Positions 1-64,000 of a stretch of 64,000 nt of DNA are shown one piece after another. The position numbers were made by a program, and so were the translations under genes. This DNA comes from Exiguobacterium aurantiacum. GTDB lineage: Bacteria > Bacillota > Bacilli > Exiguobacteriales > Exiguobacteriaceae. The stretch lies in assembly GCF_024362205.1 (NCBI RefSeq), contig NZ_CP101462.1, positions 1,640,501 through 1,704,500 on the forward strand, given 5' to 3'. Below the pieces are notes generated by a model that saw nothing but the letters and a program-made list of their open reading frames with translations, did not search any database and was not told the origin of the DNA. The stretch's first letter is position 1. Each line of letters starts with the position of its first letter.

Positions 1-546
1 GAGTGCGAGGACAACCCCGACCATGAGCATGAGCGACGTCCAAGCGAGTTCGTCGAGCCCGAGCAAGGTTGTCACCCGCTCCCGGTTCATGACGACAAAC
101 ACGTTGACGATCGTCGCGACGGACACCCAGCCGATGTAAATCGAGAACGGGAACCGGTCGAGCCAACTTGTCGACGTCCGGAAGGCGATGTAATAGAGCC
201 AGGCGAGCGTCGCAAGAAATGCGACCATGACGACGAGCGAGGCGATGAACCATTCGTTCGTGAACGTAAGTAACCAGAGCCCGTTCAAGATACACGAGAC
301 GAGAAAGCCCGCTTTCATCCGGTTCGCCTGCCGGTTCGCAACCGACCCTTTCTTCAATTGCAAGACAAGCCAGACGGCGAGCGCGATATAAATCACGCCC
401 CAAATCGAGAACGCGTAGCCGGCCGGTTTGAAGTAAATGTCGATTCGGTCCGATACGGCCGCGTTTTCACCGCTCGCGAAGTAGTTGATGACGATTGTCG
501 CTAAAAACGCCAGCCAGTTGATTAATGGCCATTTTGATAAGTCCAT
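1..546 (-). CDS. TspO/MBR-related membrane protein, C-terminus cut by window edge
   Basis: The minus frame is open for 182 codons from ATG 546 to the window edge, so the C-terminus is missing. The translation is very hydrophobic, with about five membrane segments. It contains FKPAGYAFSIWGVIY near residue 40, which resembles the tryptophan-rich TspO/MBR family of porphyrin/sterol-binding membrane proteins. The only strong ribosome site (AAAGGAGGTG, about 567-580) lies roughly 22 bases before this ATG. An in-frame GTG overlaps that site, so the true start is uncertain. Family membership is read from the motif and topology only; substrate and role are unknown. Confidence 0.7.
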   Translation of the reverse strand, partial: MDLSKWPLINWLAFLATIVINYFASGENAAVSDRIDIYFKPAGYAFSIWGVIYIALAVWLVLQLKKGSVANRQANRMKAGFLVSCILNGLWLLTFTNEWFIASLVVMVAFLATLAWLYYIAFRTSTSWLDRFPFSIYIGWVSVATIVNVFVVMNRERVTTLLGLDELAWTSLMLMVGVVLAL

Positions 547-663
547 AAATAGGATCTTCCGAAGAAGACCTGACACCTCCTTTATTAGCATAGTTTTCTA
601 TACCCATGTGCCAACGCTCATACACATCTGGACTAGCTCCTGAATAAATCGCTGGACACACAT

Positions 664-694
664 AACAAAACGACTCCGGCGTTAACCGGAGTCG
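664..694 (-). terminator. Rho-independent terminator of the aldo/keto reductase gene
   Basis: The nine-pair arms CGACTCCGG (671-679) and CCGGAGTCG (686-694) form a hairpin. On the minus strand it is followed by a T-rich tract (TTTTGTT). It lies downstream of the reductase stop codon. Confidence 0.85.
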
Positions 695-771
695 TCTCGA
701 AGAAGCGGCAGTGTCACCGCATTCGGTATTTTAGTCGTCCACCTCAGTTCATGGACAATAGCATCAATTGT

Positions 772-1584
772 TTAGAAATCGATCTCGTCCGGGTCTGGAC
801 CGAGGCGGTCATGTGTCGCTACGGCGTCGATTTTCGCCAAGTCGTCCGCATCAAGCGCGAAGTCGAACACTTCGAAATTCTCTTGAATGCGGTGCGGTGT
901 GACCGATTTCGGAAGTGCGACATTCCCGGTGTCTAAATGCCAGCGAAGCACGACTTGCGCCGGCGTCTTGCCGTGTTTCTCCGCGATTTCAGCGAAAGTC
1001 GGGATATCGAGGAACTTCCCTTGCATGAGCGGACTCCATGCCTCGACTTGAATGCCCTCGTCTTGGCAGTATTCAACGAGGTCCGGTTGCGGCAGTTGCG
1101 GGTGCAACTCGATCTGATTGATGAGCGGCGTCATGAGACCCGCTTCTTTCAACGTATCGAGATGATGTTCTTTGAAGTTCGACACGCCGATCGCCTTGAT
1201 TTTCCCGGCCTCATAAAGGTCGATCAAATCTTTCCATGCCTCGACGAACCCGTCGACTGGCCAGTGGAGGAGGCAGAGGTCCAAATAGTCCGTCTCGAGT
1301 CGAGCGAGTGATTCGTCAAACGCTTCTTTCGTCCGGCGCTGGCGGATATCTTCATTCCAAATCTTCGACGTCAAAAAGATATCTTCACGAGCGACGCCTG
1401 ATGTTTGAATCCCTTTGGCGACGCCTTCTTCATTCTTATAAACGGCTGCCGTATCGATATGGCGATATCCGACTTTCAGTGCCTCGGCGACAGCCTGTGG
1501 CGCCTCCGTCTCGTTGTCGACTTGCCATACCCCAAAGCCGATCATTGGAATTTTGACACCGTTGCGTAACGTTGCGAGTTGCAT
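772..1584 (-). CDS. Aldo/keto reductase (2,5-diketogluconate reductase/YvgN type)
   Basis: 270 residues, the usual length of bacterial AKR5-type NADPH-dependent carbonyl reductases. The catalytic tetrad is visible as D44, Y49, K74 and H107 (the last in LLHWP). The NADPH-binding end carries LPKSVTPHRIQEN, typical of the family. The start is supported by GAAAGGGGAATG shortly before ATG 1584. It appears monocistronic, with a terminator just downstream. Expected role: cytosolic reduction of aldehydes, ketones or methylglyoxal; the physiological substrate cannot be read from the sequence. Confidence 0.92.
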   Translation of the reverse strand: MQLATLRNGVKIPMIGFGVWQVDNETEAPQAVAEALKVGYRHIDTAAVYKNEEGVAKGIQTSGVAREDIFLTSKIWNEDIRQRRTKEAFDESLARLETDYLDLCLLHWPVDGFVEAWKDLIDLYEAGKIKAIGVSNFKEHHLDTLKEAGLMTPLINQIELHPQLPQPDLVEYCQDEGIQVEAWSPLMQGKFLDIPTFAEIAEKHGKTPAQVVLRWHLDTGNVALPKSVTPHRIQENFEVFDFALDADDLAKIDAVATHDRLGPDPDEIDF

Positions 1585-1650
1585 ACAATCATTCCCCTTT
1601 CAAAACTGTTCGAGCTGATTGTATCATACCCGTCATTCTATTTCGAAAAA

Positions 1651-2448
1651 CTAAATCGTCAAATCTTTTCGGGTAAAACGTCCATAAGACAACAGCATTG
1701 CGACGATGAGAAGTCCCCCCAACCAGATGAAAGAACGAAACGCTGACTCGCCTTGGATTTGAGCGTTGGCGTCAAACAACGAGAAAATCGACAGCGCATT
1801 CAACCAGTCGAGCTGGTCACTAAATCCCGAGAAGACGTTCGCCATCAAGAAGAGCGCGAAAATCCCACCCGTGACCATATATGACCGTGTGCTGTCGTCG
1901 AACAGGCTTGCGAGCACATAGGCGAGCGCACCGAGGACGACTAGAATCAGTCCTGCGTTCAACTGAAGCGTCCACAGTAAGCCGATGTCAATCTGTAAAT
2001 TAAACAACACGTTGGCGAGCATCAGACTGAGCCCGTTCAACCCGACGAGCATACCACTCGCGATCACAAGCAACACCATACTAGCCGTCACGTAACCAGC
2101 ACGTGAAATCGGTGCGGCCAAATAAAGCATGACCTCACCCGAATCGACCGGTTTAGCCATGAGCCGTGAGGCGAATGTGAGCGCGAACAGGATGGCCAAT
2201 ACGTAAAAGATGAGCCCATAGTAATTGCCCGCCAGCAGATTGATGACGTTGTCCATCGCCAAGTTCGGATCGATTTTGAACACTTCGAGCAACTCCGGTG
2301 GCAACGAATCCAACTTTCCTTCAATCAGCCCCGTCTCTTGGATGGATGGGAACACTGCCGCCAAAAAGAACAAGTAGAGGCTCGTTCCGAGTGAGTACCC
2401 GAGAATCCAGCTCCGGTTTTGTTTAAACAGTGCCGAGATGAGAACCAT
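1651..2448 (-). CDS. ABC-2 type exporter permease
   Basis: 265 residues with about six hydrophobic segments and a large extracytoplasmic loop after the first. The start codon follows directly on the stop of the upstream ATPase gene (TAAATG), and GGAGGCGAAATAA provides the ribosome site, so the two are translationally coupled. It should form the membrane half of an ABC exporter with the neighbouring ATPase. A divergent TetR regulator 120 bases upstream of the operon probably controls both. The cargo (drug, lipid or peptide) is unknown. Confidence 0.88.
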   Translation of the reverse strand: MVLISALFKQNRSWILGYSLGTSLYLFFLAAVFPSIQETGLIEGKLDSLPPELLEVFKIDPNLAMDNVINLLAGNYYGLIFYVLAILFALTFASRLMAKPVDSGEVMLYLAAPISRAGYVTASMVLLVIASGMLVGLNGLSLMLANVLFNLQIDIGLLWTLQLNAGLILVVLGALAYVLASLFDDSTRSYMVTGGIFALFLMANVFSGFSDQLDWLNALSIFSLFDANAQIQGESAFRSFIWLGGLLIVAMLLSYGRFTRKDLTI

Positions 2449-3321
2449 TTATTTCGCCTCCCCATAATATTGCATGAACAGATGCTCGAGTTCGTCGGTG
2501 CCGCTCGACAACGACTGGACATCATGACGGACGAGTCGATGAATCAAGTCGTTCAACTCTTCGACTGTCGATAAAGTGACGGTGACCACCACACCGTCAC
2601 GCGAACCGATTTCTTCGCTCAATCGCTGGGCTGCCGCCTCGTCCTTCAATTCGATCCGATACGTCTTCTGACTATGCCGTTTCAATTCTGACATCTCCGC
2701 TTCGATAATCATCCGACCGTCACGGATGAGTGCGGCCCGGTCACACGTCTTCTCCATCTCCGGGAAGTGGTGGGAACTCATCAAGACCGCCTTGCCCGCC
2801 TTCTTCTCGGCAATGACCCAGTCGACGAGTCGCTCTTGCATGAGCGGGTCGAGCCCGCTCGTCGGTTCATCGAGAATATAAACCGGCACATCTTTCATGA
2901 AACACGTGACGATGGCGAGTTTTTGTTTCATCCCTTTCGACATCTTGCGCACTTTGAGTGACGTATCGAAGGCGAACACGTCACGCAACGTCCGTTCGCG
3001 CTCAGCGCTCGTCACATGAAGTTTTCGAGTCAGCCGGATGACATCTTCCCCGGTCATGTCCTGCGGATAATTGATCTCGCCAGGCAAATAGCCGACAAGC
3101 GCCTTCACCGTCTCACTCTCGTTCCAGCAGTCATGTCCCATGACGGTGGCAATCCCGGAATCGGCATGGAGCAATCCCATTAAGTGACGAATCGTCGTCG
3201 ATTTGCCCGCTCCGTTGGGCCCGATAAATCCAAACACGGTTCCCGGCTCGACCGTGAACGACACGTCAAAGATGCCGTGTGACAGATCGAAACGCTTCGT
3301 CAGTCCTTTAATTTGAATCAT
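2449..3321 (-). CDS. ABC exporter ATP-binding protein
   Basis: Numbering from a possible GTG at 3330, the Walker A motif GPNGAGKST lies at residues 37-45, the signature SKGMKQ near 131, Walker B ILDEP at 152-156 and the switch His at 187. The domain is followed by a C-terminal extension of about 90 residues usual for DrrA/CcmA-like exporters. I place the start at ATG 3321 because AAGGAG (3335-3330) is then eight bases upstream; the GTG at 3330 overlaps that ribosome site. It energises the adjacent ABC-2 permease. Confidence 0.92.
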   Translation of the reverse strand: MIQIKGLTKRFDLSHGIFDVSFTVEPGTVFGFIGPNGAGKSTTIRHLMGLLHADSGIATVMGHDCWNESETVKALVGYLPGEINYPQDMTGEDVIRLTRKLHVTSAERERTLRDVFAFDTSLKVRKMSKGMKQKLAIVTCFMKDVPVYILDEPTSGLDPLMQERLVDWVIAEKKAGKAVLMSSHHFPEMEKTCDRAALIRDGRMIIEAEMSELKRHSQKTYRIELKDEAAAQRLSEEIGSRDGVVVTVTLSTVEELNDLIHRLVRHDVQSLSSGTDELEHLFMQYYGEAK

Positions 3322-3336
3322 CGTACTCACTCCTTA

Positions 3337-3421
3337 GTTTTGAAATTTATTATATATATTATTACAAAACTAGTATATCACGTTATTTTTTGAAATGGAA
3401 ATGGTATATTGATTACAAAAC
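3337..3421. promoter_or_regulatory. Two tandem inverted repeats, probable TetR-family operators
   Basis: GTTTTGAAAT (3337-3346) faces ATTACAAAAC (3361-3370), and TTTTTGAAAT (3387-3396) faces ATTACAAAAC (3412-3421). The two inverted repeats have near-identical architecture (34 and 35 bp), and their centres lie about 50 bp apart, close to five helical turns. They fill the divergent promoter region between the ABC operon and the TetR gene, so they are the likely binding sites of that regulator. Confidence 0.6.
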
Positions 3422-3442
3422 ATCATTGAAGCGAGGGTCATC

Positions 3443-4006
3443 ATGGATGGATTCACAAAACGAACCGAAACAAAACGGAGAGCAATCTTAGATGCGGCCT
3501 TTCGGCTGATGTCCGAGAAACAGTCACGTTTCACGGTGAGCGAGCTCGCTCGCGCCGCCTCGGTCTCACCGGTATCAATCTATAACTATTTCGGGTCGAA
3601 GGAACAAGTGATTGTCGCCGTTTTGACCGAAATGACGGAGGAACAGATGGGATGGATCGAGTCACAAATCGCTGACCATGTTCCGTTCGATCAATTGCTG
3701 ATTGAGATTTTGTCTCGAAAAATCGAGACGGCAGGACTGTTCGATGAGGCGATCACGACGATGATTCAAGCGGACGCATCGTGGCAACAGTTGGCAGGAC
3801 GAGGCTACGCCGCGTTTCGGCAATTGATTGAGTACGGGAAGACGAGCGGGGCCATCGACCCGGAGCTGTCGACCGATTCGTATTTACGCTACGTTCAACT
3901 CGTGCAGCAGGCGATTTTATCCGACCCGAGCCTGTCGACGTCACCGATGACCGAATCGATGCAAGACTATTTCCGATTTTTCCTTCACGGTATCATCCGG
4001 AAATAA
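3443..4006 (+). CDS. TetR/AcrR family transcriptional regulator
   Basis: 187 residues. The N-terminal helix-turn-helix spans roughly residues 10-55, with the typical TetR stretch ending in SIYNYFGSKEQVIVAV. The remaining all-helical part would be the ligand-binding and dimer domain. The start follows a modest GAAGCGAGGG ribosome site. It is divergent from the ABC exporter pair, and the space between holds paired inverted repeats, so it most likely represses the exporter and itself until a ligand binds. Ligand unknown. Confidence 0.9.
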   Translation: MDGFTKRTETKRRAILDAAFRLMSEKQSRFTVSELARAASVSPVSIYNYFGSKEQVIVAVLTEMTEEQMGWIESQIADHVPFDQLLIEILSRKIETAGLFDEAITTMIQADASWQQLAGRGYAAFRQLIEYGKTSGAIDPELSTDSYLRYVQLVQQAILSDPSLSTSPMTESMQDYFRFFLHGIIRK

Positions 4007-4009
4007 CTT

Positions 4010-4062
4010 AAAAGTCGCCTCGCACTTCTTATACGTATAAGAAGTGCGAGGCGACTTTTTAT
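4010..4062. terminator. Bidirectional terminator made of a 50-bp perfect palindrome
   Basis: Positions 4010-4034 and 4035-4059 are exact reverse complements with no spacer, and the ends are A- and T-rich. It begins three bases after the tetR stop and faces the convergent gene at 4089, so it can terminate both. The gap-free 25-pair arm is unusually long. Confidence 0.85.
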
Positions 4063-4088
4063 ATTCCGGTAACGTAGTAGAAGAGATG

Positions 4089-4436
4089 CTACTCTTGAAG
4101 TTCAGGGGGGATGTACGAATCCACATCCAATTCGTCTCCACAGGCGATAATCAATTCCGAGCTTTCAGGCGTCATGAAAACGCCCATGCGTTGACAAACC
4201 AGTCCTTCCATCATCGGTTCAACATGAACGTGTCGACCGACTTCAAAGCGGTGGGCCATGCGAATCAACTCTGTGCCGAGCCCAATCATGGCATTTCGGC
4301 TCAATGAAATCATCACTCTTGGTTGTTGTCTTGCACTTTCTCCATTTTGGTCCAATACAAGTACCGTCCCAACATTATCCGCCAGCTGCTCAAACTCATC
4401 ATTCTCATCATCCATCAAATCAAATTCGTACCGCAT
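4089..4436 (-). CDS. Conserved-looking protein of unknown function
   Basis: 115 residues, acidic at both ends, with no membrane segment or signal peptide and no family I recognise. Coding is supported by AAGGGGGTACGA just before the ATG, neighbour-like codon use and a position between a terminator and the oxidase gene. It follows the oxidase gene at 4457 by only 20 bases, so the two may share a transcript. Confidence 0.7.
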   Translation of the reverse strand: MRYEFDLMDDENDEFEQLADNVGTVLVLDQNGESARQQPRVMISLSRNAMIGLGTELIRMAHRFEVGRHVHVEPMMEGLVCQRMGVFMTPESSELIIACGDELDVDSYIPPELQE

Positions 4437-4456
4437 TCGTACCCCCTTTCTGATGC

Positions 4457-5575
4457 TTAGCTGTCTTTCGTTCTAAACACCGATTCCGCAATCGGATAAA
4501 GCGACATGTCAAGCTCGCAGTCTCCGGTCAGAACGAGGTCGGCGAGCACTTTCCCGATGAACGGACCGACCGTCAAGCCGGACGACCCGAGACCGTTGGC
4601 GACGAGCAACTGCTCCGCACCTGGCACGCGGCCAAGAATCGGAATCGAGTTCGGGGTGACCGGACGGAAGCCGACCCGCGTCTCAATCAGTTCGGCCTCG
4701 GCGAGTCCCGGGGCCGATTCCAGCCCTTTCGAGAGCACTTCATGAATTCCGATTGCCGTCGGCCGTGTGTCGAACGCCTTGCCCCGTTCATGCGTCGAGC
4801 CGATGACGATGCGTCCTTCTTCGAACCCGAGCAAATAGCGGCGCCGCGGCGGCATGACGACCGGCCAGTCGGACGCGTCCGTATCCGGCAGCTGTACGTG
4901 CACGATTTGCGCTTTCTCGCCAGCGACACGGGCCGTGTAGCCGATCGGCTCCATCAACTCGGGCAACCACGCCCCGCAAGCGAGCACGATCTCATCCGCC
5001 TCATAGCGGACTCCGTCACACTCGACGTGATAGCCGTCCGCTTCAACGAGGACGGCCGAACCGTCAATCAAGGTCACGCCTCGTTTCACGGCGACTCGTT
5101 CGAGCGCCGCTCTTAACTTCTCCCCATCGACGCGTGCCCCGCCTTCGACGAGGAGGGCGTCATATTCGTCCGAGAGCGGCGGGAACAATGCTCTCGCTTC
5201 TTCTGCAGTCAACCGGGTCAAGTCGCCGATTTCCGGGGCTTCTTCCCGGCGTAGCACCATCCGTTCTTGCATCTCGTTCAATTTTTTGTCTTCGTGCAAG
5301 GCGAGCGTCCCGACGCGTTTATAGCCGGTATCCGTCTCCCCTTCTCGCTTCAAATCGTCGACGACGGTCGCGTAGTAGTGCGCACCGCCTTTAGCGAGCG
5401 CGTACCAAGCCTTGTTCCGGCGCTGGGCGATCCACGGACAGACGATGCCCGCCGCCGCGTCGGTCGCTCGACCCTTTTCTTTCCGGTCGATGACGGTGAC
5501 GTCGGCTTGTCCGGCCAGATGGTACGCGGTCGAGATCCCGACAATTCCTGATCCAATCACAATCACTTTTTTCAT
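4457..5575 (-). CDS. FAD-dependent oxidoreductase of the DAO family (YurR/glycine oxidase type)
   Basis: 372 residues. The N-terminus is a Rossmann fold with the dinucleotide motif GSGIVG at residues 8-13 and the acidic end of strand 2 near VIDRKE. A typical DAO-family stretch (DAAAGIVCPW) follows, and the C-terminal LGSSGLTVGP closes the FAD site. Length and layout match Bacillus YurR-like D-amino acid/glycine oxidases. Expected reaction: FAD-linked oxidation of an amine or amino acid. The ribosome site is weak (GATGATGG about 13 bases upstream). Confidence 0.85.
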   Translation of the reverse strand: MKKVIVIGSGIVGISTAYHLAGQADVTVIDRKEKGRATDAAAGIVCPWIAQRRNKAWYALAKGGAHYYATVVDDLKREGETDTGYKRVGTLALHEDKKLNEMQERMVLRREEAPEIGDLTRLTAEEARALFPPLSDEYDALLVEGGARVDGEKLRAALERVAVKRGVTLIDGSAVLVEADGYHVECDGVRYEADEIVLACGAWLPELMEPIGYTARVAGEKAQIVHVQLPDTDASDWPVVMPPRRRYLLGFEEGRIVIGSTHERGKAFDTRPTAIGIHEVLSKGLESAPGLAEAELIETRVGFRPVTPNSIPILGRVPGAEQLLVANGLGSSGLTVGPFIGKVLADLVLTGDCELDMSLYPIAESVFRTKDS

Positions 5576-5629
5576 AGCATTCGCGCCATCATCGGTTCGA
5601 TGACGGCTTCACATCCTTTCTTTTCATAA

Positions 5630-5656
5630 AAAATCACCGGCCCGAAGGCCGATGAT
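5630..5656 (-). terminator. Rho-independent terminator after the Bax-inhibitor-like gene
   Basis: ATCACCGGCC (5633-5642) and GGCCGATGAT (5647-5656) pair around CGAA, and the minus strand continues into a run of T. The hairpin overlaps the stop codon. Confidence 0.8.
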
Positions 5657-6390
5657 CAGTCGCGCATGGCGAGGCGATACAGTAAATCAAGAATTTCAAT
5701 GTAGAGCCAGATAAGCGTCACAATTAAACCGAACGCCGCGACCCATTCGAGCTCTTTTGGAGCCCGGCTCTCGACTTGACGAGCGATATAGTCGAAATCA
5801 AGCACGAGCGCGAGCGAGGCGATGATGACGATCACAAATTGCACGCCGATGGCGAGCGGTGACGAGCCCGTCATGAACGGGAGTCCTGAACCGAAGAAAC
5901 TCATCCCGATTTGAACGAGATAGAGCAACATGACCGTAAAGATCGCGGCCGTGACGCCGGCGCGGAACTTTTGCGTCACTTTGACGAGACCCGTCGAGTA
6001 GACGAACCACATCGCGAACGCGACGATGAACGTCGTCAACACGGCACGGCCAACGATGCCCGGAAGCATCGCTTCGAAGAAGTACGAGATTAACCCGACG
6101 AATACACCTTCGACGATACCATACAATGGCGCGACGACCGGAGCCGTCCTCGGTTTGAACGTGATGACGAGTGCCAAGACCAAACCAAGGATGAGCGAGC
6201 CGATCATGAGCGGAAACAGCAATGCTTCCCCGATTGTCGGCACGAGCATCCACGTCGTTCCGGCGGCTGCCGTGACGAGCAAGAGTAACGTGAACACTTT
6301 CGACCACGTACCGGCTTTCGTCATCGGCGTGGCGCTATAAGCTGTTGTCTCCATTGATTTACGGAGAACTGGATTCGATTTAAGCTTCAA
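5656..6390 (-). CDS. Bax inhibitor-1/YccA-like membrane protein
   Basis: 244 residues with seven predicted membrane segments from about residue 30 to the end. The order and small-residue pattern resemble the bacterial Bax1-I group. SNPVL close to the N-terminus is typical of this group. The start used is TTG 6390, preceded by AAAGGGG about ten bases upstream; an ATG lies 12 codons downstream as an alternative. Homologues are inner-membrane proteins linked to ion leak or protease control; no specific role can be read here. Confidence 0.85.
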   Translation of the reverse strand: MKLKSNPVLRKSMETTAYSATPMTKAGTWSKVFTLLLLVTAAAGTTWMLVPTIGEALLFPLMIGSLILGLVLALVITFKPRTAPVVAPLYGIVEGVFVGLISYFFEAMLPGIVGRAVLTTFIVAFAMWFVYSTGLVKVTQKFRAGVTAAIFTVMLLYLVQIGMSFFGSGLPFMTGSSPLAIGVQFVIVIIASLALVLDFDYIARQVESRAPKELEWVAAFGLIVTLIWLYIEILDLLYRLAMRD

Positions 6391-6416
6391 CTGTCGTTAA
6401 CCCCTTTATTCTATTT

Positions 6417-6941
6417 TCAGTTCTTGGCCATGACTTTGATGAATTCCCGCATATAGTCAGGCAGGTCAGGCGGACGGCGGCTCGAGACGATATGACCGTC
6501 GACGACGACCGGCTCATCGTGCCAAACCGCACCCGCGTTTTCCATATCATCTTTAATGCCCGGTGTGCTCGTGACGTTGACACCATCAAGAATCTTCGCT
6601 GAAATCAATACCCAGCCAGCGTGACAGATTTGACCGATCGGCCGCTTCTCGTCATGCATATAGCGGACGAACCCTTTCACTGAATCGAATCGGCGCAACA
6701 AGTCTGGTGACCAGCCACCTGGGACGAGGATAGCGTCGTATGATGAGATGTCGACGTCATCGAACGCGATGTCCGATTTGGCTGGAACGCCGTACTTACC
6801 GATATAGGCGTGATCCGCCTTCTCGCCGGCGAGGATGACGTTTGCGCCTTCCTCGCGTAACCGATGGACCGGATACCATAATTCTAAGTCTTCAAAGTCG
6901 TCACTGACGATTTGCAGGACATTCTTACCTTGTAATTGCAT
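6417..6941 (-). CDS. DJ-1/PfpI family protein (YfkM/YraA type)
   Basis: 174 residues, full length for the family. The nucleophile elbow QICHAGW places the reactive cysteine at C106 next to H107, and acidic E17/E20 in DFEDLE supply the partner residue. Bacterial members act as deglycases or general stress proteins that protect against reactive carbonyls. ATG 6941 follows AAAGGGAGGGATTCG. It stands alone between the Bax-inhibitor gene and the oxidoreductase gene. Confidence 0.9.
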   Translation of the reverse strand: MQLQGKNVLQIVSDDFEDLELWYPVHRLREEGANVILAGEKADHAYIGKYGVPAKSDIAFDDVDISSYDAILVPGGWSPDLLRRFDSVKGFVRYMHDEKRPIGQICHAGWVLISAKILDGVNVTSTPGIKDDMENAGAVWHDEPVVVDGHIVSSRRPPDLPDYMREFIKVMAKN

Positions 6942-7037
6942 CGAATCCCTCCCTTTATTTGTCTTTCACAAGTATACCCTATAAGACACGTGGCGAAAAC
7001 AGGGACGATTGACGAAACGCACGTCGCTTAACTTGAA

Positions 7038-7958
7038 TCAATTTGCTTGTGCCACGGTCATGATCACATTCCCAGCCTTTCCTCCGGCATCAACGTATCG
7101 ATGCGCCGCGACGATGTCCTCGAGCGGATAGACCGAATCGATGACAGCCTTTAACTGCCCGGCTTCAAACAGCTCTTTCAAGAAAGTTAGATCCTCTTTC
7201 CGTTCACTCGCAGGTCCTTGTCCGGCGACAGAACTGAATTTCCCGTGTTCGGCGACATGCTTCCGGGCCAAACGCTTATCGATGTTCCCAGCCGCATCGA
7301 ATACGGTGTCGTATGTGGTCAGTTTCTCGTCGTAGCCGTCTATGGTGTAGTCAATCACGATATCCGCGCCGAGACTTTTGACGAGTTCGAAGTTCCGCTC
7401 CCGACAGACTGCCGTTACGTGAGCCCCGTAATATTTCGCGATTTGAACGGCCATCGAACCGACTGCTCCGGAGGCTCCGTAAATCAAGATGGTCTTCGCT
7501 TGTTCGATGTTTACTTTGCGCAAAAAATGAAGGGCTGTCGTCCCACCAAACGGCAAGCTGGCCGCTTCGATAAAACTAGCGTTTGTCGGCATACGTTCGA
7601 TACATTTATTCGCTTTGACACACGCATATTCGGCATAGCCGCCGAACCGCATCCCGGTCAGCGCATAGACACGGTCACCGACCTTGAAGTCTTCAACGCG
7701 ACTACCCGTCTCGACGATCTCCCCTGCCAAAACGACACCAAGAATCGGTTGGCGCGGCGCCTTGAAACCGACGATGACTCGCATCGGGAGCTTACCTAGA
7801 GCCGGTACATCAAGAGCCCGTAATCGACGGTCGCCGGAATGGACGGCAGAGGTGTGAACTTTGATCAACAACTCATCCGATTTTGGCACAGGCTTGTCGA
7901 CCTCTCGGAGCTGTAACACGTCAGGTGGCCCATATCCGGTACAAATCACTGCTTTCAT
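7038..7958 (-). CDS. Zinc-independent medium-chain dehydrogenase (quinone oxidoreductase-like)
   Basis: I start at ATG 7958 (MKAVICTGYG) because AGGAGG sits about nine bases upstream; the frame is open 36 codons further but without family similarity. This gives 306 residues. The GroES-like N-terminal half is followed by a Rossmann NADPH site with YGASGAVGSMAVQIAK near residue 150. The structural-zinc cysteine cluster of alcohol dehydrogenases is absent, so it belongs with NADPH:quinone/enone reductases. Substrate unknown. Confidence 0.88.
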   Translation of the reverse strand: MKAVICTGYGPPDVLQLREVDKPVPKSDELLIKVHTSAVHSGDRRLRALDVPALGKLPMRVIVGFKAPRQPILGVVLAGEIVETGSRVEDFKVGDRVYALTGMRFGGYAEYACVKANKCIERMPTNASFIEAASLPFGGTTALHFLRKVNIEQAKTILIYGASGAVGSMAVQIAKYYGAHVTAVCRERNFELVKSLGADIVIDYTIDGYDEKLTTYDTVFDAAGNIDKRLARKHVAEHGKFSSVAGQGPASERKEDLTFLKELFEAGQLKAVIDSVYPLEDIVAAHRYVDAGGKAGNVIMTVAQAN

Positions 7959-8010
7959 CGTAACCCTCCTCTTAAGACGTGCAGTAGTTACTAATGAATT
8001 CACCGTCTCA

Positions 8011-8044
8011 ATAAAATAAAACCAGATGGAAAAGTCATCTGGTT
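8011..8044 (-). terminator. Rho-independent terminator after the small membrane protein
   Basis: AACCAGATG (8020-8028) and CATCTGGTT (8036-8044) pair around seven bases. On the minus strand the hairpin is followed by TTTATTTTAT. It separates the 8063 gene from the dehydrogenase gene. Confidence 0.8.
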
Positions 8045-8062
8045 CCTGGAATGAGTTTTTCA

Positions 8063-8344
8063 TCAAACAAGCTGAGGAATAAGAATGACCGCCAACAGAA
8101 AAACGGAAGTGATTTTTACTTTGTTACGATTCAATGCGAAAGGAAGCAGAAATAACCCAAGAAAAGTAATGGCAAGGGCGATAAGTCCATGGATGAAGTA
8201 CCCTTCAGTGGATGCGATTGGGATGCTGATCACATGAATGGTTGGATTTAAGAAAAAGCCCATCGTTTCAAAAACAAGATTTCCGATTAGGCCAAGGCTC
8301 AGTAAGCATACGGATAATATGAAAATTAATGATTGCTTCTTCAC
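8063..8344 (-). CDS. Small integral membrane protein, function unknown
   Basis: 93 residues with three hydrophobic segments (about 6-26, 48-70 and 77-92). GTG 8344 is chosen because AAAGGAGG lies six bases upstream. The DNA here and in the next gene is visibly more AT-rich than the surroundings, which could indicate later acquisition. I do not recognise a family. Confidence 0.7.
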   Translation of the reverse strand: MKKQSLIFILSVCLLSLGLIGNLVFETMGFFLNPTIHVISIPIASTEGYFIHGLIALAITFLGLFLLPFALNRNKVKITSVFLLAVILIPQLV

Positions 8345-8516
8345 GATAATCCTCCTTTTGAACGTTCATCAATCAACATGACAAGGTAGACTCGTTTGTC
8401 TTCTTTATTATAAACAATCACATATTATTTATGGAAAAAATTTCAACCAGTTCGGTTACAATGAGATTGATTCTAATCAATTTATTGAAAGAACTTTCAT
8501 ACGAAGGAGGCTCACT

Positions 8517-9188
8517 ATGAAGACGTGCTACTATCTTGGATGGTTCAAGGATTTTTTCCCAACTCATTTGGCAGATGCCTTGTCACGAGACGTGACAAAT
8601 CGGCAGTCCCTCGTAATGATCAGCTCGGACCCTGCCTCAAATGCGGAAAATGGTGTTATCGAGCTATCGTGGTTACAGGAAGCCGGCATCTTGTTCAACG
8701 ACTATCACGTAATCAATTATGAAACGGACCGAACTAATGCAAAACATCTTCTTAAAGTAGCTTCGATGATCTTCTTGTTAGGTGGGGACACCGTCAAGCA
8801 AAATCAGTTCATACATGAATATGACCTAATCCAATCGATTCAACAAAGCGACGCCATCGTCATAGGCGCTAGTGCAGGCGCAATCAATATGTCTTTGTCT
8901 TGGTTATGCTCGCCATACATGGGTTATGAGGTTTCAACCCCAACGGTTTTCCAGGGCGTGGCCCTCAACGATTTTTCGGTGCTCTCCCACTTCGATCTCG
9001 AACATCACATGCACATCGTCAAGCAAGAGCTCGCCCTCTTATCCGAAGAATTACCCATCTATTTGTCGAACAAAGATTGTGCACTTCGTGTTCAAGGTGA
9101 TCAAGTCGATATCTTCGGAGACGTTTATTTGTATGCGAATCGAAACATAACGAAGCTATCTGAGACCACATCTTTCCATACAGATTAG
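8517..9188 (+). CDS. Peptidase E-like protein (S51 family)
   Basis: 223 residues. GGDT at 89-92 and the nucleophile motif GASAGA at 117-122 (Ser119) fit the S51 group of class-I-glutaminase-fold serine hydrolases, which includes aspartyl dipeptidase and cyanophycinase relatives; H158 is a plausible catalytic partner. Start supported by GAAGGAGGCTCACT before ATG 8517. Single gene, divergent from the membrane protein at 8063. Its AT-rich composition differs from thyA beside it. Confidence 0.8.
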   Translation: MKTCYYLGWFKDFFPTHLADALSRDVTNRQSLVMISSDPASNAENGVIELSWLQEAGILFNDYHVINYETDRTNAKHLLKVASMIFLLGGDTVKQNQFIHEYDLIQSIQQSDAIVIGASAGAINMSLSWLCSPYMGYEVSTPTVFQGVALNDFSVLSHFDLEHHMHIVKQELALLSEELPIYLSNKDCALRVQGDQVDIFGDVYLYANRNITKLSETTSFHTD

Positions 9189-9286
9189 TCCCTCCCATTA
9201 CGAAATGGTTTCATGTTAAATCCGAGATAATTATCGCTTGCAAATTCTGTATATAGAAATCGAAACGTTATGTCGTCAATATATTG

Positions 9287-9295
9287 TGTTATAAT
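9287..9295 (+). promoter_or_regulatory. Extended -10 promoter of thyA-folA
   Basis: TGTTATAAT is a perfect extended -10 element about 48 bases before the thyA ATG. No good -35 is visible at 16-18 bp, which is compatible with extended -10 promoters. Confidence 0.6.
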
Positions 9296-9342
9296 GAGTG
9301 CGTCTTTTTGTAAATTTTTGAACGAGAAAGGGGACTTCCCAC

Positions 9343-10137
9343 ATGAAACAATACCATGATTTATGCACCCATATCCTCGAGCACGGGGTCGTCAAAGAAG
9401 ACCGCACCGGGACCGGGACGACGAGTGTGTTCGGCTACCAGATGCGTTTCAACCTTCAGGACGGGTTCCCCCTGATCACGACGAAGAAATTACATACGCG
9501 TTCCATCATCCATGAACTGCTCTGGTTCATCACCGGCAACACGAACGTCAAATACCTTCAAGACAACGGGGTCCGCATTTGGAACGAGTGGGCCGACGAG
9601 GACGGTAATCTCGGTCCTGTCTACGGGGCGCAGTGGCGCTCGTTTCCGAAACCAGACGGCACGACTGTCGACCAGCTCGCGCAAGTAATCGAGCAAATCA
9701 AAACGAACCCTGACTCGCGCCGACTCATCGTCTCGGCCTGGAATCCAGGGCAACTTGAAGACATGGCGTTGCCGCCGTGCCATCTCATGTTCCAGTTTTA
9801 CGTCGCGGACGGCAAATTGTCGTGCCAGCTCTATCAACGAAGCGCTGACACGTTCCTCGGTGTCCCGTTCAATATCGCGTCTTACGCCTTGCTCACTCAT
9901 ATGGTCGCCCATGTGACCGGGCTTGAAGTCGGAGACTTCGTCCATACGCTCGGCGACGCCCACATTTATCATAATCACCTCGAACAAGTGAAGCTGCAAT
10001 TGACGCGTGAGACACGACCGCTCCCGACATTGAACATTTTGCGTGACGTATCATCCATCGAGGACTTCCGGTTTGAAGACTTCGAGATCGTCGGCTATGA
10101 CCCTCATCCACACATTAAAGGAGAAGTGAGCGTATGA
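9343..10137 (+). CDS. thyA: Thymidylate synthase
   Basis: 264 residues, the same length as the E. coli enzyme, with the catalytic cysteine at C146 in LPPCH. The folate/dUMP-binding stretches [10 protein letters not shown] and [12 protein letters not shown] are intact. It methylates dUMP to dTMP using 5,10-methylene-tetrahydrofolate. Start: GAAAGGGGACTTCCCAC before ATG 9343. It overlaps folA by four bases (ATGA), so the two are translationally coupled: folA regenerates the dihydrofolate this enzyme produces. Confidence 0.98.
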
Positions 10138-10613
10138 TCATCCACGTCGTCGCAATCGGGAGCAATCGGGAAATCGGGAAAGATAACGCCTTGTTGTGGC
10201 GCCTGCCCGATGACTTGAAACAGTTCAAAGCTGTCACGACGGGTCAGACGGTCGTCATGGGACGAAAGACGTTCGAATCGATTGGTCGACCACTTCCGAA
10301 CCGTCGTAATATCGTCGTCACGTCGGACCGCACCTTCTCGGCTGAAGGCGTCGACGTCTGGCACGACCTCGGATCGCTTAACACCGAGACGACAGACCTT
10401 TATATCATCGGTGGCGCGACGCTCTATGAGCAGACGCTCTCGATGACGGACCGGTTTTATGTCACTGAAGTCGACGGTACGTTCGAGGCGGACACGTATT
10501 ATCCAGCCCTGCCGGACGGGCTCACCGTGACGGACGAACAGTTCCACCCGGCCGACGAACGGCATGCCTATAGCTTCACTTTCCGTCAATATGACAAAAG
10601 GGACATCGACTGA
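10134..10613 (+). CDS. folA: Dihydrofolate reductase
   Basis: 159 residues, normal chromosomal DHFR length. [11 protein letters not shown] places the proton-donating acidic residue at D27, and [15 protein letters not shown] is the NADPH-binding stretch. It reduces dihydrofolate made by ThyA. It is the second gene of the thyA-folA pair and ends inside the stem-loop of the shared terminator. Confidence 0.97.
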
Positions 10614-10630
10614 GTCGACGTCCCTTTTTT
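10597..10630. terminator. Bidirectional terminator between folA and the GGDEF gene
   Basis: Arms 10600-10610 and 10614-10624 pair with one mismatch around TGA, the folA stop. An A-run precedes and a T7 run follows, so both converging genes can terminate here. Confidence 0.88.
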
Positions 10631-12120
10631 TAGTCTGGTAATTTCTCGAGCCATTGCTCAATCTTTTCAGTGATGGCGTCATGATGGTCCCGTTCGGCCA
10701 AGTCGTCGTACAGCGTCCCAAGTTCGAGCGCGGTTCGTTTTGACACAGCCAAAATATGGCTGTACTTGCCGCGTTGCTCTTTGACGGCCGAGAGCGTCCC
10801 TTTCGTCTCACTCGTCCCCGAGTCATCAAGGATGAACATTTCCATATGATCGTTACAAGCATAATGATCATACGGACGATAGATGACTTCGTAACGTCGG
10901 TGTTGCTTCGGTAAGCGCTCGGCGAGCAAAGCGTACTTCTCAGGACTCATTGTCACGTAAGCGAGCCTTTTCTCCTCGCGGACAGCTGACGAGTAGCGGA
11001 TGATTCGATTGCGTCCATCGCGCTTCGCCTTGTAGAGCGCCTCATCGGCATAGGCACACCATTCGCCGAGCGTCATCCCGGTCTGACAGACACGAGTATA
11101 ACCGATCGATACGGTAACGTGATGTTCATATGTAAATGTCATCTCCTCGATGCGACTGCGGACCCGTTCAAGCACCGCATCGACAACGTGACGCTCTGAC
11201 ACGTTGAGGATAATGAGAAATTCTTCCCCGCCGTAACGAATCAACTCATCACTCGAGCGAATCGCTAAGCGAATCTCCTCGGCGACGCGATGTAACACGT
11301 CATCCCCGTAGGCATGACCGAACGTATCATTCAGCTGCTTGAAATGGTCGATGTCGAGCAGGGCGAGCGTGAAGCTCTCACCGGAACGCTCAAGTCGGGA
11401 CATGAAGCGGCTGAATGTCGCTTTCAAATATTTACGGTTAAAGGCGCCCGTCAATTCGTCGACGAGCAGCGCGTTCGAGACGAGCCGGGCCTTCTCGATG
11501 TGATGTCCGAGGCGAACGAGCCGCTCTTCCATCGGTATCCACTCTTCCCAATAGTCATCGAAGCCGTAAGAATAAGCGGCCAAGCGATAATGTTCATTCG
11601 TTCCGATCACGATGAGCGGTACGTACAGTTTCTTCATCTTACTGACGAATGATTGAATCGCCCGCTCCGGGAAGCGGGCCCACAGTTCGACATCCATGAT
11701 GATAGCTTTCGGGACATCTTCATAATCATATTCGACGGCCTCTTCTAACGTCTGTAAGAAGACTGGACGTGCCCCGAGTTTTTCGACACGCGGTTTATAG
11801 CGGCTGAACGTTGAGAAACTGTTTGATAAAATGAGGACGAGATCTTCGTCTTCTTGTTCGATGCCTAGGACGGTGTGGATATAACGTTTCACTGGGGCGA
11901 TCAAAGCCATGGCCTCGGCTTGCGTCAAGACCGGTGGCAATTCACGCACGTCAGACTCGACACGACTGAAAATCTCAAGCAAGTGCATCAAGCGACGATG
12001 CTTCACTTCTTGCTTCATCCAATCTAATAAAAACTCGATCTCTGTTGTTTGAATCTGTCTCGCGCTCGTGATTTGCGCCAAGATAGTATGTATACGATCT
12101 GTGAGTTGCTGTTGCTTCAT
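10630..12120 (-). CDS. Diguanylate cyclase with degenerate receiver and extra C-terminal domain
   Basis: The start is placed at ATG 12120 (MKQQQLTDR), giving 496 residues; the frame stays open 21 codons upstream in low-quality sequence. Residues about 90-215 look like a receiver domain (IIMDVELW near 143, IVIGTNE near 172). A GGDEF domain begins at DELTGAFNRKYL near 220. The active-site signature is GGEEF at 297-301, with the inhibitory I-site RSSD at 288-291, so it should make c-di-GMP and be product-inhibited. The last ~110 residues are a domain I do not recognise. Ribosome site: a G-rich tract. Confidence 0.9.
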   Translation of the reverse strand: MKQQQLTDRIHTILAQITSARQIQTTEIEFLLDWMKQEVKHRRLMHLLEIFSRVESDVRELPPVLTQAEAMALIAPVKRYIHTVLGIEQEDEDLVLILSNSFSTFSRYKPRVEKLGARPVFLQTLEEAVEYDYEDVPKAIIMDVELWARFPERAIQSFVSKMKKLYVPLIVIGTNEHYRLAAYSYGFDDYWEEWIPMEERLVRLGHHIEKARLVSNALLVDELTGAFNRKYLKATFSRFMSRLERSGESFTLALLDIDHFKQLNDTFGHAYGDDVLHRVAEEIRLAIRSSDELIRYGGEEFLIILNVSERHVVDAVLERVRSRIEEMTFTYEHHVTVSIGYTRVCQTGMTLGEWCAYADEALYKAKRDGRNRIIRYSSAVREEKRLAYVTMSPEKYALLAERLPKQHRRYEVIYRPYDHYACNDHMEMFILDDSGTSETKGTLSAVKEQRGKYSHILAVSKRTALELGTLYDDLAERDHHDAITEKIEQWLEKLPD

Positions 12121-12260
12121 TCCCGACCCCCCCAGTTTCGTTCTCCCCGATCTATGCTTATGTCTATGATTATGCGACTTCATCCCCGAAAATACAACTA
12201 TTTCCTCATTTTCCGCCTATTGTTTGACAGTAAGATAGTCCTTATGACTCATTACCTCAT

Positions 12261-12288
12261 GAAAAAGAGCGGTCAAAGACCGCTCTTT
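12261..12288 (-). terminator. Rho-independent terminator of fumC
   Basis: AAAGAGCGGTC (12264-12274) pairs with GACCGCTCTTT (12278-12288) around AAA, with T-rich sequence after it on the minus strand. Confidence 0.88.
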
Positions 12289-12290
12289 CC

Positions 12291-13691
12291 TTATTTTCCA
12301 ACTTTTAGGTTAGGAGATGTCATCTCTTCTGGTCGAATCCACTCGTCGAACTGCTCTTCCGTCAAGAGTCCGGTCTCGAGCGCCGCTTCTTTCAACGACG
12401 TCCCGTTTTTATGGGCGAGCTTCGCGATTTTGGCCGCATTCTCATAACCGATGTGCGGGTTGAGCGCTGTCACGAGCATGAGCGAACGCTCGACGTTGTG
12501 CGCGATCACGTCCAAGTCTGGTTCGATCCCGATGGCGCAATGCACGTCGAACGAATGCAGACTGTCCGTCAACAGGCGGCACGTCTGGAGGAAGTTATAC
12601 ATGATGACCGGTTTGAACACGTTCAACTCGAAGTTTCCTTGGCTCGCCCCGAATCCGATCGTCGCATCATTACCGAGCACTTGGGCCGCGACCATCGTCA
12701 ACGCCTCACTCTGCGTCGGATTGACTTTCCCAGGCATGATCGAGCTACCAGGCTCGTTCTCTGGAATCAAAATCTCGCCGATGCCGGCACGCGGACCTGA
12801 CGCGAGCCAACGGACGTCGTTGGCGATTTTCATCGCATCCATGGCGAGTGCTTTCAAGGCACCATGGGTGAACACGAGCTGATCGTGGCTCGTGAGCGCA
12901 TGGAACTTGTTGACGGCCGTTATGAAACGTTTGCCGGTCTCTTGCGAGATTTTCTCGGCCACGACTTCGCCGAACTGGGGATGAGCGTTGATGCCCGTCC
13001 CGACCGCCGTCCCGCCAAGGGCGAGCTCTGTCAACGGTTCGAGCGTGCGCTCGATCATCTGTTTCGAGAGCTCGAGCATGCGGACCCAGCCGCTGATTTC
13101 TTGACCGAGCGTGACCGGCGTCGCGTCTTGCAAGTGCGTCCGACCAATCTTGACGATGTCCATGAATGACTCGGCTTTTTTCGCGAGCGTCGCGTGGAGC
13201 GCCTCGATTGACGGCAACACATGGTCCTCGACCGCAAGGATGGCTGCGATATGCATCGCCGTCGGATACGTGTCGTTCGAGCTTTGGGACTTATTGACGT
13301 CGTCATTCGGGTGAATCGTCAGCGTTTGACCACGCTCTTTTAACTTATCATTCGCCAAGTGGGCGATGACTTCGTTCACGTTCATGTTCGACTGTGTCCC
13401 TGAACCCGTCTGCCAGACGACGAGCGGAAACTCGGCGTCATGTTTTCCGGCGACAATCTCATCGGCGACTTCGGCGATGACGTCGGCTTTCGCTTGCTCC
13501 AATACACCGAGCTCGGCGTTAGCGAGTGCGGCACCTTTTTTCAAAATCGCAAAAGCATGTACGACCTCGAGCGGCATCTTTTCCGTCCCGATTTTAAAGT
13601 TCTCTAGACTGCGCTGTGTTTGGGCTCCCCATTTGGCTGAAGCTGGAACGTTGATTTCCCCCATCGTGTCCCGTTCGATCCGATATTCCAT
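12291..13691 (-). CDS. fumC: Class II fumarate hydratase
   Basis: 466 residues, full length. The superfamily signature [11 protein letters not shown] lies near residue 320, and [13 protein letters not shown] marks the substrate site. It is an iron-free, oxygen-stable TCA-cycle fumarase, cytosolic and homotetrameric in the family. ATG 13691 is preceded by AAAGAGGGGGAATTTTC. It is a single gene with its own terminator. It is unlikely to be argininosuccinate lyase or aspartase, because the N-terminal FumC pattern [19 protein letters not shown] is intact. Confidence 0.96.
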
Positions 13692-13771
13692 GAAAATTCC
13701 CCCTCTTTTTTTGACTACGCTTTCATTTTAGCGAAACTTTTGCAAAAAAGAAATCATTCCCCTGCAATTGA

Positions 13772-13796
13772 CAAAAAGTCGGGCCAAAGCCCGACT
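13772..13796 (-). terminator. Rho-independent terminator after the RNase H-like gene
   Basis: AGTCGGGC (13777-13784) pairs with GCCCGACT (13789-13796) around CAAA, followed on the minus strand by TTTTTGT. It ends the nuclease cluster transcript. Confidence 0.85.
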
Positions 13797-13797
13797 C

Positions 13798-14187
13798 TCA
13801 TCCTGTTATCAATGCATGTTTCGCCACGTCATGGGCCCGATTCTCTACCCGCGGAATCCATTTGATGAACTTGTTCGGCAATTCGTCATAAAGCGTCAGC
13901 GCCTGGACGAACAAAGGACGCACCGATTGGTCTTTTAAGAACCGCTGCTCGAGCGCTCGTACGACCGTCTCGGCGTCTGAATAGAACATAAACGTCGATT
14001 CGCCCGTCAGCTCGTGCGCTTGTTCGAGGGCGAACGCGAGCGCGGCGAGTTCGGCTTGAACGCTCGTCAGCCCAACGCGTTTGGCGATGTACGTGGACAC
14101 CGTGCCGTCGGTCGCCTTGACCCAGACACCAAGACCGTTCTCACCTAGCTCTTGGTTCGTCGCCGCATCAAAATAAATGTGTACCAA
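13798..14187 (-). CDS. RNase H-like protein (YpeP/YpdQ type)
   Basis: I place the start at TTG 14187 (then VHIYFDAATN) because GGGAGG lies about nine bases upstream; this gives 129 residues. The four metal-binding acidic residues of RNase H1 are visible in YFDAA, QAELAAL, YSDAETV and NRAHDVAKH. It overlaps the end of the 5'-3' exonuclease gene by 20 bases. Both could act on RNA primers, which fits with a shared operon. Activity on RNA/DNA hybrids is inferred from the conserved residues. Confidence 0.85.
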   Translation of the reverse strand: MVHIYFDAATNQELGENGLGVWVKATDGTVSTYIAKRVGLTSVQAELAALAFALEQAHELTGESTFMFYSDAETVVRALEQRFLKDQSVRPLFVQALTLYDELPNKFIKWIPRVENRAHDVAKHALITG

Positions 14188-14953
14188 AGCGATACGCCTC
14201 CCAATCGGTCTCAATCGGTGCATGGATATCGATGAGCGAGAGACGTTTCGACAGGAGCGCCACTTCTTCTTGCCCGTCGAGCTTCTTCGCAAATTTCCGA
14301 TGCGCCTCTTGAAGCGCTTCTTGCCTCAAAATGTCATATAACGCTTCGACCGTGTCGTATGACTGAACAAGAATCGTCGCCGTCTTTGGTCCGATGCCGC
14401 GGACGCCTGGAATATTGTCCGAGGCATCACCTTGGAGCGCCTTCACATCGACGAACTGGCCGGGTCGTATTCCATAAGTCGTCTCGAACACGTCCTGGTT
14501 CATCATCATTTCTTCCCCTTTTTTCGGGACGATTTGAAACACGTTCGGGGAAAGTAGCTGATGCAAATCGCGGTCAGACGAATACATATATGATTCGCCC
14601 GGGAAGGCGGTCGCGACGGCCCCGATCAAATCATCGGCCTCGTAACCGGCGAGTTCGGACTGAAAAATCCCGCGCTCGCTCAACGCTGCCCGCAACTTGA
14701 CGTAATCGTGGAACAACGGTTCCGGTAAGCCGGTGCGAGTCGCTTTATAGTCCGGAAACAAAGCGTAACGATGCGTCGTCTCGCGTGGTCCGTCCCAAAA
14801 GAAAGCGATATGCGTAAAATCGTTCGTCCACCCATCAACTTTACGGAGCAGACCTTTCACCGTCACATCGGGATCGAGCGCCCGCCGACGCTCTGTGGCA
14901 AAATAATAGCGCGACAGGAGGTTAAACCCGTCGACTAACATCAATTTCATCAT
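14168..14953 (-). CDS. 5'-3' exonuclease (PolI-type N-terminal nuclease family, YpcP-like)
   Basis: 261 residues covering only the nuclease part of the DNA polymerase I family. The N-terminal LVDGFNLLSR, central GYEADDLIG and SSDRDLHQLL supply metal-binding acidic residues. QGDASDNIPGVRGIGPKTA near residue 180 is the helix-hairpin-helix DNA-binding region. It should be a stand-alone flap endonuclease/RNA primer-removal enzyme. ATG 14953 overlaps the stop of the CobW gene (ATGA). Confidence 0.93.
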   Translation of the reverse strand: MMKLMLVDGFNLLSRYYFATERRRALDPDVTVKGLLRKVDGWTNDFTHIAFFWDGPRETTHRYALFPDYKATRTGLPEPLFHDYVKLRAALSERGIFQSELAGYEADDLIGAVATAFPGESYMYSSDRDLHQLLSPNVFQIVPKKGEEMMMNQDVFETTYGIRPGQFVDVKALQGDASDNIPGVRGIGPKTATILVQSYDTVEALYDILRQEALQEAHRKFAKKLDGQEEVALLSKRLSLIDIHAPIETDWEAYRFGTHLF

Positions 14954-15879
14954 GTATTCACCTCACAAGCTTGTAATCCGCGCGCGAGCGCGTCTCGGTC
15001 GAGATTCTTCCCAATCCAGACGAAGACGGAGCGCGAGTCGTCGCTCGGTTCGTTGGCGAACGTCGCCCCCATCAGTTGATTCGTCGCTTGGACGACGAAT
15101 TTCGACGCTTCTCCGTCCAATCGGACGATCGCCTTCAAACGATAGACATCATCTTCATAGTGCATGAGCACCTCGCGCACGTATTGAGTGACGCGTTCCC
15201 GTTTGAGCGGCACGTCCGTTGTGAGCGTGACGGCCCGCAGTGAAGAGACGGACGTATGACCGGCCGTCAGTTGCCCGAGGAGTTGCTCGTCGACGCGTGA
15301 AAGCTGGAACGTATTTTCCGTCAAATCATAGTCCCCGACTGTCTGGACCGTCTCGATGACCCGAACGGTCGGATTTAGCGCTTTAATCCGCTCATGCGCT
15401 TGTTCGAGCGTGACGTCATCGACGAGGTCGACTTTGTTCATCAGAATCACATCCGCATAGGCGATTTGATGGATTCCTTCTATAAACAACTCACGGTCCA
15501 TTTGACTGGCATCGACGACCGTCAAAATCGCCGTCAGCTTGAACCGTGTCCGTAAATAATCATCGTAATAAATCGTCTGAATGATCGGTGCCGGATCGGC
15601 GACACCAGTCGTCTCGATGACGATTCGGTCGAACGTGTCCTTCGATGCAAGCTGATAGAACGTCTTGCTCAAATCGCTTTGAATCGAGCAACAGATGCAA
15701 CCGTTCGACAACTCGATCTGCTCTTGGTCCATCTTGACGATCAACTGTTCGTCGATATTGACCGATCCGAGCTCGTTGACGATGACGAGCAGCCGCTCGT
15801 CTGTCGCTTCTAGCAAGCGATTCATATAGGTCGTTTTTCCGGCGCCTAAAAAACCGGTCACCAATTGCACGGGAATCAT
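14950..15879 (-). CDS. CobW/ZNG1-type metal-chaperone GTPase
   Basis: The start is ATG 15879 (MIPVQLVTGF), nine bases after AAGGTGAG; a GTG nine bases upstream overlaps that site. 309 residues. P-loop GFLGAGKTT near residue 8, the metal-binding NGCICC near 60, and guanine-specific NKVDL near 148 define the family, followed by the CobW C-terminal domain. Such proteins deliver zinc or other metals using GTP. Possible client: a metal-dependent nuclease in this operon, but that is only context. Confidence 0.9.
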   Translation of the reverse strand: MIPVQLVTGFLGAGKTTYMNRLLEATDERLLVIVNELGSVNIDEQLIVKMDQEQIELSNGCICCSIQSDLSKTFYQLASKDTFDRIVIETTGVADPAPIIQTIYYDDYLRTRFKLTAILTVVDASQMDRELFIEGIHQIAYADVILMNKVDLVDDVTLEQAHERIKALNPTVRVIETVQTVGDYDLTENTFQLSRVDEQLLGQLTAGHTSVSSLRAVTLTTDVPLKRERVTQYVREVLMHYEDDVYRLKAIVRLDGEASKFVVQATNQLMGATFANEPSDDSRSVFVWIGKNLDRDALARGLQACEVNT

Positions 15880-15894
15880 GTACTGCACCTCACC

Positions 15895-17073
15895 TTATAA
15901 ATTTTCGTGGACCCGCGCCCATTTCTCATAGCGCGCATCCAGCAAGTCAATCAAATGAAGCATCCACGCTTCTGTCGTGACCGGTAACACGCTCGAGCCC
16001 CACTCGCGCTTGCCGTGGTGGGATAAAATCATATGCCAAATCCGGTGATGGGCGTCGAGCGGCAACGTGACGCTTGCTGCTTGTTGACTCTTCTCGAACA
16101 ACAGTCCGCCGTACGGCATATGTCCAATCAAGCTCCCCATCGGATTGATCGAGATTCCGGTCGTCTCACTCATGCCATTGACCGAGAACAGTTGCTCGAA
16201 CCGTTTCGGAGACGACAGCAAATGGCTGTATTCGAACAGCTTGCCGATATCATGGAATAAAATCCCGAGCGCGAGCTCGTCCCAACGAAGCGGCTCTTTT
16301 AACTCAGCGATGGCCTCACAGGCCGCATAGAGCGACTCGAACGTGCCTCGGAACGCCTGTTCAACTTTTACACCGTTCATCGTATTCCATACATCTACTT
16401 TATGCAACTGCTCGGCCTCTTTGATGACCCGGAACGCCATCGCCAAATGGTCATCTTGTTCTTGGATGCGATAGCCGAGTCGAAGCATGCAGACCGTGTG
16501 CTTTAATAAGCCACCGACATAGTTGTGATGATGGTACAGCGCGGCCGGTGCAAGGACGAAATCGTCCCAATAGCGGTCGAGGAGTGACATCGCGATCGCT
16601 TGATAGTCAGGCGAGAGCGTCGACAGAATCGCGAACAGTTCGTCGGCGTATTGCTCCATCGTCTCGTCCCCCGGGAGACCTGGCAAAAGCGACACCGCTT
16701 CGTCCCGGGCAATCGGTTTGGCCCGGTCGATGGTAATCGACTTGGCGCCGTCCGGTTTCGGATAGACATCGATTTTCCCTTCGAGCTCGATGACACCTGA
16801 CTCGTAAATCGGCAATAACTGGTCTTCGTTGCCATGCAACCACTGCTTCGCACGGATGAGTCCGCTTGATGTCGTCAAATTCAGTTGCAACCACTTCGCG
16901 CCGGACTTACCCTCGCGTACTTCGACCGTACTGACGAGCGCTTTCGTCTGGACCGGCGTCCCGTCTGTAAGATCGGATAACCGTGTCGACGCTTTTTCGA
17001 CGGCCGGAAGTTGAAACCGGGTCCGGTCGAAGCCGCTCTCCGCTATCGGATCAATCTGTTGGTAATAGTTCAT
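15895..17073 (-). CDS. YhaM-like 3'-5' exonuclease with OB fold and HD domain
   Basis: 392 residues from ATG 17073, which lies nine bases after AGGAGG; a TTG two codons upstream sits too close to that site. An OB-fold nucleic-acid-binding region (about 40-120) is followed by an HD phosphohydrolase domain with LFHDIGK near 275 and LSHHGKREWG near 350. This order matches YhaM exoribonucleases, though the protein is longer than Bacillus YhaM (about 314 residues). It is the first gene of the cluster leading to CobW, exonuclease and RNase H-like genes. Confidence 0.85.
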   Translation of the reverse strand: MNYYQQIDPIAESGFDRTRFQLPAVEKASTRLSDLTDGTPVQTKALVSTVEVREGKSGAKWLQLNLTTSSGLIRAKQWLHGNEDQLLPIYESGVIELEGKIDVYPKPDGAKSITIDRAKPIARDEAVSLLPGLPGDETMEQYADELFAILSTLSPDYQAIAMSLLDRYWDDFVLAPAALYHHHNYVGGLLKHTVCMLRLGYRIQEQDDHLAMAFRVIKEAEQLHKVDVWNTMNGVKVEQAFRGTFESLYAACEAIAELKEPLRWDELALGILFHDIGKLFEYSHLLSSPKRFEQLFSVNGMSETTGISINPMGSLIGHMPYGGLLFEKSQQAASVTLPLDAHHRIWHMILSHHGKREWGSSVLPVTTEAWMLHLIDLLDARYEKWARVHENL

Positions 17074-17171
17074 GTACAATGCCCTCCTTCTTCTCTTTGC
17101 CCATTGTATCGTGTTTTACGCTTCGAGGCGAACATACTTTCGTTATAGGTCATGAAGTTTCCTAAATCATA

Positions 17172-17200
17172 TTGAAAGCGCTTTCTATAATTGTTACGAT
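17172..17200 (+). promoter_or_regulatory. Promoter overlapped by a cre site (CcpA)
   Basis: TGAAAGCGCTTTCT (17173-17186) matches the Bacillus cre consensus at all but the last position. It overlaps a -35 TTGAAA (17172-17177); a -10-like TACGAT follows at 17 bp (17195-17200). Placement over the -35 predicts catabolite repression of the 17230 gene. Confidence 0.6.
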
Positions 17201-17229
17201 AAAGGTAGCTAGATAAAGGGGGAACTCAC

Positions 17230-17742
17230 ATGATTTCATTGGTAGATACGTACGAACGGTTGATCGCAACAGGGGAAGCGACACGTTACGCCACTACGCA
17301 CTCGACAATCGGCAGTATTTTACAGGCATCGACTTGTCCGGTCTCGCATCACGAACTCGTCACGGCGGTCTCGGGGCATGCCGGAAACCCATATACGCCA
17401 GACCAACTCGTCGACTCGGTCATCGAGCACGAGATGAAAGGAGCGATGGCCGTTCTGGTCGTCGCCGGTTATCCGATTCAAACACCGCTCGCTAAGGCCG
17501 TCGTTTTATCGGCATTCGCCCGAACGAACCGGATGAATATCGATAAACTGAAAGAACTCGGTCATGCCGACCTGCTCGTACGCATCCAGTCGGCCGAACG
17601 GTCATGGAAACGGACATATACCCACTTGTATCGGTCGGCACCGACAAAGCTCTGTGACCAGCTCGACTCGCTGCTCGGCGGTTGCGCCATCCATCGTGTG
17701 ATCGAAGCACTCGATCTCGATCCGAACGTCAAAACGGCATAA
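17230..17742 (+). CDS. Protein of unknown function, probable CcpA target
   Basis: 170 residues, soluble, largely helical, no signal peptide. Coding is supported by AAAGGGGGAACTCAC before the ATG, a preceding promoter and a terminator directly after the stop. I recognise no family. It stands alone and is divergent from the YhaM-like gene. The cre-type site over its promoter suggests a role that is switched off in good sugar supply. Confidence 0.75.
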   Translation: MISLVDTYERLIATGEATRYATTHSTIGSILQASTCPVSHHELVTAVSGHAGNPYTPDQLVDSVIEHEMKGAMAVLVVAGYPIQTPLAKAVVLSAFARTNRMNIDKLKELGHADLLVRIQSAERSWKRTYTHLYRSAPTKLCDQLDSLLGGCAIHRVIEALDLDPNVKTA

Positions 17743-17772
17743 AAAAAGAGCGGTCCCCGGGCCGCTCTTTCT
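17742..17772. terminator. Bidirectional terminator between the 17230 gene and hfq
   Basis: AAAGAGCGG and CCGCTCTTT form the stem around a GC-rich centre, with A7 before and T-rich sequence after. It serves convergent genes. Confidence 0.85.
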
Positions 17773-17783
17773 TATGACTTCAA

Positions 17784-18032
17784 TTATCCTTCTGTCACTT
17801 CGACCGCTTCTGGTTCGAACAACGTGACGTTCCGCGCTGGTGAGAACGTTGAAATCGCATGTTTATAAATCAACTGTTGGCGCCCTTCTGATTCGACGAT
17901 GACCGTGAAGTTGTCAAACGATTTGATGACTCCCCGAATTTGAAATCCGCTGACTAAAAAGACGGTCGTCGGCACCATTTCTTTGCGTAATTGATTTAAA
18001 AAATGGTCTTGGATGTTATAGCTAGCTTTCAT
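17784..18032 (-). CDS. hfq: RNA chaperone Hfq
   Basis: 82 residues, the usual length in Bacillus-type Hfq. The Sm1 motif ([16 protein letters not shown]) and the Sm2 motif ([10 protein letters not shown]) are intact, with the uridine-binding YKH. It forms a hexameric ring for sRNA-mRNA pairing. It lies 12 bases after miaA, the conserved miaA-hfq pairing. GGGGGAATGCAAC precedes ATG 18032. Confidence 0.97.
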
Positions 18033-18044
18033 GTTGCATTCCCC

Positions 18045-18995
18045 CTAGTCTATGTCTCTTTCAAATAATCGGAATTTTCGAAAAAACTCCTCAACTTCAT
18101 CATAAATATTTTGATACGATAGTTCAAATGATTTTCGTCCCATATCGACCCAAATCCCATCAAATTGATGACGGAACCAGGTTAATTGACGTTTTGCGAA
18201 CTTGCGCGTGTGCTGTTTGAGCATCTCGGTCATCTGTTCCCGTGTCATCAATCCTTCGATATATGGAACGACTTCCTTGTAGCCGATGGCGCGCATCGCT
18301 TGCGTGTCTCGGTAACCGGCCGCGAGCAAGCGCTCGACTTCCTCGATGAGACCTGCTTCGAGCATCAAGTTGACACGAAGGTTGATGCGCTCATAGAGCA
18401 CGTCCCGGTCGGCATGCAACACGAACAATTTGTAGGCGTAATGCTGGGATGGAAGGCTATCCATCGCCTGAGCGTCCCCTTGCAGTGCGACTTCGAGGGC
18501 TCGGATGACACGGCGGACGTTATTCGGATGAATGCTCTCGGCCCGTTTTGGGTCGAGCGACCGCAGGCGGGCATGCAGCGCCTCGGGGCCATTCGCCTCC
18601 GCCTCTAACTCGAGCGACTCGCGCAAAGCGTTGTCGACCGGTCGCTCCGTGAACTCATAGTCATATAAAATCGATCGGATATACAGGCCGGTCCCGCCGA
18701 CTAAAATCGGCAATTTCCCGCGCGCGTAGATATCATCGATCGCCGCCCGGGCCAACGTTTGAAATTTGGCGACGCTCATCGCCTCGTCCGGGTCACAAAT
18801 ATCAATCAAATGATGCGGGATTCCTTCCGCTTCCTCGACCGTCACTTTCGCCGAACCGATATCCATCCCTCGGTACACTTGGACCGAATCGCCCGATACG
18901 ATTTCGCCGTTGAACGCTTTGGCGAGCTCAATCCCTGTCTTCGTCTTCCCGACAGCGGTCGGTCCGACGAGGACGATGACTGGTGTTTGTTCCAT
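18045..18995 (-). CDS. miaA: tRNA dimethylallyltransferase
   Basis: 316 residues from ATG 18995, eight bases after GAGGAG; a GTG nine bases upstream overlaps that site. The P-loop GPTAVGKT, the substrate-binding SGDSVQVYRGMDIGSAK and the GGTGLYIRS motif identify MiaA, which prenylates A37 of tRNAs reading UNN codons. hfq follows on the same strand. A small ORF and a terminator lie just upstream. Confidence 0.97.
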   Translation of the reverse strand: MEQTPVIVLVGPTAVGKTKTGIELAKAFNGEIVSGDSVQVYRGMDIGSAKVTVEEAEGIPHHLIDICDPDEAMSVAKFQTLARAAIDDIYARGKLPILVGGTGLYIRSILYDYEFTERPVDNALRESLELEAEANGPEALHARLRSLDPKRAESIHPNNVRRVIRALEVALQGDAQAMDSLPSQHYAYKLFVLHADRDVLYERINLRVNLMLEAGLIEEVERLLAAGYRDTQAMRAIGYKEVVPYIEGLMTREQMTEMLKQHTRKFAKRQLTWFRHQFDGIWVDMGRKSFELSYQNIYDEVEEFFRKFRLFERDID

Positions 18996-19013
18996 CCTTG
19001 TCACTCCTCAAAC

Positions 19014-19041
19014 GAAAGACCGTTCCAAAAAGGAAACGGTC
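19014..19041 (-). terminator. Terminator after the 31-residue ORF, upstream of miaA
   Basis: GACCGTTCC (19018-19026) and GGAAACGGTC (19032-19041) pair with one bulge around A5, and the minus strand runs into TTTCGTT. It isolates the small ORF from miaA or acts as an attenuator. Confidence 0.65.
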
Positions 19042-19043
19042 CG

Positions 19044-19139
19044 TTAAATTCTTCTCTTAATTGTATCATCAAACACGACCGCAAACAGCATCCATCCGCA
19101 TAATAATAATCCCATCAGTAAAATTAAGCCATCACTCAT
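19044..19139 (-). CDS. 31-residue single-span membrane peptide, unknown
   Basis: ATG 19139 to TAA 19044. The peptide starts MSDGLILLMGLLLCGWMLF and continues with a short basic tail ending KRRI, so it has one membrane helix and a positively charged end. GGAGGCGACCACGG gives a strong ribosome site, and a terminator follows the stop. These features make it a credible small protein, although I recognise no family. Confidence 0.5.
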   Translation of the reverse strand: MSDGLILLMGLLLCGWMLFAVVFDDTIKRRI

Positions 19140-19232
19140 CCGTGGTCGCCTCCTTTACGTACCTCATTCCCACTTTTCACATTTTAGACACAATTGAATG
19201 CGTAAAAAAACGACGCTCACGATGAGCATCGT

Positions 19233-19826
19233 TCATTGTGTCACTTCGAGAAATCGGCGCTGGCGCCACATCGTCAATCCGAAATAAAGAATCGACGTAC
19301 CACTAGCGGCCCACCACATGACATTATAGAGCGGTGTCATCAAGTTGGCGAGACCGAACAGTGCTGGAATGATCAACGTCAACCAAGCAAGGACGAATGC
19401 GACCCGGGCCGTCAACCCGTCAATTTGGCGACCGAGGCCCATGCCCATAAAGAAGAGCCCCCATAAGAACGCCCAAAACAACCACGTGCCCGCTCCCATC
19501 ATATCGCCCGTCGAGAATCCGATCAACGCATAGAAAACGGCTGAAATCGAGACGAAGAGTGAGAACCAACCAACCCCCCGCCCATCGAGGTCGAACAAGA
19601 ATGTCACACCGACGTATAAATACGTGAAGGCGAACAAGTAGATGCTTGCAAACCCAAACATCTCCGCTGAACTCGCTCCAACGACGAGCCACGTCGCGAT
19701 GAACGTCTGCAATAGACCGGTAAACAGACTGAATACACCCGCACTCTTGACGTCCACTTTCCCGAATAAGACGAGGCTGTTAATGAACAGTGCCACGCCA
19801 CCAAATAATAAACTAATATTCCCCAC
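19233..19826 (-). CDS. AmiS/UreI family amide/urea channel
   Basis: 197 residues from GTG 19826. This start puts AAGGAG eight bases upstream and makes the protein begin MGNISLLFGGVALFIN, as in the family. Six membrane segments are present, and the diagnostic LDGRGVGWFSLFV occurs near residue 93. Members form hexameric pores for urea or short amides (UreI is proton-gated). No urease or amidase gene lies in the window, so its substrate supply is unclear. Confidence 0.88.
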   Translation of the reverse strand: MGNISLLFGGVALFINSLVLFGKVDVKSAGVFSLFTGLLQTFIATWLVVGASSAEMFGFASIYLFAFTYLYVGVTFLFDLDGRGVGWFSLFVSISAVFYALIGFSTGDMMGAGTWLFWAFLWGLFFMGMGLGRQIDGLTARVAFVLAWLTLIIPALFGLANLMTPLYNVMWWAASGTSILYFGLTMWRQRRFLEVTQ

Positions 19827-19939
19827 ACTCATTGCTCCTTCGTACAGATGTCTGACGTCTAATTTTATATACGTCCACTGTAACGTGAATTCGCTTTCAG
19901 TGCAAGCGGAGAAATGGACGGTCACGGACTCGACAAACG

Positions 19940-20800
19940 TTACTCGTTTTCGAGCGTCGCAATAGCTTCATCGATTCGTTCCTGTTCACCTTCTGAGAAA
20001 GTTGGAAATTGGGGATCAATCTTCTCTAGGACATCAATCATGACCGTCGAGACGATATAACGGGCGTACCAATTATCATCTGCCGGTAGCACATACCATG
20101 GGGAGCGCTCCGTCGCCGTGTTCGACAACATATCCTCAAAAATGGCCTGGTAATCGTCCCAATGCTTTCGTTCCTCGACGTCGCTGAACGAGAACTCCCA
20201 ATTCTTGCTTGGGTCTTTCAATCGTTCGAGCAGGCGGTCGCGTTGAACTTTTTTTGACACATTGAAGAAAAATTTAATGACCGTGAATCCGTTCTCGTTC
20301 AAGTATTGCTCGAAATCGTTGATCTGTCGATAGCGCATTTTCCATACCGACTCTTTGTCTTCCTCGTCCGGGATGACCTCTTCTCCGAGCAGGTCATGAA
20401 CCCGCGGGGCAATCACTTCTTCATAGTGCGACCGGTTCAAGATACCGACTTGGCCTCGTTCCGGCATGAGGTCATGCATTCGCCATAAGTAATCGTGTTT
20501 CTTTTCCGTGTCCGACGGTTTTTGGAACGCGTTCGTCTTCAGCCCTTGCGCGTTCAAGTTCGAGAAGATATAACTGATCGCCTCATCTTTGCCCCCGGCA
20601 TCGAGTGCCTGCAAGACGACGACGACTCCTTTCTTCGACTCCGCGTAAAGCTTCCAATGCAACTCTTTCAATCGTTCGACGCTCTTGGGGATCAATTCAT
20701 TCTGTAATGTCTCATCGGACGGACGATCTTGTATCGTGGTGGGGAAATCGCTCAGGCGAATCCCGTTGTTATGGTCAATGCGAAAAGATTGAATGTCCAT
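19940..20800 (-). CDS. Polyphosphate kinase 2 family protein
   Basis: 286 residues from ATG 20800 (AAGGAGGATAT upstream). The PPK2 Walker A LQALDAGGKDEAI lies near residue 70, and the Walker B/lid region ILNRSHYEE near 125, followed by the basic lid. PPK2 enzymes use polyphosphate to phosphorylate nucleotides (NDP/NMP) or run in reverse. The PPK2 class cannot be settled from motifs alone. The gene is apparently single, convergent with nothing. Confidence 0.92.
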   Translation of the reverse strand: MDIQSFRIDHNNGIRLSDFPTTIQDRPSDETLQNELIPKSVERLKELHWKLYAESKKGVVVVLQALDAGGKDEAISYIFSNLNAQGLKTNAFQKPSDTEKKHDYLWRMHDLMPERGQVGILNRSHYEEVIAPRVHDLLGEEVIPDEEDKESVWKMRYRQINDFEQYLNENGFTVIKFFFNVSKKVQRDRLLERLKDPSKNWEFSFSDVEERKHWDDYQAIFEDMLSNTATERSPWYVLPADDNWYARYIVSTVMIDVLEKIDPQFPTFSEGEQERIDEAIATLENE

Positions 20801-20873
20801 ATATCCTCCTTGACTCAATTAAATTCTAAGAACATCTCATATTTACCCTGTTTCGATTAAAAATAGCGGCACA

Positions 20874-20906
20874 CAAAAAATCCTTTCCGCCGAAGCGAAA
20901 AGGATT
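20874..20906 (-). terminator. Rho-independent terminator of the M4 protease gene
   Basis: AATCCTTT (20879-20886) pairs with AAAGGATT (20899-20906), extended by CGC/GCG around a TTCG-type loop; the minus strand ends in T6. Confidence 0.88.
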
Positions 20907-20915
20907 CGTTTGAAC

Positions 20916-22478
<1,563 letters not shown>

Positions 22479-22589
22479 TTACATAGTTTCCCACATTTAA
22501 GGTATCCAACTTTTTAATTATTTTGACAATTCAAATTATTAAGACATTTGGACTAGCTCAGCGTCTTGATTAGTCGAATCAGCCATAAT

Positions 22590-22618
22590 AAAAAAAGCGT
22601 CACCGTGGAAGGTGACGC
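22590..22618 (-). terminator. Rho-independent terminator of the second ABC operon
   Basis: GCGTCACC (22597-22604) and GGTGACGC (22611-22618) pair around GTGGAA, followed on the minus strand by T6. Confidence 0.88.
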
Positions 22619-22624
22619 CGATGA

Positions 22625-23632
22625 TCAATAGACATCTTTTTGAGTGAAGTGGTAGAACGCATACGCGAGCGCGGCGAGCGACCAGACGAATATGACGATG
22701 AGCGAGAACGGCAACGTCATCCCATCAATCGGTGGGGCCTGGCCTTCAAGATAGGTATGAAGACCGAAGTTGACGTTGACCAAATATTTCGAGCTGTCCC
22801 AATTCGACCCGAGCGATGTGAGCAACGGTCCTGAAATGAGGACGGCCATCATAATCCCAATCCCGGTCGCCGTGTTCTTGACGATGACCGAGATCATGAG
22901 CGCAATCGTCCCAACGGCAGCGACGACGAACCAGGATAAGCCGACCGACATGAGCAAGTATTGCCACATCGGCAGCGTATGGACGAAGTCGGTCGAGAAC
23001 GTCCCCGTCGACGAGGCTTGGAAACCTGTCAAGATCGGGGCGGTCCATCCGTCCCAGCCGAGCACAATGCCGGAGATGGCATAACTGACGAACGCCGTGA
23101 TAAAGATGAGAATCGACGTATATAAGAGCGTCGTCATCCATTTGGCGAGCAAGATTTTAAAGCGCCGGACCGGACGGGACAACAGTGTCTTGATTGTACC
23201 GTCATTATGCTCCCCGCTGACGATATCGGCCATCAGGACGATGATAAAGAGTGGGAGCACGAGCGTCGTCCCTTGCGAGAAGAAGACACGCATGAACGTC
23301 GGCGCCCCAGGATAGTTCGGGTTGATATCATTATCTAAGTAATATTGATTCTGTTGGACCTGGAACTCCAAAATTTGACGGAACTCGTCTTGAACGTTCG
23401 CCGAGGCGAGCCGGTTTTGCGTATCGACGATTTCTTGCTGTAAATCGACACGCCAGTCGATCGTCCCTTGTTCTTCCCGTTGTTTCTCGATTTGCCGGTA
23501 GTTGGCATATGTGAACATCGAGACGAGTACGATGAGAATGGTCGACACGACGAGAAGCCGACGTTTCTTATGAATCTTTAAGACTTCGTTCCGAATGAGG
23601 CCAAGGATTGACGGATTAGACAATATGGTCAC
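22625..23632 (-). CDS. ABC-2 type permease with large extracytoplasmic loop
   Basis: 335 residues. One membrane segment near residue 30 is followed by a ~90-residue loop and then five segments, the plan of NosY/bacitracin-type exporters. It overlaps the ATPase gene by 17 bases. The start is GTG 23632 or, with better spacing from GGGGG, TTG 23623. It partners the upstream ATPase. Cargo unknown; no regulator or two-component system is adjacent. Confidence 0.85.
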   Translation of the reverse strand: MTILSNPSILGLIRNEVLKIHKKRRLLVVSTILIVLVSMFTYANYRQIEKQREEQGTIDWRVDLQQEIVDTQNRLASANVQDEFRQILEFQVQQNQYYLDNDINPNYPGAPTFMRVFFSQGTTLVLPLFIIVLMADIVSGEHNDGTIKTLLSRPVRRFKILLAKWMTTLLYTSILIFITAFVSYAISGIVLGWDGWTAPILTGFQASSTGTFSTDFVHTLPMWQYLLMSVGLSWFVVAAVGTIALMISVIVKNTATGIGIMMAVLISGPLLTSLGSNWDSSKYLVNVNFGLHTYLEGQAPPIDGMTLPFSLIVIFVWSLAALAYAFYHFTQKDVY

Positions 23633-24539
23633 CCCCGGTCAATGAGATAAACAATTCTTCGAGCGTCTGGACGCGTCGTTCGAGACCGAACACCTCGACA
23701 CCTCGATCGAGCAAGTAGCGATTCAAGCGGGCCGTATCATCTAGATTCATCGAGACCCGAATCGTCCGTTCATCGACGACGTCGGCGTGGTCGATCGACT
23801 CGAATCCGCGGATAATCGGCAAGACTTCAAAACTGTCGGCCACGTGGACATCGACCGTCGACGCCAATTCATGAATCAATTCGTCGACCGTTCCGACTTT
23901 GACGATTTTCCCGCGCGACATGATGGCGACGCGGTCCGCGAGCAGTTCAATCTCGGCCAAGATGTGGCTCGAGACGAGGACGCTCAGTCCAGTCTCTTCG
24001 ACGAGACGGCGGATGAAGAGGCGAAGGTCACGAATCCCCATCGGGTCGAGCCCGTTCGTCGGCTCATCGAGAATCAAGACACGGGGATTGTTCAACATGG
24101 CCTGGGCGATGCCGAGACGTTGCCGCATCCCGAGCGAGTACGTCTTCACTTTATCATCGATTCGTGCCGTCAAATCGACGAGATCGATCACTTCTTGAAT
24201 CCGGGCCTCATCGACACCGGGCAACATCCGCGCGAAGGCGTTCAAGTTCTCACGCCCGCTCATGAACTTGTACAGTTCCGGATTCTCAACGATGGCGCCG
24301 ATTTGATTCATCGCCTGAACGAATTGACGTTCGACGCTGAACCCACAAATCGAGACGGTCCCGTTCGTCGGCTTAATCAATCCGACAATCATCCGAATCG
24401 TCGTCGTTTTACCGGCCCCGTTCGGACCTAAGAAGCCGAACACTTCGCCGGGGAACACATCGAACGAGATGTCATCGATGATCGTTTTCTTACCGATTAC
24501 TTTTGTCAAATGGTCTATTTTCAATGTTGGTTGCATCAT
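23616..24539 (-). CDS. ABC exporter ATP-binding protein (bacitracin-resistance/BcrA-like)
   Basis: The start is ATG 24539 (MMQPTLKID), just after GGAGAGGTGAG; the frame is open 38 codons further without similarity. 307 residues. Walker A GPNGAGKTT lies near residue 40, the signature YSLGMRQRL near 137, Walker B VLILDEPTNGLDP near 155 and the H-loop SSHIL near 190. The C-terminal ~80 residues match BcrA-type exporters. It drives the overlapping permease. Confidence 0.92.
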   Translation of the reverse strand: MMQPTLKIDHLTKVIGKKTIIDDISFDVFPGEVFGFLGPNGAGKTTTIRMIVGLIKPTNGTVSICGFSVERQFVQAMNQIGAIVENPELYKFMSGRENLNAFARMLPGVDEARIQEVIDLVDLTARIDDKVKTYSLGMRQRLGIAQAMLNNPRVLILDEPTNGLDPMGIRDLRLFIRRLVEETGLSVLVSSHILAEIELLADRVAIMSRGKIVKVGTVDELIHELASTVDVHVADSFEVLPIIRGFESIDHADVVDERTIRVSMNLDDTARLNRYLLDRGVEVFGLERRVQTLEELFISLTGGDHIV

Positions 24540-24653
24540 CTCACCTCTCCTACATTCTATCGGACTCGAACCCATCTGTCCTATTCGAACATTCACATAG
24601 GGCAGGTTCAAACTTATTTGATATGATAGTCTCATAGAAAGTGAGGTCATCAC

Positions 24654-25403
24654 ATGAAAAATGGGAAATGGTATACGTTTTTAATTGGCTCTGTCTTCTT
24701 GACGGGCATTGCCCTATACGGTTTATGGATCGGCTATCAAGATATCGTCAATCCGCCGGAACGCACACTCTCGATTAGTGAAGATTCGAGACCGGAACCA
24801 GTCGGTGACGTGTACGTCGCCTTAGGTGACTCCCTCACACGCGGCGTCGGATCGACATCAGGTGCCGGCTACGTCCAACCAGTCGGTGCAGCGCTCGAAG
24901 AAGACGACATCCGCACACAGAATTTGGCCATCTCCGGGGCCCGGACGGAAGACTTATTGGCTCAGCTCGAGCAACCGGAAGTACGACGGACGATTGAGAA
25001 CGCGCGCTATATCACGCTCACAATCGGCGGCAACGACCTGTTCAACCGCGGCGAGAACGTCGATAACTTTGAATCGGTCGATATCGAACAAGTCGTGACC
25101 GATGCGAAGACGAATTTGAATGTCATCTTCGAACAAGTTCGCGGATTGAACGACACGGCGCAAATCGTCTATATCGCCCTTTATAACCCGTTCCAAGAGA
25201 ACGATAACGGCGAAGCGTTCAATCAATTGATTCTCGACTGGAACGCCTCGGCCGCCACATTCGGAAACGCACAGCGCATCGATGTGATTGACCCGTTCGC
25301 TTACGTCTCTGACGTCTCACGTGACCTCGCGACCGATCAGTTCCATCCGAGCGATCGCACGTATGAGAAATTAGCCGAGGACGTCCTGTTCATCCTCGAA
25401 TAA
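24654..25403 (+). CDS. Membrane-anchored SGNH/GDSL hydrolase (YpmR-like)
   Basis: 249 residues. One N-terminal membrane segment (about 8-28) acts as anchor or uncleaved signal. The GDSL block ALGDSLTRG places the nucleophile at S60, block III is GGND near 125, and the catalytic Asp/His pair is in DQFHPSD near 228. The catalytic domain should lie outside the membrane and act as lipase or esterase. An extended -10 TGATATGAT (24619-24627) lies 27 bases upstream. The start follows GTGAGG. Confidence 0.88.
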   Translation: MKNGKWYTFLIGSVFLTGIALYGLWIGYQDIVNPPERTLSISEDSRPEPVGDVYVALGDSLTRGVGSTSGAGYVQPVGAALEEDDIRTQNLAISGARTEDLLAQLEQPEVRRTIENARYITLTIGGNDLFNRGENVDNFESVDIEQVVTDAKTNLNVIFEQVRGLNDTAQIVYIALYNPFQENDNGEAFNQLILDWNASAATFGNAQRIDVIDPFAYVSDVSRDLATDQFHPSDRTYEKLAEDVLFILE

Positions 25404-25405
25404 GT

Positions 25406-25438
25406 AAAATGGCCTGATCATCGTGATCAGGCCATTTT
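25406..25438. terminator. Bidirectional terminator between SGNH hydrolase and GNAT genes
   Basis: Fifteen-base arms 25406-25420 and 25424-25438 are perfect complements around TCG and end in A4/T5. Confidence 0.9.
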
Positions 25439-26110
25439 TCATCGTTCATATTTGACGAGCCAGCTCTCCCCGTCGCGCGTCAAGGACGTTCCGTACCAAC
25501 CCGCCTTCAACAAAGTGACTTGTTGCTCCGTCTCGCCCATATCGAGCCATGTCACTTCTCCGGTCGGTCGCCAGTCGCTGTGCAGTTCCTTCATAAAGAT
25601 GTAGCGCAGCTTCCCGCCATATTTCGGTTTAAGGGCACCGATGCGAAGACCGAGGGCGAACTTGTCCTTCAGACTTGGGATATTGAAAGGCGCCACGGTC
25701 GCACAGACGAGATCGAACCGACTTCCGTGTTCCAGCTCTTTCATGAGAAGTTTGCCGAGATGCTGTTGCAGGCCGTAGCCGCGGTAGTCCGGATGGACGT
25801 TCGTCACTTCTTGATAAATGATGCGCTCCAGCGTCTCTGACGGATAACCGATATCATAGCCGAGATGCTCCTCATCGAGCGGTGGGATGAGCAGCGCGCG
25901 GAACGCGATCAACGTTCCTTCGTGATATGCGCCGATGAGCGTCCGGTCCGTCAACAACTTCACGAACTCCTCCGTCGACATGGACTGGTAATGGCTCCCT
26001 TCCGTCATGCTATCCATGACATCTCGTTGAACCGCCTCAATTTGTTCCAGGTCGGTCATCGTTAAATAGGTGACCTCAATGTCGAGGCCGTTACAATTAC
26101 CGCGCCACAT
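25439..26110 (-). CDS. GNAT N-acyltransferase, possible amino-acid succinyltransferase
   Basis: 223 residues. The acetyl-CoA site is VHPDYRGYGLQQHLGKLL near residue 105, with the Gly-rich loop R/GxxG. It overlaps the upstream enolase-superfamily gene by 14 bases and has GGAGGGACCGATC before the ATG, so the two are coupled. In Geobacillus a GNAT protein next to an enolase-superfamily racemase was shown to be a D-amino-acid N-succinyltransferase (established for that system). The same role here is inferred from context only. Confidence 0.85.
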   Translation of the reverse strand: MWRGNCNGLDIEVTYLTMTDLEQIEAVQRDVMDSMTEGSHYQSMSTEEFVKLLTDRTLIGAYHEGTLIAFRALLIPPLDEEHLGYDIGYPSETLERIIYQEVTNVHPDYRGYGLQQHLGKLLMKELEHGSRFDLVCATVAPFNIPSLKDKFALGLRIGALKPKYGGKLRYIFMKELHSDWRPTGEVTWLDMGETEQQVTLLKAGWYGTSLTRDGESWLVKYER

Positions 26111-27227
26111 GATCGGTCCCTCCGACGACGTACGTCGCGGTCGCCAGACGCATCAACACAGATTCGTCGACGTCGACGCCAAGCCCTGGTCGTTCAGTGA
26201 GACGAATGAACGGAAGGTCATATGACAAATTACCGATGTCTTCAGCGAAACGCAACGGACCTGTCAATTCGACCGTTTGGACGATTTTGCTTGAGAAAGC
26301 GACATGGAAGCCTGCGCTCGAGGCGACCGACGACTCGACCATCGACCCGATTTGACATTCGATGCCCGACATCTCGGCCATATGGACAAGTTTTTTCGCC
26401 GGGTAGATACCGCCGCACTTCATCAGTTTAATGTTAACTTTGTGGGCGGCCTGCATCATCGTCAGACGACGCATTTCGGTTACTCCCCGCACGCCCTCGT
26501 CAATCATGAGCGGGACCGAAATCTTTCCTTTCACTTCAACCATGCCTTCAAAATCGTCAGCCTTGACCGGCTGTTCGACCCAATCGATATGGAATGGCTC
26601 GAGCTGCTTCATCGCCTGGAGCGTCTTAGCGGCATTGACCCAGCCCTGATTGACGTCGACCCGAATCGGCACGTCCGGCCCGACGGCTCGACGGACCGCC
26701 TCGACGCGGCGTACGTCAGACGCGACGTCGACGCCGACTTTCATCTTGACGGCCGTATACCCTTGTTCGATTTGTTCACGTGCCTCAGTCGCCATCGCCT
26801 CCGGCTCGCCGATGCTTAAGACGTGTGTGACCGGGAAGGCTTCATGATATCGACCACCGAGCAGGTCATACACCGGAAGCCCAAGCTTTTTCCCGACGAC
26901 GTCATGACAGGCGATATCGAGCGCCGCCTTCGCTGCCGGCACATCACGGATGGTCCGGTCCATCATGTCATGAATCCGTTCCATCTGCATCGGGTTTTGC
27001 CCGATCAAGAGCGGTCCGAGCACATGGCGAATCACGCTAATCGTACTGTCGAGCGATTCGCCCGTGACGTGCTCATCGGCGACGGCCTCCCCGTAACCGA
27101 CATGTCCGCACTCGGTCGTCAGTTTCACGATCACCGACGGCATGTCGTCGTAGCGGTGATAACTGACGATGAATGGTACTTTTAATGGAAGACGTATCGC
27201 AAACAGTTCAATTTTCTCTATTTTCAT
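26097..27227 (-). CDS. Enolase-superfamily racemase/epimerase (MLE subgroup)
   Basis: 376 residues from ATG 27227, since the ATG two codons earlier is too close to AAGGGG. The 2-Lys chemistry of the MLE subgroup is intact: KMKVG near 165 and NIKLMKCGG near 270. Metal ligands lie in RVDVNQGW, WVEQP and MIDEG. It resembles the YkfB Ala-Glu epimerases overall, but the last barrel strand reads VELTGPLRF rather than the Asp-x-Asp that binds dipeptide amino groups. A substrate other than a dipeptide, such as an N-acyl amino acid, is therefore plausible. First gene of a pair with the GNAT. Confidence 0.88.
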   Translation of the reverse strand: MKIEKIELFAIRLPLKVPFIVSYHRYDDMPSVIVKLTTECGHVGYGEAVADEHVTGESLDSTISVIRHVLGPLLIGQNPMQMERIHDMMDRTIRDVPAAKAALDIACHDVVGKKLGLPVYDLLGGRYHEAFPVTHVLSIGEPEAMATEAREQIEQGYTAVKMKVGVDVASDVRRVEAVRRAVGPDVPIRVDVNQGWVNAAKTLQAMKQLEPFHIDWVEQPVKADDFEGMVEVKGKISVPLMIDEGVRGVTEMRRLTMMQAAHKVNIKLMKCGGIYPAKKLVHMAEMSGIECQIGSMVESSVASSAGFHVAFSSKIVQTVELTGPLRFAEDIGNLSYDLPFIRLTERPGLGVDVDESVLMRLATATYVVGGTDHVAR

Positions 27228-27245
27228 ATCCATTCCCCTTTACTT

Positions 27246-27285
27246 CTAACGTATCGTTAGCTATATTGTCGTTAAATAGTCGTTA
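27246..27285. promoter_or_regulatory. Operator region between racemase gene and regulator gene
   Basis: CTAACG (27246-27251), TAT, CGTTAG (27255-27260) is a perfect inverted repeat. It is followed by TTGTCGTTA (27266-27274) and TAGTCGTTA (27277-27285), direct repeats exactly 11 bp apart. The same 11-bp-spaced pair occurs before the NhaC gene. It is the probable binding region of the divergent regulator. Confidence 0.6.
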
Positions 27286-27305
27286 AATTGCAAGGAGGAG
27301 TTTTG

Positions 27306-28499
27306 ATGTCCATCCATATCGCCGTCGTCGGGTCACACGATTTCGTGGAAACAATCCGGTCTTTCGGTGCACCAGAAGATGTCCGGTTCGCCTATCATCC
27401 GTATGAACACCCTCACGAGGCAGCGGTTGTCGCCAAAGCGCTCGGCTCGTTCGATGGTGTCTTTTTTTCGGGGTCGTTCCCGTTCGCCTATGCGACCCCT
27501 CATCTCACGCACGTGGCCGCGCATCACGTCGTCCAAGACGAGACCGTCCTATTGACGACGCTTCTTTATGCGACGCTCACCCACTCCGTGTCGCTCAATC
27601 AAGTATCAATCGACTTGGTCGAACCGGAACGGCTGACGTCGATTCTCGACTCATTCCCGAACCAACGGAGCGCCCCCGTCGTGATGCGCATCAGTCCCGA
27701 TCTCGCATTCGAGAACGTCATCGCCTTTCACGCTAACCAGCAAGCCGGACAAGCGAAGTTGGCCATCACGAGCATCGAGCGAGTACATCATGAGCTCGTT
27801 CGTGCCGGGTTCAACAGTCAGCTGATGATTGAGCCGACAGCGACCGTCAGGCACCATCTCGACCAGTTGATTCACCAAGTTCGGCAACAGTTGGCCGATG
27901 CAGCCCAGTTCGCCATCATCCGCTACGACACGGATGACACGGCGTTGAGCGACCACCTCGCCTCGGTCCGTTATCTTGGTGGACATATCGAATCCACGGA
28001 GGACCATAACATCACGGTATTGACAACCAAAGGTGAAGTGATGAACGCGTTCGATGAAAATACGCTAACACCGAACGGGACATACCGCATCGGAATCGGC
28101 TATGGGACAGACTATCAAAAGGCCGACGAGCATGCCCAAATCGCCTTGTCTGCCGCGAGTGAGGAACGCATCCGCATCGTCGATGATTCGAAACGTTTAT
28201 CGTTCCCGACCCGTGACGCGCATATTCCGTATCGTGTGACGGAACAACTCGCCTTCGACTTTATCAAACAAGCTGGGGTCAGCCCAGTCAATATCGGGAA
28301 AATTTTACAGTTTGCCAAACGAAAGCACGATTTCACGGCAAAAGAGTTGACCGAATATCTCGACGTGACGCGACGGACGACGGAACGGCTCATAAAAAAA
28401 CTCAATGAGGCCGGAATCATCGATGTGATCGGCGAAGAGATGAGCTATAGCCAAGGCCGGCCCCGCGCCGTCTATAAATTCAATTTCCCGACCTCATGA
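27306..28499 (+). CDS. Transcriptional regulator with C-terminal winged helix
   Basis: 397 residues from ATG 27306 (AAGGAGGAGTTTTG upstream). The N-terminal ~120 residues form an unknown sensor region. Around 240-300 the stretch RIGIGYGTDYQKADEHAQIAL resembles degenerate nucleotide-cyclase-like subdomains seen in some regulators. The C-terminus (about 330-397) is a winged helix (AKELTEYLDVTRRTTERLI). It is divergent from the racemase-GNAT pair and convergent with the NhaC gene. Repeats before both neighbours point to it as local regulator. Confidence 0.8.
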   Translation: MSIHIAVVGSHDFVETIRSFGAPEDVRFAYHPYEHPHEAAVVAKALGSFDGVFFSGSFPFAYATPHLTHVAAHHVVQDETVLLTTLLYATLTHSVSLNQVSIDLVEPERLTSILDSFPNQRSAPVVMRISPDLAFENVIAFHANQQAGQAKLAITSIERVHHELVRAGFNSQLMIEPTATVRHHLDQLIHQVRQQLADAAQFAIIRYDTDDTALSDHLASVRYLGGHIESTEDHNITVLTTKGEVMNAFDENTLTPNGTYRIGIGYGTDYQKADEHAQIALSAASEERIRIVDDSKRLSFPTRDAHIPYRVTEQLAFDFIKQAGVSPVNIGKILQFAKRKHDFTAKELTEYLDVTRRTTERLIKKLNEAGIIDVIGEEMSYSQGRPRAVYKFNFPTS

Positions 28500-28516
28500 G
28501 GTCGGGAAATTTTTTC
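28482..28516. terminator. Bidirectional terminator between regulator and NhaC gene
   Basis: Fifteen-base arms 28482-28496 and 28497-28511 are perfectly self-complementary and contain the regulator's stop; T6 follows. Confidence 0.88.
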
Positions 28517-29942
28517 ATTGCGCAGCTTGTTGTTCGATTGATGGTTCTGCACTCAACACAGCGATCCGTTCAATCGTGAAACCTGTGAACGCATAGATAA
28601 TCGAGATGACCGGAACGATGAAGTTCAAGATTGCGTAAGGCGCATATTCGAATGCCCCGACGCCGAGCGTCCCGAGAATGAACACACCGCACGTGTTCCA
28701 CGGGATGAACACAGATGTCAACGTCCCACCGTCCTCGAGCGCCCGCGATAAGTTTTTCGAGTGAAGCCCCATTTTCTGATAGGCACCTGCAAACATACGA
28801 GACGGAACGACAATCGAGATGTATTGTTCGGAACACGTGGCGTTCGTCGCAATCCCTGCGAGAATCGTCGACGCGATCATCGAACCTGCCGTCTTCGCAA
28901 GTTTGACGATTTGGTTCATAATCGATTGCAGCATCCCCGAGTATTCTAAAATCCCCCCGAACGTCATCGCGACGATCGTCATCGAGACGGTGTACATCAT
29001 CGCGTCGAGCCCGCCCCGACTGAACAAGTTGTCGACGAGTTCATTGCCGGTGTCAATCACATAGCCGCTCTGCAGCGCCCCGACGCTATCCGCAAGCGTT
29101 CCGCCTTGGACGATGACTTGGGCGAGAAAGCCGAGTGCGATCCCGATGACAAGCGCCGGAATAGCGGGTACTTTTCTCGCGACGAGGACGATGACAGCAA
29201 GTGGAATCAATAAGAGCCACGGCGAGATGACGAAGCTGTCCTGTAAAATAGCGAGTGTTTGGACGATTTCTGAAGAATCCGTCGTCGTCTCACTGAACCG
29301 TCTGCCAAGCCACCAATAGGCGCCGAGCGCGATGACGAGCCCTGGAATCGTCGTGTAGAGCATATGCCGAATATGTTCGAACAAGTTTGTATGCGTCAAA
29401 CCGGCCGCGAGATTCGTCGTATCCGACAACGGGGACATCTTGTCCCCAAAGTATGCCCCTGAAATGACCGCTCCGGCGACCATCGGTGCTGGTATCCCCA
29501 TACTCAGCCCGATGCCCATCCCAGCGACACCAATCGTTCCCATCGTCGACCATGAGCTACCGATTGAGAGCGCGACGACTGAGCAGATGATACAAATGGT
29601 CACCAAGAAATAGGCCGGTGAAATAATCGTCAAGCCGTAATAAATCATTGTCGCGACGACGCCTCCCCCAATCCAGGCCCCGATCGTCAAACCGACCAAG
29701 ATGATGATGACGACGGCCGGCAAAGCGAGCCGAATCCCTTTGTACATCATCTCCTCGATCTCTTTCCACTTGTAGCCGTGTCGCCATGCGACGAGTGACG
29801 CGACCGCCGTCCCGACGATGAGCGGGATGTGTGGCCCTTGTTCTAATCGGACGATGGCTACGAGCATGACCCCAATCATGACAAGTAGCGGCAATACCGC
29901 CCAGCGAAGCTTCATGTCTACCTTGTTCCCCTGTTGTTCCAT
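28515..29942 (-). CDS. NhaC family sodium/proton-coupled transporter
   Basis: 475 residues with about 11-12 membrane segments. The family hallmarks GSSWSTMGTIGVAGMGIG near 130 and SGAYFGDKMSPLSDTTNLAA near 165 are intact. NhaC proteins include plain Na+/H+ antiporters and organic-acid or amino-acid exchangers such as MleN. Its promoter carries the same repeats as the racemase gene plus a cre site, so nutrient uptake is more likely than pH homeostasis (inference). ATG 29942 follows GGAGGAAGACAC. Confidence 0.9.
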   Translation of the reverse strand: MEQQGNKVDMKLRWAVLPLLVMIGVMLVAIVRLEQGPHIPLIVGTAVASLVAWRHGYKWKEIEEMMYKGIRLALPAVVIIILVGLTIGAWIGGGVVATMIYYGLTIISPAYFLVTICIICSVVALSIGSSWSTMGTIGVAGMGIGLSMGIPAPMVAGAVISGAYFGDKMSPLSDTTNLAAGLTHTNLFEHIRHMLYTTIPGLVIALGAYWWLGRRFSETTTDSSEIVQTLAILQDSFVISPWLLLIPLAVIVLVARKVPAIPALVIGIALGFLAQVIVQGGTLADSVGALQSGYVIDTGNELVDNLFSRGGLDAMMYTVSMTIVAMTFGGILEYSGMLQSIMNQIVKLAKTAGSMIASTILAGIATNATCSEQYISIVVPSRMFAGAYQKMGLHSKNLSRALEDGGTLTSVFIPWNTCGVFILGTLGVGAFEYAPYAILNFIVPVISIIYAFTGFTIERIAVLSAEPSIEQQAAQ

Positions 29943-29975
29943 GTGTCTTCCTCCCCGATAGTGAAAAATTCAGAA

Positions 29976-29995
29976 TTGTCGTTATATTGTCGCTA
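29976..29995 (-). promoter_or_regulatory. Direct-repeat operator before the NhaC gene
   Basis: TTGTCGTTA (29976-29984) and TTGTCGCTA (29987-29995) start 11 bp apart, as in the racemase/regulator promoter. A -10-like TATAAC on the minus strand lies between and over the repeats, with a TTATCA -35 18 bp further up, so binding would block the promoter. Confidence 0.55.
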
Positions 29996-30004
29996 ATAAG
30001 TAGA

Positions 30005-30018
30005 TGATAACGCTTACA
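30005..30018 (-). promoter_or_regulatory. cre site (CcpA) upstream of the NhaC gene
   Basis: On the minus strand TGTAAGCGTTATCA matches TGWAANCGNTNWCA at every position. It overlaps the proposed -35 TTATCA of the transporter promoter. Confidence 0.65.
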
Positions 30019-30031
30019 TTTAAAGTTGGCA

Positions 30032-30062
30032 ATAAAAAAATGAACGGGCTCGTCCGGCCCGT
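30032..30062 (-). terminator. Rho-independent terminator of the M20 gene
   Basis: ACGGGC (30044-30049) and GCCCGT (30057-30062) pair around seven bases; the minus strand continues into T7. Confidence 0.82.
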
Positions 30063-30079
30063 CCATCTAGTCAATCGCT

Positions 30080-31174
30080 TCAATTATCGTTTGCGGCCCG
30101 TCGTAACGTGTCAGCCAGCAAGGCGGCCGCTTCCGGTAAGACGTCACGTTCGAACGTCATGTGCGGATGATGGAGCCCCGGCGTCAAGTTGGCGCCGATC
30201 CCAATCATCGTCGCATCGAGTCCCGGTTGTTCGACCGTATAAAAATGAAAATCATCGCTACCCGAGGTGATGATGCGATCAACGAGCGCATTCTCCCCGA
30301 ACCGCTCGCTAATTGCTTCGGCCGCATGTCGGCTCGAGCGTTCGCCAATCACGGCGCCCGGTGTGAAGTCTTGCCACTCCCAGTCGATGGTGACGCCGTG
30401 AAGGACAGCAATCTGGTGTAGGAGTGTTTCGACACGGTCGCGCAGCTCAAGCAGTTCCTTGTTCTGTTGGGCCCGAACATCAATCGAGAACGTCGCATTT
30501 CCCGGAATAATGTTCAAATTGTCACTGCCAGCCTGAACGCCCGTCAACTTGATTGAATGCGGCTCGAACGGAGACAAGTAGATGCTTTTGAGCATCTGTT
30601 GAATCGTGAAGATGACGTCAAGCGCGTTTTGGCCTTGATGCGGACGCGCGCCATGGGCGTCGTCGCCGCTAATGCTGCCTTTCAAGAAGAATGCGGCCCC
30701 ATGTTGAATCGTAGCCGCATATTGTCCGCGCTGCAGTTCTTCGAGCGGACGCAAATGGATGCCGTACAGCTGACTGACGCCCGTTAACGCCCCGTGTTGA
30801 ATCATCGCGAGCGAGCCGTTGCCTTGTTCTTCCGCCGGTTGGAAGATAAACCGAATCCGCTTCGATAGCGTCTCATGTCTCAACTCATCGAGCGCCCCGA
30901 GCACCATGCTGATATTGGCATCGTGGCCGCATGAATGGTTGGCTTGAAACGTCCCGTCGACTTGTTGCCATAACGCGTCGATATCGGCCCGGACGGCAAT
31001 GACATCGTCTCCATCCCCAATCTCAGCGATGACACCGGTCACGTCTGCAAACGTCGCGTGACGGACTTGCCATGACGTCAAGATGTCGGCAATCGTCTTC
31101 GTCGTCTCGACTTCTTTCCAACTCACTTCTGGATGGGCATGAAAATGCTCAAACCAGTTCAATACGTTCGTCAT
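30080..31174 (-). CDS. M20 family amidohydrolase (AmhX/N-acyl-amino-acid hydrolase type)
   Basis: 364 residues. Metal-binding residues are visible in HSCGHDAN near 80, PAEE near 112, the His of GIHLRP near 139 and LHHPHM near 338. The lid/dimer domain (about 160-270) is present. The M20D group removes acyl groups from N-acyl amino acids or related amides. It sits 20 bases after the DoxX-like gene and ends at its own terminator. A deacylase would complete an acylation-racemisation-deacylation route with the nearby GNAT and racemase. Confidence 0.88.
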   Translation of the reverse strand: MTNVLNWFEHFHAHPEVSWKEVETTKTIADILTSWQVRHATFADVTGVIAEIGDGDDVIAVRADIDALWQQVDGTFQANHSCGHDANISMVLGALDELRHETLSKRIRFIFQPAEEQGNGSLAMIQHGALTGVSQLYGIHLRPLEELQRGQYAATIQHGAAFFLKGSISGDDAHGARPHQGQNALDVIFTIQQMLKSIYLSPFEPHSIKLTGVQAGSDNLNIIPGNATFSIDVRAQQNKELLELRDRVETLLHQIAVLHGVTIDWEWQDFTPGAVIGERSSRHAAEAISERFGENALVDRIITSGSDDFHFYTVEQPGLDATMIGIGANLTPGLHHPHMTFERDVLPEAAALLADTLRRAANDN

Positions 31175-31194
31175 AATCGTTCCCCCATATGTAC

Positions 31195-31539
31195 TTATAT
31201 TTTTTTGACCCCTTTAATCAAGACCCATTGCAGCGGCAACCGGGCCCACGTCACCCATTTCGGAAGTGGCATCTTACCGAGTTTTGACGGTTTAAGCGCC
31301 ATATTGATGTTCGCCGGGAAGACGGCAATCAAAAATGCCGGTAACGTGCGTTTCACGAACCGTGTCCCTTTGTTCGTGAGCAACAGCGCGCCATAGACGA
31401 CTTCGATGACCCCGCTCGCCTGAACCATGAACCGTTTGAACGGCCACGACTTCGGAATGATCGACATGAATGCCCGTTCTTGAACGAAGTGCATAACACC
31501 CGCCCCGAGAAATAAAATCCCATATAGTTTACGAATCAA
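31195..31539 (-). CDS. DoxX-like small membrane protein
   Basis: 114 residues with three or four hydrophobic segments. The N-terminal RKLYGILFLGAGVMHF and a central GVIEVVYGALLL resemble DoxX/DoxD-related proteins. TTG 31539 is used because GGAGGGG lies seven bases upstream. It precedes the M20 gene by 20 bases, so it probably shares its transcript. Role unknown. Confidence 0.75.
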   Translation of the reverse strand: MIRKLYGILFLGAGVMHFVQERAFMSIIPKSWPFKRFMVQASGVIEVVYGALLLTNKGTRFVKRTLPAFLIAVFPANINMALKPSKLGKMPLPKWVTWARLPLQWVLIKGVKKI

Positions 31540-31568
31540 CTGAACCCCTCCTTTTTTCTAAGCATAAC

Positions 31569-31596
31569 AAAAAAGATGGGCTGCGTGCCCATCTTT
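31569..31596 (-). terminator. Rho-independent terminator of the HtrA gene
   Basis: AAAGATGGGC (31572-31581) and GCCCATCTTT (31587-31596) pair perfectly around TGCGT; T-rich sequence follows on the minus strand. Confidence 0.88.
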
Positions 31597-32857
31597 ACAG
31601 TGCGTCTCCATTTGCGTTTTGAATCTCGACATCGACCGTCTCGGTCTTTCCATCACGAACGTATTCGATTTTGACCGTCCCGTCCGTATCTCGAATCAAT
31701 TCACTTCGCAGGTCGATGAACGACGAGACGGCTTGATCATTGATTTTCACGATGACGTCGCGCGCTTCAAGCCCTGCCCGTGCCGCCGAACTGTTTGCCT
31801 GTACTTCGACGATGATCGTACCGGCTGTCACTGACTCCGGTAAATTGATTTGCTCGGTCAAGTACCCTGGTGGGAATTCAGATACGTCACGAAGCGAGAC
31901 ACCGAGCGACGGATGGTTCACTTCTCCCGTCTGTTCGATTTGATTGATGAGCGGCAAGGCGATGTCAACCGGGATTGAGAAACCAACCCCTTCGACCGAG
32001 TCGGTCGCAATTTTCATCGAGTTGATCCCAATCAATTGTCCCGATTCGTTAATTAATGCGCCACCGGAGTTACCCGGGTTGATGGCAGCATCCGTTTGGA
32101 TGACTTCGGCGTTGAAGTCGGCTTGTCCGTTCTCATCCGTATCGACCGGCACGAGACGTGACGTCGAAGAGACGACGCCGCGTGTGACCGAGTTCTCAAA
32201 CTGGCCGAGCGGGTTGCCGATCGCGATGACGGTCTGACCTGGTTTCAATTCGCTCGACTTCCCGATCGAGATGACGGACGAGACTTTGTCCGCATCGACC
32301 TCGAGCACGGCCAAATCGTACGTGGCATCGCTGCCCATCAGTTTGGCGTCTGCCGTTGACCCGTCATTGAACGTCACGGTCAAGCGGTCGGCACCATTGA
32401 CGACGTGATGGTTCGTGACGATATAGGCCGAGTCGCCGTCTTTCTTATAGATGACGCCCGAGCCGACCCCGGCTTCGACGGCTTCATTTGAAAATCCGTT
32501 TGACGCGAAGTTGTTCACCGTCACGACGGCAGGTTGCGCGGTCGCGACCGCATCGGTGACCGAACTGTCAGTCGTCGTCGATGTCGTCTGGACCGGTGAC
32601 CCTTCCGACGTCACGTTCGTATCGGACACGTTCGTCGGCACTTGATCGATAAACGGGAAAGCGATCGCGCCGGTCAAGACGGCACCAATCACCCCGCCGA
32701 CAAAGCCAGGGAACATCCGGCCGACGAACGATGGTCGGGCCGTTTGCTCTACGCGCGTTGGTTCTGAAGATTGTTCTGACGAGCCGAGCTCGGTGTCGAG
32801 CCAATCCTCGTGGCGATTTGATTCGTTTGGTTCTGTTGGACGATCATTGCGTTCCAT
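31595..32857 (-). CDS. Membrane-anchored HtrA/DegP-like serine protease
   Basis: 420 residues. A ~45-residue acidic cytoplasmic tail is followed by one membrane segment (about 49-70), a Ser/Thr-rich linker, a trypsin-like domain with H151, D181 and S264 (GNSGGAL), and a C-terminal PDZ domain (about 320-410). This is the layout of Bacillus HtrA/HtrB/YyxA, which degrade misfolded exported proteins and are usually induced by CssRS. No CssRS pair is present here. It is a single gene with its own terminator. Confidence 0.95.
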   Translation of the reverse strand: MERNDRPTEPNESNRHEDWLDTELGSSEQSSEPTRVEQTARPSFVGRMFPGFVGGVIGAVLTGAIAFPFIDQVPTNVSDTNVTSEGSPVQTTSTTTDSSVTDAVATAQPAVVTVNNFASNGFSNEAVEAGVGSGVIYKKDGDSAYIVTNHHVVNGADRLTVTFNDGSTADAKLMGSDATYDLAVLEVDADKVSSVISIGKSSELKPGQTVIAIGNPLGQFENSVTRGVVSSTSRLVPVDTDENGQADFNAEVIQTDAAINPGNSGGALINESGQLIGINSMKIATDSVEGVGFSIPVDIALPLINQIEQTGEVNHPSLGVSLRDVSEFPPGYLTEQINLPESVTAGTIIVEVQANSSAARAGLEARDVIVKINDQAVSSFIDLRSELIRDTDGTVKIEYVRDGKTETVDVEIQNANGDAL

Positions 32858-32978
32858 GTGTACTCATCTCCCATATGATGTTTGCTCTTTGTTCTACCCT
32901 TAGTATAAGAGGCGTAGTCATGATTTTGGGGAAATGAAGCATCGATTACAAGATTCTTCACAATTTGCGTCAATTAGG

Positions 32979-33797
32979 TCAGACGATGACGTTTTTTAGC
33001 GTCCCGATCCCCGAGATGCTCACCTCGACCGTGTCCCCAGACTGGAGATAGACGGGCGGCTTCATGCCGTGACCTACCCCGGCCGGCGTGCCGGTCGCGA
33101 TGATATCTCCCGCTTCAAGTGTCATTCCTTTTGACAATGTCCGAATCAACTCTTTAATCGGACGAATCATATCCGCCGTCGACCCATCTTGGCGTGTCTC
33201 GCCATTCACGACCGTTTGAATCGTAAGTGGGAACTCAAGTTCATCCGGAGTGACGATATACGGACCCATCGGACAGAACGTATCGAACGATTTGCCTCGG
33301 AAAAACTGAACGTGTTGTTTTTGCACGTCACGGGCCGTGATGTCGTTTAAAATCGTGTAGCCGAAGATATGGGCGTCGACGTCGTCAATGTCTCGCCCTG
33401 ATTTTCCGATGATGACAGCGAGTTCCCCTTCATAGTCGAGTTGCTCGGTCAATTCGGGATGACGTTCGACGACCGCTCCTGGTCCGACGACCGAGGTCGG
33501 CGCTTTCGTGAAGATGACGAGTTTGCCAGCCCCCGCCGTATCCATCTCTTTTACGTGCTCTTCATAGTTTTTGCCGATGCAGATGACATTTTTAAGCGGA
33601 CGATACGGTGCGACGAGCGTGACGTCGTTCAGTGGTGACCGAGGCGCGACGTCCAAATCGACATCCGGTTCAAACTCACGCGCGATGACCTCTAACAGCG
33701 AGGTCGTATGTAATTGGTTACTGACATCATAGACGAACTCTCCTGCCACGACACCGACCCTTTGCTCTCCTTCAACTTGAAAACTACACCATTTCAT
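32979..33797 (-). CDS. Fumarylacetoacetate hydrolase family protein
   Basis: 272 residues from ATG 33797 (MKWCSFQVEG), with AAGGGGGAATTTTG upstream; the frame is open ten codons further. The metal-binding triad E, E, D is seen in DYEGELAVIIG and the following NDITARD. The family cuts or decarboxylates oxo-acids; many are acylpyruvases or oxaloacetate decarboxylases. Substrate unknown. Flanked by HtrA and nrdDG on the same strand without evident functional link. Confidence 0.88.
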   Translation of the reverse strand: MKWCSFQVEGEQRVGVVAGEFVYDVSNQLHTTSLLEVIAREFEPDVDLDVAPRSPLNDVTLVAPYRPLKNVICIGKNYEEHVKEMDTAGAGKLVIFTKAPTSVVGPGAVVERHPELTEQLDYEGELAVIIGKSGRDIDDVDAHIFGYTILNDITARDVQKQHVQFFRGKSFDTFCPMGPYIVTPDELEFPLTIQTVVNGETRQDGSTADMIRPIKELIRTLSKGMTLEAGDIIATGTPAGVGHGMKPPVYLQSGDTVEVSISGIGTLKNVIV

Positions 33798-33825
33798 CAA
33801 AATTCCCCCTTTTTTGCTAGTATAC

Positions 33826-33853
33826 AAAAAATCGGGACACGACGGCCCCGATT
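33826..33853 (-). terminator. Rho-independent terminator of nrdDG
   Basis: AATCGGG (33830-33836) and CCCGATT (33847-33853) pair around ten bases, followed by T6 on the minus strand. The stem overlaps the nrdG stop. Confidence 0.8.
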
Positions 33854-34307
33854 ACGCTTTGTTCAAAAAAATAATTCGCTGGTTGCTCGACCCCCGAAAC
33901 CGGAGCGACCGATCCATAAGTGGCTGTTCGAAGCGCCCATCGACGAGCACATCGGCACGGTCGAGCACGCTTGTGACGTGTTCATCGTCCATCGCTTGCA
34001 ACTGTTCGAACGTATAACCCGTATACACCCATACGTTTTTCTGGAGCGCCTTGCACCCGTCGACGAGCCGGGCCAACGCTTCTGGTTGGAGAAACGGCTC
34101 TCCGCCCGAGACGGTGACGCCATCCCATCCGGATTGTTCGACACGGGTGAGCAAGTCCTCGATTGCCACTTCTTCTCCCCCGCGCGGATTCCACGATTCC
34201 GGATTGTGACACCCGGGGCATCGATGAGGGCAGCCTGCCATAAAGATGACCGACCGAACACCTGGACCGTCGACGACCGATTCGTCAATTACGGATAGGA
34301 CGCGCAT
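33852..34307 (-). CDS. nrdG: Anaerobic ribonucleotide reductase activating protein
   Basis: 151 residues, a normal NrdG length. The radical-SAM cluster motif is C26-x3-C30-x2-C33 in MAGCPHRCPGCHN, followed by the SAM-binding VSGGEPFLQ near 73. It generates the glycyl radical on NrdD. It overlaps the end of nrdD by 23 bases, with GAGGGTGAAGCATC before the ATG, so the two are co-translated. Confidence 0.95.
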   Translation of the reverse strand: MRVLSVIDESVVDGPGVRSVIFMAGCPHRCPGCHNPESWNPRGGEEVAIEDLLTRVEQSGWDGVTVSGGEPFLQPEALARLVDGCKALQKNVWVYTGYTFEQLQAMDDEHVTSVLDRADVLVDGRFEQPLMDRSLRFRGSSNQRIIFLNKA

Positions 34308-36129
34308 GATGCTTCACCCTCGCTCGTTCTTCTTCTCGTTTCGCCGAATTCCATCGGTCCATCGTGCCTACCAAATAGCCGGTGATGCGACGAATCCGTT
34401 CAATCTGCTCGCGCTCCCCACATGTCGGGCACGCTTCGTCGATGATGCCTTCGAGACCGCAGTTGCCGCAACGGTCGACGGGATGGTTAATCGACCCGTA
34501 ACCGACGTCCTCGGCGCGCATGAGCCGGACAATCGCTTCGACCGCCTCCGCATTATGGGCGAGCGATCCGTCGACTTCAACATACGTGATATGTCCAGCG
34601 TCACAGAGCGCATGGTATGGCGCTTCTAAGCGGACTTTGTCCCGAATCGAGACCGCCTGATATACCGGCACATGAAACGAGTTTGTGTAAAAGGCGCGGT
34701 CGGTCACACCTTCGATTATCCCGAACGCCTGCTGATCCTTTAAGACGAACTTCCCAGATAATCCTTCGGCCGGGGTGGCCAACAGCGAGAAGTTCAAGTC
34801 GTGGCGCTCCGCCGCCTGTCTCATCCGATCACGTAAATGCGTGGCGATGTCGAGCCCGAGCCGTTCCGCCTCTCGCGACTCGGCATGCGTACCGCCTGTG
34901 AGGACACGTAGCGCTTCGGCGAGACCGATAAATCCGACCGAGAGCGTCCCTTGCTTCAACACTTCGCGTAAATCATCCTCTGGACCGAGCGTCTCTCCAC
35001 CCCGCCAGACGTGTTGGGCGTAAAGAAACCGAAATTCATCGGCGTGTCGCTTCGCTTGATAGTCGAACCGTTCGAGCAGTTGATCGATGGCGATGTCGAC
35101 ATAGGCGTCGAGCGTCTCATAAAAGGAATGGATATCCGAGGAGACGAGCGCCATCTTGACCAAATTCAAGGTCGAAAAGGATAAGTTGCCGCGTCCAATC
35201 GACGTCTCGGTGCCATGCCGATTCCCCATCACGCGTGTCCGGCAACCCATGTAGGCTACTTCAGAGGCGTGCGTCCCGTCGTAGTATTGCAAGTTGAACG
35301 GGGCATCGACGAACGAGAAGTTCGGGAATAACCGTTTGCCCGTCACGCGACAAGCGAGTCGGAACAAGTCGACGTTCGGATCATCCTCATGGAAGTTGAC
35401 CCCTTCTTTCACTTTAAAGATTTGAATCGGGAAAATCGGTGTCTCCCCGTTGCCGAGCCCCCGCTCGGTCGCACGTAACAACTCTCGAATGAATACCCGG
35501 CCCCAACGACTCGTGTCGGTCCCGTAATTGATGGAGACGAAGGGTACTTGTCCACCACCCCGTGAATGCATCGAATTGGCGTTGTGGATGAACGCTTCAC
35601 ACGCTTGATACGTTGCCGTGATCGTCTCTGCCTCGGCGATTTCAAGAAGTAGCTCGGTCGTCCATTCGACCGGTAGCTTTTTGAGCCGCTCGAGCTGACG
35701 TTCGTACGTCTTTTCGACGTACGGCGCGAGGTCGACATCAAACATCGGGAACGCTTGACCGCCATGCTGCATGTTTTGGTTCGCTTGAAGAATGATCGAA
35801 GCGAGCGCCATCGCCGAGCGGATATCTTGGGGCGGTCGAATTGTCCCGTGCCCGGTATGAAATCCGTGAGTCAGTAACTCACCGAGTGGGATTTGACAAC
35901 ACGTCGTCGATCCCGTCACGTAGTAGTCGGCGTCATGGATATACAAAAAATTATCTTCGACGGCTTGACGTGACCGTTCTGATAAAAGATATGTCGTCGA
36001 CAACTGTTTCGAGACTTCTGAGGATAATCGTGCCAGTTTTCCAAGTGGTGATTTCCCGTCGACGTTGGCGTTCTCTTGTACGAGGTCCTGATCTGGGAGA
36101 ACACAGACATCTTCATAAAGCTGGAGCAT
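34285..36129 (-). CDS. nrdD: Anaerobic (class III) ribonucleoside-triphosphate reductase, no ATP-cone
   Basis: 614 residues from ATG 36129 (GGAG six bases upstream). The catalytic core starts almost at once (ENANVDGKSPLGK near residue 20), so the usual ~90-100-residue N-terminal ATP-cone is absent. Active-site cysteines lie in STTCCQIP and YMGCRTRV. The C-terminal zinc site is C554/C557/C567/C570, and the glycyl-radical region is ITGYL with G584. Oxygen-sensitive enzyme for dNTP synthesis without air, activated by the overlapping nrdG. NrdR-type boxes precede it. Confidence 0.93.
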   Translation of the reverse strand: MLQLYEDVCVLPDQDLVQENANVDGKSPLGKLARLSSEVSKQLSTTYLLSERSRQAVEDNFLYIHDADYYVTGSTTCCQIPLGELLTHGFHTGHGTIRPPQDIRSAMALASIILQANQNMQHGGQAFPMFDVDLAPYVEKTYERQLERLKKLPVEWTTELLLEIAEAETITATYQACEAFIHNANSMHSRGGGQVPFVSINYGTDTSRWGRVFIRELLRATERGLGNGETPIFPIQIFKVKEGVNFHEDDPNVDLFRLACRVTGKRLFPNFSFVDAPFNLQYYDGTHASEVAYMGCRTRVMGNRHGTETSIGRGNLSFSTLNLVKMALVSSDIHSFYETLDAYVDIAIDQLLERFDYQAKRHADEFRFLYAQHVWRGGETLGPEDDLREVLKQGTLSVGFIGLAEALRVLTGGTHAESREAERLGLDIATHLRDRMRQAAERHDLNFSLLATPAEGLSGKFVLKDQQAFGIIEGVTDRAFYTNSFHVPVYQAVSIRDKVRLEAPYHALCDAGHITYVEVDGSLAHNAEAVEAIVRLMRAEDVGYGSINHPVDRCGNCGLEGIIDEACPTCGEREQIERIRRITGYLVGTMDRWNSAKREEERARVKHHARPIRN

Positions 36130-36149
36130 ATTCACTCCGCATCACCTCA

Positions 36150-36210
36150 CTATATATTGATGATAAGCGAGTTATTAACTCGCTTATATTCTATATATAG
36201 ATTATGTCAC
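36150..36210 (-). promoter_or_regulatory. nrdDG promoter with two NrdR boxes and a 25-bp palindrome
   Basis: CTATATATTG (36150-36159) and CTATATATAG (36191-36200) both match the NrdR box core CwAtATaTwG, 41 bp apart (about four helical turns). Between them lies a perfect palindrome, 12-base arms 36163-36174 and 36176-36187 around one T. A candidate minus-strand promoter is -35 GTGACA (36210-36205) and -10 TATAAG (36188-36183), 16 bp apart, so one box lies in the spacer. Confidence 0.65.
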
Positions 36211-36261
36211 GTTTCACCGCCAAGATGTGAAGTCTAAATTGTGATCATTGGTTGTGATAAA

Positions 36262-36299
36262 AACGCAAAACAGTCGAGCCCCTGACGTGGACTCGACTG
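36262..36299 (-). terminator. Rho-independent terminator of the FNT gene
   Basis: CAGTCGAG (36271-36278) and CTCGACTG (36292-36299) pair; the minus strand continues TTTTGCGTTTTT. Confidence 0.78.
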
Positions 36300-36318
36300 C
36301 TCGTTGAAGTGAGCTGCC

Positions 36319-37170
36319 TTATACTTCTTTGGCAGGTTTCACAATTTTCAGTTCGACTTCTTCCGTTGCTTCCGATTCTTGGGCTTCACGCAAACCTTTC
36401 GCGTTCAACCACGTATAAATCGCACCCATGAACAGCGCGCCGCCGATGATATTACCGAACGTGGCCGGAATCAAGTTGTGGATCGCACCGGCAAAGCTGA
36501 TCGCCTCAGGATGTGGGACGACGAGCGTGAGGGCGAACAAGACGAAGTTGGCGATGACGTGATCAAATCCTGAAGCGAAGAAGACGGCAACGAGGAAGAT
36601 CATCGAGAAGATTTGCGCGAACTCGTTTTTCATTTGCTTCGGTAAGAAGATGGCGAGACAGACCATCCAGTTACAGAAGATGGCGCGGAAGAAAATTTCG
36701 ACCGTCGTATGGTGCATTTTACTTTCAACGACCGAGAACAGCCAGTTGTTCATGCCGAGTTCTTGGATGACGCCCGTCGGTGCGAGCAACAAGGCGAACA
36801 AGACGCCGCCGAGGGCGTTCCCGACAAAACAGAGCAACCAGACGAGCATCGTGTCGCTGAGCGTCGTATAGCCACGCATCGTCGAGGTCGTGAAATACAT
36901 CGTATTCCCGGTGAACAGTTCGGCTCCCCCGTAGATGATCATGACGAGGGCGATCCCGAATGAGAATCCTCCGATGAGTGTCGTGAACGGGGAATCGATC
37001 AAATACATCCCGTTGACGACTTTCAATGTGAAAATTGAAGCGAATCCGATAAAGATCCCCGCGAGCATTGCCCGTAAAAAGTACTCCATTGGCCGATAAT
37101 GAATCATTTGCGAAGACGCCTGTGCTTTCTTCCGCAACGATTCGAGTGCATGGATTTCCATTGATGCCAT
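36319..37170 (-). CDS. Formate/nitrite transporter family channel (YwcJ/FocA-like)
   Basis: 283 residues from ATG 37170 (AGAAGGG eight bases upstream); the frame is open 37 codons further without similarity. Six membrane segments follow an N-terminal helix. GGAELFTGNTMYF near 85 and ASGFDHVIANF near 200 are FNT pore motifs. FNT pentamers pass formate, nitrite or hydrosulfide. A Rex-like box before the gene, and its place beside nrdDG, favour a role in low-oxygen metabolism, probably formate. Confidence 0.9.
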   Translation of the reverse strand: MASMEIHALESLRKKAQASSQMIHYRPMEYFLRAMLAGIFIGFASIFTLKVVNGMYLIDSPFTTLIGGFSFGIALVMIIYGGAELFTGNTMYFTTSTMRGYTTLSDTMLVWLLCFVGNALGGVLFALLLAPTGVIQELGMNNWLFSVVESKMHHTTVEIFFRAIFCNWMVCLAIFLPKQMKNEFAQIFSMIFLVAVFFASGFDHVIANFVLFALTLVVPHPEAISFAGAIHNLIPATFGNIIGGALFMGAIYTWLNAKGLREAQESEATEEVELKIVKPAKEV

Positions 37171-37221
37171 GTCACAAACCCTTCTTTCTGTTTGAGTGAA
37201 ACCATTATAATAAGAACGAAC

Positions 37222-37239
37222 ATGTGAAATCATTAACAA
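37222..37239 (-). promoter_or_regulatory. Rex-like box before the FNT gene
   Basis: ATGTGAAATCATTAACAA matches TTGTGAA-N4-TTCACAA at 12 of 14 fixed positions. A minus-strand -10 TATAAT (37209-37204) lies just downstream, so the box covers the -35 region. B. subtilis ywcJ, of the same family, is a known Rex target. Confidence 0.55.
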
Positions 37240-37300
37240 TATAAGCCCGCAACGAATAAATTGCAATCGTCTCTTCCACATGTTGACACATTTTTCACAT

Positions 37301-37314
37301 CGTAATCGTTTACA
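37301..37314 (-). promoter_or_regulatory. cre-like site upstream of the FNT gene
   Basis: The minus strand reads TGTAAACGATTACG, which matches the cre consensus except for the last base. It lies about 130 bases before the FNT start and upstream of the Rex-like box. Confidence 0.35.
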
Positions 37315-37334
37315 TTTGTCGGATTTGTGACCAG

Positions 37335-37362
37335 AAAAAAACGACCCTTCGCAAAGGGTCGT
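37335..37362 (-). terminator. Terminator now separated from ctc by the IS element
   Basis: ACGACCCTT (37341-37349) and AAGGGTCGT pair around CGCA, and on the minus strand a T7 tract follows. No minus-strand gene ends here except ctc, 1.3 kb upstream beyond the IS element. Confidence 0.75.
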
Positions 37363-37451
37363 TCTGGGCTAACCTAAATTTTTGAGACAATATAAAAACA
37401 CCTTCGCAGTGGTACACTTTAAAAAAGTGCTAGCATCGGAGGTGTTTTTGC

Positions 37452-37769
37452 GTGGGCAAAAACGTATATTCAAGTGAAGTGAAATGGGCAGTGGTAAAAG
37501 ACAAACTGAGCAGTGAGTTGACGAATAGAGAGATCATGGAGAAACACGGAATCAAAAGTGAGTCCCAGATCCACACATGGATGAGATGGTATCGGTCCAA
37601 TGAAATCTATCGATTTGACCAGCCGATCGGTAAGCAGTACACCTACGGACTTGGTCCTGATTCCGCCAGCGAGGATGACAAGAAAGAGCGTCAACTATCC
37701 CACCTGAAGACGGAGAACGAAATCTTAAAAAAATTCATGGAGATCGAAAGAGAGTTGAGAAAGAAGTAG
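37452..37769 (+). CDS. IS3-family transposase OrfA (helix-turn-helix)
   Basis: 105 residues from GTG 37452. The N-terminal half is a helix-turn-helix (LTNREIMEKHGIKSESQIHTW), and the C-terminus is a charged leucine-zipper-like coil. It ends 21 bases before the OrfB frame's first TTG. A slippery A7 at 37727-37733 allows ribosomes to pass into OrfB, so OrfA alone would act as DNA-binding modulator. Confidence 0.88.
   Translation: MGKNVYSSEVKWAVVKDKLSSELTNREIMEKHGIKSESQIHTWMRWYRSNEIYRFDQPIGKQYTYGLGPDSASEDDKKERQLSHLKTENEILKKFMEIERELRKK
37727..37733 (+). other. Programmed -1 frameshift site (A AAA AAA)
   Basis: In the orfA frame the codons are TTA-AAA-AAA-TTC, so A7 forms a classic X-XXX-XXX slip site. 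After a -1 slip the frame is open from 37733 through orfB to 38614, giving the usual IS3 OrfAB fusion. Confidence 0.75.
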
Positions 37770-37789
37770 TCCTAAAGACTGTAGAACTT

Positions 37790-38614
37790 TTGAAGAGGAA
37801 ATATACGATCACGACGATCCTACGTGTCCTAGACGTGCCACGGGCAACCTATTACCGTTGGGTCAGAGAACCGGTGAAGCACCCTTCGGTGCTAGAGCAA
37901 GCAATCGTCGAAGTATGTAAGCATACGAAATATCGATATGGACATCGAAAGATAAAGGCCCTGTTAGAGCAAAACTATGAGTTAACAGCAAACCGGAACA
38001 CCGTACAGAGAATCATGAAGAAACACCATCTCCAGTGTCGGATCAAACCCAAACGAAAATGGAGGTCTCAGGGTGAGAGCATCATCATCGCACCTGACCT
38101 TCTCAAACGAGACTTCACGGCCAGTGAACCGAATAAGAAGTGGGTGACGGACATCACCTATATCCAATACGGGAGCACGACGAAATATCTTTCGACCATC
38201 ATCGACCTATTCAACAATGAAATCGTTGCCTACAAGTTGTACGAGCATCAACAGACGCCCCTCGTCATCGATACGTTAAAGAAGGCGTTGGAGAGCCGGA
38301 ACAACCCCGAAGGGGTCATCATCCATTCGGACCAAGGAAGTGTCTATACCTCATATGCCTTTCAAGATTTCGTTAAGAGGAACCATCTGACGAGCAGCAT
38401 GTCTCGAAGAGGCAACTGTTGGGACAATGCGGTGATCGAATCATTCCATTCGAACTTGAAGTCTGAGGGCTTCCAGTACGTCAAGTTCAACTCGTTAAGC
38501 GACCAGGAAGTGCATGAACGGGTGAACCATTACTTGACCTACTACAACGAAGAACGTATCCAAGAAAAATTAGGCTACCTCACACCGATAAAATACGGTG
38601 GGATGGCAGCCTAA
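37790..38614 (+). CDS. IS3-family transposase OrfB (DDE integrase)
   Basis: 274 residues from TTG 37790, but probably made mainly as an OrfAB fusion by -1 frameshifting at 37727-37733, since the frame is open back to that site and no ribosome site precedes it. The catalytic triad lies in WVTDITY, IIHSDQGS and NAVIESFHSNLKSE (DDE). The C-terminal YNEERIQEKLGYLTP block is typical of the family. The reading frame is intact, so the element may be active. Confidence 0.9.
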   Translation: MKRKYTITTILRVLDVPRATYYRWVREPVKHPSVLEQAIVEVCKHTKYRYGHRKIKALLEQNYELTANRNTVQRIMKKHHLQCRIKPKRKWRSQGESIIIAPDLLKRDFTASEPNKKWVTDITYIQYGSTTKYLSTIIDLFNNEIVAYKLYEHQQTPLVIDTLKKALESRNNPEGVIIHSDQGSVYTSYAFQDFVKRNHLTSSMSRRGNCWDNAVIESFHSNLKSEGFQYVKFNSLSDQEVHERVNHYLTYYNEERIQEKLGYLTPIKYGGMAA

Positions 38615-38667
38615 TCAAGGTGTTTTTATTAGTGTCTCATTTCGCTAGGTCAGTCTATTCGAAATGA

Positions 38668-39327
38668 TTATTCTTTGTTTTCAGAAGCCTCTTCCGACTC
38701 TTCCGTTGAAGTTTCTGACGACTCTTCAGCCGCTTCCGCTCCACCTTCTGTCGCAGTGTCTGCTTCAAGGTCTTCGACCGCCACAGGTTCATTCACCGAT
38801 GCGATTTGAAGATCACCTTCAGATACGATTTCGTAATCTTTGTTCTCTGGAAGGTCAGCCACTGTGAGCGAGTCACCAATCCCGAGTTCAGAAACATCAA
38901 GTTCGATGCGCTCCGGAATGTTAGCCGGTGTTGCCGAGACCGTTACTTTATAGAGCGTCTGCGCCAAGTAGCCGCCTTCTTTGACACCTTTCGCGTCGCC
39001 GACGAGTGTGACGTCCGCTTCGACTTCCGTCGCTTCGTCCATCTTCACCGCCATGAATTCAACGTGCTTGTACTCGTTCGTGAATGGGTCGACTTCTGTC
39101 CCGTGAACGAGCGTGTTCACTTTCTTGCCATCGATATTGAGTTCGATCAAAGCGTTGTCGCCGTGTTCACGAAGAATTTTACGAAGTGCCATCTCCTCGA
39201 ATGCGACCGGTGTGCTTTCAACTTTATAGCCGTAAACAACACCTAACACTTTTCCTTCTTTACGCAAGTTAGCGCGGACCGAACGTGGTCGTAATTCTCG
39301 TTTCGTTACTTTAAGCGTGTCTGCCAT
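38668..39327 (-). CDS. ctc: 50S ribosomal protein bL25/general stress protein Ctc
   Basis: 219 residues. The N-terminal 5S-rRNA-binding L25 domain (about 1-95) is followed by the TL5-type beta domain and a long acidic Glu/Ser-rich tail from about 180, as in Bacillus Ctc. GGGGGAAAAGATT precedes ATG 39327. A sigma-B-type promoter is visible upstream. The IS element begins only 15 bases after the stop and has displaced the terminator. Confidence 0.95.
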
Positions 39328-39425
39328 AATCTTTTCCCCCTACTGGTTTATCGATCATGTCTACATCTTGAGGGTGAGGCAGTGAAAAAGCCACCTCTCA
39401 ACCTCGATGCGTTGAGTGACATGTG

Positions 39426-39457
39426 TATATTGTTCCCATAGGTACAACTCAATAAAC
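39426..39457 (-). promoter_or_regulatory. Overlapping sigma-B-like and sigma-A-like promoters of ctc
   Basis: Minus strand: GTTTAT (39457-39452), a 14-bp spacer, then GGGAAC (39437-39432), close to the sigma-B consensus GTTTAA-N12-14-GGGTAT. A sigma-A pair, TTGAGT and TATACA with 17 bp between, overlaps it. The start codon is about 100 bases downstream. ctc is a classic sigma-B gene in B. subtilis. Confidence 0.5.
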
Positions 39458-39490
39458 GTTACAGCCGGTTAAAATAAGATTACAACTGTG

Positions 39491-41293
39491 TCACATGACG
39501 CGTTTAAATAACTTCTCGAGTTCGTACGTGCTCCATTTCACTAAAATCGGACGTCCGTGAGGACACGTATACGGAGACGTCGTCTGATTCAAATCGTGAA
39601 GCAATTGCCGCATCATCTCGTGATTCAATGGATGGTTTGCTTTAATCGATCGTTTGCACGCCATCAAAATCGACGCATCTTCCCGATATTTAGCGATGTC
39701 AATGGAGCGATCCCGGATCGCCATCTCTATCAAATCACGGACCGTGCCTTCTAAATCGTGTTGCGGGTACCACGTCGGAATCTCCCTGACAAGGAACGTG
39801 TTGCCACCGAACGGCTCCAACTCGAGACCCGCTTCTTTTAAAAGCGAAGTGACTTCTTCAATAGCGAGCGCCTCTTCTTGCGTGAATTCGAGCGTGAGCG
39901 GAAGCAACAACAATTGATACTCTTTGTCCGGATTCCCGAGCTGCTCGTAAAACAACTCATATTTGATTCGTTCCTGGGCCGCGTGTTGGTCGATGACGTA
40001 CATCCCATCCTCGGCACCACAGACGATATAACTCGCATGCAATTGACCGATGACGTCGAGCTGTGGCAATCGCTCTCGTTTCGTCTCGATCGTTTCCGAT
40101 TCGACCGTCGACTCTGTCGGCTCAGATGTCTCATTGACGAGCGGCGTTGGCGACCATCGACTTGGGGACGTGACCGGTTCTCGAGGAATCGGGTAGTTCC
40201 ACGTCGGCGCTTCATCCGTAACGGGAGTTCGCTCGACCGTGAAATCAAGTCGCTCTTGTTCGGTCCGAGGCGCCGGACGTTCCTTCGGTTTGACCGACGG
40301 AATCAAGCGTTGTTCCCGGAGCGTCAGCTGGACCGTCTCACGAATCAATTGACAGAGCTCTTTCTCTTTTGAAAGTCGGACTTCTCGTTTCGTCGGATGG
40401 ACGTTGACATCGATTAGCATCGGGTCCATGTTCACTTCGAGGACAGCGATTGGATAACGACCAATCGGTAGCAGCGTGTGGTAGCCTTCGAGCACACTTT
40501 GGGTCAAAGCGAAGTTTTTAATGCTGCGTCCGTTCAAAATGAGTGTCACGTACTGCTTGTTCGACCGGGTCACTTCCGGACGGACGAGATGCGCGCTCAA
40601 GCTATAGTCGTTCGTCTTACTCGACGCCGTGACAATTTGAGCCGCGACTTGTCGGCCATAGATGGCGAGCATGACTTGTTTGATATCTCCGTTCCCGCTG
40701 GTCCTGAGCAGTTCCTTGTCTTCATGGAACGCCGTGAGACGAACTTCCGGGTGGGACAAGGCGATCCGGTTCAACGTGTCGGTGATGCTCGCAAGTTCTG
40801 TTGCCGACGTTTTCAAATACTTCAATCGGGCCGGTGTATTATAGAACAATTGACTGACGGCAATCTCCGTCCCGACATTCGCCGCGGCCGGTGTTTGCGC
40901 CGTGACAACGCCGCCTTGAAGCGTCATCTCGAACCCGTCTTCCTCGGTCCGGCGTGACTTCAGCGTCACATGGCTGACCGAAGCGATCGAGGCGAGCGCC
41001 TCGCCCCGAAAGCCGAGCGTACGTATCCGGAACAAATCGTGCTCGTCCCGGATTTTGCTCGTGGCATGGCGGAGAAAGGCGCGCGGGGCGTCCTCTTCAT
41101 AAAACCCGTGACCGTTATCGCGGACTTTAATGAGGCGGATGCCCGCTTCCTCCAAATCGACTTCGATTTTGGTGGCACCGGCGTCAATCGCATTCTCGAC
41201 GAGCTCTTTCACGACTGATGCCGGACGCTCGACGACCTCGCCGGCAGCGATTCGGTTGGCCAGTTGTTCCGGTAACTCTTGAATGATTCCCAT
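39491..41293 (-). CDS. mutL: DNA mismatch repair protein MutL
   Basis: 600 residues from ATG 41293 (MGIIQELPEQLANRIAAGEV), with AAGGGGTGAGTCG upstream; the frame is open 19 codons further inside mutS. The N-terminal GHKL ATPase carries ENAIDAGAT, DNGHGF and GFRGEALASI. The C-terminal domain holds DQHAAQERIKYE, the metal-dependent nicking-endonuclease motif typical of organisms without MutH. It follows mutS by four bases. Confidence 0.97.
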   Translation of the reverse strand: MGIIQELPEQLANRIAAGEVVERPASVVKELVENAIDAGATKIEVDLEEAGIRLIKVRDNGHGFYEEDAPRAFLRHATSKIRDEHDLFRIRTLGFRGEALASIASVSHVTLKSRRTEEDGFEMTLQGGVVTAQTPAAANVGTEIAVSQLFYNTPARLKYLKTSATELASITDTLNRIALSHPEVRLTAFHEDKELLRTSGNGDIKQVMLAIYGRQVAAQIVTASSKTNDYSLSAHLVRPEVTRSNKQYVTLILNGRSIKNFALTQSVLEGYHTLLPIGRYPIAVLEVNMDPMLIDVNVHPTKREVRLSKEKELCQLIRETVQLTLREQRLIPSVKPKERPAPRTEQERLDFTVERTPVTDEAPTWNYPIPREPVTSPSRWSPTPLVNETSEPTESTVESETIETKRERLPQLDVIGQLHASYIVCGAEDGMYVIDQHAAQERIKYELFYEQLGNPDKEYQLLLLPLTLEFTQEEALAIEEVTSLLKEAGLELEPFGGNTFLVREIPTWYPQHDLEGTVRDLIEMAIRDRSIDIAKYREDASILMACKRSIKANHPLNHEMMRQLLHDLNQTTSPYTCPHGRPILVKWSTYELEKLFKRVM

Positions 41294-41297
41294 CGAC

Positions 41298-43823
<2,526 letters not shown>

Positions 43824-43846
43824 TCGTTTTCACCTCTAGAAATTAG

Positions 43847-43871
43847 AACAGCTGACCAAAGGCCAGCTGTT
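43847..43871 (-). terminator. Hairpin between ricA and mutS
   Basis: AACAGCTG (43847-43854) and CAGCTGTT (43864-43871) pair around ACCAAAGGC. The T tract after it on the minus strand is poor, so it may be an attenuator rather than a full terminator. Confidence 0.45.
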
Positions 43872-43873
43872 TG

Positions 43874-44305
43874 TTAGTATCCGCAACCGCCGCGCGATTT
43901 CTCCGCTTCCATGCCGCTTCCTGTTTTACCGGCGAGAACGTCACCGTCCGTCGACTCGATAATGCGATCTGTCACCGAGTTGGCGAGTGTGACCGTCACG
44001 TATTGAAGCAAATCGTTCACTTCAACTTGCGTCTCTTGGAACGCCTGGACGACCGGAATCGAATCGAGCTCGTCCATCGCCTTGTCGATTTTTAGTTCGA
44101 CTTTGGCGAGCGCTTCCGTCTTCCCGTAGTGCTTGCAGTTGACGGCTTCTTTTTGTAAGTATTTGATCCGTTTGATTAACGTTTGAACGCGTTCACTTTC
44201 GTTCACTTTCGTTTCCGCTTCTTTGAAGCGGGCCACTTCCGGCGTGCTCGCCAATAAGTCGGCTAATTCTCTCGCTTTTTGAATCACAGTTTGATCAGTC
44301 ACCAT
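43874..44305 (-). CDS. ricA: RicA/YmcA, regulator of RNase Y complex
   Basis: 143 residues, helical, of the YlbF/YmcA family. KARELADLLASTPEVARF is the family N-terminus. The Cys in EAVNCKHYGK and the terminal GGCGY could serve the iron-sulfur clusters carried by the RicA-RicF-RicT complex. That complex directs RNase Y maturation of mRNAs. The position before mutS-mutL repeats the Bacillus gene order (ymcA-cotE-mutS-mutL) minus the spore gene. Confidence 0.9.
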   Translation of the reverse strand: MVTDQTVIQKARELADLLASTPEVARFKEAETKVNESERVQTLIKRIKYLQKEAVNCKHYGKTEALAKVELKIDKAMDELDSIPVVQAFQETQVEVNDLLQYVTVTLANSVTDRIIESTDGDVLAGKTGSGMEAEKSRGGCGY

Positions 44306-44406
44306 CGTAAACCCCTTTGCTCTCTATGATTGAACGCACGTCTTGACGCACGCAAGTATTCCTCATCATTCTACCACGAACTTATGGCAAACGGTACCGC
44401 ATCGAT

Positions 44407-44835
44407 TCACTTCGAGACGGTCGCCGTCCGAACCATATCGACGTGGGGAATCCCGTCCTCTAAGTACTCCTCACTCGTCCGCGTGAACCCGAAGCTTGCA
44501 TAGAACGGCTCGACGTACGTTTGTGCTTGCAAATACAATTCGCGATTCCCAAAATCGGCCACGGCTGCTTGCATCAAGCGCCGCGAATGGCCTTGTCCCC
44601 GATGCGTCGACTTCGTGACGACACGACCGATGGCGATTGGTGACTCATCCTTGAGGACACGTAGCGCCGCGATCGGGCGGCCGTCTGCCTCGATCCAGTA
44701 GTGGACCGCCGCTATATCTTTCCCGTCGACTTCTTGATACGGACAATCTTGTTCCACGACGAAAATTTCGGTTCGGAGCGCCAACAACTCATAGAGCTCT
44801 CGCGTCGTCAATTCGTCAAATCGTTTTTTCTGCAT
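44407..44835 (-). CDS. ElaA-like GNAT acetyltransferase
   Basis: 142 residues, the usual ElaA length. The acetyl-CoA loop is THRGQGHSRRLMQAAV near 80; YELLALRTEIFVVEQDCPY near 16 is the ElaA N-terminal signature. Substrate unknown in the family. It lies 15 bases after the carotenoid-desaturase-like gene, so it may be the second gene of a transcript. ATG 44835 has only a weak GGGGGACGAATTG upstream. Confidence 0.88.
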   Translation of the reverse strand: MQKKRFDELTTRELYELLALRTEIFVVEQDCPYQEVDGKDIAAVHYWIEADGRPIAALRVLKDESPIAIGRVVTKSTHRGQGHSRRLMQAAVADFGNRELYLQAQTYVEPFYASFGFTRTSEEYLEDGIPHVDMVRTATVSK

Positions 44836-44850
44836 CTCAATTCGTCCCCC

Positions 44851-46314
44851 TCATAACGTCGAACCGAGCGCCCGGGCGACGTGGAGTCCGCTCGTCATCG
44901 CCCCGATCGTTCCGGCACCTGGAAACACTGTGTCGCCGCAAACGTAAAAATTCGGAAGGTTCGTCCGATAGCTCGCTGCATGGAATAACGCTTGTCGCGG
45001 CGTTTGGGCATACCCGCCGACCGCACCGTGCGGACGTTTCGTATACTTCACCCACGCCCCAGGTCCGCCTGGAAGCAGCACCGACGATGTACCGGTCCAA
45101 CTCGGGAACGCTCGTCTCACTGCCGTGACGAGACGCTCGGTCCATTCTGCCTCTAGTTTCTCATACGTCGCCTTGTCTTTCCAATCCTGCCATTCCGACA
45201 AATCGATATGGGTCGAGACGGTGACGGTCCGTTCCGGTCGCTCGGTCCGGAGGGAATCATCCGCGGCCGACATCGAGATGAAGGCGTGGCCTGACGGTAA
45301 GTCGTCGCTATACACTTGTTGGAAGAGCGGACGTCCCGTGCACACCGCTTCCGGTAACGTAATGTACAGACTGAACGTCCCCCATTGCGTACGTTCCAGT
45401 TGACGGCCATACTGTCTTTGGAACTGCCGCGCTGCTTGTCCCGTGACCAACTGCGCGGTCGCCTCGAGCGGAATGGCCGATACGACGACATCGACGAGGT
45501 CGAGCCGGCCCCGACGATCGGTCAAGAGCCAACCGTCCGCCATGCGCTCGACTTTGACGATTTGCCGGCCGAGGAGCGTTGTCCCGCCGTTTTGGCGAAT
45601 CGAGCGTTCCAAGGCGTGGCCGAGCGTATACAAGCCCCCGTCGACGTAATAAGCCCCTTCATGGTAAATCGATAAGGCGACGGCCGCGAGCAAGTGACTC
45701 GCTTCGCGAGCTCCGGTCTGTAGACTATCGAGCAAAATCCCATCGATGACCCGCTCGAACGCAGTCCCGTTCAATCGATGTCGTTTAAGCGTTGTACCGA
45801 GCGGTCGATACAACTTCCGGAACGCCCGAAGTTGTTCCGGTCGAAACGCACGTATAGCGAGCGTTGCGTCACGAATTGTGCGAAACGGCAACGCCGGTAG
45901 CGTCTCAAACAAAGGCCGGATCGTCTCAAAGTCGCTCCACACTTCTTCAAAAAAAGCATGAATTCGCGGGGCGAGGTCAGGAAACGTCGATTCGAGTTCT
46001 GCTAAAAACCGATTCCGGTCTTGATGATAATGGACGGTCTTTCCATCGAGATGAATCTGCATCACCTCAGGTAATGGACGAACGTCAATCGTTTCCCCTA
46101 AATAAGATAAGACCCGCTCATGTAGCCCGCCCGGCTCAAACCCCATCCCGAGCGTCGCTCCGGCCGGGAACCGATAGTCCCCACGTTCGAATTTTCCGGC
46201 ACAACCACCCCATTCTCGTGACGACTCGTATACGGTCACGTCATGGCCGATTCGGCTCGCGAGCGCGCCCGCCGTCAATCCGGCAATTCCCCCACCGATA
46301 ATCCCGATTCGCAT
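44851..46314 (-). CDS. CrtI/CrtN/CrtISO-like FAD-dependent desaturase or isomerase
   Basis: 487 residues. The dinucleotide-binding GGGIAGLTAGALASRIGHDVTVYE opens the protein; its glycines lie at residues 7-12. The C-terminal FYVCGDTVFPGAGTIGAM is the FAD-binding end of carotenoid desaturases and prolycopene isomerases. Exiguobacterium strains are typically orange, so a role in carotenoid formation is plausible. No other crt gene is in the window and the reaction is not certain. ATG 46314 follows GGAGGGGATTACT. Confidence 0.8.
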   Translation of the reverse strand: MRIGIIGGGIAGLTAGALASRIGHDVTVYESSREWGGCAGKFERGDYRFPAGATLGMGFEPGGLHERVLSYLGETIDVRPLPEVMQIHLDGKTVHYHQDRNRFLAELESTFPDLAPRIHAFFEEVWSDFETIRPLFETLPALPFRTIRDATLAIRAFRPEQLRAFRKLYRPLGTTLKRHRLNGTAFERVIDGILLDSLQTGAREASHLLAAVALSIYHEGAYYVDGGLYTLGHALERSIRQNGGTTLLGRQIVKVERMADGWLLTDRRGRLDLVDVVVSAIPLEATAQLVTGQAARQFQRQYGRQLERTQWGTFSLYITLPEAVCTGRPLFQQVYSDDLPSGHAFISMSAADDSLRTERPERTVTVSTHIDLSEWQDWKDKATYEKLEAEWTERLVTAVRRAFPSWTGTSSVLLPGGPGAWVKYTKRPHGAVGGYAQTPRQALFHAASYRTNLPNFYVCGDTVFPGAGTIGAMTSGLHVARALGSTL

Positions 46315-46454
46315 AGTAATCCCCTCCTGCCTTCATCATACATGCCTTCCCGAAATCCGAGACATTTCAACCTGTAGCAACGACATATTTCAAGCTTCAG
46401 GCAGGGTTCTGCCGGAAGATGGCGAAAAAATCGTTAAAGGACAGGTGAAACCAT

Positions 46455-46955
46455 ATGCGAAGTCGGGTCATCATTTATCTGCTTATTCCAATCTTGATTT
46501 TTATCGGTATCCTGATTACACCTCCATCAGAAGAATCACAAAAAGTCGCCACCATGACGGCTGTCAACATTCAAGAGATGATTCCGTATGAACGCGAGTA
46601 CACGGCACAAAAAGTGTTACTCGAGGAAGTGAACGATGGCCGCGAGGCAATTATTGAGGAGTGGCGGCTCGAACGCGGGGCGCGCACGACTTATAGTTAC
46701 GTGTTACGACTCCAAGGGTTCGATACGGTGATTCAAGTCGATGCCGGGGCGGCCAACACACGCTCGGACGGTTATTATGCCATGCAGGCGCACAGTCCCG
46801 TCTTCGAAGCGGACGAACCGCTGTCGACCGGTTATCCGATTGTACTCTTCGCCAGCGAGCAACGGCTCGTTTTAAACCAGATGGAAGTTCGTGTTCTTTA
46901 TGAAGAAGACGGTAAGATTGAAAAATGGCGCATCCTAGAATCAGAAGAATCATGA
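46455..46955 (+). CDS. Membrane-anchored protein of unknown function
   Basis: 166 residues. An N-terminal membrane anchor (about 5-22, no clear cleavage site or lipobox) is followed by a soluble, mixed alpha/beta domain rich in acidic residues. It starts a plus-strand run that continues with the P-loop gene 27 bases later. I recognise no family. AAAGGACAGGTGAAACCAT supports the start. Confidence 0.7.
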   Translation: MRSRVIIYLLIPILIFIGILITPPSEESQKVATMTAVNIQEMIPYEREYTAQKVLLEEVNDGREAIIEEWRLERGARTTYSYVLRLQGFDTVIQVDAGAANTRSDGYYAMQAHSPVFEADEPLSTGYPIVLFASEQRLVLNQMEVRVLYEEDGKIEKWRILESEES

Positions 46956-46982
46956 CATTCAAAAGGCGAGAGGTAATTTCCT

Positions 46983-47504
46983 ATGCAAAAAATAATTCTC
47001 ATCGGCTCTGGCGGTTCGGGCAAATCGACGCTCGCCCGCGACTTAGGAATCCGACTCAACATCGACGTCCATCACTTGGATGCCTTACTATGGAAACCGA
47101 ATTGGACACCCGCCACGAGACAAGAACAAATTACCATCCAGTCCGAGTTGATTGAACACGAATCGTGGATTCTCGACGGCAATTACGGTGGGACGCTCGA
47201 CTTACGCCTGAGTGCGGCCGACACGATTATATTTCTCGACTTGCCGAGGACAGTCTGTACATACCGCGTCTTGAAGCGCATGCTTAGCCATCGTGGCAAG
47301 ACACGTCCGGACATGGGGGACGGTTGTGAAGAACGGTTTGATTTGAAATTTTTGAAATGGGTGTGGGATTATCCGAAGTCGCAACGCCCGGATGTGATCT
47401 ACCGATTGCATGGCCTTCCTGATGATAAACGAGTTATCATGTTGCATTCACGGACAGAGGTTCGCGACTTTATAACGCGCGTCGGTACGGAGCAACAACT
47501 ATGA
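46983..47504 (+). CDS. P-loop nucleotide kinase-like protein (FlaR/topology-modulation type)
   Basis: 173 residues. Walker A GSGGSGKSTLAR lies near residue 7, and HHLDALLWKPNW near 30 is characteristic of the adenylate-kinase-like FlaR family. The lid region RVLKRMLSHRGKTRPDMGDG is intact. Despite the old name, these are probably small-molecule kinases. It overlaps the nucleotidyltransferase gene by four bases (ATGA), implying coupled translation. Confidence 0.85.
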   Translation: MQKIILIGSGGSGKSTLARDLGIRLNIDVHHLDALLWKPNWTPATRQEQITIQSELIEHESWILDGNYGGTLDLRLSAADTIIFLDLPRTVCTYRVLKRMLSHRGKTRPDMGDGCEERFDLKFLKWVWDYPKSQRPDVIYRLHGLPDDKRVIMLHSRTEVRDFITRVGTEQQL

Positions 47505-48223
47505 TTCCTAAACTTGAACCAATCATAGCGGCCAAGACGTTCGTGACAACGCATTTTCCCCACTGTCGGGCCGCACTGCTCGCCGGGAGCGTCGTCCGTG
47601 GTGAGGCAACCGAGACGTCGGACTTAGACATCGTCGTTTTCGACGACACCCTCGTCTCGACTTATCGGGAATCGTTCATCGAGTCCGGATGGCGCATCGA
47701 ACTGTTCGCCCATAACTTGACGTCGTATCGGACGTTCTTCGAACAGGATTGCCGACGTGCCATTCCGTCGTTGCCGAGAATGGTCACCGAAGGCATCATC
47801 TTGAAGGACACGGATATCGTCGAAGACATCAAACGTGAAGCCCGGGCCTTGCTCGACAGCGGGCCAGAAGCTTGGTCGGACGAGACGATTGAGATGAAAC
47901 GATACTTCCTGACCGATACGCTCGATGATTTGATTGGATGCACCACTCGGGCTGAAGGGTTATTCATCGCAGGCACCCTCGCCACGTTAGTCTGCGAGTT
48001 CATCCTGCGCACGAATCGACAATGGACGGGGTCCTCCAAATGGACGTACCGCGCTCTCGAACGCTACGATGCAGGAGCAGCCCGAGAACTCGTCGCTGCC
48101 CTTGAGGCGTATTATCAAACGAACGAAACCGACGCGCTCATCCGTTACGTCGATGAGACGCTCTCTCCGTTCGGTGGCCGGTTGTTCGCCGGATTCAGCC
48201 GCAGGAAATCAAACGAAACGTGA
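47501..48223 (+). CDS. Nucleotidyltransferase-domain protein
   Basis: 240 residues. The polymerase-beta fold motif LLAGSVVRGEATETSDLDIVV near residue 26 gives GS-x-x-R-G and the catalytic D-x-D. The C-terminal ~110 residues are helical. The layout resembles aminoglycoside-type or other small-molecule nucleotidyltransferases; target unknown. It lies between the FlaR-like kinase and a truncated kinase gene, all on one strand. Confidence 0.82.
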   Translation: MIPKLEPIIAAKTFVTTHFPHCRAALLAGSVVRGEATETSDLDIVVFDDTLVSTYRESFIESGWRIELFAHNLTSYRTFFEQDCRRAIPSLPRMVTEGIILKDTDIVEDIKREARALLDSGPEAWSDETIEMKRYFLTDTLDDLIGCTTRAEGLFIAGTLATLVCEFILRTNRQWTGSSKWTYRALERYDAGAARELVAALEAYYQTNETDALIRYVDETLSPFGGRLFAGFSRRKSNET

Positions 48224-48232
48224 GGGTATCCG

Positions 48233-48460
48233 ATGTTCTTTCTACAAATGTCCGGGTTCCCTGGGTCCGGTAAATCGACGCTGTCTCGGGGAATCGCCCG
48301 ACGACTGGATGCGATCATCGTCGAACACGATGTCACGAAGACGGCACTGCTTGAATCGACTTCACCACACCCGCTTATGCATACGCTTACAATCGATACG
48401 AATCGCCCCCTTGAGACGTATTTACCCGACGCCATCGCCTATCTGCAAGCGATTGATTGA
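48233..48460 (+). pseudogene. Internally deleted P-loop kinase remnant
   Basis: 75 residues. The N-terminus has a normal Walker A (SGFPGSGKSTLSRG) and continues IIVEHDVTKTALLES. It then jumps directly to what looks like the C-terminal end of such kinases (TIDTNRPLETYLPDAIAYL). Related AAA/zeta-like kinases are about 160-180 residues, so the catalytic middle appears lost by an in-frame deletion. It follows the nucleotidyltransferase gene by nine bases and could still be translated. Confidence 0.6.
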
Positions 48461-48467
48461 CCTCTTG

Positions 48468-48503
48468 ATGCATCCTGTGACTTTTTCCTGGATGTATTTT
48501 TTT
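48468..48503 (+). terminator. Terminator after the kinase remnant
   Basis: ATGCATCC (48468-48475) pairs with GGATGTAT (48490-48497) with one G-U pair, followed by a run of T. Confidence 0.65.
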
Positions 48504-48585
48504 AATCATTTTTGTATTTTTATGCTTTACAATTAATAATCATACATATACACTTAGTCTCATATCTTGAAGGAGGAATTCATAC

Positions 48586-49344
48586 ATGAAAAAGTGGGGC
48601 ATTACAGGGGGATTAGTGGCAAGTGCATTACTAGCAGGATGTAGCCAAGAGACGACGGGCGAAGAGAAAATGACACTCGTCATGGGAACGAGCGCCGATT
48701 ACTTCCCGTATGAGTTTGTCGATACGGCGAACGGGGATGAGATTGTCGGATTCGATATCGAGATTGCCGAAACGGTCACAGAACGCCTCGGCTACGAACT
48801 CAAAATTGAGGACATGGACTTCGGCAGTCTTCTCGGGGCACTCAACGCCGGACGTGTCGACTTCGTCATGGCTGGTATGACGCCGACCGAAGAACGGAAA
48901 GAAAATGCCGCCTTCTCGGACATCTATTTGTCGGCGACGAACTTAGTCATGACGAAAGATGAGTCTCTCGAATCGATCGAAGCGCTCGCCGGCAAGAAAA
49001 TCGGTGTCCAAACGGCATCGATTCAAGAGAACATTGCCAAAGACCAAGCTCCGGAGGCTGAGCTCGTCTCATTAAATAAGATTCCAGAAATCGTCCAAGA
49101 GTTGAATACGGGTCGGATCGATGCGATGGTCATCGAGGACACGGTCGCCCAAAAATACTTGGACCAAGATGCCGGACTGTACACGTTCGCCTTGAAAGAA
49201 GATGGTGAGAAAGGTTCAGCAGCCGCCTTTAAATTGGAGGACGACCTTCGCGATCAGTTCAACGAGGAGTTGAACAAGATGATCGACGCAGGTGAAATCG
49301 ACAAACTCGCCAAAAAATGGTTCTCGATGGAGCCGACGGAATGA
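48586..49344 (+). CDS. Amino-acid ABC transporter substrate-binding lipoprotein
   Basis: 252 residues. A lipoprotein signal with lipobox LLAGC (C19) is followed by a family-3 solute-binding domain (FDIEIAETVTERLGYEL, DFVMAGMTPTEER, and a C-terminal KKWF). It should bind a polar or aromatic amino acid outside the membrane. No permease or ATPase genes are adjacent; instead its stop overlaps the start of a HisC-like aminotransferase gene. GAAGGAGGAATTCATAC is a strong ribosome site. Confidence 0.9.
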   Translation: MKKWGITGGLVASALLAGCSQETTGEEKMTLVMGTSADYFPYEFVDTANGDEIVGFDIEIAETVTERLGYELKIEDMDFGSLLGALNAGRVDFVMAGMTPTEERKENAAFSDIYLSATNLVMTKDESLESIEALAGKKIGVQTASIQENIAKDQAPEAELVSLNKIPEIVQELNTGRIDAMVIEDTVAQKYLDQDAGLYTFALKEDGEKGSAAAFKLEDDLRDQFNEELNKMIDAGEIDKLAKKWFSMEPTE

Positions 49345-50348
49345 GACCAGTCTCGCTGCCGATTTATCCAGTCACCTATCCAGAAGGTTACCGGTTGAAT
49401 CAAAACGAGAGTCAGTTCCCGGTGCCGTCCCGGCTGTATGACCAACTCGCGACGATCTCGTTCCAAGACTTGCATGAGTATCCGGTCCAACCGATTGACG
49501 AGTTGTTCACTCGTTACGCAGCCTACGCCGGTGTCGAGCCGAATCAATTGCTCGTCGGTTGCGGCAGTGACGAGATGATTCACATCGTCACCCAGGCGCT
49601 GTTGGCTCCGGAAGACGTCGTCTTGTCACCGAGTCCGGATTTCGCACTCTATCCGATTTTCACGGCGATCGCCCATGGAAGGCACGTGCAAGCCGATGAC
49701 CTGTCGTATAACGCACTCGTCCAGGCGATCACGCAACACGCACCGAAGCTGTTGTTGTTGTCGAATCCGAACAATCCGACCGGCAAATTGTGGAGCATCG
49801 CTGAATTGACCGAACTCGCGGGACTCGTGCCGTACTTGATCGTCGACGAGGCCTATATCGACTTCACGCCGACGTCGAGCATGGTGGCCCACCTTGACTC
49901 ATTCACGAACGTGATTGTACTGCGGACGTTATCGAAGGCGTTTGGCCTGGCCAACGTCCGCCTCGGTTTCATGGTCACGACTCCCGAACTCGCCGCTTAT
50001 TTCCGTCAGTTCGTCCCGCCGTTCAACATCAGCGGGGTCAGCGCGAAAATCGCCAACCTGTTCCTACAAGATACGACGTATCTCGACGAGGCCATCGCTT
50101 GGCACGCCGACATGCGCGGACAATGGACCGATTTGTTCGCCACGATTGGCTACGTCCATCCCGCCGAGGCGAACTTCATTTACGTCACGCTCGATGAGCC
50201 GGAGGCCGTCTGGGCCCACCTCGCCGCGCACGGGGTTCACACATCGAAACAACCGAACGGGATTCGCATCACGCTCGGCAACGAACAAGCCCTCGCCCTG
50301 GCACACGAGGCGCTCGGCGTTTCCGCCACTCAAACGGCGAATGAATGA
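49341..50348 (+). CDS. HisC-like aminotransferase, second copy outside the his operon
   Basis: 335 residues from ATG 49341, overlapping the lipoprotein stop (ATGA). A PLP fold-type I aminotransferase: [12 protein letters not shown] near 143, VDEAYIDF near 175 and the PLP lysine in [15 protein letters not shown] near 205. It is clearly paralogous to HisC at 55190 (shared LNQNESQ, AAYAGV, GSDE). It may handle histidinol phosphate or an aromatic amino acid. Coupling to a substrate-binding protein favours use of an imported amino acid. Confidence 0.9.
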   Translation: MRPVSLPIYPVTYPEGYRLNQNESQFPVPSRLYDQLATISFQDLHEYPVQPIDELFTRYAAYAGVEPNQLLVGCGSDEMIHIVTQALLAPEDVVLSPSPDFALYPIFTAIAHGRHVQADDLSYNALVQAITQHAPKLLLLSNPNNPTGKLWSIAELTELAGLVPYLIVDEAYIDFTPTSSMVAHLDSFTNVIVLRTLSKAFGLANVRLGFMVTTPELAAYFRQFVPPFNISGVSAKIANLFLQDTTYLDEAIAWHADMRGQWTDLFATIGYVHPAEANFIYVTLDEPEAVWAHLAAHGVHTSKQPNGIRITLGNEQALALAHEALGVSATQTANE

Positions 50349-50350
50349 AT

Positions 50351-50382
50351 AACGCTCCGACTGTCTTTAGTCGGAGCGTTTT
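50351..50382. terminator. Bidirectional terminator after the second hisC-like gene
   Basis: AACGCTCCGACT (50351-50362) and AGTCGGAGCGTT (50369-50380) pair perfectly around GTCTTT. Confidence 0.9.
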
Positions 50383-50383
50383 A

Positions 50384-50938
50384 TCATGGGATGAATTTGA
50401 TCACTTTTGCCGGGTTGCCCCCAACGACGGCCCGAGCCGGCACATCTTTCGTCACGACGGCGCCAGAAGCGATCACCGCATCGTCACCGACCGTCACCCC
50501 TGGGTTCAAGATGGCCCCGCCGCCAATCCACACCCGATGTCCGACCGTGACCGGCTTCCCGTATTCAAGACCTGAAATCCGTTCGGTCGGGTCGAGTGGA
50601 TGCGTCGCCGTATAGACGTGGACACCTGGACCGAGCATACAATCGTCACCGAATGTGATCGGACAGATGTCGAGGAATACGCAGTCAAAGTTGGCGAAGA
50701 ACCGTTCTCCGAGATGAATGTTATAGCCATAGTCGCATTTGAACGTCGGCTCCAGATAAAACGAACCCCCGGTCGACCCGAACAGCTCGCCTAACACTGC
50801 TTTTCGGACATCGAGTTCATCGATGCCGGACCGATTGAACCGCTCCGTCAAACGCCGGGCCTGACGCCGGTCGGCGACAAGCTCATCATCCCCGGCCAAG
50901 TAAAGTTCGCCTCGAATCATCTTTTCTTTTTCAGTCAT
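50384..50938 (-). CDS. Maltose/galactoside O-acetyltransferase-like protein
   Basis: 184 residues, the length of Maa/LacA enzymes. An N-terminal helical Mac domain (about 5-55, [19 protein letters not shown]) is followed by left-handed beta-helix hexapeptide repeats. The catalytic His is in TATHPLDP near 113. It acetylates sugars with acetyl-CoA. Single gene, convergent with the hisC-like gene and divergent from 51029. Confidence 0.92.
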
Positions 50939-51028
50939 CTGCTTCTCCCCCTATTCTGTCATTATTATAGAGGAATTTCTAACGAAACGGGGAATAGGAA
51001 CATGACGAACTAGAGGAGGAATAGACAG

Positions 51029-51952
51029 ATGAAACGAATTCTTGATTGCAGAGCCAGTGATTTCTTGACGTTCAACCGCTCGGATTTGATTGGATCGATT
51101 CGGAAAGCCGAGGGGCGGACCGTACTCGCTGAGGTCATCCCGACCGTGCAGCCGCTCTATCCAGAAGTGACGAACGCTGAACTCGCTCGAGCGTTCGGAG
51201 CCGATATGATTCTTTTGAACATGCTCGACGTGTTTCACCCGTACATAAAGGGTCTCGAAAGCCACGCTTTGTTCGGTAACGTACCGGGCGAGACGATGTC
51301 TGACAATCCGATTATGGAATTGAAGCGGCTCGTCGGTTTGCCGATTGGGGTTAACCTCGAACCGGTCGACTTTTCCGAGAAATCAGAAGACATGTATGAC
51401 GTGAAGCAAGGCCGCTTGGCGACACGGGAAGCGTTCGCAAGAGCGTCCGAGCTCGGAATCGACTTTATTTGCTTGACCGGCAACCCGAACACCGGGGTGA
51501 CGAACGAGGCGATTGAGCAAGCGATTATCAACGCGCGCCAAGAGTTCGCGGGTGTCATCATCGCCGGTAAGATGCACCAAGCGGGCGTCGGCCGTGTACT
51601 CGACCAGGAGGCGTATGTCCGCTTCGCTGAGGCCGGTGCCGACATCATTTTGATTCCGGCCCCGGGAACCGTCCCTGGCGTCCGTGAAGACGAGTTCTAT
51701 GAAGTCACGCGCGAGATTCAGGCGTTGAACAAACTCGTCGTCGCCGCCATCGGCACGTCACAGGAAGGGTCTGATGAGGCGACGATTCGTGACATCGCCT
51801 TGTCCTCGAAGCGCGGCGGGACGGACATCTTCCATATCGGCGATGCCGGCTTGTCCGGGATTGCCACACCGGAGAACATTCAGGCGTTATCGATCGCCAT
51901 CCGTGGACGACGCCATACGTATATCCGCATGGCCGCCTCGGTCAACCGCTAA
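51029..51952 (+). CDS. Predicted TIM-barrel protein of unknown function
   Basis: 307 residues. Alternating hydrophobic strands ending in small/acidic residues (RTVLAEVIP, FGADMILLNML, IDFICLTGNPNTGV, FAGVIIAGKMH, GADIILIPAPGTVPG, LVVAAIGTSQEG, DIFHIGDAGLSG) read as an eight-stranded barrel with a glycine-rich phosphate-binding-like end. The N-terminus has a conserved-looking LDCRASDF. I do not know the reaction. AGAGGAGGAATAGACAG supports ATG 51029. Single gene with a strong terminator. Confidence 0.75.
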   Translation: MKRILDCRASDFLTFNRSDLIGSIRKAEGRTVLAEVIPTVQPLYPEVTNAELARAFGADMILLNMLDVFHPYIKGLESHALFGNVPGETMSDNPIMELKRLVGLPIGVNLEPVDFSEKSEDMYDVKQGRLATREAFARASELGIDFICLTGNPNTGVTNEAIEQAIINARQEFAGVIIAGKMHQAGVGRVLDQEAYVRFAEAGADIILIPAPGTVPGVREDEFYEVTREIQALNKLVVAAIGTSQEGSDEATIRDIALSSKRGGTDIFHIGDAGLSGIATPENIQALSIAIRGRRHTYIRMAASVNR

Positions 51953-51954
51953 TC

Positions 51955-51991
51955 AAAAGGAACGCAGCCGATTGTGGCTTCGTTCCTTTTT
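51955..51991. terminator. Bidirectional terminator between the TIM-barrel gene and hisE
   Basis: GGAACG and CGTTCC plus AGCC/GGCT pair around GATTGT with one mismatch, flanked by A4 and T5. It ends the ten-gene his operon. Confidence 0.88.
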
Positions 51992-51994
51992 GTG

Positions 51995-52303
51995 TTACCA
52001 GTCGGTGACGTCCCGGCGTGGTTTCGCCGGCGTCGTCGTCCCATGCCGTTTGGCGAGGAGCACCTCGACATCGTGTAGCGACACGCCCTTAGCGGCGAGT
52101 AAGACGAGCAAGTGATACAGCAGATCTGCTGACTCCTCGACTAAATCTTCATCGTTCAGCGCCGCGATGACGACCTCGAACGACTCTTCACCAAATTTTT
52201 TGGCAATCTTGTCGACACCTTGGTCGAATAGATAAGATGTATACGACCCTTCTTTCGGTGACGCCTGTCGTTCTTGAATCAACTTCTCTAATTCGTGAAT
52301 CAT
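51995..52303 (-). CDS. hisE: Phosphoribosyl-ATP pyrophosphatase
   Basis: 102 residues from ATG 52303 (MIHELEKLIQERQ), with GGAGGTGGAAGG upstream. The MazG-like helical motif GEESFEVVIAALN and ESADLLYHLLVLL carries the acidic metal ligands. It catalyses step 2 of histidine synthesis. It is separate from hisI, unlike the HisIE fusion in B. subtilis, and overlaps it by four bases. Last gene of the operon. Confidence 0.95.
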   Translation of the reverse strand: MIHELEKLIQERQASPKEGSYTSYLFDQGVDKIAKKFGEESFEVVIAALNDEDLVEESADLLYHLLVLLAAKGVSLHDVEVLLAKRHGTTTPAKPRRDVTDW

Positions 52304-52632
52304 CCTTCCACCTCCGTGAAAAAGCAACTTCGATTTCCCGTATGACATGTCGGTCCGTTGGCACGGACACGAACCAAGAGCGCGTCTTGGTCACAATCGA
52401 CGTGGATGCTCTCGAGTTCGAGCGTATTTCCGCTCGACTCCCCTTTCATCCAAAGTCGCCCTTTCGAACGTGACCAGAACGTGACTGTGTTCGTCTCGAG
52501 CGTCTTTTGAATTGCCTCATCGTTCATATAGCCTAACATGAGGACGGCGTCGTCTTTGGTCGACACGATGATGGCCGGAATCAATCCATTGTCGTCGTAA
52601 CGAACCGCATCGGCAAGTTGTGCTCGCTGCAT
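52300..52632 (-). CDS. hisI: Phosphoribosyl-AMP cyclohydrolase
   Basis: 110 residues. The family core VLMLGYMNDEAI, TFWSRSKGRLWMKGE and the zinc-binding HVDCDQDALL...CHTG are intact. It opens the adenine ring in step 3. It overlaps hisF by 52 bases, with GAGGTGAAACACGT before the ATG inside hisF, and overlaps hisE at its end. Confidence 0.96.
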   Translation of the reverse strand: MQRAQLADAVRYDDNGLIPAIIVSTKDDAVLMLGYMNDEAIQKTLETNTVTFWSRSKGRLWMKGESSGNTLELESIHVDCDQDALLVRVRANGPTCHTGNRSCFFTEVEG

Positions 52633-53348
52633 ACGTGTTTCACCTCTTCCACTGTCGTTTTCCGGTCGTGTAAAATCGAGGCGAGCAACGCCGCATCGAC
52701 CTTCTCGAGCGCGTCGACGACGTGATTCGCGTTCCCGGCGCCCCCTGAGGCGATAATCGGGATGTCGACGGCCTCGCGGAGCAAATCAAGGATTCGTAAA
52801 TCGTAGCCGCTCTGCTTTCCGTCCTGATTCATCGACGTGACGAGCAGTTCACCCGCCCCGAGTACGGCCACTTGCTTTGCCCAATCGACGGCCCGCAACT
52901 CGGTCCGGTTCTTCCCGCCATACGTATAAACGAAGTAATCATCGTCCTCAAACTTGACGTCGATAGCGATGACGATACATTGTGACCCGAACCGCTCGGC
53001 CGCCCGTTTAATCAAATCGGGTGATTCGACGGCGAGCGTGTTGAGCGACACTTTATCGGCCCCAGCTTTTAAGAGCGAGGAAATATCCTCAAGCGACCGA
53101 ATACCGCCACCGACTGTGAGCGGAATGAACACTTTCCGGGCGACGGCACTGACGACGTCAAGCATCGTCTGCCGGCGCTCCGTACTTGCGGTGATATCGA
53201 GAAAGACAAGCTCATCCGCCCCAGAGGCGTCATAATACTTGGCAATCTCGACCGGGTCGCCGATGTCACGTAACGCGACAAATTCGATTCCTTTGACGAC
53301 ACGGCCGTCTTTCACATCAAGGCACGGAATGATGCGACGTTTAAGCAT
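52581..53348 (-). CDS. hisF: Imidazole glycerol phosphate synthase, cyclase subunit
   Basis: 255 residues, full length. The TIM barrel begins RRIIPCLDVKDGRVVKG with catalytic D near 11; the second catalytic Asp lies in LLVTSMNQDG near 130. It pairs with HisH to form imidazole glycerol phosphate and AICAR. Overlaps hisA by eight bases and hisI by 52. Confidence 0.97.
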   Translation of the reverse strand: MLKRRIIPCLDVKDGRVVKGIEFVALRDIGDPVEIAKYYDASGADELVFLDITASTERRQTMLDVVSAVARKVFIPLTVGGGIRSLEDISSLLKAGADKVSLNTLAVESPDLIKRAAERFGSQCIVIAIDVKFEDDDYFVYTYGGKNRTELRAVDWAKQVAVLGAGELLVTSMNQDGKQSGYDLRILDLLREAVDIPIIASGGAGNANHVVDALEKVDAALLASILHDRKTTVEEVKHVCSEHNLPMRFVTTTMD

Positions 53349-54054
53349 GGCGCGCCTCCCACTCGATCAAGTCATCAAGGCTGACTTGGCCGGAGAGTAG
53401 TGCTTTCCCGACGACCGCCTCATCGATCCCGGCCGCTTGAAGCGCTTCGACGTCAGCCTCGGTCGTCACACCGCCCGAAGCGATGAGTGTGACCGAGACG
53501 GCTTCACGGAGCGCCTTCATCCGCTCGAGATTCGGTCCATTCAACTTCCCGTCCGAACCGATGTCCGTATAAAGAATCGTCTTGACCCCACGGTCGACGA
53601 GCCCTTTCGCAGCATCGATATCTTGCAGTTCGGTCGCTTCTTGCCAGCCGTTGACGGCGACGATGCCATCATAGGCATCGAGGGCGACGGCGACACGATC
53701 ACCGTACTTCGCGAGCGCCCGGTCCAAGAAATCCGGGTCTGTGAACGCCTTTGTCCCGAGCAAGACCCGGTCCGCACCGGTCGCCATGACCGCGTCGAGC
53801 GCTTCCTCGGAACGGATGCCCCCGCCGGTCTGAACGAAGAAACCGCACGTTTTGGCAAACCGGACGACATCGAGATGTCTCGGTTCTCCAGCTTTCGCCC
53901 CTTCGAGATCAATCAAGTGAAGCATCGGGACGCGCCCTTGCCACTCCTTCAATTTCTCATACGGGTCTCCGTACTGTTCTTCGGTATTGAAATCGCCTTC
54001 CGTCAAGCGGACGATTTTTCCATCAATCAAATCAATGGCCGGTAGTAATCTCAC
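53341..54054 (-). CDS. hisA: Phosphoribosylformimino-AICAR-phosphate isomerase
   Basis: 237 residues. TIM barrel with [17 protein letters not shown] (Asp8) and ILYTDIGSDGKLNGPN (second catalytic Asp near 130), matching the HisA pair. It performs the Amadori rearrangement in step 4. It overlaps hisH by 23 bases and hisF by 8. Confidence 0.97.
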   Translation of the reverse strand: MRLLPAIDLIDGKIVRLTEGDFNTEEQYGDPYEKLKEWQGRVPMLHLIDLEGAKAGEPRHLDVVRFAKTCGFFVQTGGGIRSEEALDAVMATGADRVLLGTKAFTDPDFLDRALAKYGDRVAVALDAYDGIVAVNGWQEATELQDIDAAKGLVDRGVKTILYTDIGSDGKLNGPNLERMKALREAVSVTLIASGGVTTEADVEALQAAGIDEAVVGKALLSGQVSLDDLIEWEARHA

Positions 54055-54619
54055 GTTCGACCGCCTCCTTCCATTCTTTCAATAAGCTGAGTCCAAACGC
54101 GCCGCTCTTCTCCGGGTGGAACTGCATCCCCGTGACGAGCCCTTTTTGCACGATAGCCGGCACGTCTTCCCCCATATAATCGGCAGAAGCGATCACATGG
54201 GTCGGATCGGTCACGACGTGATACGAGTGAACGAAATAGACGTCCTCGTCTCGCAAAATCGAGTTCCAGCCGACGTGCGGCAGACGTTTCGCCCGCATCC
54301 GCTCGACTCGTCCTGCAATCAAACCGAGTCCTTCCGTCGGCACCCCTTCCGTGCTCGACTCGAACAAGAGCTGCATGCCGAGGCAAATGCCAATGAACGG
54401 CTTCTCCTGCGCCGACCGTTTCAATAGCGGAATCAGTCCCGTCTCGTTCAACGATTGCATCGCCTGCGGGAACGCCCCGACGCCCGGAAGCAAGATGGCA
54501 TCCGCCGCCTCGATGACGACAGGATCGTTCGTGATGGTGACATAACAGCCGATGGCTTGGAGCGCACGTTCGACATTGAACACGTTGCCCATTCCATAAT
54601 CGATGACCGCGACCTTCAT
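54032..54619 (-). CDS. hisH: Imidazole glycerol phosphate synthase, glutaminase subunit
   Basis: 195 residues. Class-I glutamine amidotransferase with the nucleophile in [10 protein letters not shown] near C79 and the His/Glu partners in QFHPEKSG near 180. It supplies ammonia to HisF. Four-base overlap with hisB at its start. Confidence 0.97.
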
Positions 54620-55203
54620 CCTTCGATCCGTCCTTTCGTCGACGGGAGTCGATTCGATCCGTCTTGCCCGATTGCTTCGGCAAGGGCGCGACCGAATGCT
54701 TTGAACAGCCCTTCAATCATATGGTGCGAGTTCGACCCGTAGAGCACCTCAAGATGCAGCGTCAAGCGGGCGTTCATCGCCACGGCCCGGAAAAACTCTT
54801 CGGCGAGCTCGGTATCAAAGTCCCCGAGTTTCGGATTTTTGATATCGGCCCGGTAGACGAGGAACGGACGGCCGGACACGTCGACGACGGCACGCGCGAG
54901 CGTCTCGTCCATCGGTAAATAACTCGTTCCGTAACGGCGGATGCCGATTTTGTCGCCGAGCGCTTGATTGATCATTTGCCCGAGGGCGATCCCGACGTCT
55001 TCGACCGTATGGTGTGCGTCGACCCACGTGTCCCCTTCGACATGGGCCGTCAAATCGATTTGACTATGGAATGCGAACAGGGTCAGCATGTGGTCAAAGA
55101 AGCCGACGCCTGTTTTGACGTCACTTTGTCCCGTCCCGTTCAAATCGAGTTTAAGTTCGATGTTCGTTTCTTTCGTCTCTCGTTTCGTCTCAGCTGTTCT
55201 CAA
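54616..55203 (-). CDS. hisB: Imidazoleglycerol-phosphate dehydratase
   Basis: 195 residues, single-function form (no phosphatase part). The two metal-binding motifs [13 protein letters not shown] with [15 protein letters not shown], and [21 protein letters not shown], are intact. The start is TTG 55203, about eight bases after GAGGTGA inside hisC. The phosphatase step must therefore come from the divergent PHP protein at 59052. Confidence 0.96.
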
Positions 55204-56203
55204 GTGAAGTCACCTCTTCTATCGTTTGTTGAAGCAAGCGGTACGCCTCGTCCGTACCGGCACTGACGCGAATCCCGTCTGCGAACGCGCGAACATGGAC
55301 ATCTTTTTCAAGGAAGCGGGCGGCCCAGGCTTCGCTGTCCGGTGTCTCGACATATAGAAAATTGGCCCGGCTCGGCAGCACGTTCCCGATTGGGGTGAGC
55401 AACGTCTCAAGTTTTTGCCGCTGCGTTTGATGGAAGTTGATCGACTCATCAATATAATCAGAGTCGTTCACTACAACCGTCGCCACGGCCGCACTCAGCC
55501 CGCTCACATTGAACGGCGAGCGGAACCGGTCAATCTTCTCGATCAAACGTTCGTCGGCAATCATGAAGCCGATGCGCAGATTGGCGAGTCCGAACGCTTT
55601 CGATAGCGTACGGAGAATAATCACGTTCGTATGCTTCGCCAGACAGTCTTTAAACGAATCTTCCATCGTGAAATCGATATACGCCTCGTCGACGACAAGG
55701 TACGGGACTCGACGTGCAATCGTCTCGAGTTCATCGAGCGACCACATCTTCCCGGTCGGATTGTTCGGGTTCGACACGAGCACAAGTTTCGGCCGTTCCG
55801 CCTCGATCGTCTCGAGCAATGACCCAATTGATAATCCGTCCGCATCTGGCTGTACAAAATTCCCGCGGGCGATGTGCGTGTAAATGCCGTACATCGAAAA
55901 GTCGGGAATCGGGGCGGCAACGACGTCCTCGGCGTCGAGGATGGCCTGACAGAGAATCGCGAGCAATTCGTCACTTCCGCTGCCGACCATAAGTTGTTGC
56001 GGGCTCACACCAGCATACGCCGCATAGCTTTGTTTCAGCGCCGTCAACTCGTCGACCGGGTAATGGCTCAAATCGAGCGGTAGCTCTCGGATCGCCGTCT
56101 TCAAGCGTTCTGGCAACGCATACTGGCTCTCATTTTGATTCAACGCGTGCCCTTTGACCGCATGCGGGACGTAGCGGGGAATCGTCTCATAGTTTAGTCT
56201 CAT
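55190..56203 (-). CDS. hisC: Histidinol-phosphate aminotransferase
   Basis: 337 residues. PLP motifs [12 protein letters not shown] near 145, VDEAYIDF near 177 and [15 protein letters not shown] with the PLP lysine near 208. It sits inside the his operon, overlapping hisD by four bases and hisB by 14. A paralogue lies at 49341, so this copy is the likely histidine-specific one. Confidence 0.95.
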
Positions 56204-57417
56204 ACGTCCTCCAATCGGACCGCCATCGCCCGGGCGTGGCCGTCAAGTTGTTCTTGTTGCGCGATGCGAATCGCGGCGCGTGTGACACGCTCATCGAGCT
56301 CCGTCATCTGAAGGAACGTCTGTCTCCGGTAAAAATCATCGACCGAGAGACCGCTTGAGAAGCGGGCCGTCCCGCTCGTTGGCAAGACGTGGTTCGGTCC
56401 AGCGATGTAATCGCCAAACGCTTCCGCGGCTTCGTGACCGAGGAAGAACGAACCACCGTGACGGATGGCTTGCATATAGGTTTCCGGGTCGGCAACGGCA
56501 AGTTGCACATGCTCGGCTGCCATCTCGTTGGCGACTTCGATCGCCTGTTCGCTCGACATGACGCGTACCCCACCTCGCTTCAATGCCTCGACCGCAATGT
56601 CACGGCGTGGCAGCTCGGCCAACTGGCGTGTCAATTCCTGTTCGATTCGCTCGGCCAATTCGTCTGACGTGACGAGGGCGAGTGCCGTCGCTTCGACATC
56701 ATGTTCGGCTTGGGCGAGCAAGTCGGCGGCGACCCATTTCGGGTTGGCCGTCTCATCGGCGATGATGAGCACCTCGGACGGTCCAGCGACCGAATCGATG
56801 CCGACGATGTGCGAGACGAGCGACTTCGCGGTCGCGACATAGGCGTTACCAGGTCCGACGATTTTATCGACCGGCTTGATTGTCTCAGTGCCGAATGCCA
56901 ATGCGGCCACGGCTTGCGCCCCGCCGACGAGATAACATTCATCCGCCCCGGCGATTTTTGCCGCAATCAACAGTGATAAGTCGATGCCGTCTTGTTTCGG
57001 CGGCGTCACCATGACGACACGTTTCACGCCGGCCACTTTCGCCGGAATGATGTTCATCAAGACGCTCGACGGATAGACGGCCGTCCCGCCCGGCACGTAA
57101 ACGCCGACCGAGTCGAGCGGCATGAAGCGGCGTCCGAGCCGGAACATGACGTCTTCATATACGTCGTCTTGACGTCGCTGGCGCTCATGAAACGTGCGAA
57201 TGCGTTCGGCCGCGAGCGTCAACGCCTCGGTCAGTTCAACATATGCTTCAGGTGGCGAGAATGTCGTCAGATCGACCGTTTCGATTTTGTCGACGCCGTC
57301 AAATTTTTTCGTGAACGCGAGGAGCGCCTCGTCCCCGTTCGACTCCACGGCCTCGAGAATCGGCTTGACCGCTTCCGCCCAGCTTTCCCGCCGGGCTCGG
57401 TTCGTTTCTGTACTCAT
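56200..57417 (-). CDS. hisD: Histidinol dehydrogenase
   Basis: 405 residues from ATG 57417 (MSTETNRARR), with AAGGAGGAAGCGAA upstream; the frame is open 11 codons further. Zinc and catalytic residues occur in the C-terminal AEHVQLA...GPNHVLPTSGTARFSSGL block, and VGPGNAYVATAK lies near 205. It makes the last two oxidations to histidine. It overlaps hisG by four bases. Confidence 0.96.
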   Translation of the reverse strand: MSTETNRARRESWAEAVKPILEAVESNGDEALLAFTKKFDGVDKIETVDLTTFSPPEAYVELTEALTLAAERIRTFHERQRRQDDVYEDVMFRLGRRFMPLDSVGVYVPGGTAVYPSSVLMNIIPAKVAGVKRVVMVTPPKQDGIDLSLLIAAKIAGADECYLVGGAQAVAALAFGTETIKPVDKIVGPGNAYVATAKSLVSHIVGIDSVAGPSEVLIIADETANPKWVAADLLAQAEHDVEATALALVTSDELAERIEQELTRQLAELPRRDIAVEALKRGGVRVMSSEQAIEVANEMAAEHVQLAVADPETYMQAIRHGGSFFLGHEAAEAFGDYIAGPNHVLPTSGTARFSSGLSVDDFYRRQTFLQMTELDERVTRAAIRIAQQEQLDGHARAMAVRLEDV

Positions 57418-58022
57418 TTCGCTTCCTCCTTGCTCAAGCGACGAATCCACGCCTTCAATTCATCAGGATTGTTGGCGAGCGCCGCCTCACTCATAATGAA
57501 CTTGGCGTTCACCGTGAAGATCGTCTCGTATTCTTCGAGGTCGTTCGCGCGGAGCGTCGCCCCCGTCTCGACGATATCGACGATGCAATCGGCGAGTCCC
57601 GTGAGCGGTGCGAGTTCGACCGATCCGTTCAAGGCGATCACTTCGACGTTCTGCCGTTTCGAGGCGAAGTGAGAGATGGCGATATTTGGGTACTTACTCG
57701 CAACTTTCAGTTTCTTCGTCCCATTCTTCCGTTCTTTCGGTCCACAGACCGCCATGCGGCAACGGCCGAACGGCAAGTCGACGACTTCAAGGACGCCCGG
57801 CGTCTTCTCTCGCAAGACATCGCCACCGACGACGCCAACGTCTGCCGCGCCGTGCATGACGTATTTATAGACGTCATCCCCTTTGACGAAGATGAACTCA
57901 TGCCCGTCGATTTCGACCGTCAATTCACGTCCTCGTTTTTCCGGCCAGACGGTCAGTCCGACTTGTTCGAAATAGTCACGGGCCGCTTTTTCAATGCGCC
58001 CTTTCGCGATGGCCACCTTCAT
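57414..58022 (-). CDS. hisG: ATP phosphoribosyltransferase, short form
   Basis: 202 residues: the short HisG without the C-terminal histidine-binding domain, which therefore needs HisZ. The N-terminal KVAIAKGRIEKAA and the PRPP-binding loop DIVETGATLRANDLEE near 155 are intact. First committed step of histidine synthesis. It overlaps hisZ by four bases. Confidence 0.96.
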   Translation of the reverse strand: MKVAIAKGRIEKAARDYFEQVGLTVWPEKRGRELTVEIDGHEFIFVKGDDVYKYVMHGAADVGVVGGDVLREKTPGVLEVVDLPFGRCRMAVCGPKERKNGTKKLKVASKYPNIAISHFASKRQNVEVIALNGSVELAPLTGLADCIVDIVETGATLRANDLEEYETIFTVNAKFIMSEAALANNPDELKAWIRRLSKEEAK

Positions 58023-58942
58023 AAAATCACCTCACCTAACTGTTCTAAATCGAGCGACAATCCGAACGCCCGGCGCGATTGGCCGAAATGTCCATATAGT
58101 GAATCATAACGACCGCCTGAGAGGACGCGTCGCCCGTCGATGCTGCCTGTCACCGTCAAACCTGAATAGTAATCAAAATCCCCGGTCTGACCGAAGTCAT
58201 ACGATACGTTCAAACCGATGGAACGTAAATGTTCGACCGCCTGCTCTACTTCCTCGATTGCAGCCGTCAAACCTGGATCGGCGACTTCACGCAACTCATT
58301 TAGTGCCGAGTCACCGATTAAGAACGGTAACTTCGCGATTAACGGGTATTGATACGTATCCGCGAGGTCACGGAGTGATTCCAAGTTTCGGAGCGCCAAA
58401 TATTGGCGGAGCGTCCGCTCAGGGATGCCGGCCTCATCCGCCACGGCGGCGACCAAGGCAGCCGAACCGACTTGGATTCGAAGCCCTTCTTGCGGCAACA
58501 CACGCTCAGTCATGCTGAGGAATGACGCGATCAACTCCATATCGGGAGCATCTCCGTCAATCCATTCGAGGCCGAGCTGTTGACGCTCGTGTGGTTGTCC
58601 CGAATGCTTCGGGGTACGCCGATACACGGCCCCGGCATAGGCGACGCGCATCGGTTCATGACCATCGGCGAGTTTCCGAGCGATTTGTAACGTATAGTCT
58701 GGGCGCATGACGAGCAACTCCCCGTCATTCCCGAACAGACGATAATAGGCCGACTCATCGAACAAGGCCAAGTCTTGATAGTGCGAATAATATTCTACGA
58801 GCGGCGGTTCGATCACGCTGTAGCCGTTTGATTCGGCTCGTTCTAAAAATGATAACATCCACTGCTTCGGACGCAGGACGTCCTCCCCTTGCAATTCGTG
58901 CCATCCTTCCGGGATGGATCCTTTAGTATTGAACCAAATCAT
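58019..58942 (-). CDS. hisZ: ATP phosphoribosyltransferase regulatory subunit
   Basis: 307 residues from ATG 58942 (MIWFNTKGSIPEG); a GTG three codons upstream overlaps the ribosome site AAAGGGTGA. It is a class II histidyl-tRNA-synthetase-like fold (MRPDYTLQIARKLA near 80, GGRYDSLYGHFG near 280) without a tRNA-binding domain. It senses histidine and regulates HisG. First gene of the operon. Confidence 0.95.
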   Translation of the reverse strand: MIWFNTKGSIPEGWHELQGEDVLRPKQWMLSFLERAESNGYSVIEPPLVEYYSHYQDLALFDESAYYRLFGNDGELLVMRPDYTLQIARKLADGHEPMRVAYAGAVYRRTPKHSGQPHERQQLGLEWIDGDAPDMELIASFLSMTERVLPQEGLRIQVGSAALVAAVADEAGIPERTLRQYLALRNLESLRDLADTYQYPLIAKLPFLIGDSALNELREVADPGLTAAIEEVEQAVEHLRSIGLNVSYDFGQTGDFDYYSGLTVTGSIDGRRVLSGGRYDSLYGHFGQSRRAFGLSLDLEQLGEVIL

Positions 58943-58967
58943 CGATATCACCCTTTATCTTATTATC

Positions 58968-58985
58968 ACTTTACCAAACTAAAGT
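58968..58985. promoter_or_regulatory. Inverted repeat in the his operon/histidinol-phosphatase promoter region
   Basis: ACTTTA (58968-58973), CCAAAC, TAAAGT (58980-58985) is a perfect six-base inverted repeat in the 109-base divergent gap. The gap is too short for a T-box leader, so a DNA-binding repressor is the more likely form of control. Confidence 0.45.
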
Positions 58986-59051
58986 AGTGTGTTAAATTTA
59001 TCAAACCAAGCCGGTGCTGTCAACCGGCGAACTCGAAAGGAATGTCGCCTG

Positions 59052-59864
59052 ATGATTGACTTTACCCGTGATGGTCACCTTCACACCCCATTTTGCCCGC
59101 ATGGCTCGTCCGATTCGCTTGAAGCGTATGTAAATCGCGCGTTGGGCCTTGGAATTAAAACGCTCACGTTCACCGAACATGCCCCTTTTCCAGCTCGGTT
59201 CCTAGACCCGACGCCCGACAAAGACTCGGCCATGTCGGTCGAATCTTTACCGCTTTATATTGAAGCGATTCAAAAGCTGAAACGGTCGTATCCTGAGCTC
59301 GATATCCGGCTTGGCCTAGAGATTGACTACTTGCCAGGCTGTGAGTCCGAGACGTTGTCTTTCCTTGAGCCTTACGCCGACATATTAGATGAGGCGATCT
59401 TGTCCCAACACTTTCTACTCGTCGACGGTGAGCTCCTGCCTGTTGACTTCTCGGCCGAGTCATTTGATACGCTCGTGCGTCGCGTCGGGTCGTTCGAAGA
59501 GGTGATGCGACGCTACTACACGGCGCTCGCTGCCGGGCTCGCATTCCCTTGGGAGCGTCTGAAAGTGGACCGCATCGGACATATCGACTTACCAATCAAG
59601 TATCAACACAATTACACGTGGGACCGCTCGAACGTGCAGGCTGAACAGACGCGCTTGCTACAAACGATTGCCACGCGCGGTTTCGGTCTCGATTTGAATA
59701 CGGCCGGGCTCCGCAAACCCGATTGCGGCCAAGCTTACGCCATTGACGTAGCGACTGAGGCGGCCGCACTCGGCATCCCATTCGTGCTCGGTTCAGACGC
59801 CCATGTCGCCATCGACCTCGGTGCTGGTTTCGAATTTATACAAAAAAAAGCCACGTTCCTATGA
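59052..59864 (+). CDS. hisJ: Histidinol-phosphatase, PHP family (HisJ/HisK type)
   Basis: 270 residues from ATG 59052 (MIDFTRDGHLHTPFCPHG); the frame is open 21 codons upstream. PHP metal ligands are visible in DGHLHTPFCPHG, FTEHAPF, GLEIDY, LSQHF, IGHID and GSDAHVA. Length equals B. subtilis HisJ. It provides the phosphatase step missing from the operon's HisB and is divergent from hisZ, so both could be controlled from one site. Confidence 0.93.
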   Translation: MIDFTRDGHLHTPFCPHGSSDSLEAYVNRALGLGIKTLTFTEHAPFPARFLDPTPDKDSAMSVESLPLYIEAIQKLKRSYPELDIRLGLEIDYLPGCESETLSFLEPYADILDEAILSQHFLLVDGELLPVDFSAESFDTLVRRVGSFEEVMRRYYTALAAGLAFPWERLKVDRIGHIDLPIKYQHNYTWDRSNVQAEQTRLLQTIATRGFGLDLNTAGLRKPDCGQAYAIDVATEAAALGIPFVLGSDAHVAIDLGAGFEFIQKKATFL

Positions 59865-59875
59865 ACGTGGCTTTC
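59842..59875 (+). terminator. Terminator of hisJ
   Basis: AAAGCCACGTTC (59847-59858) and GAACGTGGCTTT (59863-59874) pair around CTAT; the stop codon lies within the hairpin. T-rich tail is short on the plus strand (TTTCTC), A8 on the other side. Confidence 0.75.
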
Positions 59876-59889
59876 TCACAGCGATCTAG

Positions 59890-59964
59890 CTATCTAGATC
59901 CCCATTTTTGGTTGTCGATAACGATATGGCGTTCCATTTCTTCATCTATTGACAATAATACCAT
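59890..59964 (-). CDS. Possible 24-residue ORF, unknown
   Basis: ATG 59964 to TAG 59890, peptide MVLLSIDEEMERHIVIDNQ followed by five residues. A GGGA lies six bases before the ATG. It sits between the terminator hairpins of hisJ and the 60027 gene. Weak evidence: short, no known family. Confidence 0.2.
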   Translation of the reverse strand: MVLLSIDEEMERHIVIDNQKWGSR

Positions 59965-59992
59965 ACTGATCCCGCATTGCAACCTGAAAATG

Positions 59993-60023
59993 AAAAAAGG
60001 ATGACGAAATTGTCATCCTTTAC
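59993..60023 (-). terminator. Terminator of the 60027 gene
   Basis: AAAGGATGAC (59996-60005) and GTCATCCTTT (60012-60021) pair around GAAATT, followed by T-rich sequence on the minus strand. Confidence 0.85.
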
Positions 60024-60026
60024 TAT

Positions 60027-60383
60027 TTAGACCGCCATCTCGGCGTATAAGTCTTTCAACTCTGCAGTGGCCGCCTCATCCATTTGTAACGCGACGAGTT
60101 CAACGAACCGAAGTGCCGGATCTGTGTCCCCTGACAAGGCGACAATTTCAGCCGCGGCACCGTCGAGCGCTAGCAAGATGCCAGACACACCTAGCGTCGG
60201 GTAGTAACGAAGCAACGCCCGAACGTGCTTCAACTCTGAAACATCGTTCCCGTTGATTTTCAACGATTTGACGGCGAGCTCTTTATGCGTCCCAATCGCA
60301 AACTTATCTTCCCACACCTCTTCGAGTGTGATCAACGCTTCCACATCATAGGCACCATCTGTGAAACGAACTTGTTTTTCCAT
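60027..60383 (-). CDS. Small soluble protein of unknown function
   Basis: 118 residues, acidic, no membrane segment, no family recognised. Coding is supported by its own TATAAT-type -10 (minus strand, about 60421-60416), AGAGGGGAAATGTTAC before the ATG and a terminator after it. The stretch ATTGTGAAATATTGAACAT before the promoter has a perfect left half of a Rex site (see findings). Confidence 0.7.
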   Translation of the reverse strand: MEKQVRFTDGAYDVEALITLEEVWEDKFAIGTHKELAVKSLKINGNDVSELKHVRALLRYYPTLGVSGILLALDGAAAEIVALSGDTDPALRFVELVALQMDEAATAELKDLYAEMAV

Positions 60384-60441
60384 GTAACATTTCCCCTCTC
60401 GTTAATCTACTTTCATTATAAGAAAGAAACCCCCGAAAAGA

Positions 60442-60459
60442 TTGTGAAATATTGAACAT
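60442..60459 (-). promoter_or_regulatory. Partial Rex-like box before the 60027 gene
   Basis: TTGTGAAATATTGAACAT has a perfect TTGTGAA half and about 11 of 14 fixed positions overall. It lies about 20 bases upstream of the proposed -10. Weak candidate. Confidence 0.25.
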
Positions 60460-60495
60460 TATGTGTAAACTTTGTCTCACCTGTGCTTTGCCATA

Positions 60496-60521
60496 AAAAA
60501 AGGTCTCTCCGAAGAGAGACA
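60496..60521 (-). terminator. Rho-independent terminator of the dCMP deaminase gene
   Basis: GTCTCTC (60503-60509) and GAGAGAC (60514-60520) pair around CGAA; the minus strand ends in T7. Confidence 0.85.
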
Positions 60522-60574
60522 AATAATGGAAGAGTAAAACACCATTGGCAGTACATTAATAATATAACACCGAA

Positions 60575-60588
60575 TGTAAACGTTTACA
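60575..60588. promoter_or_regulatory. Perfect palindromic cre site at the 3' end of the dCMP deaminase gene
   Basis: TGTAAACGTTTACA matches the cre consensus at every position and is fully symmetric. It overlaps the stop codon (60584-60586) of the deaminase gene and lies between it and the terminator. Confidence 0.55.
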
Positions 60589-61159
60589 ATGTGTTTTTGA
60601 AACTTTTTTCAAGCGGCATATGTACCACGTCAATCCCGCTCTCACGCATCAAATCGAGGCCGTCTCCATGCTCATAGCCGACCGCATAGACGACACGGGC
60701 CACACGTGATGCGATCAAGGCAAGCGAACAGGCGTGGCACGGTGAATGGGTCACGTACGCCGTCGCACCGAACGCGTTCGTCGAATCCGCAGCGAGCTTT
60801 CCGATCGCATTGATTTCGGCGTGGATTTCATGTTGCTTTGACCAGTTGTGGTGGTCGTATGGGTCCGAACATTTAATAAATGTCACACCGTTGTGGATGA
60901 TCGAAACCGGTACCTCGAGCAATTCGACCGCATCCGCCGAAACGTACTCGTCCCGTTTATAAAAGCCGTCTTCCCGCTTTAAAAAGATTTCGTTACAGTT
61001 CGTATGCCCGGGAGGCGTCCCGTTCAGCCCGATCGAGATTGGCTTCTCGTCTTTGACGATGACGCATGCGACACTTTTCGAGGCGCATTTTGAATGACGT
61101 ACCGCCATCATGTCGGCAAACTGTAACCACGTCTCATCCCATAGTCGTTGTTTTTCCAT
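60584..61159 (-). CDS. Deoxycytidylate (dCMP) deaminase family protein
   Basis: 191 residues. The zinc site is H113-A-E115 and C141-x2-C144 (HSPCHACS), as in dCMP deaminases of the ComEB/Dcd1 type. It converts dCMP to dUMP, feeding ThyA. The N-terminal MAVRHSKCASKSVACVIVK is typical. GAGGAGGATACAAC precedes ATG 61159. Isolated from thyA in this window, with its own terminator. Confidence 0.88.
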   Translation of the reverse strand: MEKQRLWDETWLQFADMMAVRHSKCASKSVACVIVKDEKPISIGLNGTPPGHTNCNEIFLKREDGFYKRDEYVSADAVELLEVPVSIIHNGVTFIKCSDPYDHHNWSKQHEIHAEINAIGKLAADSTNAFGATAYVTHSPCHACSLALIASRVARVVYAVGYEHGDGLDLMRESGIDVVHMPLEKSFKNTL

Positions 61160-61175
61160 GTTGTATCCTCCTCAA

Positions 61176-61208
61176 AGAAAAGGAAAGTCTGAGTGCTCAG
61201 ACTTTCCT
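61176..61208 (-). terminator. Rho-independent terminator of the xpaC-telA pair
   Basis: Thirteen-base arms 61181-61193 and 61196-61208 are perfect complements around TG, followed on the minus strand by TTTTCTTTG. Confidence 0.88.
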
Positions 61209-61211
61209 CGT

Positions 61212-62441
61212 TCAATAACCAGTCTCTTTCGGCAACTCTTTGTTTTTTGAAGCAATCTCGATGACTTTTTCTTTCAACTCGTGCTCCATCCGATCGAGTT
61301 CACGTTCGGCTTCACGACGTTTTTGACGTCCTTCTTGTTGAATCCGGAGCGTCTCATCTAGCGTCGAGAGCAAGTTCTCGTGCGCCACTTTGAGCGACTC
61401 GACCGAGACGATACCTTTCTCGTTCTCTGTGGCGATCTCGATGGATGAATCTTTCAACATCTTCGAGTTCTGCTCAAGCAACGTGTTCGTCGTCTTCGTG
61501 ACGTCTTGCTGCATGCGGAGCGCCGTCTTTTGTCGTGTCAAGCTGAGCGCGAGCACGACTTGGTTTTTCCAGAGCGGAATCGTATTGACGACCGCCGACT
61601 CGATTTTCTCGGCTAGAATCTGGTTGTTTTGCTGGATGACCCGGATTTGCGGTGCCATTTGCAGACTGATTGTCCGGCTCAGTTTCAAATCATGCAATTT
61701 TTTCTCGAATCGGTCCGCGAGTTGGATCATGTCGTTCAACTGTTGCAGTTTGACCTGGTCTTTCGACATCTCCACTTCTTGACGGAGCGGGGCGATCTCA
61801 TAGCTGCGCACGTGGTCAAGTTTCGTCTCACCGGCGGCGATATAGACGTTGAGCTCTTCAAAATAACGCTTGTTCTTATCGTACATTTGATCGAGCATCG
61901 TGATATCCTTCATCAGACCGAATTTGGCCCGGTCCAAATTATGGATGACTTCTTCTAAATAGACGCTCATCTTTTCAAACTGGAGTTTATAGTTCTCGGC
62001 TTTCTTTTTCGCCCGTCCGATAAGCGGCAAGTTGTCCATAAAACTCTTCTTCTCGGGCTGTAACATGTCCGGGTCCATCTTACGCACGTTCTGCATCAAG
62101 TCGGACAATAGTTTCCCGGCATCGCCGCCATCTTTCATCCGGACCTCGGTCAAGATTTGGTCCGAGAATTGCGATAGTTCACGTTGCACGTTCGAACCGA
62201 ACAACATGACCGAATCCGTCTTTTTAATATCGATCGACTCGGCGATGCGCGTGATCCGTTCCCGGTGTTCCTGCGGGACATCAGGATTCACTTGAATGGC
62301 CGGCACCTCGTGTTTCTCTGTCATAGATGACCAGTCCACGGACGGGTCCGAAATCGCATCGGTCTCCGTCTTCGTTTTCGTCTGTGAAGTGAGCTCTTCT
62401 TCTGGCCATGACTGCCAGTTCGTTTCATTCGATGAAGTCAT
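61212..62441 (-). CDS. TelA/YaaN toxic-anion-resistance family protein
   Basis: 409 residues, soluble, mostly long coiled-coil helices after a ~60-residue acidic lead. The stretch MDNLPLIGRAKKKAENYKL near 135 and IPLWKNQVVLALSLTRQ near 290 mark the TelA family, linked to tellurite and cell-envelope-drug tolerance. It overlaps xpaC by 17 bases, the same pairing as xpaC-yaaN in B. subtilis. GGGAGAAAAAAAC precedes the ATG. Confidence 0.92.
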   Translation of the reverse strand: MTSSNETNWQSWPEEELTSQTKTKTETDAISDPSVDWSSMTEKHEVPAIQVNPDVPQEHRERITRIAESIDIKKTDSVMLFGSNVQRELSQFSDQILTEVRMKDGGDAGKLLSDLMQNVRKMDPDMLQPEKKSFMDNLPLIGRAKKKAENYKLQFEKMSVYLEEVIHNLDRAKFGLMKDITMLDQMYDKNKRYFEELNVYIAAGETKLDHVRSYEIAPLRQEVEMSKDQVKLQQLNDMIQLADRFEKKLHDLKLSRTISLQMAPQIRVIQQNNQILAEKIESAVVNTIPLWKNQVVLALSLTRQKTALRMQQDVTKTTNTLLEQNSKMLKDSSIEIATENEKGIVSVESLKVAHENLLSTLDETLRIQQEGRQKRREAERELDRMEHELKEKVIEIASKNKELPKETGY

Positions 62442-63150
62442 GTTTTTTTCTCCCTTCTGGTTGATCGGCCAATACTTTTTCCATCATGATCAACTCTCGT
62501 TCAAAGTCGACCGCGTCATCTTCTAAGAGACGGCTGCGTTGCTGTTTGAACTTGTCGACGATGAGTCGCATATTGGTAATCAACTGTTCACGTGTCTCTT
62601 CTTGAATGACGACGCGTTTTCCTTCTAGTTCTTTAAATTTCAACACGACCGACACAAGTGAATCCAAATAAAACGTGAACAAGTCACGGACGTGTTTTGC
62701 GTCTTGTGGATTCTCGAACAGTTCGGCGAACAGTTCGTGTGCTTCCTTCGAGACCGCCTTCATCTCACGACGGACCTCGATGTCTTTGATTTCTGGCAAG
62801 ACACGGTCGATTTGTTGCAGCTTCTCATACCCTTGTTCAATCGTCCGCTGTAAAAATTGAAGCTCTAGGTCATCGGTCGCCTCGAATTGACGAACCGGCG
62901 CCGCTTCTTCGAGCGGTTTCAGAATGCGCGAGCCGACGAACGGTTCGTCTTCATCGAGCAATAGTTTCTTCTTGGCCCGTTTGGCAACGGGCGCGGGTGC
63001 CCGTTTCCGCCGTTTATTGTTCGACCACACTTCGTTTAACACGAGCGCCCCGACGATGATAAACAACCAAGAGAAATCAAAAACGCTTATGGCAAAATAT
63101 AGGATCGCCCCGGTCAGGGCCCATTTCATCCATGTTTTCATCCGTTTCAC
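62425..63150 (-). CDS. xpaC: XpaC family membrane protein
   Basis: 241 residues. Two short membrane segments at the N-terminus (about 9-36), a basic linker (KKLLLDEDEPF near 65) and a helical coiled C-terminal domain. Family name comes from a hydrolysis phenotype; the biochemical role is unclear. Always near a TelA-like gene in Bacilli, as here, where it comes first in the pair. Confidence 0.88.
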   Translation of the reverse strand: MKRMKTWMKWALTGAILYFAISVFDFSWLFIIVGALVLNEVWSNNKRRKRAPAPVAKRAKKKLLLDEDEPFVGSRILKPLEEAAPVRQFEATDDLELQFLQRTIEQGYEKLQQIDRVLPEIKDIEVRREMKAVSKEAHELFAELFENPQDAKHVRDLFTFYLDSLVSVVLKFKELEGKRVVIQEETREQLITNMRLIVDKFKQQRSRLLEDDAVDFERELIMMEKVLADQPEGRKKHDFIE

Positions 63151-63301
63151 CTCGTCTCATGATACTTCTATTGTACCTTACGTGACCCTTCAAAAAAAGT
63201 TTCGTCATCTTTATAAGCTTAGCATAATGACGCCGCTCACTCTCTCGGTCGCAAGGACGAAATAGTTTTGACCATCGTTCACGTAATACTCGAAATTAGC
63301 G

Positions 63302-63323
63302 TTAAGATAACAGGGCATCTTAA
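63302..63323. promoter_or_regulatory. Inverted repeat upstream of the small broken membrane gene
   Basis: TTAAGAT (63302-63308) and ATCTTAA (63317-63323) are perfect complements around eight bases. It sits about 70 bases before the ATG at 63393 in otherwise featureless AT-rich sequence, so it may be an operator or short hairpin. Confidence 0.3.
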
Positions 63324-63392
63324 TATACAAGGACTCTCAAATCCAAGTCGTTTATTAGTCGTCTCCACTAAGCACCAAAGGAGGTGAACAGC

Positions 63393-63648
63393 ATGTTGAC
63401 ATTTCCAAAGACATCATTCAGGAAACTTTCAATCGTTTGTTTTCCTATTTGTTGTCCTGATCGCCCTCTCAACTACTTTATCTTTCATGGTTATATCTCG
63501 AATTACCGTGAACATCTTCTCTATTGGAGGACTTGTGGTCATCATCGGTGCGACAGCCATGGGTATCAGTGGCATTTGGCCTCAGACAGAACGGAGTGTG
63601 TGAGTATACGTCATTGCTACCCTAGGTATTCTCATCACGTTTTTATAG
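63393..63648 (+). pseudogene. Degraded small membrane-protein gene (frameshift and internal stop)
   Basis: AAAGGAGGTGAACAGC provides a strong start at ATG 63393, but the membrane-like reading is one frame later. Removing one C at TTTCC (about 63403-63407) joins the ATG to a hydrophobic frame with LFVVLIALSTTLSFMVI and VNIFSIGGLVVIIGATAMG. That frame meets TGA at 63601 and then continues VYVIATLGILITFL to TAG 63648. The likely original product had about 85 residues and three membrane spans. A sequencing error is possible for either lesion. Confidence 0.5.
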
Positions 63649-63683
63649 TGATTGAGCCCACCTTCTCCTGACCCTTTTAAACG

Positions 63684-63730
63684 AAAAACATCCTCTTACT
63701 ACAACATATGTAGCGAGAGGATGTTTTTAA
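63684..63730. terminator. Bidirectional terminator before the NSS transporter gene's end
   Basis: AAAAACATCCTCT (63684-63696) and AGAGGATGTTTTT (63716-63728) pair, with inner CTAC/GTAG extending the stem. It serves the minus-strand transporter and the plus-strand remnant. Confidence 0.85.
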
Positions 63731-63738
63731 TAAACAGG

Positions 63739-64000
63739 TTACGTTTCAAGCAACGTAGTGATCCATGTCGACACCATGACGACGGCGACCGTCACCGGGA
63801 TGACGTAGCGAATAAGGAATCGCCACACTGGATACAGTTTCACACCGACATCCGACGTTTGAATCTCTTCTTTCAAGATGCGTTGATCGACGACATAGCC
63901 GACGAAAATGGAGGTCAGAAGCGCGCCGATCGGCATCAAAACGTAGCTGACGACGTAATCCATCACATCGAAGAACGTCATTCCATCAAAGAATTGTAAC
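63739..64000 (-). CDS. Sodium-dependent transporter (NSS/SNF family), C-terminal part
   Basis: The frame is open to the window edge, so the N-terminus is missing; about 87 residues remain. FFDVMDYVVSYVLMPIGALLTSIFVGYVVD and the last span (IRYVIPVTVAVVMVSTWI) match the end of bacterial neurotransmitter:sodium symporters, which take up amino acids with Na+. It ends ten bases from a strong terminator. Confidence 0.82.
   Translation of the reverse strand, partial: LQFFDGMTFFDVMDYVVSYVLMPIGALLTSIFVGYVVDQRILKEEIQTSDVGVKLYPVWRFLIRYVIPVTVAVVMVSTWITTLLET

What the first reader, a model, noticed from the sequence alone, without database searches (positions are those of the whole stretch)
25439..31174. 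Candidate acylation-racemisation-deacylation cluster for D-/L-amino acid conversion
Seen: a GNAT gene overlapping an enolase-superfamily MLE-type gene, with an NhaC transporter, an M20 deacylase-like gene and a regulator close by. Known: in Geobacillus kaustophilus a GNAT succinyltransferase, an N-succinylamino-acid racemase and an M20 desuccinylase convert D- to L-amino acids irreversibly. Inference: this is a variant of that pathway built on a YkfB-like epimerase whose last-strand Asp-x-Asp (dipeptide binding) is replaced by VELTGP, now joined to a transporter and its own regulator.
Basis: partly seen in the sequence, partly recalled or inferred. Interest (0 to 1): 0.72.

Follow-up and report, generated by a model that had tools for sequence, protein, structure and literature searches.

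The report
N-acyl amino acid racemase salvage cluster
A conserved five-gene set in Exiguobacterium and related bacteria probably turns D-amino acids into usable L-forms by tagging, flipping and untagging them; the key enzyme belongs to a known racemase family, but the complete, self-regulated set looks little described.

Summary
The GNAT gene overlaps the MLE-type gene by 14 nt, with NhaC, M20 and a divergent regulator beside it. The main inference is largely right, but the racemase is not a new YkfB variant. Its closest solved relative is 2p88 (64% identity; recalled as B. cereus BC0371, an N-succinyl-Arg/Lys racemase). It shares that protein's VELTGP strand and groups with it, away from dipeptide epimerases and OSBS/NSAR.

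New here: the set is a conserved module. GNAT directly follows the racemase in 34 of 36 close loci and 14 of 14 fetched later, but in 0 of 34 more distant ones. Carriers swap (NhaC, TRAP, DcuC-type, peptide-binding protein).

The regulator (PrpR_N-like sensor plus winged helix) has a candidate operator, GTCGYTA-N4-GTCGYTA. Its core has two copies in the genome: at the racemase/regulator promoter and before nhaC. It occurs in 38 of 38 regulator loci and 2 of 32 others; in the later set in 11 of 12 and 0 of 2.

Best reading: a regulated acylate-racemise-deacylate salvage route for D-amino acids, probably basic ones. No activity was shown; acyl group, substrate and direction are inferred.

The parts
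25439..26110 (-). GNAT-fold N-acyltransferase, proposed amino-acid N-(succinyl)transferase
   Evidence: AlphaFold2 model mean pLDDT 92.9; best Foldseek PDB hits are GNAT enzymes, E down to 8.8e-09; RGYGLQ in the window, G111 and Q115 of that stretch invariant in 29 sequences; Pfam Acetyltransf_1 only 13.7 bits, under its cut-off 20.7
26097..27227 (-). [quoted passage not shown]
   Evidence: 2p88 E 3.7e-160, 64% identity, SVELTGPLK against TVELTGPLR; 30-row clade with it, support 100/99; overlaps GNAT by 14 nt
27265..27286 (+). candidate operator ATTGTCGTTAAATAGTCGTTAA between racemase and regulator
   Evidence: 0 mismatches, chance mean 0.01 for the window; one of two copies of the core in the genome
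27239..27267 (+). promoter-like TTTACT-17-TATATT of the regulator, its end overlapping the operator by 3 nt
   Evidence: consensus scan only, 9 of 12; 10 such sites in the region, 4.3 (sd 2.3) expected
27306..28499 (+). regulator: PrpR_N-like sensor, middle domain, C-terminal winged helix
   Evidence: Foldseek 2q5c 9.4e-08 and 2pju 1.3e-06; HTH_11 2.7e-07; 10 of 27 members hit PrpR_N weakly, best 1.7e-4
28515..29942 (-). NhaC-type transporter, proposed amino-acid carrier
   Evidence: TIGR00931 448 bits; ArcD model 370.5 bits, under its cut-off 650; operator copy upstream
29975..29996 (+). candidate operator ATTGTCGTTATATTGTCGCTAA before nhaC
   Evidence: present upstream of nhaC in 12 of 12 Exiguobacterium loci that have nhaC
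30004..30032 (-). promoter-like TTGCCA-17-TATCAT of nhaC, overlapping the cre-like site TGTAAGCGTTATCA (30005-30018)
   Evidence: 10 of 12, the best of the scan; cre-like match (consensus recalled)
30038..30068 (-). terminator-like stem after the M20 gene
   Evidence: 12 pairs then T-run
30080..31174 (-). M20 amidohydrolase (M20D type), proposed N-acyl-L-amino acid deacylase
   Evidence: TIGR01891 261 bits; CGHD, AEE, GIH and HHP aligned with 1ysj; orthologue next to the racemase in other genera

Best explanation
A regulated acylate-racemise-deacylate module. The NhaC-type carrier brings in a D-amino acid, most likely basic (D-Arg/D-Lys) (inferred). The GNAT N-acylates it, most likely with succinyl-CoA (inferred). 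The MLE-type enzyme racemises the N-acyl amino acid (shown only for its B. cereus relative, in literature that I recall but could not read). The M20 enzyme removes the acyl group from the L-form, pulling the reaction to the L-amino acid (inferred). The divergent regulator binds GTCGYTA-N4-GTCGYTA at the racemase-GNAT and nhaC promoters (binding inferred; the sites and their link to the regulator gene are shown) and responds to a small ligand in its PrpR_N-like domain (inferred). A cre-like site on the nhaC promoter would add carbon catabolite control (inferred).
For: 2p88 as nearest structure and the shared VELTGP motif. Tree: window and 2p88 in one 30-row clade, 100/99, with the dipeptide epimerases and OSBS/NSAR proteins used outside. 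GNAT directly downstream in 34 of 36 close loci and 0 of 34 distant ones; M20 orthologue (over 300 bits) near in 26 of 36, NhaC in 25, regulator in 25. In 14 further loci: GNAT 14, regulator 12, NhaC 12, M20 9. M20 lies immediately beside the racemase in L060, L066, L068, L069, L164; in the first four a TRAP transporter (NMT1_3 binding protein, DUF1850, DctM permease), M20, racemase and GNAT run in one direction, without NhaC or regulator. Operator core: two copies in 3.15 Mb, both here; 38 of 38 regulator loci, 2 of 32 others; 55 of 56 sites lie within 86 bp of the start of a cluster gene. 2-oxoglutarate dehydrogenase E1 is present, so a succinyl-CoA source is plausible.
Against: No activity was measured. 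The GNAT could use acetyl-CoA. By coordinates, of 56 genomes with the GNAT family 35 have it beside a racemase; in 21 it lies elsewhere, and 8 of those have no racemase at E 1e-90, so its substrate need not be the racemase's. L044 and L065 lie inside the clade without a linked GNAT. Ten of 36 close loci have no M20 orthologue near, 11 no NhaC, 11 no regulator. In Exiguobacterium M20 is followed by a terminator-like stem and has no operator copy. The carrier varies and NhaC misses the ArcD cut-off. Two of 32 loci without a regulator carry a site (their genomes, G170 and G160, have regulator relatives elsewhere); one of 12 regulator loci in the second set (L172) carries none.
Confidence: 0.6

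Rival explanations
1. Same logic with another acyl group or side chain: the GNAT uses acetyl-CoA and the route handles N-acetyl amino acids, or a broad set of side chains, rather than N-succinyl-Arg/Lys.
For: GNAT neighbours by fold are mostly titled acetyltransferases; the nearest M20 structures are YxeP and hydrolases of N-acyl or IAA-amino acids.
Against: The racemase groups with 2p88, whose assigned substrates are N-succinyl-Arg/Lys (recalled). D53 of the window equals D51 of 2p88 and is Asp in 70 of 70 loci, Gly or Thr in 3jva and 1jpm, but it is kept in the distant loci too and its role was not tested.
Confidence: 0.2
2. A dipeptide (cell-wall or protein peptide) module: the racemase epimerises dipeptides, M20 hydrolyses them, the GNAT is unrelated.
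For: 3jva and 1jpm are the next characterised relatives (39 and 37%). Six distant loci carry an SBP_bac_5 peptide-binding-type protein and a beta-lactamase-family hydrolase beside the racemase.
Against: Strand 8 lacks Asp-x-Asp; the tree puts the dipeptide epimerases outside; the SBP_bac_5 cluster is near 0 of 36 close loci and GNAT is coupled in 34 of 36.
Confidence: 0.12
3. A detoxification or disposal route: the GNAT inactivates a toxic amino acid or amine and the racemase and M20 recycle it, or make a D-amino acid.
For: GNAT fold neighbours include phosphinothricin and polyamine acetyltransferases; GNAT occurs without the racemase in some genomes.
Against: A cre-like site and a transporter sharing the operator suggest uptake and catabolism.
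Confidence: 0.08

Closest known systems
[quoted passage not shown] cereus ATCC 14579 (2p88/2p8b/2p8c; Song et al. 2007, recalled; cited in PMC4372640 and PMC4215206, passages seen)
   Same: 64% identity, same VELTGP strand-8 motif, same Lys-x-Lys and Lys, same clade
   Different: Substrate of the window enzyme untested; the B. cereus neighbourhood was not found in the genomes searched
Geobacillus kaustophilus NSAR/OSBS - GNAT succinyltransferase - M20 desuccinylase pathway (recalled; in the passages of the review PMC7431475 that I saw, only NSAR and L-succinylase appear, as tools)
   Same: Same three enzyme types and logic
   Different: Racemase from another MLE family (low-GC menC model 119.3 bits, cut-off 200.65; separate in tree); here with NhaC carrier, own regulator and candidate operator
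L-Ala-D/L-Glu epimerase YkfB (1jpm) and dipeptide epimerase (3jva)
   Same: Lys-x-Lys and metal-ligand residues aligned
   Different: 37-39% identity; Asp-x-Asp absent; outside the clade
PrpR (2pju) and 2q5c sensor domains
   Same: N-terminal fold of the regulator
   Different: C-terminal winged helix instead of an NtrC-type ATPase (recalled for PrpR)

Membership tests
Divergent NSAR (2p88 clade) | Groups with the characterised member apart from other MLE families | tested here: met
   30-row clade 100/99; the tool flagged long branches among and towards the outgroups, and few dipeptide epimerases were included
Divergent NSAR (2p88 clade) | Active-site residues: Lys-x-Lys, Lys, Asp/Glu/Asp, VELTGP | tested here: met
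   K163, K165, K269, D193, E220, D245 each in 70 of 70 loci; VELTGP as in 2p88
Divergent NSAR (2p88 clade) | Racemises N-succinyl-Arg/Lys | not testable with these tools
   needs assay
Dipeptide epimerase | Asp-x-Asp at strand 8 (recalled) | tested here: not met
   VELTGP
Dipeptide epimerase | Groups with 1jpm/3jva | tested here: not met
OSBS/NSAR (menC, low-GC) | Above the TIGR01928 cut-off and grouping with 1wue/1wuf/2zc8 | tested here: not met
   119.3 of 200.65 bits; separate in tree; the genome has a menC-like gene elsewhere
GNAT superfamily | GNAT fold | tested here: met
   predicted model only
GNAT superfamily | Pfam gathering score | tested here: not met
   13.7 of 20.7 bits
M20D amidohydrolase | TIGR01891 cut-off and metal-site motifs (motifs recalled) | tested here: met
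   261 of 153.75 bits; motifs in the alignment
NhaC carrier | TIGR00931 cut-off | tested here: met
   448 of 370 bits
ArcD arginine/ornithine antiporter | NF052307 cut-off | tested here: not met
   370.5 of 650 bits
Acylation-racemisation-deacylation pathway | Transferase, racemase and deacylase encoded together | tested here: met
Acylation-racemisation-deacylation pathway | Net D- to L-amino acid conversion | not testable with these tools
   needs assay or mutants

The most novel reading that the evidence does not exclude
A widespread, dedicated D-basic-amino-acid salvage regulon of Bacilli, run by an unnamed regulator class (PrpR_N-like sensor plus winged helix) through an 11-bp-period direct repeat. 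It comes in two builds: with a GNAT and an NhaC or TRAP carrier it acylates free D-Arg/D-Lys before racemisation; without the GNAT and with a DcuC-type permease or peptide-binding protein it takes up already N-acylated amino acids or dipeptides and racemises and hydrolyses them.
Probability: 0.35. Interest if true: 0.65.

Novelty: new variant of a known kind. Interest (0 to 1): 0.46.

Why it matters
The racemase family was assigned in vitro (recalled), but I found no account of its place in the cell in the papers I could search. A conserved transferase, deacylase, carrier, regulator and candidate operator give a concrete physiological role that one set of deletions and three enzyme assays can settle. 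If right, it shows one way in which Gram-positive bacteria recover D-Arg/D-Lys, and it supplies a probably ligand-responsive regulator with a defined operator.

Tried and rejected
Rejected: membership in dipeptide epimerases and in OSBS/NSAR. GNAT orthologues away from the racemase were followed to 20 of the 21 genomes that have them unlinked (G121 not fetched); my ORF filter found a GNAT in 18 of 20 (not in L131, L150). Surroundings differ: a Mur ligase and a fumarase-like gene (L133 and alike; Pfam only for L133), NhaC (L145, L146), a TRAP transporter of the kind seen upstream of M20-racemase-GNAT (L132), others unplaced. Not found: a close B. cereus-group copy of the cluster (best 82% to the 2p88 protein, L163, which has all five genes). 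Viral contigs gave no GNAT relative, in a search that reaches close relatives only. Plasmids: 11 records with racemase relatives, all below 60%. Papers: searches listed none whose title or abstract start describes this cluster. I saw passages only of PMC4372640, PMC9912610, PMC4215206, PMC7431475, PMC2781113 and PMC11487621; PMC9912610 lists BC0371 as an MLE-family protein in a table. The key papers (Song 2007, Lukk 2012) are not held, so a description there is possible.
Full report
WHAT IS THERE. The window lies in a genome of 3.15 Mb whose nearest named relatives are Exiguobacterium. A GDSL-type hydrolase gene (24654-25403) converges on the GNAT.

THE RACEMASE. Its best PDB match is 2p88 (with 2p8b, 2p8c), E 3.7e-160, against 1.2e-71 for the dipeptide epimerase 3jva and 5.9e-66 for 1jpm. 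Aligned identity is 64, 39 and 37%. I recall 2p88 as B. cereus BC0371, assigned as an N-succinyl-Arg/Lys racemase (Song et al. 2007, not held here). The PDB tool names it only as an MLE-family protein. Passages seen in PMC4372640 say that a B. cereus ATCC 14579 MLE-family member was predicted by docking to be an N-succinyl arginine racemase, and in PMC4215206 that two families with NSAR activity exist; a table in PMC9912610 lists BC0371 as an MLE-family protein. Lys163, Lys165, Lys269, Asp193, Glu220 and Asp245 are in 70 of 70. In an LG+C20 tree of 64 rows the window and 2p88 lie in one 30-row clade (100/99); four dipeptide-epimerase-type proteins (1jpm, 3jva, 3q45, 3r0k; the last two so called by me) lie outside it, and four NSAR/OSBS proteins with the genome's own menC-like protein further out. 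The tool warned of long branches among and towards the outgroups, so the order of the deep forks is unsure.

THE MODULE. Relatives were found in 65 of 299 genomes of the class at E 1e-90; 13 Exiguobacterium loci and one Metasolibacillus locus came from the genome collection (14 used of the 17 that one search returned). I compared 70 neighbourhoods, the window itself not counted. In the 36 close loci (L032-L045, L049-L070) GNAT follows the racemase in 34, an M20 orthologue (over 300 bits) is near in 26, NhaC in 25, the regulator in 25. In the 34 more distant loci (L071-L104; some genomes give two or three) GNAT is near in 0, NhaC in 0, the M20 orthologue in 7 and the regulator in 13. The carrier varies: a DcuC-type permease in 12 loci (11 distant plus L065), an SBP_bac_5 protein in six distant loci, and in L060, L066, L068 and L069 a TRAP set (NMT1_3 binding protein, DUF1850, DctM permease) that runs in one direction with M20, racemase and GNAT (Pfam run on one member of each cluster). 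Weaker M20 relatives are adjacent in L081, L098, L099, L101, L103 and L104. A second set of 14 loci fetched afterwards gave GNAT 14, regulator 12, NhaC 12, M20 9. Clustering of all neighbours within the first 70 put these five families at the top, followed by a mixed group of ABC ATPases found in all 13 Exiguobacterium loci and 7 others. All 14 genomes of the window's genus label have racemase, GNAT and regulator, and all 13 of the sister genus label in the family have none at the cut-offs used.

THE GNAT. Sequence searches are weak (Acetyltransf_1 13.7 bits for the window; 9 of 29 members match that model at E 1 or better), but the model is confident (pLDDT 92.9) and its best PDB matches are GNAT enzymes. 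Orthologues were found in 56 of 299 genomes; 48 of those 56 also have a racemase relative, and in 35 the two are neighbours (my comparison of the lists). The other 21 are unlinked: near a Mur ligase and a fumarase-like gene, near NhaC, near a TRAP transporter, or in surroundings that I did not place. That is evidence that the GNAT's substrate may be wider than this pathway.

THE REGULATOR AND ITS OPERATOR. The model (pLDDT 84.6, pTM 0.65) matches the PrpR_N-like domains 2q5c and 2pju and, more weakly, winged-helix DNA-binding proteins. At E 1 or better, 10 of 27 members hit PrpR_N and 6 each hit a GGDEF-type model and GCH_III, among many HTH models. Relatives occur in 108 of 299 genomes. Two near-identical sequences, ATTGTCGTTAAATAGTCGTTAA (27265-27286) and ATTGTCGTTATATTGTCGCTAA (29975-29996), are the only matches in the window with up to 3 mismatches (chance mean 0.01), and the core pattern occurs only at these two places in the whole genome with up to 2 mismatches, backwards control 0. 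Across the 70 loci the repeat GTCGYTA-N4-GTCGYTA (one mismatch allowed) occurs 56 times: in 38 of 38 loci with the regulator and in 2 of 32 without (L063, L086; both genomes have regulator relatives elsewhere), and 0 times in one single-base shuffle of each locus. 55 of the 56 lie within 86 bp of the start of the racemase, regulator, NhaC, permease, SBP or M20 gene; L077 is the exception. In the second set 11 of 12 regulator loci and 0 of 2 others have it. The two half-sites are 11 bp apart, about one helical turn. At nhaC the operator sits just downstream of the best promoter-like pair of the scan, and at the regulator it overlaps the -10-like hexamer, which suits a repressor released by a ligand; this is inference. 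A cre-like site overlaps the nhaC promoter and is exact in 12 of 12 Exiguobacterium nhaC upstream regions and 1 of 13 others.

M20. It is a M20D-type amidohydrolase (261 bits) with the CGHD, AEE, GIH and HHP motifs aligned to 1ysj. In Exiguobacterium it precedes nhaC on the same strand; in the window it is followed by a terminator-like stem and has no operator copy. In other genera its orthologue is directly beside the racemase (L060, L066, L068, L069, L074, L076, L084, L090, L092, L097), which is the main reason to place it in the route.

HOW IT PROBABLY WORKS. Uptake by the carrier, N-acylation by GNAT, racemisation, hydrolysis of the L-form by M20, with the regulator sensing a substrate or intermediate. 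Shown: genes, families, linkage, candidate operator. Inferred: every chemical step, the basic side chain, the succinyl group, the direction and the binding of the regulator. The split between GNAT-bearing and GNAT-less builds fits the scheme: without GNAT the substrate would have to arrive already acylated, and there the carrier differs.

NOVELTY. The racemase is a new member of a known family; the logic is that of the G. kaustophilus pathway (recalled). What I did not find in print (listings) is the complete regulated module and its operator. The two papers most likely to mention context are not held. Hence new variant of a known kind.

Noticed in passing
   Followed up: partly
L071, L075, L078, L082, L083, L087: Distant build: regulator, operator, SBP_bac_5 protein, beta-lactamase-family hydrolase, racemase, then a different ordinary GNAT (Acetyltransf_1 3.9e-15 in L078).
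   Followed up: partly
L060, L066, L068, L069; L132: A TRAP transporter set lies upstream of M20-racemase-GNAT in four loci, and a like set lies beside the unlinked GNAT of L132, whose genome (G060) has the racemase without GNAT in L065.
   Followed up: partly
108 of 299 genomes: The regulator family (PrpR_N-like sensor plus winged helix) is widespread, in some genomes in several copies, and the window protein has no whole-length Pfam or NCBIfam match.
   Followed up: partly
G000:C1:2397120-2397986 (L002): A second enolase-superfamily gene, menC-like, 23% identical; an Exiguobacterium OSBS paper is in the reference list of PMC4215206.
   Followed up: partly
window 60575-60588: Perfect palindromic cre-like site TGTAAACGTTTACA.
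   Followed up: no
L038 6740-7924: Regulator gene split into two ORFs in a metagenome-assembled Exiguobacterium while its two operator sites are present.
   Followed up: no
L145, L146: NhaC relative (666-672 bits) near a GNAT orthologue and a SarA/MarR-like gene (Pfam run for L145 only), with the racemase elsewhere in the genome.
   Followed up: partly
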